Shown: piece after piece, positions 1 through 40,546 of the stretch
Layout of the letters: each line of letters begins with the position of its first letter
Numbering within the stretch: position 1 is the first letter of the stretch
From: Desulfobacteraceae bacterium 4572_35.2
GTDB lineage: Bacteria > Desulfobacterota > Desulfuromonadia > Desulfuromonadales > Desulfuromonadaceae
Length of the DNA: 40,546 nucleotides
Direction: 5' to 3'
NCBI GenBank assembly: GCA_002084665.1
Contig: NBLY01000009.1
Location: 1-40,546 of the forward strand
The notes under the pieces: generated by a model
The model's input: only the letters and a program-made list of their open reading frames with translations
What the model was told of the DNA's origin: nothing
Database searches by the model: none
Position numbers and translations under genes: made by a program

Positions 1-1140
1 AATTGAGCAAAGAGGTTAACGGCTGATAGTGATACACCGCCAACCGATTGCTAGCCCTTGTCAGGGCAACATACAAAAGATTCTTACCTATTTTACTATC
101 GGGATATGCTCTTTGGGTTGGATTCCATAAAATAACACCACTAAACTCCAAACCCTTAACCTGATGGGCATTAGTAATCAAAATGCCGGGCTCGAAAGTC
201 AACGATCCAGTTTGTAATCGAGCCCCTTTGATCCCCTTGAGTGCAGCAAACACCTCTTGCGCCTCTTTCTTGTAGCGGCAAATGATAGCAGTAAGACTCA
301 AGGGCTCTTTATTTATAAGGGTGAACAGGGCATTTTTAAGATGTACGAGGGTCTCTTGTTTGCTATCCCAGTTATGAAAACGTGGATCAGGGCCACTATT
401 GACCACCTTTACAGATGCACGGCCTGACACGCGGTTTGCCAGTGCCATAATTTGCGATGTCGATCTGTAACTGACATCTAGCGATTCAGACTGCACGCCC
501 TGTTTTTGCATATCCATTTGAAAAGTAGAAAATCCAGACTCATCGACAAAATCAAGAATTTTCTGGTGGGCATCAGCACAGATCGTCATGCTTTGCTTAT
601 CCCCCGCCGCACCTAAAAGAGATTTCAACTCTACAATAGATAAATCTTGAGCCTCATCGATCAAAATATGGTCATACCAATTAACAGCGTCACGACACGT
701 TTCGCTATGGCGTAACTGCAGCAAGTGCAGCAACACTCCCGCATCATCAAAAGATAATTCCGGCTCACCACCAGAGAGTATTCGCTGACCATCTTTTGCC
801 AAAAGTGGAATTTTGCTTCGTATTGCACAGTGCTTTATCAGCAAATCTTCTTGCGTATAGAAATTACCTAAATCGGCTAAATCATCAGTTGGTGCCTTAT
901 AAAGATCGACGTATTCCCTTAATGCTTGATAAAGACCGGTACTCTTTTTGATGTCACCTAAGCCCGTACCTTGCTTTGTTGAGAATTGAACATCTACCCC
1001 CATAGAGCGCAACGCTTGCGAAGCCCAAGAATGAAAGGTAACGATCGATACATTTTTACCGAGCAAATCAACGGATGTTTGCCGCACATAATCGGATAAA
1101 GACCGATTGAACATGACAACCAAACAACGCTCTTGTCTAA
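1..1140 (-). pseudogene. UvrD/Rep-like superfamily I helicase, N-terminally truncated relic running off the left window edge
   Basis: Reverse-strand translation is open from about 1140 to the window edge and reads ...CLVVMFNRSLSDYVRQ...DHILIDEAQDLSIVEL...VKGLEFSGVILW...NLLYVALTRASNRL (helicase motifs II, V/VI-like). No Walker A (GxGKT) is found in either frame before the tRNA terminator. The tracked ORF 994..1239 is in a different frame. Confidence 0.7.
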
Positions 1141-1251
1141 ACTTCTCAGGTTGGTTAAAGAGCAAGAACGACAAAGTAATGCTTCTTCTTGTGCAATAAA
1201 ATCTTTCACATTGTCCCTGTATTTGCTCGTGTTTTTCATAAAACAAAAAAA

Positions 1252-1285
1252 GCACCTAGATCATTAGACCTAAGTGCTTGAATTT
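1252..1285 (-). terminator. Rho-independent terminator downstream of tRNA-Gly
   Basis: Minus strand AGCACTTAGGTC-taat-GATCTAGGTGCT followed by a T run. Confidence 0.7.
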
Positions 1286-1287
1286 CT

Positions 1288-1362
1288 TGGAGCGGGAAAC
1301 GAGATTCGAACTCGCGACCTTCACCTTGGGAAGGTGACACTCTACCACTGAGTTATTCCCGC
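1288..1362 (-). tRNA. tRNA-Gly (anticodon CCC)
   Basis: GCGGGAATAACTCAGTGGTAGAGTGTCACCTTCCCAAGGTGAAGGTCGCGAGTTCGAATCTCGTTTCCCGCTCCA folds as a cloverleaf; anticodon loop TTCCCAA; encoded CCA. Confidence 0.93.
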
Positions 1363-1400
1363 AATAGGTGAAGGAGTATATGTAACAGTGACCATGATTG

Positions 1401-2705
1401 TCAATTGGATTCACACCATTTATCAAGATATAGTTCGCCATCGTCTATGTTCGCTACTATGCCATTAATTTCTGCTAGCTCGATAGCTTTTAAACACTGG
1501 CCTAATTGCTGCCCTTTGCAATGTGGAACCAGCTGTTGAATGTATTCAGCTGGTAACAATGGTTGCATACGGCCATTGGTTTGAGATTGTTGCCATAGGT
1601 GCTGCAACGCTAACAATTGCTGGGTGTCGATAGCGCCACTACTGAGCAATTGGCAAAAGATAAGTGCTTGGGGTAGTGGTGCATGATGATGTTGCAACCA
1701 CAATAGTTTGCCGCGCTCACTACAGTCTAACCGACGGTATTTATCGAACTGTGCTGCGCTGGTATTAAGAAAAAAACGGAGCAGTTGTGCGATCCGTTTT
1801 TCAAAATGGAGCCATTTTAAAAGTCCATCTAAACTATCACCACTAACAGCGCAACATCTCATAATAGCGATAAAAACAGCTAAACCCGACACAGTGAAAC
1901 CATCACCACATAGAAGGTTTAGTTGCCGCTTACAATCCTCCTGCAGTTGCTGTTTCAATTGATAAATACGGTGTTCAATGGTGCGATGACATTCGACAAT
2001 TTGAGCACTGGTACACGACAGTGTCAACGCAGCGGCAACATCACACTCAACAAGCATTCTGAGTGCTGCCTCGCTGTTTATCGCGGCAAAGAGCTGACTC
2101 AATTCACTGCGAATCCGCTCTCCGGCGACCTGTTTCAGCAGTGGAGCATGGGCAATAAATTGCTGTTGTGTAACATTATCGACGGCAAGATTAAGCTTGG
2201 CGCAGTGGCGTATCCCTTTAAGAATACGTAACGGATCAGCGGCAATAACGCTATCACCACACATCCTCAATCGCTGTGCAGCGAGATCCCCTTGGCCGTT
2301 AAGGGGGTCTATTAGTGCCGAAGTATCAAGGGGTATCGTCAACGGTAACGCCATGGCATTGATAGTAAAGTCGCGTAGAGCGAGATCAATTTCAAGCGAA
2401 GGACCACGAAACGGGGCAAAATCAAATTGAAGCTTAGTTGCATTACGCATGACAACACGGCTGTAGCCGCGTTGTTGATCAAGGTAAAACCAATGAGCGT
2501 TGATCTGTTTAGCGAAGGCTTGAGCGATACGGCTTGGATCAACAGCACAAACAAAGTCATAATCGGCACTGTCGCGCTTGAGAAGGTGGTCGCGAAGACA
2601 ACCACCAACAAGATAAATAGGTAACGACTCGGCTGCCGCCAATCTGGCCAGCAGGTCGAGTTCGTTTTTATGTTGAGAAAATATCAACGACCCTATTTTA
2701 TCCAT
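1401..2705 (-). CDS. cca: CCA tRNA nucleotidyltransferase / poly(A) polymerase family protein
   Basis: ORF 434 aa; YLVGGCLRDHLL, DYDFVC, RDFTINAMAL, DPLNGQGDL, DPLRILKGIRHCAKL motifs. Confidence 0.85.
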   Translation of the reverse strand: MDKIGSLIFSQHKNELDLLARLAAAESLPIYLVGGCLRDHLLKRDSADYDFVCAVDPSRIAQAFAKQINAHWFYLDQQRGYSRVVMRNATKLQFDFAPFRGPSLEIDLALRDFTINAMALPLTIPLDTSALIDPLNGQGDLAAQRLRMCGDSVIAADPLRILKGIRHCAKLNLAVDNVTQQQFIAHAPLLKQVAGERIRSELSQLFAAINSEAALRMLVECDVAAALTLSCTSAQIVECHRTIEHRIYQLKQQLQEDCKRQLNLLCGDGFTVSGLAVFIAIMRCCAVSGDSLDGLLKWLHFEKRIAQLLRFFLNTSAAQFDKYRRLDCSERGKLLWLQHHHAPLPQALIFCQLLSSGAIDTQQLLALQHLWQQSQTNGRMQPLLPAEYIQQLVPHCKGQQLGQCLKAIELAEINGIVANIDDGELYLDKWCESN

Positions 2706-2741
2706 ATATCCATAATGAATGAGTGTAACAATTGAGGTAAA

Positions 2742-3635
2742 TTATTCAGCAGCAGGTTCGCTGAAATTGATTTCAGCATTAGTTTTGAGCTCTTCAACCC
2801 AGGCGTGAAGGAGCTTTGCCCCCTCTTGCTCTTTTAAGAAAGCTGAAATTTGTGGCTTGATCTCATCGAAGCTTAATGATTGCTCTTCTTGACGATCAGT
2901 CACTTGGATAAGGTGATAACCAAATGCCGTTTTTACAACATCACTGGTTTCACCAGTTTTTAAAGCAAAAGCAACAGCATCAAACTCCTTGACCATCGAA
3001 CCAGGACCAAAGAAGCCAAGATCGCCACCTTTAGCACCACTTGGGCACGCAGAGTGCTCTTTTGCTAAGGCACCAAAACTTAATTCTTCAGCTTGCAGCT
3101 GCTTTTGAATCCCTTCAATCTTCTCTTTTGCCTCATCATTTTCCTCCTCTGTTGCCTTAATAAGGATATGGCTAGCACGAACCTGAGATGGCTTGCGCAT
3201 TTTTTCAGGGTTGGCATCATAAAACGCCTGAATCACTTCATCAGTAGGCTCAGCTGCATCACTAGACTTTTTCTCAGTCATCATATTAACCGAGAGATCT
3301 TGACGAATCATACGATAGTAACTGTCTCTATCGATTCCAGCCTTCTCTAAGGTTGCATAAAACTCCTCAGGGGTTGGGAAATTACTCATCACTTTTACGG
3401 TTTCTTGCTTGATTTTCTCATCATCAGCAATGACACCCTCGGCCATCGCTTGTTGGTAAATCAACTCACGGGCAATGATGCGCTCAACAGCGATCTCTTG
3501 CACCTGCTCTGTTTCTTCGTCGGTCAACTGCTCGGCAGTTTTACGAAACATCTCCATTGAGTAGCTTTGGATCGCATTGATAAAATCAAAATGGCTGATA
3601 GGTGTTCCGTTAACGGTAATAGTTTGTTCTGACAC
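2742..3635 (-). CDS. PpiC-type peptidylprolyl isomerase
   Basis: 297 aa; parvulin domain VRASHILIKATEEE...GGDLGFFGPGSMVKEFDAVAFALKTGETSDVVKTAFGYHLIQV. Confidence 0.9.
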   Translation of the reverse strand: MSEQTITVNGTPISHFDFINAIQSYSMEMFRKTAEQLTDEETEQVQEIAVERIIARELIYQQAMAEGVIADDEKIKQETVKVMSNFPTPEEFYATLEKAGIDRDSYYRMIRQDLSVNMMTEKKSSDAAEPTDEVIQAFYDANPEKMRKPSQVRASHILIKATEEENDEAKEKIEGIQKQLQAEELSFGALAKEHSACPSGAKGGDLGFFGPGSMVKEFDAVAFALKTGETSDVVKTAFGYHLIQVTDRQEEQSLSFDEIKPQISAFLKEQEGAKLLHAWVEELKTNAEINFSEPAAE

Positions 3636-3645
3636 GTAATTCTCC

Positions 3646-4461
3646 TTAGTTGTTTAAATAACGCTGTTCAAAAATTTGTAATTGTTTTGCAAGGTGTGCA
3701 AATTCAGTAATCGACAGCGTTTCCCCTCGTCGCTTCATATCAAGTTGTGCATTTTTTGCTGTAATGTCAACCACCTCGGCACTAAATCCTGCAGCACAGA
3801 GACAATTGCGTAACGTTTTACGCCGTTGGGCGAATGAGGCCTTAACGACACGGCGGAAAAAACCATCATCTTCAACCTCAACTCGCGGCGTTTGACGGCG
3901 ATCGAAACGCAGCACTTCGGACATCACCTTTGGCGGTGGTCGGAACGCACTGGGTGGCACAAGGGTAACACGGCTAATATCGAACCATAGCTGACACAAT
4001 ACAGTCAAGGAACCATACTCTTTTGAGCCGGGCTGCGCCCGCAGACGATCACCAACTTCCTTTTGAAACATCAGTATCATACGCGATATAAGTTGACGGT
4101 GAGTGATCATCTTAAACAATACCTGACTAGAAATATTGTAAGGAAGATTAGCGACCAACTTATAATCGGGTTGCTTTAGAATTTGGTTCCAATCGATTTT
4201 TAGGGCATCACCAACATGAACGTTAAGTTTTTCATCACCATTGTCAGTGAATTGTTGCGCCAAATCGCGGTCAATTTCAATTAAATCAAGACGCTGAATC
4301 AACGGTAACATTTTGTGCGTTAAAGCCCCCTGCCCCGGGCCGATCTCAAGAACATGATCGTTAGGTGAAAGTTCGGCAGCGGCAATAATATGATTGATAA
4401 TATTTTGATCAATTAGAAAATTTTGGCCAAATCGTTTCCGTGGCCGATGAAGTGTACTCAT
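3646..4461 (-). CDS. rsmA: 16S rRNA (adenine(1518)-N(6)/adenine(1519)-N(6))-dimethyltransferase
   Basis: 271 aa; RKRFGQNFLID, VLEIGPGQGALT, NLPYNISSQV motifs of KsgA/RsmA. Confidence 0.96.
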   Translation of the reverse strand: MSTLHRPRKRFGQNFLIDQNIINHIIAAAELSPNDHVLEIGPGQGALTHKMLPLIQRLDLIEIDRDLAQQFTDNGDEKLNVHVGDALKIDWNQILKQPDYKLVANLPYNISSQVLFKMITHRQLISRMILMFQKEVGDRLRAQPGSKEYGSLTVLCQLWFDISRVTLVPPSAFRPPPKVMSEVLRFDRRQTPRVEVEDDGFFRRVVKASFAQRRKTLRNCLCAAGFSAEVVDITAKNAQLDMKRRGETLSITEFAHLAKQLQIFEQRYLNN

Positions 4462-4949
4462 TGATGTTTTACTCTCTTAAAAGGACGAGGCCAACGGGAG
4501 ATACGTAACGTTTTAAGGCTTGGCACCATCCGTAACACCACGGCATAAGAGACAGCGCCAAGAAGTAAACCGAAAACTACACTGCCTAAGCACATGGGAA
4601 CCAGCAGATTGTAGCCGAGTTCAGCGATGGACTCAGATGTAACGTGATGGGGAAAATGGATGTGCTCCATACCGAGAAAAAAGCGCCCCATTTCGTATTC
4701 AGCGGCATAAATTAATGGTGCTGTGATCGGATTGCTAATCCACACACCGACAGTGGCGGCAATTTTGTTCTGCCCTAAAAGCATAGCGACAAAAAATGCA
4801 ATCAACATTTGGAAACCAAGTGTAGGTGTCATGCCGATAAAAACCCCCAAAGCGAATCCTTTGGCAATTTCATCGGGCTGGGCGCGTAAACGCAACAAGC
4901 GCAACAACAGCAATTTAGATTGTCTAATAAGTCCCCATCGCCGCCACAT
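4458..4949 (-). CDS. DUF2062 domain-containing membrane protein
   Basis: 163 aa; IAKGFALGVFIGMTPTLGFQM and GVWISNPITAPLIY are typical of DUF2062. Confidence 0.85.
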   Translation of the reverse strand: MWRRWGLIRQSKLLLLRLLRLRAQPDEIAKGFALGVFIGMTPTLGFQMLIAFFVAMLLGQNKIAATVGVWISNPITAPLIYAAEYEMGRFFLGMEHIHFPHHVTSESIAELGYNLLVPMCLGSVVFGLLLGAVSYAVVLRMVPSLKTLRISRWPRPFKRVKHQ

Positions 4950-4955
4950 TGTGTT

Positions 4956-5999
4956 CTACCGCTTTGACCATGTGTCTGACTGCAACGGGCCGTCGACAGA
5001 ATCAAGAGGCCAGTTGGCCCGAGCATTTAAATCAAGCGGCGATGATAATCCACGACTCAAGTATTCATCACCGGCAACGGCTAGCATCGCTGCATTATCG
5101 GCACATAACAGTGGCGATGGAAAAAAGACATCGATATTTTTATCACAACCAAACTGTTGGAAGCGTTGGCGCAAGCCGCTATTACACGCGACACCACCGG
5201 CAACGGCAATGCGCGTTAGCCCTTGTTCGTGCGCAGCTTTAAATGTTTTGCGACTTAAGACATCGACAACAGCCTCTTGAAAACTAGCGGCAAGATGTTG
5301 CAGCGTTTGCTCCTCAAGGGGATGCTCAAGTTTTTTGATTTGATTCAGCACCGACGTTTTGATACCACTGAAACTAAAATCGAAACCTGGCCGATGTAAC
5401 ATGGGCCGTGGGAAATCAAAATATTTCGGGTCGCCCTGTTGCGCCAAGCGGTCAATCAAGGCACCGCCTGGGTAGGTTAACCCTGACATCTTAGCGATTT
5501 TATCAAAGGCCTCACCTGCCGCATCATCCAAAGTTTGACCAATGATCTGATACTGACCAATCCCCTCAACACGATACAGGTGGGTGTGGCCGCCAGAAAC
5601 CGCAAGGGCTAGATAGGGAAATTCAATTTGATGCTCTAAAAACGGTGCCAGAATGTGGCCTTCGATATGGTGGACACCAACCAGCGGAATCCCCAGTGCG
5701 TAAGCCATCGCCTTGGCATTGGACATACCGACAAGCAGCGCGCCAATGAGCCCGGGGCCAGCAGTGACAGCAATCCCTTCAATCTCGGCTAGTTCAACGC
5801 CAGCTTGCTGCAACGCCTGTTCGATAACAACAGGACAGGCCTCAAGGTGTTTACGGGCCGCGAGTTCAGGCACCACACCACCGTAACAGGCGTGGAGATC
5901 AACCTGAGAGGCAATAATATTGCTTAAAACCTCACGGCCATCGCGAACGACAGCCGCTGAGGTTTCATCACAAGAGGATTCAATAGTAAGTATCAGCAT
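4956..5999 (-). CDS. tsaD: tRNA N6-adenosine threonylcarbamoyltransferase
   Basis: 347 aa; ILTIESSCDETSAAVV, GVHHIEGHILAPFLE, LAVSGGHTHL, VAGGVACNSGLR. Confidence 0.97.
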   Translation of the reverse strand: MLILTIESSCDETSAAVVRDGREVLSNIIASQVDLHACYGGVVPELAARKHLEACPVVIEQALQQAGVELAEIEGIAVTAGPGLIGALLVGMSNAKAMAYALGIPLVGVHHIEGHILAPFLEHQIEFPYLALAVSGGHTHLYRVEGIGQYQIIGQTLDDAAGEAFDKIAKMSGLTYPGGALIDRLAQQGDPKYFDFPRPMLHRPGFDFSFSGIKTSVLNQIKKLEHPLEEQTLQHLAASFQEAVVDVLSRKTFKAAHEQGLTRIAVAGGVACNSGLRQRFQQFGCDKNIDVFFPSPLLCADNAAMLAVAGDEYLSRGLSSPLDLNARANWPLDSVDGPLQSDTWSKR

Positions 6000-6023
6000 C
6001 AGTCTTTTTTGTTATTAAATAGA

Positions 6024-6794
6024 TTAAAGCAAGTTAGCGGCGAGCTCTGACAAACCAGAACGTTCACCGTGCGTCAAGGTAACATGACCTGAGACCGACT
6101 GCTCCTTAAATTTTTCGACAATATACGCGAGGCCATTACTCGATGCATCGACGTATGGATTATCAATTTGGTAAGGATCGCCAGTTAAGACGATTTTTGT
6201 CCCCTCACCAACGCGAGTAATAATGGTTTTAATCTCATGCGGTGTCAAGTTTTGTGCCTCATCGACAATCATATATTGATTGGGGATCGAGCGGCCACGA
6301 ATGTAGGTAAGTGGCTCAATCTCCAGAATACCCATATCAACCAATTCACGGTAACCACGTTTACGCGTACCCCGCTCCTCTACTGCGCCAAGCAGCAGTT
6401 CAACATTGTCAAAAATAGGTTGCATCCACGGAGCCAACTTCTCCTCGACATCGCCGGGGAGAAAACCAAGGTCGCGTCCCATAGGAAATACCGGCCGAGA
6501 CACCAGCAGGCGGCTATATTCGCCATCATCAGCAGACTTTTGCAAGCCAGCAGCGATGGCTAACAGAGTTTTACCAGTGCCCGCCTTACCCACTAATGTC
6601 ACCAGTTGAACAGCAGGATTTAACAACAGATCAAGAGCGAACTGCTGTTCGCGGTTACGCGCTTGCAGACCCCATATCCCCTCTTTGGGAATTTTCACCA
6701 GCGGCTGCAACTTTTTCATTATCGCATCGTATCGTGCTAGTGCGGTATGGGAAGGATTACCTTCATCGACCAAGGTGATATATTGATGGGGCAA
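6024..6794 (-). CDS. PhoH family ATPase domain (frame open upstream to about 6895)
   Basis: VTLVGKAGTGKTLLAIAAGLQ, SRPVFPMGRDLGFLPGDVEEKL, MIVDEAQNLTPHEIKTIITRVGEGTKIVLTGD. Confidence 0.9.
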   Translation of the reverse strand: MPHQYITLVDEGNPSHTALARYDAIMKKLQPLVKIPKEGIWGLQARNREQQFALDLLLNPAVQLVTLVGKAGTGKTLLAIAAGLQKSADDGEYSRLLVSRPVFPMGRDLGFLPGDVEEKLAPWMQPIFDNVELLLGAVEERGTRKRGYRELVDMGILEIEPLTYIRGRSIPNQYMIVDEAQNLTPHEIKTIITRVGEGTKIVLTGDPYQIDNPYVDASSNGLAYIVEKFKEQSVSGHVTLTHGERSGLSELAANLL

Positions 6795-6891
6795 TAACGT
6801 AGTAGCTTCATCTTCATCGAGAAAACCTTGACTATAAAATAGATCGACATCGGTCGCCGCGACGATGCGCTCACAGGTGCCGGTATAAAGT

Positions 6892-7179
6892 TCATCCCGC
6901 AGGCAAGTTCCCTACGTAACCATCAGCAATCAGTACCACCGTCAGAGTTCCACCATTTTCAAGAGCAACACCCTCAGTCAGGCTACCCTTAGTGCGTAAT
7001 TTATCCAACATGCGAGAGACATGACGCGCATTGCGACCAATTTCATTCAAATCTTTTTTAAAGGTATCAATCTCCTCAATCACTGTGATGGGGATATACA
7101 CCTCATTGTCTTCAAATTTAAGATAAGCTTGAGGATCATGTAACAACACGTTGGTATCAAGGATAAACTTTTTGGTCAT
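6892..7179 (-). pseudogene. N-terminal PIN domain of a PIN-PhoH fusion, separated from the ATPase part by a frameshift and apparent deletion
   Basis: MTKKFILDTNVLLHDPQAYLKFEDNEVYIPITVIEEIDTFKKDLNEIGRNAR... is a PIN domain. It stops at ...GNLPAG*, and the adjacent frame resumes LRDELYTGTCERIVAATDIDLFYSQGFLDEDEA... into PhoH. Confidence 0.7.
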
Positions 7180-7205
7180 AATACCTCACCAGCTGGAGTC
7201 AATAA

Positions 7206-8399
7206 TCAAACAGATGCTGCAGACAAAGAGTCACCAATAATTTCAGTTATTGCAGTCAACAAACAATCGACCTCTTCTTGCGTATTAAAATACCCTGGAC
7301 TGATGCGAATCGTCCCCTGAGGAAACGATCCAATGGTGCGATGAGCGTCTGGAGAGCAGTGCAACCCAACCCGAGTGCCGATACCATAATGATGATCAAG
7401 CAAAAAACCCACTTCCGCAGGATCTCTTTTATCGATATTGAATGACACCACACCGCCTTCGGCTTCAACAGGACCATACAGAGTAACATTATCGAGCAAA
7501 GACAATCCGTTACGTAAACGATTTGTCAACTCTTGCTCATGCTGACAGATAGCGGCCATACCAACCTGCTCAACAAAATGGATTCCAGCACTAAGCGCCG
7601 CCAGTGCAGGGGTGTTTAATGTACCACACTCTAAATGTTCTGGCATCTGTTCAGGCTGTGTTAATTGGCTTGAAAATGTGCCAGTACCACCATATTTAAG
7701 CGGCTTAAGATGAATTTTCTCGTCAACGTACAAAAAACCAACACCCTGCGGCCCCATTAACGACTTATGTCCTGGGGCAGCGAGAAGATCAATGGCCATC
7801 GCCTCAACATCAATGGGAAACACTCCAGCACTCTGAGCTGCATCGACCATAAAGGTGATCCCCTGCTGGCGACACCAAGGGCCAATTTCACCAATCGGTT
7901 GTAACGTCCCCGTTACGTTGGAACAGTGACTCAACACAACAAGCTGTGTAGAAACACTACATGCCTGCTTAATATCTTCAACAGTTACTCGCCCTTGGCG
8001 GTCGGCCTGTACTTTTACAACCTCAACGCCACGCTGCTGAAGTTCATGTAATGGTCGCACCACAGCATTGTGTTCCATGCTGGTCGTTACAACGCGATCA
8101 CCCGGTTGCAACAAACCGAACAAAGCAACATTGATAGCTTCTGTAGCATTAAAGCTAAAGGCGACTTGAGCACAATCACTAATATTGAAAAAACGGGCCA
8201 GATCTAACCGAGCGCTAAGAACGATTTTAGCTGCTTGATGAGCTAAATAATGACCTCCTCGACCGGGGTTAGCACAACACGTACGTGAAATATGATCTTG
8301 AGCACGATAAACAGATTCAGGTTTGGGAAATGAGGTCGCTGCATTATCGAAATAAATGACAGTTTTCTCACCAGACTCAAATGACATGATGTGTTCCAA
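7206..8399 (-). CDS. Aminotransferase class V-fold PLP-dependent enzyme (cysteine desulfurase-like)
   Basis: 397 aa; IYFDNAATSFPKPE, FNATEAINVALFGLL, TTSMEHNAVVRPL, PLP lysine region LLAAPGHKSLMGPQGVGFLY, GTRVGLHCSPDAH. Confidence 0.88.
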   Translation of the reverse strand: MEHIMSFESGEKTVIYFDNAATSFPKPESVYRAQDHISRTCCANPGRGGHYLAHQAAKIVLSARLDLARFFNISDCAQVAFSFNATEAINVALFGLLQPGDRVVTTSMEHNAVVRPLHELQQRGVEVVKVQADRQGRVTVEDIKQACSVSTQLVVLSHCSNVTGTLQPIGEIGPWCRQQGITFMVDAAQSAGVFPIDVEAMAIDLLAAPGHKSLMGPQGVGFLYVDEKIHLKPLKYGGTGTFSSQLTQPEQMPEHLECGTLNTPALAALSAGIHFVEQVGMAAICQHEQELTNRLRNGLSLLDNVTLYGPVEAEGGVVSFNIDKRDPAEVGFLLDHHYGIGTRVGLHCSPDAHRTIGSFPQGTIRISPGYFNTQEEVDCLLTAITEIIGDSLSAASV

Positions 8400-8635
8400 T
8401 AGGGGAGGATTTAGTTAAAAAAAATGACAAAAATTAAAATACAATTCGAACAATAATTCTAGATTTTCCTGAAACTACCACCCCGCTTATGTTTAGGCAA
8501 CTTCATTCCATTATAGACTAATACGCGAGCGAAGACATGAACATTAACGCCGTTGACAGCCACGATATATTGTGTTTTAAATCCCCTCTTATACACAATG
8601 TAGTAAAAGGTTCCCCTCTTAAAAAGGACACGCAC

Positions 8636-10861
8636 ATGTCAAAAAGCATGAAAAATACAGCTCTACCTCTCACAAAAAATGCCCTCACCGTCCTCGAACG
8701 TCGCTACTTAAAGCGTGACGACAAAGGAAATGTTTTAGAAACACCAGCCAACATGTTTGAACGTGTCTCGCAAGCCATCGCCGGTGCTGAAACTGAATTT
8801 GATGAGAAAGCTGATGTCAAAAAACTTTCGACAAATTTTTATGGCATGATGGCCAATCTTGAATTTCTACCAAACTCACCAACATTGATGAATGCCGGTC
8901 GTGAACTCGGTCAACTTTCAGCCTGTTTTGTCCTACCCATTGCAGACTCAATGGAGAGTATTTTCGAAGCGATCAAAAATACCGCTCTAATCCATAAAAG
9001 TGGTGGCGGTACAGGTTTTTCATTTAGCCAGATCCGTCCAGTTAATGATGTTGTGCTGTCAACCAAGGGTGTTTCATCGGGGCCACTGTCATTCATGAAA
9101 GTGTTTGATGCGGCGACTGAAACCATCAAGCAAGGTGGAACCCGCCGCGGGGCCAACATGGGCATTCTGCGTGTTGATCATCCCGACATTATGGATTTCA
9201 TCATGTGCAAACGGGATCAAACGGTCCTAACAAACTTCAACATCTCTGTTGGTATGACGGAAGCCTTCATGGAGGCCGTTAAAACAGATAGCGAATATGA
9301 CATTATCAACCCGCGAACGAAAGAGGTGTGTAACCGTATGTCAGCGGTGAAAGTCTTTGATCACATCATTGATCTTGCTTGGAATAACGGCGAGCCGGGA
9401 ATTATCTTCCTTGACCGCTTAAATCGCGACAATCCCACACCTCATATCGGTGAGATTGAGAGTACCAACCCGTGCGGTGAGCAACCGTTACTACCTTACG
9501 AATCGTGCAACCTCGGCTCGATCAATCTTGCCAAAATGATCAAAAATGGTCAGGTTGATTGGGATAAGCTCAAGGAAACGGTACAGCTTGCTGTCCGATT
9601 TCTCGACAACGTCATTCAGGCGAATAATTATCCAATTCCTGAAATTGCTGAGATGTCCCTCGCCAACCGTAAAATTGGCCTCGGCATCATGGGTTGGGCT
9701 GACATGCTGATCCATTTAGGCATCTCATACCGCGAACAAGAGGCAACCGACCTCGGTGCAAAAGTGATGAAATTCATCAACGATGAATCACATGCTACCT
9801 CACGCAAGTTAGCCAAAGATCGCGGCGCATTCCCTAACTTTAAAGGCAGTGCTTTTGATAAGCGCCAAGAGCCAGAGATTCGCAATGCAACCTGCACCAC
9901 CATTGCACCAACAGGTACCATTTCAATTATCGCCAACAGCTCTAGCGGCATTGAGCCACTGTTTGCTGTCTCTTATGTGCGTCAGGTCATGGATGACGAC
10001 ATTCTTGTTGAGGTCAACCCATTATTTGAACAGATCGCCAAAGAGCGTGGTTTTTACTCTCTTGAACTGATGAAGCTGATTGCCGAAAAAGGGACGATCG
10101 CTGATTTTGATCAGATCCCTGAAGATATTCGCCGTATCTTCGTTACCGCACATGACATCACCCCTGAAGACCACATCCGCATGCAGGCGGCCTTCCAGCA
10201 ACACACCGACAATGCGGTGTCCAAAACAGTCAATTTTTGCAATGGTGCCACCCGTGACGATGTCGCCAATGTCTACCAACTCGCTTATCAAAGTGGCTGC
10301 AAAGGGGTAACAATCTACCGTGACGGTTCACGTGACCACCAAGTGTTGTCGGTCAAAAAGTCAGACGAAGGCTCAGAAATAGACATTCCGATGGAAAATA
10401 AAAAAGATGGCCGAAAACGTGATCGACCACGGACATTAAACGGTGCTACCTACCAGATGGAAACAGGCTGTGGACCATTATATATTACCATCAACGAAGA
10501 TCCACATGGTTTATTCGAGGTCTTTACCACGATGGGTAAAGCTGGTGGTTGTGCGGCATCTCAATGTGAAGCCTTAGGTCGTTTGGTTTCAATGGCATGG
10601 CGAAGTGGCGTACAAGCGCGCCAAACAGTTAAGCAGTTGGTGGGAATTTCGTGTCATAAGCCAGCTGGATTTGGCGCCAACCGTATCACCTCTTGTGCCG
10701 ATGCATTAGCCAAGGCGATCCAAATGCATATGCAAACAGAAGAGGAAGATTATCACCAACACATTGCTGGCGGTGGCGCGTGTCCAGAGTGTGGCGGCCC
10801 AGTTGAGCACGAAGGTGGCTGTAGTGTCTGTCACTCCTGTGGCTACTCTGAGTGTGCTTAA
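8636..10861 (+). CDS. nrdJ: Adenosylcobalamin-dependent ribonucleoside-diphosphate reductase (class II)
   Basis: ATG at 8636 with upstream AAAAAGGA; RNR motifs FLPNSPTLMNAGRELGQLSACFVLPI, STNPCGEQPLLPYESCNLGSINL, ATCTTIAPTGTISIIANSSSGIEPLF; C-terminal zinc-finger-like CPECGG...CSVCHSCGYSECA. Confidence 0.94.
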   Translation: MSKSMKNTALPLTKNALTVLERRYLKRDDKGNVLETPANMFERVSQAIAGAETEFDEKADVKKLSTNFYGMMANLEFLPNSPTLMNAGRELGQLSACFVLPIADSMESIFEAIKNTALIHKSGGGTGFSFSQIRPVNDVVLSTKGVSSGPLSFMKVFDAATETIKQGGTRRGANMGILRVDHPDIMDFIMCKRDQTVLTNFNISVGMTEAFMEAVKTDSEYDIINPRTKEVCNRMSAVKVFDHIIDLAWNNGEPGIIFLDRLNRDNPTPHIGEIESTNPCGEQPLLPYESCNLGSINLAKMIKNGQVDWDKLKETVQLAVRFLDNVIQANNYPIPEIAEMSLANRKIGLGIMGWADMLIHLGISYREQEATDLGAKVMKFINDESHATSRKLAKDRGAFPNFKGSAFDKRQEPEIRNATCTTIAPTGTISIIANSSSGIEPLFAVSYVRQVMDDDILVEVNPLFEQIAKERGFYSLELMKLIAEKGTIADFDQIPEDIRRIFVTAHDITPEDHIRMQAAFQQHTDNAVSKTVNFCNGATRDDVANVYQLAYQSGCKGVTIYRDGSRDHQVLSVKKSDEGSEIDIPMENKKDGRKRDRPRTLNGATYQMETGCGPLYITINEDPHGLFEVFTTMGKAGGCAASQCEALGRLVSMAWRSGVQARQTVKQLVGISCHKPAGFGANRITSCADALAKAIQMHMQTEEEDYHQHIAGGGACPECGGPVEHEGGCSVCHSCGYSECA

Positions 10862-10926
10862 CAACTCGACAATGAGCAAAGGAACCGATTACATAGCGGT
10901 TTAATTAGCCCTTGAAAACATAATAC

Positions 10927-10956
10927 GGCAGGAAGGGCAACCTTCCTGCCTTTTTT
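10927..10956 (+). terminator. Rho-independent terminator after nrdJ
   Basis: GGCAGGAAGG-gcaa-CCTTCCTGCC-TTTTTT. Confidence 0.9.
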
Positions 10957-11371
10957 ATTGCTCTGCACTTGCGGACATCTTTTGTTGAACCAATTGATAA
11001 AAACTGTCTGAGAGCGCACTGGGATTCCCCTCACTATCCATAATAAGATGGCGCGTTGAACCATGAGCGATCAGAGTATCAGTGTCATCAACTACGCGAT
11101 AACTGAACTCCATCAACCGTTTTCTGAAGCGCTTTAAGCAGGTCACAACCGTCAAATTATTTTCATAATACGCAGGTTTAGCGAAGCGGCTAGCTAAATC
11201 AACAACCACAACAAAATAACCCTGCTGTTCCCACTGACTATAGGCCACATCTACTTTACGCAAAAAATCAGATCGACCCTCCTCAAACCAAACGGGATAA
11301 ACAGCATGGTGAACAATACCCTGAGCATCTGTTTCGGCATAACGAACGCGAATTTGTGTACGGTGTTCCAT
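10955..11371 (-). CDS. Acyl-CoA thioesterase, 4HBT/YbgC-like hotdog protein
   Basis: MEHRTQIRVRYAETDAQGIVHHAVYPVWFEEGRSDFLR; the ETDAxGIVHHxxY signature. Confidence 0.88.
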   Translation of the reverse strand: MEHRTQIRVRYAETDAQGIVHHAVYPVWFEEGRSDFLRKVDVAYSQWEQQGYFVVVVDLASRFAKPAYYENNLTVVTCLKRFRKRLMEFSYRVVDDTDTLIAHGSTRHLIMDSEGNPSALSDSFYQLVQQKMSASAEQ

Positions 11372-11498
11372 CATTAACGATCTCCACAATATAGAAAATG
11401 TAACGTTTGATTAATTGTCGTTGCATGGCATGGGTATTTATATTACAAAACACTTCAAACTTCGATATGAAATACTCCCAACAAGCAACAAGGTTACC

Positions 11499-11847
11499 AT
11501 GTCCTTCGACCAGCAAAAATTTATCTCTGAACCCAAGCAAGTGTTCGGCTATAATGACAAGCGAGGGACAACTAATCTTAGCATTAGGTGACAATCGCTC
11601 GCTGAAAAATTTACACCAAAATCCGCTGGCAGTTTTTATAGCCTTTAAGGAAGCTGATTTTCTACCGGCTTGGCAAGGAGTTAGACTCTATTTGCAACTC
11701 GAAGAGATCAACTACGATGGCGCACTCAAAGAGCAACGCGTTGCCGAGATTAAGCAAACAGTTGGCAATCAAGCCGCAAAAATGATGGTTGCAGCAATAC
11801 GATTTTCTGTTTACGAAACACGCCCTCTTCTCGATATGTCAAACTAA
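11499..11847 (+). pseudogene. Probable frameshifted/deleted pyridoxamine 5'-phosphate oxidase-like (split-barrel) protein
   Basis: Frame from ATG 11499 reads MSFDQQKFISEPKQVFGYN then goes out of frame. A second frame gives ...MTSEGQLILALGDNRSLKNLHQNPLAVFIAFKEADFLPAWQGVRLYLQLEEI..., which looks like the rest of the family. Confidence 0.5.
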
Positions 11848-11850
11848 CTC

Positions 11851-13158
11851 ATGAATATTCTACTGGTAAATCCACCTAATAGCGGTCGCAGCATCCCAGA
11901 AGAGCGCTACGGCCTTGATTCTCTTAAGCAAATATTTCGCGGTGAACCTCTTGGGTTGGAAGTATTAGCCAGCTACTTAGATGATCACGAGGTAAAAATA
12001 ATTGACCTAAAAGCTGAACCGCACAGCTTCAACGCTACCCTCGTAGAGTTCAAGCCAGACATTGTTGCATTTACAACGATGACCTGTGAAGCGAACGCAG
12101 TGGTTGCCTTGGCGAGTGAGGTTAAACAGCACGGCAACATCACTACCATTGTCGGTGGCATTCACGCCAGTAACGACCCTAATTTTTTCAACCAGAGTAT
12201 GTTCGATTATGTAGTTATCGGCTTAGGGCAACAATCACTACCTGAGCTAGTAACACTACTTAGTCAGTCAACAAACCAACAACTAACTGCACCAGTTGTA
12301 GCTGGGGTGGCTAAAACATCAAGACAACAACCGCTAACGTGGACAGCGAGAAAATTCAAAACTAAAGACTACTCTCAAAGTAAAGCACCACGCTACGATT
12401 TAACTTCCCAGTACCGCGACAGCTATTTCTTGCCGAATTTACAGGTACACATGGGCTATGTCGTTACCGCTTACGGTTGCCCATACCGCTGCTCATTTTG
12501 TTCAATTGCTGGGCAAGCTGGCGGCCAATATCTCTGTCAAAGTAACGAAAATGTGGTGCGCGACCTACAATGCCTTGACAATATTCCATTTATTAGGCTC
12601 GTTGATGCCAACACCTTTGGCTCAATTAGCCACGCACGGCAACTGTGTCGCTCAATTGAAGATGCAGGGATCAATAAACAGTTCCTCATTGATGTTCGTG
12701 CCGATACCGTTGTTCGCCATCCTGAGTTATTAGAAGAGTGGAAAAAGATTGGCTTGCGTTCTGTGGTGATCGGCTTTGAAGAGATCAGTGATAAACGCCT
12801 GACAGCCATGAACAAAGAGGGGAGCACCGCGCTAAACAGCGAAGCTCTTCGGATTTTAAATCAGCTGGGCATCACCGTTGTGGGTGACTTTATTGTTGAT
12901 CCCGATTATGATGATGACGATTTTGACCAACTTGAAAGCTATATCACCTCACATCAAATCGATCTGCCAATGTTAACCATTCTAACCCCGCTACCTGGGA
13001 CAGAATTATATGGACAGATGAAGCAGCAAATATGTGAACACAATCTTGATTACTATACTTTGACCAACGCTGTAACCTCTACACGGTTAAGTGAGAAACG
13101 TTTTTACAGTCGCTATTCTGACTTAATGCGTTCATGTCATAACAAAGCTAAAATTTAG
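11851..13158 (+). CDS. B12-binding domain-containing radical SAM protein
   Basis: 435 aa; N-terminal MNILLVNPPN...GGIHASNDP B12-binding fold; radical SAM Cx3Cx2C motif CPYRCSFC. Confidence 0.92.
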   Translation: MNILLVNPPNSGRSIPEERYGLDSLKQIFRGEPLGLEVLASYLDDHEVKIIDLKAEPHSFNATLVEFKPDIVAFTTMTCEANAVVALASEVKQHGNITTIVGGIHASNDPNFFNQSMFDYVVIGLGQQSLPELVTLLSQSTNQQLTAPVVAGVAKTSRQQPLTWTARKFKTKDYSQSKAPRYDLTSQYRDSYFLPNLQVHMGYVVTAYGCPYRCSFCSIAGQAGGQYLCQSNENVVRDLQCLDNIPFIRLVDANTFGSISHARQLCRSIEDAGINKQFLIDVRADTVVRHPELLEEWKKIGLRSVVIGFEEISDKRLTAMNKEGSTALNSEALRILNQLGITVVGDFIVDPDYDDDDFDQLESYITSHQIDLPMLTILTPLPGTELYGQMKQQICEHNLDYYTLTNAVTSTRLSEKRFYSRYSDLMRSCHNKAKI

Positions 13159-13166
13159 GAACAAAC

Positions 13167-14315
13167 ATGGAAGCCTACATTACCGACATCTCCGCCTTTC
13201 TACCCAATTCTGCCATCAGCAACAACGAAATGGAGAAAATTCTAGGATTGGTTGACAATATTCCGTCACGAACACGTCGTATTATTCTGCGTAATAATAA
13301 AATTTTACAACGGTATTATGCGATCGATCCCGATACCTTTGAACCTACCCATAGCAATGCAGAGTTGACTGCTGAAGCAGTTCGAATGTTGCGCCCCACC
13401 GCCGATTTCAAATTAGATCAGATCGAGTGTTTATGCTGTGGCACCTCATCTGCTGATCAGCTTATGCCGGGTCATGCATCAATGGTACATGGTGAATTGG
13501 CCTGCGGCCCGTGTGAAGTTGTTTCGACTGCAGGTATCTGCCTTTGTGGCGTTACGGCATTAAAGCAAGCATGTATGCAAGTCGCCCTTGGCGAGTCAAA
13601 AAACGCTGTCGCGACAGGTTCAGAGCTGGTGACAACATTTATGCGTGCTGCAATGTGTGGTCAGGTAGAGCAGAAACGCTCAGAAGAGCTTCAAAATCAG
13701 CCGGCACTCTCATTCGATGCCGATTTTTTACGCTGGATGTTATCAGATGGTGCTGGCGCTGCATTTATCAGCCCAACACCAGCAGAGGTGGGCCATTCAC
13801 TAAAAGTAGAATGGATCGATCAACTCTCCAGCGCGCATGAGCTTGAAACCTGTATGTACGCAGGAGCAGTTAAAACTGAAACAGGGGAGATTAAAGGCTG
13901 GCGCACATTTCCATCACTGCAACAAGCTGTCGATGAAAAAGCTTTTTTGATTAAGCAGGACGTAAAACTTCTCAATGAGGAGATTATCCCCACAGCAGTA
14001 GACCGTACACTGCTGCCTATTGCAACTAAACGCGGACTTAAGCCGGACGAGGTCACATGGTTTGTGCCCCACTACTCTTCAGATTATTTCAGGGATAGGC
14101 TTTACCAAAGAATGGCTGAAAAAGGATTTCACATCCCATATGAGCGTTGGTTTACAAATTTAACCACTAAGGGAAACACCGGCGCAGCATCAATATATAT
14201 AATGCTAGAAGAACTGTTTCATTCAGACAAACTGAACAAGGGGGACAGAGTTCTCTGTTTCATCCCAGAAAGTGGTCGGTTTTCGATCTGCTACATGCTT
14301 CTTACTGTCGTATAG
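13167..14315 (+). CDS. Beta-ketoacyl-ACP synthase III family protein, StlD/DarB-like
   Basis: 382 aa; AYITDISAFLPNSAISNNEMEKILGLVDNIPSRTRRIILRNNKILQRYYAID resembles the DarB N-terminus; active-site-like STAGICLCGVTALK, VPHYSS and GNTGAAS. Confidence 0.82.
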   Translation: MEAYITDISAFLPNSAISNNEMEKILGLVDNIPSRTRRIILRNNKILQRYYAIDPDTFEPTHSNAELTAEAVRMLRPTADFKLDQIECLCCGTSSADQLMPGHASMVHGELACGPCEVVSTAGICLCGVTALKQACMQVALGESKNAVATGSELVTTFMRAAMCGQVEQKRSEELQNQPALSFDADFLRWMLSDGAGAAFISPTPAEVGHSLKVEWIDQLSSAHELETCMYAGAVKTETGEIKGWRTFPSLQQAVDEKAFLIKQDVKLLNEEIIPTAVDRTLLPIATKRGLKPDEVTWFVPHYSSDYFRDRLYQRMAEKGFHIPYERWFTNLTTKGNTGAASIYIMLEELFHSDKLNKGDRVLCFIPESGRFSICYMLLTVV

Positions 14316-14362
14316 CACTGTAATCGCCAGCTTAAAACACTGCTGGTCAAAGAATACAGTGC

Positions 14363-14638
14363 TCAACCATCAACACGCTCACGCAGTTCTTTACCAACCT
14401 TGAAAAATGGAAGCTTTTTAGTCTTAACCTGAATGGCTGCACCTGTTTTTGGATTACGGCCAACATAAGACCTATAATCCTTTACCACAAAGCTACCGAA
14501 GCCACGAATCTCTATGCGCCCACCTTTAATCAACTCCTCAGTCATGGTGTCAAACATTAGATTAATAATCTCCTCCGCCTTTTTGTAGGTCAAGTCTTGT
14601 TGCAATGATAACGCTTCAACCAACTCAGATTTATTCAT
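14363..14638 (-). CDS. HU/IHF family DNA-binding protein (IHF-like)
   Basis: MNKSELVEALSLQQDLTYKKAEEIINLMFDTMTEELIKGGRIEIRGFGSFVVKDYRSYVGRNPKTGAAIQVKTKKLPFFKVGKELRERV. Confidence 0.93.
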   Translation of the reverse strand: MNKSELVEALSLQQDLTYKKAEEIINLMFDTMTEELIKGGRIEIRGFGSFVVKDYRSYVGRNPKTGAAIQVKTKKLPFFKVGKELRERVDG

Positions 14639-14768
14639 AGAACCTCCAACAAGGTGTGGGACCATAAAAAAAGAATCTTAAATAAAACGCCAAACTACCA
14701 TCATTAACCTACTTAAACATACAGTATTCGCAGGCTGTGTCAATACGTGATCTATGTGAATTTATTAT

Positions 14769-15335
14769 TTAAATTACGGTAAACGGCGAGAGTGTCCACA
14801 TAACCTTAGCTTCATCATCGCCACTGTTAACCCAAGAATGGGGAAGGTGTGATTTAAAGGATAAACTATCGCCCGGATTTAACGTATAGACTTCATCTAT
14901 AATCTCAACTGTCAGTTGCCCCTCAAGTAAGTAAATCAGCTCATCACCGGGATGATGCATTGGGGCAACACCACTTTTCCCACCCTTTAACACCGTACTA
15001 TAAAACGCCGAGAACTGCGGATCTCGTAAGCCTGAGGTGAAGGATTCCGTCAACATGTTTGAGCTATCTTCATAAACCGTCGCGTCGCGCTGTCCTTGCG
15101 TAGTAAAAACAACTTCATGGGTCGTGTTCACCTCTTCAACGAAGTAATCAACACTTTTATCAAAGACAGTCGCCAACTTCATCAAAATCGCGACGGATGG
15201 AATCGTTAGGCCTCTCTCGACTCGTGAGATCATATTAGATGAAACACCTGAGCTGGTGGCAAGTTGTTGAATTGTTAAATCACTACCAAGACGGATCGAT
15301 TTAAGTTTTTTACCGATAATTTTGCGCAATTTCAT
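14769..15335 (-). CDS. XRE family transcriptional regulator with C-terminal cupin domain
   Basis: HTH IQQLATSSGVSSNMISRVERGLTIPSVAILMKLA; cupin PMHHPGDELIYLLEGQLTVEI...LNPGDSLSFKSHLPHSWVN. Confidence 0.9.
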   Translation of the reverse strand: MKLRKIIGKKLKSIRLGSDLTIQQLATSSGVSSNMISRVERGLTIPSVAILMKLATVFDKSVDYFVEEVNTTHEVVFTTQGQRDATVYEDSSNMLTESFTSGLRDPQFSAFYSTVLKGGKSGVAPMHHPGDELIYLLEGQLTVEIIDEVYTLNPGDSLSFKSHLPHSWVNSGDDEAKVMWTLSPFTVI

Positions 15336-15345
15336 CGCTTGCTCC

Positions 15346-15921
15346 TCATGCTTGTTGCTGAGCGACACTTGGGGCTGGAGAAACTACCCACATCACCAAA
15401 GTTTGTCCATCAAAGGTATTAACCCAACGATGGGGAAGATTTGCCTTAAATGAGATTGAATCTCCTTCAGACAGCAAATAACTCTCGCCCTCAAATATAA
15501 GTTGCATTTGCCCCTCATGGACCATCGCAAATTCCTCACCAACATGAACCATATCACCTTCACCACTACTACAACCAGGTTCAAGCGTTTCGTGAAAAAC
15601 GGTAAAGCCAGGATCACGCAACCCTTGCGTTAGGCTGACAATCTGATGTTTATCTTCGAAAAAGAAAATAGGCTCCCCTTTACCTTTCGGGGTATAAACG
15701 ACTGTCGAACCTTTTTCAGCCTCCTCAACAAAATAACTGATGCTCATGCCAAAAGAGGTGGCTAACTTCATCAAAATTTCAACGGACGGTGTCGTAAGTC
15801 CACGTTCAATACGCGAAATCATATTGGATGACACTTGAGACTTGTTGGCTAAACCCTCAATCGTCATATCGTTATTTAACCGCATCTTTTTAAGCTTTTT
15901 ACCAATCAGTTCCTTGACCAT
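15346..15921 (-). CDS. XRE family transcriptional regulator with C-terminal cupin domain (tandem paralogue)
   Basis: HTH IEGLANKSQVSSNMISRIERGLTTPSVEILMKLA; cupin VHVGEEFAMVHEGQMQLIFEGESYLLSEGDSISFKANLPHRWVN. Confidence 0.9.
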   Translation of the reverse strand: MVKELIGKKLKKMRLNNDMTIEGLANKSQVSSNMISRIERGLTTPSVEILMKLATSFGMSISYFVEEAEKGSTVVYTPKGKGEPIFFFEDKHQIVSLTQGLRDPGFTVFHETLEPGCSSGEGDMVHVGEEFAMVHEGQMQLIFEGESYLLSEGDSISFKANLPHRWVNTFDGQTLVMWVVSPAPSVAQQQA

Positions 15922-16392
15922 CACAATACCCTTTCGATAACAATAGAATGTTGTTTTACCATCCACCCCTACTACTGTCAATCACAAGTATTAAAACTTT
16001 GTAGTCATAGTGTCATTCGCTTATTAAAACAGCACTCCCCCCATTAACTAGGCTACCAAATGTGCACCAACACTAATCGTTTTAATATCAAACCATAATT
16101 TAAAGTAACAGCCTGAAATGTGTTATCGCGAAAAAGATACTTTAAATATTCATAAATACTATTATTGACATAACAGAATGGTCATTCAGGGTTTTAACTA
16201 TCGAAATACGCCATTAGGCTTAAATTCACCTTAATATCAGCTGGTTTCACATGGCTAGCTACTTGACAAGGAAATTATTGCAGCTACAATTTTTACTAAA
16301 GAGACGAAAATAGGGAGAAATAATGACATATTTGCTTCAAAAAAAAGTGGCAATCGCATAAAGGCAGGATTTGCTAGAAATTGCACCAAACA

Positions 16393-16408
16393 TGGCATGC
16401 CCTGTGCA
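16393..16408 (+). promoter_or_regulatory. Candidate sigma-54 (-24/-12) promoter
   Basis: TGGCATGCCCTGTGCA: GG and GC spaced as in the consensus TGGCACG-N4-TTGC. Confidence 0.55.
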
Positions 16409-16418
16409 TTTTACATAG

Positions 16419-16497
16419 ATAAGTCTTAAAACAAAGAAACAACGTACTTCATTTGAGCCTCGGTGCTTTCTCCTCCTTAGCCCGAGGCTATTTTTTT
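16419..16497 (+). ncRNA. Candidate small regulatory RNA of about 79 nt
   Basis: Lies between a candidate sigma-54 promoter and a Rho-independent terminator (AGCCTCGG...CCGAGGCT + ATTTTTTT) in a long intergenic gap with no credible + strand ORF. The terminator loop carries CTTTCTCCTCCTTAG. Confidence 0.45.
16456..16497 (+). terminator. Rho-independent terminator, + strand
   Basis: 8-bp stem AGCCTCGG/CCGAGGCT followed by ATTTTTTT; no T run in the opposite orientation. Confidence 0.75.
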
Positions 16498-16544
16498 CAC
16501 TTACACCCTCCTGAACTTAGCCCATATTGCCGTCGATTTAAAAT

Positions 16545-17306
16545 TTAACCGCGCCGTCGCCCTGGCCAGTCCTTAACACTCTGCGAAAGCTGCTTAACCA
16601 CACCACGAAGCATATTCAATTCTTTAATATTGGGTCTTGCTTTCGCCAGCAAACTGCGCAACATGCCACTAAACACTTCAGGACGACTCGGGTTGCTATA
16701 GCCAATTCGATTTACCAATAGATCAACTTGATTCATCAGTGCTTCGGTATCGTTATGCGACGGCAGCGGCTGTACAGCATCAACACTCTCCGGCATTTCA
16801 TAGGTACGCTCACAACTCATCTCATACAGGGTCACCACCACAGCTTGAGCTAAATTAAGAGACCCTTTCGAGCCAAGCACACCCGAAGTTGGGATGGTTG
16901 CCGCATGCGAACACTGAGCCACCTCTTCGGTACTCAAACCACAATCTTCACGGCCAAACACAAGACCGACACGACTCTGATCAGGTAAGGTGGTAATCAA
17001 CGGTTGAATTGCGGCAATAGGATGCAATTCACCGCGCAAACGACCACAACGACGCGTCAAGGCGACAGTCATGGTTAAGTCTGCCACAGCATCACTCAAC
17101 GTTTCATGCAACGTTGCTTGCCCCAATAATAGTTTTGCATCAACAGCAAACTTAACCGCTTCAGGATGAAAACGATCACAAGGGTTCACTAAACGCAGAT
17201 CAGTCACGCCAAAGTTAGCCATCGCACGACAGACGGCACCAATGTTGCCCGGTTGACGTGGCGCAACTAAAACAACTGCAAATTTCGATAAATCAATCAT
17301 CAACAC
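16545..17306 (-). CDS. TrmH/SpoU family RNA 2'-O-methyltransferase, TrmJ-like
   Basis: 253 aa; VVLVAPRQPGNIGAVCRAMANFGVTDLRLVNP, VGLVFGREDCGLSTEEV, SLNLAQAVVVTLYEM. Confidence 0.92.
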   Translation of the reverse strand: MLMIDLSKFAVVLVAPRQPGNIGAVCRAMANFGVTDLRLVNPCDRFHPEAVKFAVDAKLLLGQATLHETLSDAVADLTMTVALTRRCGRLRGELHPIAAIQPLITTLPDQSRVGLVFGREDCGLSTEEVAQCSHAATIPTSGVLGSKGSLNLAQAVVVTLYEMSCERTYEMPESVDAVQPLPSHNDTEALMNQVDLLVNRIGYSNPSRPEVFSGMLRSLLAKARPNIKELNMLRGVVKQLSQSVKDWPGRRRG

Positions 17307-17333
17307 ATCCTCTACCCATTTATTTACAAATAA

Positions 17334-17362
17334 AAAGGGCGCCTCAATTGGGCACCCTTATA
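17334..17362 (-). terminator. Rho-independent terminator downstream of the FadL-like gene
   Basis: Minus strand AAGGGTGCC-caattga-GGCGCCCTTTTT. Confidence 0.75.
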
Positions 17363-17386
17363 TACAAATATATCTAACTCAACCGA

Positions 17387-18700
17387 TTAAAAGAAAAAGG
17401 TCAAATTTGCCGCAAACAGGTGGGCATCACTTTCGTAGGTTCCTGTTTGGATCTCATTATCAACCTTACGCTCATCAAAATCGACCCACATATAAGCAAA
17501 GTCAATAACAGCGCGCTCGGTATGATAGCCAACACCAAAGGTATAGTTATTGCGGTCTGAATCTGGCAATTCTGGCCCCATGGTCGCATCGGGGACAGGA
17601 GAATTGTCGCGGGCATAACCTATACGCAGATCAAAACTATCCGTTAGCTCATATTGAGCACCGAGGCGGTAAGCCCAGACATCGTTCCAATCTTTGCCAT
17701 TCAACGAATCAGGTAAAACATCGTTGTTTGCAAAAATGATATCTAAGCTATCGTAAGAACTCCAACCAAAATAATCGGCATCACACTCAACGGTTAAGCG
17801 CTCCATCGGTTTCCACGCCACAGCAAAACTCCATGTATCAGGTAGGGTAATCTCTGTTTTAGCTTTAACATCATACACTGCACTTGAAAGAGCACCTTGG
17901 CCGTAAGGGGTCATCAGATAATCAGCATCGCCATCAAAATCGAGTTCAATTTCACTACGGTATGCGAAACCTATTGAAACCGTTTCAATAGGTTTCCATA
18001 ACAGACCAAAGTTATAGCCCCAGCCATCACCATCAGCTTCAATTTCTACTTCACCAAGTTGCGCTGAAGTGGTTCCTGACGCTCCCAAACCAACAGCAAC
18101 ACCATCAATATTTGTTGTTTTTTCCAACACTACCTGAGCATAGGTGTAATCAACCCCCACACCGATAGAAAGATTCCACTTGTCAAAGCGATAGGCAACC
18201 GTTGGATTGACATTGATCGGTTTAATGGCAATTTCAATAATTTCATCACGGAACGGGCTATTGTTAGCCCAACTTTTGGCTAACGGATAGAGGGAACCGA
18301 TACCGACCCCAAAAGCCCAAGGTGAATCGGGCTCAGAGATGGTGGCATAAAAATTAGGTGGGAAAAACACATCAGACCGTGCTTCGGTATCAACAGCGAT
18401 TGTTTCGCCCAAAAAAGCAGGACTCGCATCGGACTGACCAATATTGGTCGTACCTTTAAAGGTTGTTTCAGGAACATTAACTACCGTGACACCGAGACTT
18501 ACCTGGGTACCACTTTGAAAGGCAAGCCCCGCTGGATTATAAAAAATCGCTGACGGGTCATCGGCCTGAGCAACAAACGCATTGGCCATCCCCATGGCCT
18601 TTGCACCCTGCTCACGGATATGAAATCCTGCGCCACATACAATTGTCGGTACCAACAGCACCATCAATACAACAACAGTTAATCTACTCTTCAAATGCAT
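17387..18700 (-). CDS. OmpP1/FadL/TodX family outer membrane transport protein
   Basis: 437 aa with signal peptide; GFHIREQGAKAMGMANAFVAQADDPSAIFYNPAGLAFQSGTQVSLG; beta-barrel C-terminus ending FFF. Confidence 0.92.
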   Translation of the reverse strand: MHLKSRLTVVVLMVLLVPTIVCGAGFHIREQGAKAMGMANAFVAQADDPSAIFYNPAGLAFQSGTQVSLGVTVVNVPETTFKGTTNIGQSDASPAFLGETIAVDTEARSDVFFPPNFYATISEPDSPWAFGVGIGSLYPLAKSWANNSPFRDEIIEIAIKPINVNPTVAYRFDKWNLSIGVGVDYTYAQVVLEKTTNIDGVAVGLGASGTTSAQLGEVEIEADGDGWGYNFGLLWKPIETVSIGFAYRSEIELDFDGDADYLMTPYGQGALSSAVYDVKAKTEITLPDTWSFAVAWKPMERLTVECDADYFGWSSYDSLDIIFANNDVLPDSLNGKDWNDVWAYRLGAQYELTDSFDLRIGYARDNSPVPDATMGPELPDSDRNNYTFGVGYHTERAVIDFAYMWVDFDERKVDNEIQTGTYESDAHLFAANLTFFF

Positions 18701-18773
18701 TCTCCCTTATCATTAAAATGACGGCTATTATGCCTAGGAGAACTCACATCAAGCAAGCATAAAAAAATGAAGA

Positions 18774-18872
18774 TTAATTTGGTGGTTTTTGTGAGCGCTT
18801 ACTCAGGTATATTGCCCCCCAAATTACTCCGCAAATCAGTACAATAAAAAAGATATCACCTAAATATGTCAT
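18774..18872 (-). CDS. Small single-pass membrane protein (32 aa), hypothetical
   Basis: ATG preceded by GGAGGGGAAA; translates MTYLGDIFFIVLICGVIWGAIYLSKRSQKPPN. Not in the supplied ORF track. Confidence 0.5.
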   Translation of the reverse strand: MTYLGDIFFIVLICGVIWGAIYLSKRSQKPPN

Positions 18873-18891
18873 TTTCCCCTCCATAAACAAT

Positions 18892-19737
18892 TCAATATAC
18901 GTGCGTTACAACAGTATTAATTTCAGCATGTTGACCAACGGTTTTGTAAATTTTTATATCATCCCACGGTTGAGCTAAAATACCATCATGGATGGCCCAA
19001 CTGCGACCGCGCACTGTCGCCTCCATCCCCTGTTGACGAAAGGGGGTCGAACCATCTAAGCGTGCCGTAAGAATCCCGCCGGGCTGGAACTCGCGATCGA
19101 TCCAAAGCATTAACTGTTTGCCGGTAATATAATCAAATCCATATTTTTCATAACGGACAGCATTACTATAGGACAAAGGCTCAGCAATAATTATGTCAAT
19201 ACCAAGTGCTGCAACAAATTTCTCAAATTGAGCAAAAAAGTCTTTAAATGCCTTCAATCCACGCCGCACCTGATTGGGAGACAACCCCGCCTTCATCGCC
19301 TTGATCTCTTCAGGGAGATTACGCCGTACCGTGGCAAACGAGTTTTCACGCCCCTGCTCATCACGGTCAATATTAAATCGAGGTGAATCGGGATCATTAA
19401 TCAAACAAAATGATAGTTCAATCTGATGATATGGGGTATCGGCAACTTCAACAAAGAAAAGACAATCTTGATCATCAGCATCCCGTCTAATTTCGATACG
19501 AAGCAACCCAAGACCTTGTGGGCAGATAAAATTGATTCGATTTTCACTCATCGTCGACAACTTTGATGGTGCGGTGAATGTGTGACGATCAAAACCATAC
19601 TCATCAAAAATCATTGCTGGAACAATGGTTGAGTAAATTGACTCCTTTTGCGCTTGGGCTAACGCATTAATCTCTTTAATTGAGAACAGTGGCAACCCGT
19701 CAGGATCAAGCAGATTTGTCGTACCAGTCTGTGCCAT
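18892..19737 (-). CDS. Conserved hypothetical protein, possible GNAT-like acyltransferase fold
   Basis: 281 aa ORF abutting acuC; segment IIAEPLSYSNAVRYEKYGFDYITGKQLM resembles a GNAT C-terminal motif. Confidence 0.55.
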   Translation of the reverse strand: MAQTGTTNLLDPDGLPLFSIKEINALAQAQKESIYSTIVPAMIFDEYGFDRHTFTAPSKLSTMSENRINFICPQGLGLLRIEIRRDADDQDCLFFVEVADTPYHQIELSFCLINDPDSPRFNIDRDEQGRENSFATVRRNLPEEIKAMKAGLSPNQVRRGLKAFKDFFAQFEKFVAALGIDIIIAEPLSYSNAVRYEKYGFDYITGKQLMLWIDREFQPGGILTARLDGSTPFRQQGMEATVRGRSWAIHDGILAQPWDDIKIYKTVGQHAEINTVVTHVY

Positions 19738-19738
19738 A

Positions 19739-20884
19739 TTAACCCCGTGGACTAAGATTCAGTAATGGGAAAATCTGCCGCTCAATTATCGAGATATTTT
19801 TATCTAACGATTGTTGAGCGCGACTAAAGTCATCGGGTGCGGCCATGTGCGGTGGGTCACGCAACCAATCACACGGTTCGTCTAGCGATAGCATTGTCTT
19901 TCTAAAAGGGGCAGGTATTTCATCGGCAACTGGTAGGCCAATCATCGTTGACCACAGCAGTGTCCACGCCCGCGCAACATTAAGACGGTCATAGCCACCA
20001 CCACCAATCGCCACCCACGGGATGGCTGTCTCTAAAAAGCCACGCCCAGCATATTCCATAAACGCTGTCGTACATTCGAGCCGCGTTAACGGGTCGGTGC
20101 GCAACGGGTCGGCTCCCATTTGAGTCACCAACACATCGGGAGCAAATCCCTTAATCAGGGGGAGAATCGTCCGGGTAAAAGCTTGTTCAAAAATCAGATC
20201 ATCGGAATGGGGAACCAGAGGGATATTAACTGAGTAACCATAACCTTGGCCCGTGCCCACCTCATCAACAAAGCCTGAATAAGGATAAAAATCCTTACCG
20301 TTCTCATGGATCGATATCGTCAACACTTGGTCATTGTCATAAAAAGCTTGTTGAACACCATCACCGTGGTGTGCATCAATATCAACATAAACTACGCGCT
20401 TGCCTTGTTTCAACAATTGCGCAATAGCAACAACAGCGTCATTGAGATAACTAAACCCTGATGCTCGCGCACTGTGAGCATGATGCCAGCCACCAGCCAT
20501 ACTAAACGACGCACGGCAACCCTCTTCAACCACTTGGCGTACAGCTTCAATGGTGCCACCACACATCAACCGCGACCAATCATATAGACCTTTAAAAACT
20601 GGATTTTCGATATCACCAAGGCCGTAGAAAAAATTGGCGTGCACCTCATCGTCCATGCTGAACAATTTAAGGGTATCAAGGTAATCCTGACGATGAAAAT
20701 CACGCAACATCTCTTCTGATGCCACAGGACATTCCACCTGCTTCACATTAGATGGGGTAAGCAATTGATATTGCTGCATCAATTCATAGGTAAGCCGGTA
20801 GCGATCCACCTTAAAAGGATGACATTCGCCATAAGAATAATCACTGAAACGGCTAGAATATATGAGGGCAAATTGATCGGTCAT
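19739..20884 (-). CDS. acuC: Acetoin utilization protein AcuC / histone deacetylase family
   Basis: 381 aa; GGWHHAHSARASGFSYLNDAVVAI, RVVYVDIDAHHGDGVQQAFY, VTQMGADPLRTDPL, GGGGYD. Confidence 0.93.
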   Translation of the reverse strand: MTDQFALIYSSRFSDYSYGECHPFKVDRYRLTYELMQQYQLLTPSNVKQVECPVASEEMLRDFHRQDYLDTLKLFSMDDEVHANFFYGLGDIENPVFKGLYDWSRLMCGGTIEAVRQVVEEGCRASFSMAGGWHHAHSARASGFSYLNDAVVAIAQLLKQGKRVVYVDIDAHHGDGVQQAFYDNDQVLTISIHENGKDFYPYSGFVDEVGTGQGYGYSVNIPLVPHSDDLIFEQAFTRTILPLIKGFAPDVLVTQMGADPLRTDPLTRLECTTAFMEYAGRGFLETAIPWVAIGGGGYDRLNVARAWTLLWSTMIGLPVADEIPAPFRKTMLSLDEPCDWLRDPPHMAAPDDFSRAQQSLDKNISIIERQIFPLLNLSPRG

Positions 20885-21091
20885 GAATTAAATATCAACT
20901 CCGTATGCTGTAAACCTTTATTGCGCTAGTTTTACCCATCTAACCATGCAGCGTCAATAGAATTGGGTAATTGCTATTTAGGTGTACAACAGGTATAAAG
21001 ATGGCGTTTCGATCTATTTTCACACCTATGTCAATAATAGTTCAGAAACATGCATTTACCCTGCGCTAACTATTTTAAGGAGCACCAATAC

Positions 21092-21400
21092 GTGTCACAA
21101 CAATTATCAGGAAAACAAGCTCGCTACTTGCGCGGCCTCGGCCACCACTTACAACCAGTCGTTCTTGTCGGCAAGGATGAAATTACAGCGGGACTCGTCA
21201 GCTCTGTCGATGAAGCGCTAGAGCTACATGAACTCATCAAGATCAAGTTGCAAGAGGGCTGCATTATGGATCGTAAGGATGTTGCCAGTATTCTTGCAGA
21301 ACGTTGCGGTGCCGCCATTGCGCAGATTTTAGGACGAACAATTCTATTGTTTCGTAGCTCTGAAAAAGCATTGATCACCTTACCCAAATCGAAACAATAA
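21092..21400 (+). CDS. yhbY: Ribosome assembly RNA-binding protein YhbY (CRM domain)
   Basis: GTG start at 21092; LSGKQARYLRGLGHHLQPVVLVGKDEITAGLVSSVDEALELHELIKIKL. Confidence 0.9.
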   Translation: MSQQLSGKQARYLRGLGHHLQPVVLVGKDEITAGLVSSVDEALELHELIKIKLQEGCIMDRKDVASILAERCGAAIAQILGRTILLFRSSEKALITLPKSKQ

Positions 21401-21412
21401 GGTTTACAAGCG

Positions 21413-21988
21413 GTGCGGATCATAAGCGGTAGTGCTCGCGGCACAAAACTAACCACCTTCGACGGGGCAGAAATTCGTCCGACAAGTGATCGGGTGCGTG
21501 GGGCTATCTTTAGCATTTTGACCAGTCGCTTGGGCCACTTCAGTCAAAAACGGATTCTCGATGTTTTTGCTGGTAGTGGTGCCATGGGCCTTGAAGCGCT
21601 GAGCCGTGGCGGTGCAAATGCCATTTTCGTTGATCAAGCAAAGCAAGCGAAACAGCTCATTCAAACCAATCGCAGCCGCTGCCGCCTCGACAAAAACACC
21701 CGCATCATTCATCAAAGTGCACAACAGGCGCTACCAAGTCTTAACGGCCAACAATTTGACCTCATTTTTATGGATCCACCCTACGGCAACGAGTTGATCC
21801 CAGCAATAATTGAGTTAGTAGCTAAATATAATTTATTAGCTCCTGACGGCATCATTTGCGCCGAAGAACAACGTAACACAGTGATCCCCCAACATATCAA
21901 GTGCTATGAGCAACAGGATGTACGCCACTACGGTGCCACCTCAATTTACCTCTATAGCCATACTGAATCCAGTTCAACGGGAGAATAA
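21413..21988 (+). CDS. rsmD: 16S rRNA (guanine(966)-N(2))-methyltransferase RsmD
   Basis: MRIISGSARGTKLTTFDGAEIRPTSDRVRGAIFSIL, VLDVFAGSGAMGLEALSRG, FDLIFMDPPYG. Confidence 0.94.
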   Translation: MRIISGSARGTKLTTFDGAEIRPTSDRVRGAIFSILTSRLGHFSQKRILDVFAGSGAMGLEALSRGGANAIFVDQAKQAKQLIQTNRSRCRLDKNTRIIHQSAQQALPSLNGQQFDLIFMDPPYGNELIPAIIELVAKYNLLAPDGIICAEEQRNTVIPQHIKCYEQQDVRHYGATSIYLYSHTESSSTGE

Positions 21989-21992
21989 GATT

Positions 21993-22475
21993 ATGAATAA
22001 CTGTATTGCCGTTTGTCCCGGTTCGTTTGACCCCATCACCAATGGTCATCTCGACATTATTCAGCGCGGTCTCAAATCTTTTGATACGGTCATTGTTGGT
22101 GTCGCCAAAAACGCGACAAAGAACAGCCTGTTTACTGTTGAAGAGCGGGTGGAGATGATCAAAGAAGCGGTCGGACACAATCCACGGATACAGGTTGATG
22201 TGATTGAAGGGTTACTCATCAACTATGTAGCAAGTAAGGGCGCTCAGGTTATCTTACGTGGCTTACGGGCGGTATCGGACTTTGAGTATGAATTTCAACT
22301 GGCACAACTCAACCGTACGATTCACGATCAAATTGAAACGGTTTTTTTAATGACCTCTTTGCGCTACGGCTATCTTAGTTCATCTATCGTCAAAGAGATT
22401 GCCTCCCTGAACGGCCCTATTGATGAATTTGTACCAGAATTTGTACAAAAAAAGTTAGCTGAGAAATTCAGCTAA
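21993..22475 (+). CDS. coaD: Pantetheine-phosphate adenylyltransferase
   Basis: MNNCIAVCPGSFDPITNGHLDIIQRGLKSFD, ILRGLRAVSDFEYEFQLAQLNR, SSSIVKEIASL. Confidence 0.96.
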   Translation: MNNCIAVCPGSFDPITNGHLDIIQRGLKSFDTVIVGVAKNATKNSLFTVEERVEMIKEAVGHNPRIQVDVIEGLLINYVASKGAQVILRGLRAVSDFEYEFQLAQLNRTIHDQIETVFLMTSLRYGYLSSSIVKEIASLNGPIDEFVPEFVQKKLAEKFS

Positions 22476-22493
22476 CTTTAAACATTATCACTA

Positions 22494-23234
22494 CTACAAC
22501 ACCGCTAAATAGCAGTGTGTTTGCGGGATCACCCGCACATCTAATCCAGCACCAGAAAGCACCCCCTGCCACGCAATGAGCTGCGCCCCTGCGACCGAGC
22601 AGCGCCCAGCGATTGTTCGCGGCTGCAAAATAACGGGAACATGACGGGCCACATCGGCAACGATATCAGCCGCACGCTGTAGTTCTTCAATCGGCGTTTC
22701 AGCACCGACAACTATCTTGACACAACAATTGACCTGCGCTGCCAGTTGCAAAAATTGGCGATGCTCATTCCACGGTGTCGGCTCACCCGTCTGCGACTCG
22801 AGCTTAAAGTCCATAACAACCCAGCGCAACCATGGCAACACCGAACGTAACGACTCTGTCAAGGTACCGTTGGTTTCAAGTTGCAGCGGTAACAACTGCG
22901 ACAATTGCGGCAACCATTGAACTAGAGCGTCTACATGCAGCAATGGCTCACCACCGGTAATTGAAAAAGAGTGGTGTGCTTGCGGCAAATCCGCTAACCA
23001 ACCATGAACACAATTCACCACCTGATGTACATCAATGGGGTTATCCCACAGAGTAAATGTTTCTGAACCGGGAGCCGTTTCAACCCTGCACGATGCTGTC
23101 GGCACAAACGGCGTATCACAATAAGCACACGCAAGATTGCAACCCGCAAAACGTAAAAAAACCTGCCTCCTGCCGACAAGGGGACCTTCCCCCTGTACAG
23201 AGGAAAACATCTCTATCAATGGCAACTTAGTCAC
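22494..23234 (-). CDS. queE: 7-carboxy-7-deazaguanine synthase
   Basis: LPLIEMFSSVQGEGPLVGRRQVFLRFAGCNLACAYCDTP (Cx3Cx2C radical SAM), FSITGGEPLLH; likely GTG start at 23234. Confidence 0.94.
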   Translation of the reverse strand: MTKLPLIEMFSSVQGEGPLVGRRQVFLRFAGCNLACAYCDTPFVPTASCRVETAPGSETFTLWDNPIDVHQVVNCVHGWLADLPQAHHSFSITGGEPLLHVDALVQWLPQLSQLLPLQLETNGTLTESLRSVLPWLRWVVMDFKLESQTGEPTPWNEHRQFLQLAAQVNCCVKIVVGAETPIEELQRAADIVADVARHVPVILQPRTIAGRCSVAGAQLIAWQGVLSGAGLDVRVIPQTHCYLAVL

Positions 23235-23598
23235 GTGAGTAACTCGCACAAGCGTTATCTGACTCCCACACATTGACCTCTTGTACGGTAACGTTATCGC
23301 TATTCAAAATTGTTTCGAGTTTTTCAAAGAGGTAACGAGAGATATTTTCAGATGAAGGACTGTTTTCAATAAATGGCTCAAGCTCATTCAAATATTTATG
23401 ATCAAGAGTCCCTAACAACTCCTTTGTTTTACCCTTAAGAATTTTAAAATCAATTCCAAGGCCTGAGTTATCAAGTTCCTTAGCCTTAACAGTTACCTCA
23501 ACCTTCCAGTTATGTCCGTGTAAATTTTCACAATCACCATCATAATTAATCAAGTTGTGAGCTGCCGCAAAATTAGTACAAATCTTCAAGTTATACAT
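23227..23598 (-). CDS. queD: 6-carboxytetrahydropterin synthase
   Basis: FAAAHNLINYDGDCENLHGHNWKVEVTVKA, LDHKYLNEL, PSSENISRYLFEKLE. Confidence 0.94.
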   Translation of the reverse strand: MYNLKICTNFAAAHNLINYDGDCENLHGHNWKVEVTVKAKELDNSGLGIDFKILKGKTKELLGTLDHKYLNELEPFIENSPSSENISRYLFEKLETILNSDNVTVQEVNVWESDNACASYSRD

Positions 23599-23629
23599 AA
23601 TATTTCTCCAATCACCTGTTTAAGTATGG

Positions 23630-23809
23630 TTAGTTTTCCATCTCATCACTATTCATCTCCATCGGCTTTTGTCCAGCGACACGATACTCTTCATCGATCC
23701 ACGAACCAAGATCAATAAGTCGACAACGTTCGGAACAAAATGGCCGCCAACGATTATCTTCCCATTGGCATAGTGTTTTACACTGCGGGCATTTCAGCTC
23801 AACAACCAC
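23630..23809 (-). CDS. yacG: DNA gyrase inhibitor YacG-like zinc protein
   Basis: 59-aa ORF missed by the track: MVVELKCPQCKTLCQWEDNRWRPFCSERCRLIDLGSWIDEEYRVAGQKP... (CPxC...FCSxRCxxxDLGxW); GTG start, GGAG upstream. Confidence 0.88.
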   Translation of the reverse strand: MVVELKCPQCKTLCQWEDNRWRPFCSERCRLIDLGSWIDEEYRVAGQKPMEMNSDEMEN

Positions 23810-23896
23810 CCTATTCTCCTTTCAAATTTGACACTGTACAATGCTAAAATCATGCTATAATCTGTCACATTTTTCACACACAAGGGAAGACAAAAT

Positions 23897-24370
23897 ATGA
23901 CTTTACAACCAAATCAATTTAACGTTAGCGATCTTGATTCAGAAATTGCCGTTGACGGTCGCTGTTGTGAACTTTTAAAGCAATTCCACCAGCAACTACT
24001 GCAAGAAGGTATTGACCCCCTAGAAGCGGGACAAATCGCCCATGGTGCGGATTACTTCTTACGAGATTTCATCATAGCTGACCGCTACATGAATCTCTTT
24101 ACTATCGAGCCTTGCTGTGTCCGACAATTTGCAGGTCACTGGTATATCATAAAAAACTTGGAACCGAACATAAAAGAATTAGCAACGATCCTTCAAGGTG
24201 TTGCGGTATTTTACGCTTATTTACATCAAAATGGACATGTCTCGCAAAGTTTAAGCGAACAAATTCAAACCGAAACAGCTGACTTAGAGCTTTACAGTGG
24301 TCGCATTGATCAATTTTGGCAGATTATAGCAAGAGATAGATTGTTTGAGACTAGATGTTCGAGAATATAG
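23897..24370 (+). CDS. Hypothetical protein
   Basis: 157-aa ORF; the last ~17 codons overlap the palindromic repeat at 24316-24423. Confidence 0.6.
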   Translation: MTLQPNQFNVSDLDSEIAVDGRCCELLKQFHQQLLQEGIDPLEAGQIAHGADYFLRDFIIADRYMNLFTIEPCCVRQFAGHWYIIKNLEPNIKELATILQGVAVFYAYLHQNGHVSQSLSEQIQTETADLELYSGRIDQFWQIIARDRLFETRCSRI

Positions 24371-24423
24371 GCCAAATCAGGCTATATCGCAGCAGACTCG
24401 TGTTAGATCAGATATCCTGCCAA
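24316..24423. repeat. MITE-like palindromic repeat, copy A
   Basis: Ends TTGGCAGATTAT / ATATCCTGCCAA are inverted; interior TTGAGACTAGATGTTCGA and AATATAGGCCAAATCAG...CGCAGCAGACTCGTGTTAGATCAGATATCCTGC parallels the copy at 39745-39909. Confidence 0.55.
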
Positions 24424-24438
24424 GGAGATTGACTGAGA

Positions 24439-25398
24439 ATGGATTCAAGGGCGCGTGTTAGAGCAGCTAAAATTGCCATAACCACGGCAATAAGCTTGGC
24501 CATCATCAAGATGATCACTGCTTTTGCTACTGGCTCAATGGCACTACTGTCATCAGCAACAGACTCGCTGCTTGATATCATGATGTCCTTTGGCAACCTG
24601 TTGGCACTGCGCCAAGCCAACAAACCTGCCGACGATGATCACCCTTATGGTCACGGCAAGTTTGAGACCGCAGCAACCCTGCTACAAAGCCTGCTGATTG
24701 CCGCATCAGGCCTGTTTATTCTCAATGAATCAATTCATCGATTACAACACAGTGACAACAAACTGGCTCACCTAAACATTGGCATTGCCGTTCTAGCATT
24801 CAGCAGTATTGTTTCATGGTTTCTCAGTCGCTACTTAAAACAAGTCGGAATAAAAACAGACTCATCAGCCCTTCAGGCTGATGCCCTCCACTATGCTACC
24901 GATGTCTACAGCAATGCAGTTTTGCTCATTGGACTAATCGGTGTGCGCCTACTGGGTTGGAACTGGGTTGACCCTGTTCTCTCAATAGGTGTTGGTTGTT
25001 ATATTTTATATGCTGCTTTTGAACTCTTGAAAGGGAGCATGAATGATTTTCTTGATGCAGGGCTACCAGAAGAGCAACGAAAACAGATTGTTACTTGCAT
25101 AACGAACAATGAAAGCGAAATCACTGGCTACCACAATATTCGCACGCGACGTAGCGGCAAGTTTAAGATGGTTGACTTTAATCTCACTTTTTGTCGATTT
25201 AAAACCATCGAAGAAGCACATGACAGTGCCGATAAAATTGAGAAAGAGATTAAACAGTGCATCGATAATGCTGACATAACCATCCACCTTGAACCAACCA
25301 AATGTACTGAATGTCCTAAACATGGTCAATGTGCTCGATCTAAAAACATAGCCAAGACGAGCCAGCAAGCATTACAGGACAGAACTTCACCTCCCTAA
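24439..25398 (+). CDS. Cation diffusion facilitator family transporter
   Basis: 319 aa; SMALLSSATDSLLDIMMSFGNLLAL, DDDHPYGHGKFE, DALHYATDVYSNAVLLIGL. Confidence 0.92.
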   Translation: MDSRARVRAAKIAITTAISLAIIKMITAFATGSMALLSSATDSLLDIMMSFGNLLALRQANKPADDDHPYGHGKFETAATLLQSLLIAASGLFILNESIHRLQHSDNKLAHLNIGIAVLAFSSIVSWFLSRYLKQVGIKTDSSALQADALHYATDVYSNAVLLIGLIGVRLLGWNWVDPVLSIGVGCYILYAAFELLKGSMNDFLDAGLPEEQRKQIVTCITNNESEITGYHNIRTRRSGKFKMVDFNLTFCRFKTIEEAHDSADKIEKEIKQCIDNADITIHLEPTKCTECPKHGQCARSKNIAKTSQQALQDRTSPP

Positions 25399-26478
25399 CA
25401 TAATACCCAGCTTTTCCGCTGCCTTGACCAACTCACCTTGTGGATCGACAGTATTCAATGAGCCAACCGCGTCGGCAATTGTCGTTGCAACCACATTTCG
25501 TCCACGCAAAGAAACCATCTTGCCAAATTGTCCTTGATCAATAAGATCAACTGCTTTAACACCAAAGCGTGAGCCAAGAATCCGGTCAAACGGTGACGGT
25601 GAACCGCCGCGCTGCAAATGTCCTAAAACGACAGTTCGCACCTCCATCTCAGTACAATCAGCAAGCTGTTCAGCAACATACTGACCAATCCCCCCTAATC
25701 GCTCAACGCCGCTGCGACTTAAGCCAGTACCAACCTTAACAACTTTTTCTCCCTGTTGAGGAAATGCACCTTCTGCAACAACGACAATTGAAAAACGTCC
25801 CCCACCTTCTCGTCGTTCATTGATAGCATTGCATACATGCTCGATTGAATAAGGGATTTCTGGTAGCAAAATCACATCAGCACCACCCGCAATACCAGAC
25901 TCTAAAGCAATCCAACCTGCATCACGCCCCATCACCTCAACAACCATCACCCGATGATGACTCTCAGCAGTGGTATGCAAGCGATCTAAAGCTTCGGTCA
26001 CGACACCGACAGCGGTATTGTAACCAAAAGTCACATCCGTAGATTTTAAATCATTATCAATGGTCTTGGGGATACCAACAACATTTAGCCCAAGCTGGTA
26101 GAGATGTTGTGCTATCTTCAACGTACCATCGCCACCGACAGCGATAAGAGCATCAGCACCTAGACGGTTAAAATTCTCAATAACGACTTGTGACATGTCT
26201 ACACGTTCAATTTGACCATTTTTTTCAACAGGATAATTGAGTGGATCACCATGATTACTGGTACCTAAAATAGTGCCACCACGCTGCAAAATACCGCGGA
26301 CCGTAACAGAATCCAATTCACGAACAGGGCTATTGGAGATTAAACCGTCAAAACCATCTTCAACCCCTAACACACGCCATTTTTTTTGCATGGCAGAACG
26401 AACCACACCACGAATAACTGCATTTAACCCAGGGCAATCCCCTCCACCTGTTAAAATCGCAATTGTCTTAGACATCAT
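25387..26478 (-). CDS. pfkA: 6-phosphofructokinase
   Basis: 363 aa; IAILTGGGDCPGLNAVIRGVVR, LIAVGGDGTLKIA, GIPKTIDNDLKSTDVTFGYNTAV, VEVMGRDAGWIAL. Confidence 0.93.
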   Translation of the reverse strand: MMSKTIAILTGGGDCPGLNAVIRGVVRSAMQKKWRVLGVEDGFDGLISNSPVRELDSVTVRGILQRGGTILGTSNHGDPLNYPVEKNGQIERVDMSQVVIENFNRLGADALIAVGGDGTLKIAQHLYQLGLNVVGIPKTIDNDLKSTDVTFGYNTAVGVVTEALDRLHTTAESHHRVMVVEVMGRDAGWIALESGIAGGADVILLPEIPYSIEHVCNAINERREGGGRFSIVVVAEGAFPQQGEKVVKVGTGLSRSGVERLGGIGQYVAEQLADCTEMEVRTVVLGHLQRGGSPSPFDRILGSRFGVKAVDLIDQGQFGKMVSLRGRNVVATTIADAVGSLNTVDPQGELVKAAEKLGIMLGR

Positions 26479-26526
26479 CCCTCCTCAGATAGAACTTCAT
26501 CTTATATATTTCAACAGATTACAACA

Positions 26527-26940
26527 TCACTCCGATTTGGCTTTAGGGTCGGTAGCAATGGCTAATCTCTGAAAGCCTGCCCGTCGTGCGGCATCCATCA
26601 ATTCAACAACCCGCCCATGTTGTGCTTTTTCATCGGCCAACAATATAAATGTCGTCGTCGCCGCACGGTCGGCATAACCAGCAAGGTGGGCTTCAAGATC
26701 AGAGAAAGAGATTAAATGATCATCAAGATGGATTCGACCTGATTTTTCCAGATAAATCTTAACTTCCTCTGGTGCTTGTTGAATTTTTTCAGAATTTGCC
26801 GCTGGCAAAGCAACAACGATCCCTTGTGATTCAACAAACGTGGTTGAAATCATAAAAAAGATCAGCAACAAGAATACAACATCAACCATCGACGTCAATT
26901 CCACACGAATCTCTTCTCTTTTTTTTCGTTTAAAAGACAT
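26527..26940 (-). CDS. exbD: ExbD/TolR family biopolymer transport protein
   Basis: RVELTSMVDVVFLLLIFFMISTTFVESQGIVVALPAA. Confidence 0.92.
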   Translation of the reverse strand: MSFKRKKREEIRVELTSMVDVVFLLLIFFMISTTFVESQGIVVALPAANSEKIQQAPEEVKIYLEKSGRIHLDDHLISFSDLEAHLAGYADRAATTTFILLADEKAQHGRVVELMDAARRAGFQRLAIATDPKAKSE

Positions 26941-26975
26941 CCACCCAACCTAAATAAGACGAAAAGAAACGACAG

Positions 26976-27605
26976 TTACGATATGTGCTGCTCGGCTGAA
27001 ACAAGATCAACCATTTGCATGGCATAAATCTCAACTTGATTGCTCAGTGAATCTGAACGACTGGTGAGATATTTATGCAATAAAATAGTTGGGATAGCCA
27101 CAGCAAGCCCCGTTGCGGTTGTTATTAATGCTTCAGAAATTCCGCCACCGAGTGTCGCAGGTGAGCCAACGCCTTCAAGCGAAAGTTGAGTAAACGCCCG
27201 GATCATGCCGAGAACAGTGCCAAGTAAACCCAACAGCGGCGAGATGGTTGCGATGGTGCCCAACAATCCTAAATAGCGATCTAAACTGGCACTATGGCGT
27301 GAGCCGACCTCTTCAACGAATGTTTTGACTTGATCACGAGGCAATCCAGCAGCATTGAGGGCTACCACGAAGATACTCGACATCATGGTTCGGCGGCTTT
27401 GACAAATGGCTAAGGCTTCAACAACGTGATCTTTACGAACCAATGTTTCAATTTCGAGTGTCAGGTTTGTTGCGCTGCGCTGAATCCCCCAATAGGTCCA
27501 TACGCGCTCAAAAAAAATAGCAAAAGCCAGAATTGAACATAGAAAAATTGGATACATAAGGGGACCCCCCTTATAAAATATGTCGAGCAGTGTTCCGTTA
27601 GGCAT
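26976..27605 (-). CDS. exbB: MotA/TolQ/ExbB proton channel family protein
   Basis: FYKGGPLMYPIFLCSILAFAIFFERVW; ISPLLGLLGTVLGMIRAF; GGGISEALITTATGLAVAIPTILLHKYL. Confidence 0.93.
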   Translation of the reverse strand: MPNGTLLDIFYKGGPLMYPIFLCSILAFAIFFERVWTYWGIQRSATNLTLEIETLVRKDHVVEALAICQSRRTMMSSIFVVALNAAGLPRDQVKTFVEEVGSRHSASLDRYLGLLGTIATISPLLGLLGTVLGMIRAFTQLSLEGVGSPATLGGGISEALITTATGLAVAIPTILLHKYLTSRSDSLSNQVEIYAMQMVDLVSAEQHIS

Positions 27606-27635
27606 TTGAGAAAAAACTCCTATAATACTGAGATG

Positions 27636-28133
27636 TTATTCTTTTTTTTCATCATTCTGTGGTTGCGCTGGCGAATCAAGGGGCAACTCAATCACATCCT
27701 GCACAGGTTCCACTGTAGTCTCCACCACTTCCTCTTCGTAAATAGCATCTGCCACCGCTCCAGCCGTTGCTGGCGTTGACACAGTAGTCGGTGCTGATTC
27801 ACGGCTAGCTTTAGGCTCATCAACGACATCCTGTTTCACATCATCTTTACCCTTGTTTTTCTTGTCTTTCTTCTTTTTCTTCGCGCTACTGTCCTGATCA
27901 GAAACAGGCTGTAGCTTACCAAGTTGTCGTTTCAACTGAAAAATCTTAATAGTGCTGCAAAATGAGGCCGCGATCATCCCAAGGACAAAAGCTGACAAAA
28001 CATATAAAAACAAATATGTTTCAGGTGTCGAATATTCTAGAAAATTAAGACTGACTTTGGTCTCGTTACTGGAACAAAAAACAAAAACAAACGTTAATCC
28101 AACTAATGCAAATATTATTTTGACAAACTTCAT
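27636..28133 (-). CDS. LapA domain-containing inner membrane protein
   Basis: FALVGLTFVFVFCSSNETKVSLNFLEYSTPETYLFLYVLSAFVLGMIAA followed by a Lys/Glu-rich tail. Confidence 0.7.
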   Translation of the reverse strand: MKFVKIIFALVGLTFVFVFCSSNETKVSLNFLEYSTPETYLFLYVLSAFVLGMIAASFCSTIKIFQLKRQLGKLQPVSDQDSSAKKKKKDKKNKGKDDVKQDVVDEPKASRESAPTTVSTPATAGAVADAIYEEEVVETTVEPVQDVIELPLDSPAQPQNDEKKE

Positions 28134-28204
28134 GCAACTCTCCTCTAAAATTTCATTTTCATGTCAACACATCAAATAACAACAGACAGACGTTAGACGA
28201 TTTA

Positions 28205-28717
28205 TCATTCAACGTCAATATTGATAATCTCGCCACCAATCCCTTCACCAATAGTGAGCATGCCGACAGAGTGCCAAGGGGCACGGCGGCGATCTGTTGC
28301 ACTACCTGGATTCATAACTAAAATTGAATTAACCGTATGACAGACTGGCAAATGGCTGTGACCATAGACCAAACAATCTAACTCGACAGACTGACAGTGA
28401 CTCAGTAATCGCTCCTCAAGGCCCTCAGCATCACCCCAACCATGAATCAAACCAATTCGATAGCCTGCAAACTCAACCACTCGCTGTTCAGGAGCAATCA
28501 AGTCTATTGAGTCCATATTACCCCGCACGCAATAAAACGGCAGTTCACCGAACAGTAGCGGCACATCGGGGTGAACCAAATCTCCTGCATGTAATATGGC
28601 ATCAACATCTGAGAAATGATGTTCCAAAAGATGCTGAACAAAGTCTACACCTTCTGAAATTGAATGGAAGTGGGTATCAGAAAGAACTCCAACTTTAACT
28701 TGCTTAGCCATACTCAA
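28205..28717 (-). CDS. YfcE/MJ0936 family metallophosphoesterase
   Basis: VGVLSDTHFHS, AILHAGDLVH, VRGNMDSIDL, LIHGWGD, VYGHSHLPV, MNPGSATDRR. Confidence 0.93.
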   Translation of the reverse strand: MSMAKQVKVGVLSDTHFHSISEGVDFVQHLLEHHFSDVDAILHAGDLVHPDVPLLFGELPFYCVRGNMDSIDLIAPEQRVVEFAGYRIGLIHGWGDAEGLEERLLSHCQSVELDCLVYGHSHLPVCHTVNSILVMNPGSATDRRRAPWHSVGMLTIGEGIGGEIINIDVE

Positions 28718-28763
28718 CCACCCTCACAATTAACAAAATAAAACCTGTTCAGCATAGTAGCAT

Positions 28764-28798
28764 AAAAAAAGGCCCCCGAATCAACTTCAGAGGCCTTA
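28764..28798 (-). terminator. Rho-independent terminator downstream of glnA
   Basis: Minus strand AAGGCCTCTGAAGTTGATTCGGGGGCCTTTTTTT. Confidence 0.8.
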
Positions 28799-28823
28799 AA
28801 ATCACAATCTACTAAACTACAAA

Positions 28824-30233
28824 CTAGATGTCATAGTAAAGGTTGAACTCTTCCGGTACTGGACGCATACGAACAGGATTAACTTCCGCTTCTGTTTTGT
28901 ACTCGATCCACTTCTCAATAACATCGAGTGTAAAGACATCACCTTTTAACAAGAAGTCATGATCCGCCTGTAGGCATTCCAATGCATCCTCAAGTGATTT
29001 TGCAACACATGGGATATCTTTAAGCTCTTCAGGAGACAAGCCATAGATATCTTTATCAAGTGGCTGGCCCGGATCGATTTTATTTTCGATACCATCAAGA
29101 CCCGCCATCAATAGTGCAGCAAATGCCAAATAACCGTTACAAGATGGATCAGGAGTACGGTACTCAACACGCTTCGCAGCCGCAGCGTTTGTTACGGGGA
29201 TACGCAGTGATGCTGAACGGTTACGGTTTGAATATGCAAGATTTACTGGAGCTTCATAACCAGGAACCAAACGCTTGTAGGAGTTAGTACTAGGGTTAGT
29301 AAAAGCACAAAGCGCCTTTGCGTGCTTCATGATTCCACCGATGTAGTACATAGCCATCTTTGAAAGACCACCATAACCATCACCAGCGAACAGGTTCTCA
29401 CCATCTTTCCAGATAGATGAATGGATGTGCATACCAGAACCGTTGTCACCATAAATTGGCTTAGGCATAAAAGTAACGGTCTTGCCATTACGCACAGCAA
29501 CGTTCTTAATGATGTACTTAAACCACTGTACGGTATCGCCCATGCTTACAAGGGAGTCAAAACGCATATCGATTTCACACTGGCCGCCTGATGCAACTTC
29601 GTGGTGAGATGCCTCAATACGCATTCCAACACTTTGTAGCACTTCAACCATCTCATTACGCAGGTCAATACTAGAATCGGTTGGAGCAACAGGAAAGTAA
29701 CCCTCTTTATGGCGTGGCTTGTAACCTAAGTTAGGATACTCATCACGGCCTGTGTTCCAGCGACCCTCGATTGAATCAACCGCATAAAAAGACTGGTTAC
29801 ATGTCGATTCGAAACGAACATCATCAAAGATAAAAAACTCTGGCTCAGGGCCAAAAAATGCGGTATCGCCAATACCTGTTGATTTCAGATACGCTTCAGC
29901 CTTAGAAGCGATAAAACGTGGGTCACGAGAGTAACCTTCACGAGTAATTGGATCAATGATGTTACAAATCAGACTAAGGGTCGTTGCCTTGGGAAATGGA
30001 TCGATTTTAGCAGTATCAGGAACAGGAATCAGCAACATGTCGCTGTTATGAATCGGCTGCCATCCACGAATTGAAGAACCATCAAAGCCGATCCCTTCTT
30101 CAAAAGTATCCTCATCAAACTCTGAGACTGGTGTGGTAAAATGTTGCCAAATTCCGATAAAGTCGAGGAATTTGTAATCTACCATCTTCACATTATTATC
30201 TTTTGCAAACTGAACAACTTCTGCTGCATTCAT
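28824..30233 (-). CDS. glnA: Type I glutamate-ammonia ligase
   Basis: 469 aa; [63 protein letters not shown]. Confidence 0.97.
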
Positions 30234-30320
30234 TATTTAGATCTCCTTGAATGATTTATACGTGTGCCACATGTGCCACGCATGAGGTATTAATTCTAAC
30301 TATTAAAATTTCAACTACTT

Positions 30321-30740
<420 letters not shown>

Positions 30741-30773
30741 TCATGCAAAATTACATATCAGTAAGGAAGGTAA

Positions 30774-30789
30774 AGCAATAACCTTGCCA
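30774..30789 (-). promoter_or_regulatory. Candidate sigma-54 promoter upstream of glnB-glnA
   Basis: Minus strand TGGCAAGGTTATTGCT; matches TGGCACG-N4-TTGC at GG/GC and spacing; about 115 bp upstream of glnB. Confidence 0.5.
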
Positions 30790-31015
30790 CACATACATAA
30801 AAAGCGGATCGACGATTTTTCATCCAACAAATCAATATGTTACAAATACAAACAAACCACTAAAAGTATATTTACAAACAAAGCCAACAAAAAATGCTCA
30901 ACTTTTAATCAAAAAAGAAAAAAGATATGCACACTTTTTACTCAGCAGTGGAATGATGACGATTAACTCTTGGGAGCTTCTAAATCTATTTTACACCCTT
31001 ATTTGGTATATATTT

Positions 31016-31181
31016 ACTGACACATCAATAAGTTAGCTTGGTTCGACCCCGTGTGTCGAATTTACGTTAGAGGTTTGATTCAGTTTTTTAGACAAAACAC
31101 TGACACATCAATAAGTTAGCTTGGTTCGACCCCGTGTGTCGAATTTACGTTAGAGGTTTGATTCAGTTTTTTAGACAAAAC
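31016..31181. repeat. Perfect tandem duplication of an 83-bp unit (31016-31098, 31099-31181)
   Basis: Unit ACTGACACATCAATAAGTTAGCTTGGTTCGACCCCGTGTGTCGAATTTACGTTAGAGGTTTGATTCAGTTTTTTAGACAAAAC occurs twice without mismatch. Confidence 0.97.
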
Positions 31182-31210
31182 CTTTTATTAAGACTGTTAC
31201 TTGACTTTTA
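31150..31210 (+). repeat. Left ~60-bp inverted repeat flanking the jet operon
   Basis: TTAGAGGTTTGATTCAGTTTTTTAGACAAAACCTTTTATTAAGACTGTTACTTGACTTTTA; the reverse complement recurs at 38123-38182 with only a few differences. Confidence 0.95.
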
Positions 31211-31294
31211 TACTGAAGTTTCCCTCGTTTATCCTTCAACTACTGATCATCTAGCAGAATATGGTTCATACGACTCGACAAAAAAGCCGGGGAT

Positions 31295-31320
31295 GTATTG
31301 TGGCGATAGCGCCACAATAC
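31295..31320. promoter_or_regulatory. Perfect 11-bp inverted repeat upstream of jetA (possible operator or leader hairpin)
   Basis: GTATTGTGGCG-atag-CGCCACAATAC; not followed by a T run. Confidence 0.5.
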
Positions 31321-31496
31321 AAGAAGAAATTCACAAATATTTTACTAATTGCGATGCAAGGATATTTAACTTATATTTATATTATTGGGGAGGATTACTT
31401 GATGTGCAGCGCAACCAGACGAACAACACCTCGCTGCGTTTACGGACAAGGCTACGATGAATCTCACCACCCTTCACTAAAGAAAGCAGATGAACT

Positions 31497-32912
31497 GTGA
31501 TTTTCGGCAGACTGCACGACAACATCTTCTCGCCACTTGCGGGAAAGAACCGCCATATTTACGAAAAAGTTATTTTAGCGATCATGCCGGTTATCCTCGA
31601 TAGCGACGATGCCGACATGATCTTTCCGCCCAAGCCCCTTGTTCTCTCAACAATCTATCAATTACTCGATGACATTGAACGCCTTGAATGGTGCGCCGAA
31701 GACGAGGAAGAGATACAAGAAAAAGGTTCCACCCTCTCCATCTGCGCGAACCAGATTTACCGTCGGCTCAAGAACACGGGATGGCTCGAGGAGGAAGACG
31801 ATGGATTCAATAAGCTCGTTGTTATGCCGCCAGACGTTGCAATGTTAGTCCTCGCCTTACAAAACATCAAAAAAGCCGAAAAAAAGAACTACGGCGGTAC
31901 GGTCATTGGAATCCTGAACAATATCGAAAAGGCGTGCAGTGACCCGATAGGCCGTGGCTATGGTTTGGTAACGGCCACTGAAGAAACGCAGGCATTCATT
32001 GCCCATATTAGCCAAATCGTCCACGGCTTACGCAATTTACAGAAGCAGATACTTGACACACGGAACCCAAAAGAGATTTTGGAAGTGTTTTATGTAGATT
32101 TTGTCGACAAGATCCTTATTGCTGATTACAAGACCCTCCAAGCTGGCAACAATCCGTTTCGTTATCGCTCAAAGATCATTGATGCCCTGCAACAGCTGAA
32201 CTACGATGATGAGACAAAGCGGCAATTATGCACGGTGTATGAAGAACAACTACAAATTACTCACGCTGAAGCTGTTCAGAAGGTTGATCACAATATCAGC
32301 TACATCATCAGTGCCTTTAGTTCCATCGACAGACGGCTCCGCCGAGTAGACAGGTTTCGCGCTCAACTTGAAAACAGAGTAGCGGAAACAGTGCGCTATG
32401 TTGATAAAACACTGCCTGGCATACGACATCGCATTGCGGGGGTACTTTCAGGCGTAGGCTCGAAGATAGAAGCCGATGCCGATTGGTATTCCGACTCTGC
32501 CGCCCCCTGCCAGTTACAATTCAATCGCATGATCTCTCAGTCAAGCGCATGGACCCCACCGAAAAAACGCGAACCTGTTGCCGTTGAAGTTTTCGCAGAG
32601 AAAAAGGTCAGTGAGGCAGCACGACAGGCCAACGTACAGATGCGTGAGTTTCAGAAGAGACGTAAAATTTCACCTGTGGCCATTGCTGACTACATTGAGC
32701 GTCACCTTGGCAACAACGACAGTATCAAAGCCGATCAGTTTAGCATTCGCAGTGTTGAGGACTATGTGGCCTTTTGCCATATCGTCAACTTGCGCTACCT
32801 CAAGGGGGGCGCTCACATTGCAGCACGGTACACCATCACCCGCCACGATCAACTGATTGAAAACGACATGGTAAAAACGCAAGATTTTACCGTAACGCGA
32901 AAGAAGCGATAA
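31497..32912 (+). CDS. jetA: Wadjet anti-plasmid system protein JetA (MukF/kleisin-like)
   Basis: 471 aa, GTG start; MIFGRLHDNIFSPLAGKNRHIYEKVILAIMP; first gene of a four-gene array with MukE-, MukB- and DUF2220-like genes. Confidence 0.85.
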   Translation: MIFGRLHDNIFSPLAGKNRHIYEKVILAIMPVILDSDDADMIFPPKPLVLSTIYQLLDDIERLEWCAEDEEEIQEKGSTLSICANQIYRRLKNTGWLEEEDDGFNKLVVMPPDVAMLVLALQNIKKAEKKNYGGTVIGILNNIEKACSDPIGRGYGLVTATEETQAFIAHISQIVHGLRNLQKQILDTRNPKEILEVFYVDFVDKILIADYKTLQAGNNPFRYRSKIIDALQQLNYDDETKRQLCTVYEEQLQITHAEAVQKVDHNISYIISAFSSIDRRLRRVDRFRAQLENRVAETVRYVDKTLPGIRHRIAGVLSGVGSKIEADADWYSDSAAPCQLQFNRMISQSSAWTPPKKREPVAVEVFAEKKVSEAARQANVQMREFQKRRKISPVAIADYIERHLGNNDSIKADQFSIRSVEDYVAFCHIVNLRYLKGGAHIAARYTITRHDQLIENDMVKTQDFTVTRKKR

Positions 32913-32914
32913 TC

Positions 32915-33472
32915 ATGGAAAAATCCGATAAAGATACCCTACGCGTAGCGGCCACTATTTTACTGGAAAAACAGTTCCTCTATCTGTCCAACCAAAGTGA
33001 GCGCAAGCACTATCTCACTATTGCGGGTGAAACCAGTTACTTTGAAAATCTCTTTGAGCAATTAAGCCGCAGCGTATTCATAGATCGTAACTTAGGCTAC
33101 GTCGCCCTACTGCCAAACCCCGGTGCAAAAAGTATCAGCCTGAAGCAAGACGAAACGCTGATGCTGTTATGTTTGCGCCTTATCTATGAAGAGGGGATCG
33201 AGAACTTTGCCGCGACCGAAGGGGCCGTGACGGTAACCAGTGACAAAGTAATTGATCGCTACACCACGGAAACGCGGCTTGAACAACCAAATTTAACACG
33301 CTTCAGGGAGATTATGGTGCTGTTGAAACGCCACGGCATCGCCTCTGCAAAAAAAGAGAGCGAAGGCAAGAACATGGTGATCACTATTCGCCCTGCGATA
33401 CGCCACGTTGTTAACGATGATTATATCGTACAGCTGGAAGAGTTGGTCGGAGAAGAGAGTGATGCAGAATAA
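32915..33472 (+). CDS. jetB: Wadjet system protein JetB (DUF4194/MukE-like)
   Basis: 185 aa, 2-bp gap from jetA; AATILLEKQFLYLSNQSERKHYLTIAGETSYFENLFEQLSRSVFIDRNLGYVALLP. Confidence 0.85.
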   Translation: MEKSDKDTLRVAATILLEKQFLYLSNQSERKHYLTIAGETSYFENLFEQLSRSVFIDRNLGYVALLPNPGAKSISLKQDETLMLLCLRLIYEEGIENFAATEGAVTVTSDKVIDRYTTETRLEQPNLTRFREIMVLLKRHGIASAKKESEGKNMVITIRPAIRHVVNDDYIVQLEELVGEESDAE

Positions 33473-33540
33473 GAATCTGATTAGAGGCCGCGATTCCATC
33501 TCTTTCTGCTTCAGCGAACCGAAACATAAAAGGACCTAAA

Positions 33541-36500
33541 TTGAAATTCTTATCGAAAATAATATTGGTCAACTGGTACTTGCTTGACGGTGTAGAGCTT
33601 GAGATCAAAGGTAACACCGCCATCGTAGGCCCGAACGGATCGGGTAAGTCCTCCATCCTCGATGCCGTGCAAACAGTCCTTGCTGGCCGCGACCGCAATA
33701 AACTGAATCTGAACGCTGGTGCCAGCGGCAAAGGTAAACGGAGCGTGCACGAGTATTGCTTAGGTGTTATCTCTAATGCCGCAGGGCAAAACGTCTACTT
33801 TCGTAAAACGGCACATACTCACATTGCCCTTGTCTTCCACGATGACGTAACTAATACCCATACCACCGTCGGCATTTCAATGACCGCCTCGACATCCCTC
33901 CATGAAGAAAACGTCGAGGGACGGTTTGTGGTACCAGGAATGAACGCCAGCCTTAGTGACTTCGTGCGCCATACCAGCAATGACCGCCGCAGTGCTATTC
34001 CGTGGGTCGAAGTTAAGTCCACCATTGATCGGCTCCACCCACAGGTGATCTACTATCCTGGTAGTAATGCCTTCCGCTTTGTCAGTGAGTTATTGACTCA
34101 GCTCAGTGAAGATCCAGGCTGTCCAATGATCGACACAGATCAATTTTTAAGAAACCTGCAAAATGCCATCGCTTTTGTTCCGATCGGTGACCCAACCATG
34201 TTCGTGCGCGACTTCATCCTTCAGAACAATGATCTCTCCATTGATGATCTACGTGGAGCCATGAAGAATTATGAGGAGATGAACGCAAAGCATCAACAGG
34301 TCAGTGAGCGAATTGACGATTTAACCCAGATCGAGACGTTATGCAAAAAGGTAAAAACTCATCAGAGAAATATTGCGTACTTCAGGCTGATAAGCCTATG
34401 GAGCAACAAAGAGCACCACATTGAACTCAGTGAGCCGATCAACACTGAGATTGAAGATATCGAACAGCACCAAATTGACTGTGCTGATGCAATCAAAGAG
34501 TTCGACGACAAACGCGAACAGTTTCGCAACCAACTGAACGAAGCCAAAAACGAATTAGCTAACTCCACTGTCAAGGCACGCATCACCGCCCTTCAGCAAA
34601 AAAAGGACGTTAGCCGAAGGACAGAGGAGTTGTCTCAAAAGGAACTCGATACAACGCGTAACGAGATCTCTGAACTATTGCGCTGTAACAGTCATTTCGC
34701 TTTATTGCCACCTGAGCTTGTATCCAGTCATCAAGCACTTACAGATCACGTCAACAAGGAAGACGCTCTATTGGATCAACTGTGGCCAACTCAGCCGCAA
34801 CAAGTGGATCACGCCATTGATAGTTTTGTTGGCCTTGAACAGCAGACGCGCAATCTTCGTAGTGACAAACAAGCTCGCTACATCACCAATAAAGATCGGT
34901 TAGAAACAGAGATAGGCGGTGTGCTTAGTCATCTAAAGCAATTACGCGATGGCAAGTCCCCTCTTTCACACGACACCCTAGCAATGGTCGCTATCCTCAA
35001 AAAAAATAACATTGAGTCCCGCCCCTTTTGTGATTTGTGCGATGTAACGGATGAGACTTGGCGCTTGACCATTGAAGGTATTTTAAAGGGCAACCGTGAG
35101 GCGTTGATTGTTGACAGCAAGGATGCTCACGAAGCAGTACGGATATACAGACAAAACAAGCGAGATTGCCCAAAAGCCAAGGTGATTGATACCACGAAGA
35201 CGAAACGCTGGATTAACAAGGTATCGGCAAACACGTTGGCAACGATTATGAGTACAGAAGATGAAGACGTGCGTGCGTTCATCAATCGACAACTTGGTAA
35301 TATTGAGATGGTCGAAACGGAAAAGGAGCTATTGGCAACCAATCGTGGGGCCACGGCAGATGGGATATTTTACAATGGCGGCGTTACATCCTCCATCGAA
35401 CGTCCCCGTCCCTACCCTATCCTTGGCCGTGAGAGTCAGGCTCTGCTCTTAGAGCAACTTGAAAAAGAACTGGAACAACTGCAACAAGAGTTTAACGATA
35501 CGGATCTGGTGAGTAAAAACCTTAACGCAGTTGAGGAGGTGATCCGTTCATTCGTTAATTTTTGTGACCGCCGCCGCCAGAGCGTTGAAAAAACAAAAAA
35601 AGAGCGTGAAGAAGCTCACTTAAAAACATCGCAGCTAGATCGTGAGATAGCAGAACTCGAACAAAATCAAGACACCACGCTGCAATCGCGCATAGGGCAG
35701 CTTGAAGGTGTCGTTGCACAATTAAAAGCCGACACCGACGCACAGCAAAAGAAGCAAATAGAATTGGCTCAATTGCTCGGCAGGAAAACAGGCGATTACG
35801 CCGCACTGCAAACAAAGATAACCACCTATGAGGCACAAGAAAAAGAGCTCACTGGGCAACCAATGTGGGACAGCGAAGGTTGGGATTTTGCAGATGTGAC
35901 CGATCGTTTTCTAAAACTCCAAGAACAGTTCAATGCCGATCACCAACTGGTGATATCTCATTGTTTAAAAAAACAGCAGACCCTTGCGGCACAGCTGAAC
36001 AACGAAGAGAGTGCGGTTTATCAGCAAACATGGAAGCACCAGTCGCAATATGCCACAATTGGGGGCGTATCGAGCTTTGCTAAAAACGACAAGCCCGATT
36101 TTGATGAACTTTATGCGCGTATTGCCAGCGACAAACAAAAGCTCATTGATACCAGCCTTGCCGAATATGCTGCGAAATCTCAACAGGCACTACACGACGC
36201 TGAATTCACCTTCAGGTCACAGTTTATCTTTAAGATCAAGGAAAGCATCGACAAAGTAAAAAGTCAGCTTAGTGAGCTTAATCGTACCCTGAAGAAAATT
36301 ACATTCCACGGTGAACGATACACCTTCAAATGGTCGTATAACCCTGAGTATAAAAATATCGTCAAACTGTTTGATGCCATTGACGAGAATCCGAACTTCA
36401 GCTTGTCGGGGCTGTTTGACCCAAGTAATGACCCCACCTCCCCCCACTATGACGCAATACAGGAGATCAACGGGGCGTTGAAGGATTCACAGCAAAGCTC

Positions 36501-36990
36501 GCGATTGGAAGATTATCGCTCCTATTTTGTTTTCGACATCGAAATGCACTCCCAGGATGGCGAGTTGAAATCCAATATGCGCAACCGTATTGCCAAAGGT
36601 TCAGGTGGCGAAGGCCAAAGTCCTTATTACGTTGCCATTGGTGCGGCCCTGGCATCAACGTACCGGCTACGTAACACCTCTGAAGGGGTGAAAGGTGGAA
36701 TACACCTGATTATGTTTGATGAAGCGTTCTCAAAGCTCGATGTTGAGAACTGCGGCAACTGTTTAAACTTCCTACAGGACATCAACCTTCAGGTGTTGCT
36801 TGGTGCTCCAGATGAGAAGCACACCATCCTTTCAGCCTCGATGGATACCATCATCAATATCTACCGTGAAGAACAGGCGATTGATATTAGCATTGAGTAT
36901 CCGACTAAGGCCGCGCACGCATTACTGCAGCAAGACAATCCGACGATTAATAAGCCCGTTCCTGATTCAAACGCTACAATAGGGGCATAA
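33541..36990 (+). CDS. jetC: Wadjet system SMC-like ATPase JetC
   Basis: 1149 aa; Walker A AIVGPNGSGKSSILDAVQTVLAG, coiled coils, signature KGSGGEGQSPYYVAIGAALASTYRL, Walker B GGIHLIMFDEAFSKLD. Confidence 0.93.
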   Translation: MKFLSKIILVNWYLLDGVELEIKGNTAIVGPNGSGKSSILDAVQTVLAGRDRNKLNLNAGASGKGKRSVHEYCLGVISNAAGQNVYFRKTAHTHIALVFHDDVTNTHTTVGISMTASTSLHEENVEGRFVVPGMNASLSDFVRHTSNDRRSAIPWVEVKSTIDRLHPQVIYYPGSNAFRFVSELLTQLSEDPGCPMIDTDQFLRNLQNAIAFVPIGDPTMFVRDFILQNNDLSIDDLRGAMKNYEEMNAKHQQVSERIDDLTQIETLCKKVKTHQRNIAYFRLISLWSNKEHHIELSEPINTEIEDIEQHQIDCADAIKEFDDKREQFRNQLNEAKNELANSTVKARITALQQKKDVSRRTEELSQKELDTTRNEISELLRCNSHFALLPPELVSSHQALTDHVNKEDALLDQLWPTQPQQVDHAIDSFVGLEQQTRNLRSDKQARYITNKDRLETEIGGVLSHLKQLRDGKSPLSHDTLAMVAILKKNNIESRPFCDLCDVTDETWRLTIEGILKGNREALIVDSKDAHEAVRIYRQNKRDCPKAKVIDTTKTKRWINKVSANTLATIMSTEDEDVRAFINRQLGNIEMVETEKELLATNRGATADGIFYNGGVTSSIERPRPYPILGRESQALLLEQLEKELEQLQQEFNDTDLVSKNLNAVEEVIRSFVNFCDRRRQSVEKTKKEREEAHLKTSQLDREIAELEQNQDTTLQSRIGQLEGVVAQLKADTDAQQKKQIELAQLLGRKTGDYAALQTKITTYEAQEKELTGQPMWDSEGWDFADVTDRFLKLQEQFNADHQLVISHCLKKQQTLAAQLNNEESAVYQQTWKHQSQYATIGGVSSFAKNDKPDFDELYARIASDKQKLIDTSLAEYAAKSQQALHDAEFTFRSQFIFKIKESIDKVKSQLSELNRTLKKITFHGERYTFKWSYNPEYKNIVKLFDAIDENPNFSLSGLFDPSNDPTSPHYDAIQEINGALKDSQQSSRLEDYRSYFVFDIEMHSQDGELKSNMRNRIAKGSGGEGQSPYYVAIGAALASTYRLRNTSEGVKGGIHLIMFDEAFSKLDVENCGNCLNFLQDINLQVLLGAPDEKHTILSASMDTIINIYREEQAIDISIEYPTKAAHALLQQDNPTINKPVPDSNATIGA

Positions 36991-36991
36991 G

Positions 36992-38125
36992 ATGGGAAAT
37001 ACTGCCGCTTCAGCTTTACTTCTGCGCCTATTTGAATCGTGGCAAAAGAGTGCCAATAAAGATCAAACCTTTTCGCGGCCGATTACGAGAAAAATGGCGA
37101 AAGAGTATTTTTCTACTACAACATTTCATGGCAAGGAACAACTCCATGCACGGCTTAGAACAGCTGAGGCCAACGGCTGCATAAGTCTCACTTGGGCTAA
37201 ACGCGCCCCCAATAAGGTTTTGGAAAGAATAACCCTTAAAGATCCCACAAAGCTGGCAACATTTTTAGATGTGCCATTAGCGTCTGAGCAAGCAGCTGAT
37301 GCACGAGAGCAGATTGAAAAACATGTACGGACTGAATTCGAATGGATTGCTGTGATAAAAGAGGATCTAGTTCTTGCATGGCACCATGGAAAATCACTAC
37401 ACGGATTAGGTGTTGCGGATGTGGCAAAGGCAATCAGTGTATTGAATGCTCTCGATGCCGTCAGTCAAGGATGTCATCGCGGCCACGACCTGCGATCCTT
37501 CAGTGTGACCTACCTTGGTAACTCAAAAACCATGGAATCAATAAAGGGTATTTTTAGAACGCTTTGGCAACATCACCATGGGGGCGACCTCGAAGCTCAA
37601 GAGTTATACGAGTCACTTGGCTTGGTAAAGTTTGCCCAACCGGTCTTCTTACAAGCTCAATGTACCGTTAAGCTCAACAACACTCAGATCGATTGCTGCA
37701 ACGTCAAGCCGTATATTGGTTTGGCACCACAATCCATCAACGACATTGAGTTTGACGCGCCCCCGCGTTATGTGCTGACCATCGAGAATCTTGCTTCATT
37801 TAATCGCCACTGTGATGAGATAACAGATGGTGGGTTGATCCTGTATAGCAATGGCTTCCCCTCCCCCGATTTTGGTAACCTGATCCGCTTACTGCACCAC
37901 AAGTTTGATGCGAACGTCCCCTTTCTCCATTGGGGCGATGTTGACCTGGGTGGACTGCGTATTTTTTGTCATATTCAGAGTTTTTTACTCGGCAGCGATG
38001 CAGCACGAACATTGCTCCCCCACCTAATGAATAAAGAACTCATCGTAGCACATGGCCAGCCACAACTTAAATTGCGCCGTTCGCAGTTTGATACGGTAGT
38101 TGAAAAATGTCCATCAAGCGTTTAA
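36992..38125 (+). CDS. jetD: Wadjet system nuclease JetD (DUF2220, TOPRIM-like), possibly C-terminally shortened
   Basis: 377 aa; RYVLTIENLASFNRHC (TOPRIM Glu), PFLHWGDVDLGGLRIFCHIQ (DxD). The stop codon lies in the right inverted repeat. Confidence 0.85.
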   Translation: MGNTAASALLLRLFESWQKSANKDQTFSRPITRKMAKEYFSTTTFHGKEQLHARLRTAEANGCISLTWAKRAPNKVLERITLKDPTKLATFLDVPLASEQAADAREQIEKHVRTEFEWIAVIKEDLVLAWHHGKSLHGLGVADVAKAISVLNALDAVSQGCHRGHDLRSFSVTYLGNSKTMESIKGIFRTLWQHHHGGDLEAQELYESLGLVKFAQPVFLQAQCTVKLNNTQIDCCNVKPYIGLAPQSINDIEFDAPPRYVLTIENLASFNRHCDEITDGGLILYSNGFPSPDFGNLIRLLHHKFDANVPFLHWGDVDLGGLRIFCHIQSFLLGSDAARTLLPHLMNKELIVAHGQPQLKLRRSQFDTVVEKCPSSV

Positions 38126-38182
38126 AAGTCAAGTAACAGCCTTAACAAAGGTTTTGTTTAAAAAACTGAATCAAACCTCTAA
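38123..38182 (-). repeat. Right ~60-bp inverted repeat flanking the jet operon
   Basis: Reverse complement TTAGAGGTTTGATTCAGTTTTTTAAACAAAACCTTTGTTAAGGCTGTTACTTGACTTTTA, near-identical to 31150-31210. Confidence 0.95.
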
Positions 38183-38228
38183 TCATTACTTGGCGGACAA
38201 TGCCCGCCCTTCAATCAAACAAATAATA

Positions 38229-38263
38229 AGCCCTGTAACTCATTTGAGTTGCAGGGCTTTTTG
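38229..38263. terminator. Bidirectional-looking terminator between the jet element and ssrA
   Basis: AGCCCTGTAACTC-attt-GAGTTGCAGGGCT followed by TTTT on the + strand. Confidence 0.75.
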
Positions 38264-38265
38264 TT

Positions 38266-38617
38266 TGGTGGAGGCGGCGGGAATCGAACCCGCGTCCGAA
38301 AATCTTTCACGTAAGGCGTCTACATATATAGTCTGTGATTTAAGTTTAACTCAACGTGGCCCCCACAGACAGGCTCACACACCAAGCGATTCTATTTAAG
38401 TCTCATTGTTGAACCATAGACGTGAACAACAACCAGCCTACTAAATTGACGTCACTAGAAACCCGTAGGCACTGTTACTAGCGACGTAGCAGACTATGCT
38501 GCTAGTGCGTACGAAACGTCAGTATCGGCGTTTTTATATAATGGGCTTTTTTACGGAGCCTGCCCACTCCGACATGCAACCTTAGCTTCCAATCCCCGTC
38601 GAAACCTTGGCGCCCCC
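38266..38617 (-). ncRNA. ssrA: Transfer-messenger RNA (tmRNA)
   Basis: 5' GGGGGCGCCAAGGTTTCGACGGGGATTGGAAGCTAAGG and 3' GTTCGATTCCCGCCGCCTCCACCA; tag reading frame ADTDVSYALAA*. Confidence 0.96.
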
Positions 38618-38695
38618 GATATCTAAATTCAGGCTTAAGTTTAACGGTTTTACCTATCATACCATAAGACAACGATCATTGATAATTCTGTTATT

Positions 38696-39148
38696 CTAAC
38701 GATTCTCTTTTAGTATTTTAGCCATTTCACGTGTGGCTTGTTTTTGCTTGAGGCTCTCGCGTTTATCGTGCATTTTTTTACCGCGCCCTACCCCTATCTC
38801 AATTTTAACTAGACTATTTTTAAAATAGATTTTCGTTGGTACTAGGGATAACCCTCTTTCATCAACTTTACGCGCCAGCTTTTCGATCTCTAGCTTGTGT
38901 AACAACAACTTACGCATGCGAGTAGGTTCATGATTTCCGCTATTACCCTGCTCGTATGGACTGATATTCATATTATTGAGGAACAACTCACCTTTTATAA
39001 TACGGCAAAATGATTCCTTAATGGTGACGTTACCAAGGCGCAATGACTTCACTTCGGTGCCGAGCAGCATGATACCTGCTTCATAGACATCGTCGATAAA
39101 GTATTCATGATACGCTTTTTTATTGGTGGCGATTATTTTAATGCCCAT
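38696..39148 (-). CDS. smpB: SsrA-binding protein SmpB
   Basis: IIATNKKAYHEYFIDDVYEAGIMLLGTEVKSLRLGNVTIKESFCRI; adjacent to ssrA. Confidence 0.97.
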   Translation of the reverse strand: MGIKIIATNKKAYHEYFIDDVYEAGIMLLGTEVKSLRLGNVTIKESFCRIIKGELFLNNMNISPYEQGNSGNHEPTRMRKLLLHKLEIEKLARKVDERGLSLVPTKIYFKNSLVKIEIGVGRGKKMHDKRESLKQKQATREMAKILKENR

Positions 39149-39190
39149 AGTGAACCGTATTTTCTCTATTTTGCGTAATTACTGCAACGA

Positions 39191-39715
39191 TTACTGATCA
39201 GCAGTATCAATAATTTCTACAATTCTTGCCAATGAATTTTGCACCACAGCTTGGCGGCCAAAACGTAATACCCCCATAGTACCGACCATAAACGCGCAAC
39301 CAATTAACAATGATAACAGTGCCGCAGGAATACCAACAGCAATAAGATTGGCGATAAAATAACCGACTGCTAGGCCAAGTGCAAGCATGATAAATGAAAT
39401 GACGTATAAAAATGATTGCGAATCGACAATTCCAGCGCTGGTTTCAATTTCGACACGCACGGTATCGCCGACACGGGCGTAAGGGATATTGTCGGCAAAG
39501 ATACGACGTTTGCCTTCACTTCCACCGCCATCACCGCCATCATTTCTGATGCAGCAACCACCTGATGCACCACAACCGGAGCAGCCATCACCCTCTTCGC
39601 GTAGTACAATGGCAATCCGTTTCTCGCGCAATTCGCTGACAACACCAACCTCTTCGAGGGTGGTTTGATACTCAAATAATTGCTTAACTGATGGTATTTG
39701 ATTGCCGCTTAACAT
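39191..39715 (-). CDS. SoxR-reducing system protein RseC family
   Basis: 174 aa; Cys-rich GDGCSGCGASGGCC followed by two TM segments, RseC/MucC-like architecture. Confidence 0.85.
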   Translation of the reverse strand: MLSGNQIPSVKQLFEYQTTLEEVGVVSELREKRIAIVLREEGDGCSGCGASGGCCIRNDGGDGGGSEGKRRIFADNIPYARVGDTVRVEIETSAGIVDSQSFLYVISFIMLALGLAVGYFIANLIAVGIPAALLSLLIGCAFMVGTMGVLRFGRQAVVQNSLARIVEIIDTADQ

Positions 39716-39744
39716 GACTCCCCCATTTTTTATGTTTCAGAGCT

Positions 39745-39909
39745 AGCAGTCTGTCGAGCTTGACAAGCCGTAGCGAGAAAAAGCTGGCTTGAGACCAGAT
39801 TTTCGACCATTTGAGAGCGAATAGTGAACCTATTTGTCGAAAATGGACGGTAATATGGGCCAAGTTCAGCTGATTCGTAGTAGGTTCGTGTCAAGTCCGA
39901 CAGCCTGCT
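39745..39909. repeat. MITE-like palindromic repeat, copy B
   Basis: 21-bp terminal inverted repeats AGCAGTCTGTCGAGCTTGACA / AGCAGGCTGTCGGACTTGACA (18/21), internal stem ATTTTCGAC...GTCGAAAAT; shares interior sequence with copy A. Confidence 0.65.
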
Positions 39910-40546
39910 AACTAGCAATATAGCGCGACACGCCATCAACAACAAGCTGTCGCACCTCGTCACTGCGTTGTGCTTGACATAAAAATGGGTAGATGTAGTT
40001 AAGCTCAGGTAATGACTCGGGCTGTAACACCTGAAACGATGCCGGCGCTCCGACAGCCAGTTGCCCCTCTAACGTTTGAGCACCATAGAGTGCTTGAGCG
40101 CCACCACGAGTACACATATATAATAACTGTTGAGGATCGAGATCACCGTTGAACCAATTGAGGGCAAAAGCCATCTCGTGCCAGAGTGATAGTGAATCAT
40201 TGCTGGCCAGGCTATCGGTACCAAGAGCCAAAGGAACCCCAGCCTGAAGATAGTGCGCGGCTGGAGCCACACCAACGTTTAACTTGGCGTTAGAACGTGG
40301 ACACAACACCATGCTACAGCCTGCTGCGCCGACCTGTTTAACTTCATCAGCATTGAGATGAACGCCATGAACCAACACATTGCTGTCAGTCAAGCCTCCC
40401 ACCTGCTGTAACAGCTGTAATGGCCGCACATTGCGGGACTCGGGGAGAAATTGTTGCCAACCGACAAAAGGATACATCTGCTCGGCAATGGAGCCACGAC
40501 TGTCGCAGGTAAAGGCCACCTCATCAGCGGATTCGGCAATATGGAT
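39908..40546 (-). CDS. Amidohydrolase family protein (Atz/Trz, deaminase-like), cut by the right window edge
   Basis: NVLVHGVHLNADEV, CPRSNAKLNVG, VPLALGTDSLASNDSLSLWHEMAF; frame runs to the window end. Confidence 0.82.
   Translation of the reverse strand: MHIAESADEVAFTCDSRGSIAEQMYPFVGWQQFLPESRNVRPLQLLQQVGGLTDSNVLVHGVHLNADEVKQVGAAGCSMVLCPRSNAKLNVGVAPAAHYLQAGVPLALGTDSLASNDSLSLWHEMAFALNWFNGDLDPQQLLYMCTRGGAQALYGAQTLEGQLAVGAPASFQVLQPESLPELNYIYPFLCQAQRSDEVRQLVVDGVSRYIAS

What the first reader, a model, noticed from the sequence alone, without database searches (positions are those of the whole stretch)
31150..38182. Wadjet (JetABCD) operon bracketed by ~60-bp inverted repeats: a possible stand-alone mobile defence cassette
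The left repeat (31150-31210) and the reverse complement of the right repeat (38123-38182) differ at only a few positions. They tightly enclose a 7.0-kb segment that contains only jetA-D. No transposase, integrase or recombinase gene is visible. This resembles a non-autonomous (MITE-like) transposon or passenger cassette mobilised in trans. Alternatively the repeats could have a function linked to the SMC-nuclease, for example as a marker or boundary. Wadjet systems are known to occur in defence islands; I do not know of a described class flanked by such long terminal inverted repeats.
Basis: partly seen in the sequence, partly recalled or inferred. Interest (0 to 1): 0.78.

Follow-up and report, generated by a model that had tools for sequence, protein, structure and literature searches.

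The report
Damaged Wadjet operon between inverted repeats
A bacterial anti-plasmid (Wadjet) operon does sit between two 64-base inverted repeats, but the right repeat cuts off the end of the DNA-cutting subunit at a spot where the chromosome has been rearranged, so this looks like a damaged leftover rather than a working mobile defence cassette.

Summary
A 64-bp unit lies inverted at 31150-31213 and 38120-38182 (92% identical; E about 1e-19 in the genome) and encloses a type I jetABCD operon and no other recognisable gene. Two facts change its reading. First, the right arm is where jetD breaks: the protein has 377 aa against 398-415 in six full-length relatives and lacks their C-terminal LEQE motif, whose glutamates match proposed active-site residues. 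Second, the site is a synteny breakpoint: congeners have CPBP/exosortase-ParB-TPR genes upstream of glnB and variable DNA downstream of ssrA; none checked has glnB next to ssrA. The repeat was not found again in the own assembly, in the class and phylum samples (one partial 33-nt match), or in phages and plasmids. Twelve other Wadjet loci lack flanking inverted repeats. There is no target-site duplication above chance and no transposase was found. I read it as a scar or transposon-end relic around a probably nuclease-dead Wadjet. Mobility in trans is not excluded.

The parts
31016..31098 (+). first copy of an exact 83-bp tandem duplication; contains AGCTTGGTTCGACCCCG, a motif found in the 5' flank of a RAYT-like (Y1) transposase gene in genus mate G002, plus the outer 32 bp of the repeat arm
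31099..31181 (+). second, identical copy of the 83-bp unit; overlaps the left arm
31150..31213 (+). left inverted-repeat arm (64 bp)
31402..31500 (+). possible 32-aa leader ORF with a GGAGG motif upstream; its TGA stop overlaps the GTG start of jetA
   Evidence: read by eye from the sequence; not otherwise tested
31497..32912 (+). jetA, type I, full length (471 aa)
   Evidence: PF18982 E=1.9e-87, PADLOC JetA1 E=1.9e-145
32915..33472 (+). jetB (185 aa)
   Evidence: DUF4194; PADLOC JetB1 E=1.8e-53
33541..36990 (+). jetC (1149 aa), SMC/MukB-like, P-loop and Walker B matches present
   Evidence: PADLOC JetC1 1055 bits; PF13555, PF13558
36992..38125 (+). jetD, truncated at its C terminus (377 aa); ends inside the right arm; LEQE motif missing
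38120..38182 (-). right inverted-repeat arm; supplies the premature stop of jetD
30946..38265 (.). segment with no counterpart next to glnB or ssrA in relatives; synteny breakpoint

Best explanation
The segment is a horizontally acquired type I Wadjet operon that has been damaged. Shown: a 64-bp unit lies inverted on both sides, the right copy begins where jetD homology ends, and the whole sits at a synteny breakpoint between glnB and ssrA. Inferred: the arms are leftover ends of a transposable element, or an inverted duplication formed during a rearrangement, and the event at the right arm removed the last ~25-35 codons of jetD together with whatever followed. JetABC may still be made and move on DNA, but JetD lacks the conserved C-terminal glutamates and probably cannot cleave, so the locus probably no longer restricts plasmids and is not a working self-contained cassette.
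For: JetD coding similarity reaches 38119 at most in five of six pairwise alignments and the arm begins at 38120; all six full-length relatives carry the LEQE motif, the window protein does not. The motif corresponds to MksG E349/E351, proposed alternative nucleophiles (PMC10123090). No remnant of the JetD end was found in the window. The order TPR-ParB-CPBP-glnB-glnA is kept in nine of eleven relatives with enough flank, including all seven informative congeners, but is broken here; similarity to G002 stops at 30945. Every relative's ssrA 3' flank differs from the window's. In the complete genomes G007 and G009, glnB and ssrA lie about 171 and 206 kb apart in the orientation expected if one inversion made the window's junction. 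An exact 83-bp tandem duplication with a RAYT-associated motif overlaps the left arm. No further copy of the arm, and only a chance-level direct repeat at the tips.
Against: Both arms share the same outer tip (TTAGAGG) with unrelated sequence beyond, as intact transposon ends would. jetABC remain open, so decay is not advanced. G008, a third complete genome, has glnB and ssrA in another relative orientation, so a single inversion does not explain all congeners. JetD keeps the upstream Toprim glutamate and DxD residues, so some activity cannot be ruled out. One alignment (L089) runs on past the stop into the arm, though without LEQE. The assembly is about 80% complete, so other copies of the arm could be missing.
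Confidence: 0.6

Rival explanations
1. A non-autonomous transposon with ~60-bp terminal inverted repeats carries Wadjet as passenger and is moved by a transposase encoded elsewhere; the loss of the end of jetD is an internal deletion inside the element.
For: Symmetric outward-facing tips and a tight enclosure of jet genes only. Wadjet is known as cargo of Tn7-like transposons, 34 cases by JetD (PMC8649781).
Against: No second copy in the own assembly or in class and phylum samples beyond one partial match; only a 4-bp direct repeat (TTAC) that 24% of random pairs also show; no transposase gene recognised among the neighbours scanned; neither flank has a counterpart in relatives, so no empty site can be read.
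Confidence: 0.22
2. [quoted passage not shown]
For: jetA, jetB and jetC are uninterrupted while jetD is truncated. G179 and G171 of the same class have jetABC without a detectable jetD next to it. The MksBEF precedent is stated in PMC10586767.
Against: No close relatives exist to measure selection on jetABC; a recent truncation would look the same. Whether jetD lies elsewhere in G179 and G171 was not tested.
Confidence: 0.1
3. The repeats are a functional boundary or marker for the SMC-nuclease.
For: Only their position around the operon.
Against: Twelve other Wadjet loci show no flanking inverted repeat beyond short chance-level matches, and none carries the arm; the right arm replaces part of jetD.
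Confidence: 0.02
4. Assembly chimera: the glnB-Wadjet-ssrA junction or the tandem copy was created by the assembler.
For: Fragmented assembly (129 contigs, 80% complete); a gene adjacency seen in no relative; exact 83-bp tandem copy.
Against: The arms differ at five of 64 columns, unlike an artificial fold-back; GC content of the operon (0.47) is close to that of the flanks (0.44-0.46), which is only weak evidence.
Confidence: 0.06

Closest known systems
Type I Wadjet (JetABCD)
   Same: Gene order and families of all four subunits; closest JetA found is 42% identical (G179)
   Different: jetD lacks its C-terminal end with the LEQE motif; flanking inverted repeats, not seen in the 12 other loci tested
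Wadjet carried by Tn7-like transposons (PMC8649781)
   Same: Defence genes enclosed by inverted repeats
   Different: No Tns genes recognised near the window copy; one 64-bp arm per side instead of arrays of ~20-bp sites
Miniature inverted-repeat elements (MITE-like)
   Same: Terminal inverted repeats without a transposase
   Different: 7 kb with four genes, single locus, no demonstrable target duplication
MksBEF, JetABC without JetD (PMC10586767)
   Same: SMC core intact, nuclease apparently lost
   Different: Here jetD is still present as a truncated gene; chromosomal role untested

Membership tests
Type I Wadjet | jetA, jetB, jetC and jetD in one operon | tested here: met
Type I Wadjet | complete JetD with conserved C-terminal LEQE motif | tested here: not met
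   filed as a damaged member, not a complete one
Type I Wadjet | restricts circular plasmids | not testable with these tools
   needs experiment
Non-autonomous TIR transposon (MITE-like) | terminal inverted repeats | tested here: met
Non-autonomous TIR transposon (MITE-like) | target-site duplication | tested here: not met
   only a 4-bp TTAC with slack; 24% of random pairs give as much
Non-autonomous TIR transposon (MITE-like) | other copies, or an autonomous partner with the same ends | tested here: not met
   assembly incomplete; one partial 33-nt match in G229
Non-autonomous TIR transposon (MITE-like) | empty sites ending at the tips | tested here: inconclusive
   no relative keeps the flanks
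Tn7-like transposon | tnsB-type transposase and multiple transposase-binding sites at each end | tested here: not met
   no such gene among the window ORFs scanned with Pfam (not all ORFs scanned); one arm per side
Integrative element in ssrA | integrase and duplicated ssrA 3' end as att site | tested here: not met
   no direct repeat of the ssrA 3' end reported in 28000-40546; no integrase among the neighbouring genes scanned

The most novel reading that the evidence does not exclude
A transposon class with ~60-bp ends that carries Wadjet as its only cargo and is moved in trans, here caught after an internal deletion that disabled the nuclease; or, alternatively, a JetABC complex kept as a condensin after that event.
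Probability: 0.2. Interest if true: 0.6.

Novelty: new member of a known kind. Interest (0 to 1): 0.3.

Why it matters
It shows how a defence operon that looks complete by gene count can be damaged: all four jet models match strongly, yet the nuclease has lost its conserved end at a repeat. Automated defence surveys would count it as an intact Wadjet. If the arms proved to be ends of a mobile element, it would be a new carrier for an anti-plasmid system.

Tried and rejected
Conserved ssrA-glnB spacer: rejected, the adjacency is absent in the relatives checked. ssrA attachment-site island: no duplicated ssrA end and no integrase found. Repeat as a Wadjet feature: rejected by 12 other loci. The end of JetD in another frame or elsewhere in the window: not found. 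Phage, plasmid and viral-contig searches for the arm or its sub-patterns: nothing. JetA in phages and in viral contigs: nothing. JetA in genome contigs gave one weak, unhelpful match. The partial arm match in G229 (88% over 33 nt) lies about 600 bp from IS3-like ORFs but has no second copy nearby. ParB of the relatives' glnB neighbourhood was not found in the own assembly, so the other side of the rearrangement could not be read. A sequence search of JetD against solved structures found only MksG at a non-significant E=1.

Full report
Observation. The inverted repeat is real and much beyond chance: arms 31150-31213 and 38120-38182, 92% identical over 64 columns, E=1.2e-19 in the 1.9-Mb assembly. 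Only three places in the assembly carry the unit, the third being the outer 32 bp (31067-31098), which belong to an exact 83-bp tandem duplication (31016-31181). Between the arms lie jetA, jetB, jetC and jetD of a type I Wadjet.

The right arm is a break in jetD. Aligned with relatives from the same class, JetD similarity reaches 38119 at most in five of six pairwise alignments (the sixth, L089, runs on past the stop into the arm but without the motif); the arm begins at 38120 and supplies the stop codon. The protein has 377 residues; six full-length relatives have 398-415 (a further one, L091, appears itself broken at 338). The missing part holds a LEQE motif present in all six. In the related nuclease MksG the conserved glutamates E349 and E351 correspond to the residues proposed as alternative nucleophiles in JetD, besides metal-binding E236 and D279 (PMC10123090). 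That LEQE is the same motif is my reading of spacing and conservation, not an alignment with MksG. The window protein keeps the upstream Toprim glutamate and the DxD residues, so loss of cleavage is likely but not shown.

The site is a breakpoint. The order TPR-ParB-CPBP/exosortase-glnB-glnA is seen in nine of eleven relatives with enough flank, including all seven informative congeners; the two of genus g2 differ. The closest one at glnA, G002 (glutamine synthetase 99% identical over the matched part), keeps sequence similarity upstream of glnB up to window position 30945 and then diverges. The 3' flank of ssrA is different in every relative with one to compare and never matches the window. 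In complete genomes G007 and G009, glnB (+) and ssrA (-) are about 171 and 206 kb apart, so one inversion would create the window's adjacency; G008 has another orientation. The inversion is an inference.

Search for mobility. The arm was not found again in 276 other genomes of the class, apart from a 33-nt partial match at 88% in G229, nor in a sample of genomes of the phylum (394 others), nor in plasmid and phage records; sub-patterns were absent from IMG/VR contigs. No direct repeat at the tips exceeds what random pairs give. In twelve other Wadjet loci (nine from the class, three plasmid-borne; some lack jetD or are interrupted) there is no comparable inverted repeat. The jet genes have GC 0.47 against 0.445 for the left core and GC3 0.505 against 0.415, and JetA occurs in only 9 other genomes of 276 in the class, at 33-42% identity, which together suggest an acquired accessory operon.

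The tandem unit. Its motif AGCTTGGTYCGACCCCG also occurs twice in G002, once about 100 bp upstream of a Y1 (IS200-like, RAYT-type) transposase gene and once upstream of a degraded copy, and in near form in G005. It is therefore probably a REP-like repeat, a further sign of local repeat activity at the left edge. By the DNA fold test the unit is not more structured than shuffles.

Verdict. Observation confirmed; the mobile-cassette interpretation is possible but unsupported. The simplest account is a damaged, probably nuclease-dead Wadjet bounded by repeat relics at a rearranged locus. The main limits are the incomplete assembly, the lack of any close relative of this operon, and the absence of a readable empty site.

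Noticed in passing
L092 (G179), L095 (G171): JetABC operons without a detectable jetD next to jetC; jetD elsewhere in these genomes was not searched.
   Followed up: partly
L110:13124-14274; L111:10963-14445; L109:13939-14733: Plasmid-borne Wadjets that look interrupted or incomplete: an IS3-family transposase gene between two jetC parts in Vibrio nigripulchritudo, a TniB/TnsA-type element following jetB in Synechocystis sp. B12 with no jetC or jetD annotated in the stretch, and no jetD listed after jetC in Salipiger (the gene table may be incomplete).
   Followed up: no
window 31295-31320: Perfect 11-bp-stem palindrome GTATTGTGGCG-ATAG-CGCCACAATAC between the left arm and jetA; a possible operator or RNA hairpin (RNA fold of the region z=-2.2).
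   Followed up: partly
window 31402-31500: Possible 32-aa leader ORF with a GGAGG motif, its stop overlapping the jetA start.
   Followed up: no
L024 (G002:C161) 174-1094 and 4810-5160: One intact and one degraded copy of a RAYT-type Y1 transposase gene, both preceded by the motif ACGGGGTCGGACCAAGCTAACT.
   Followed up: partly
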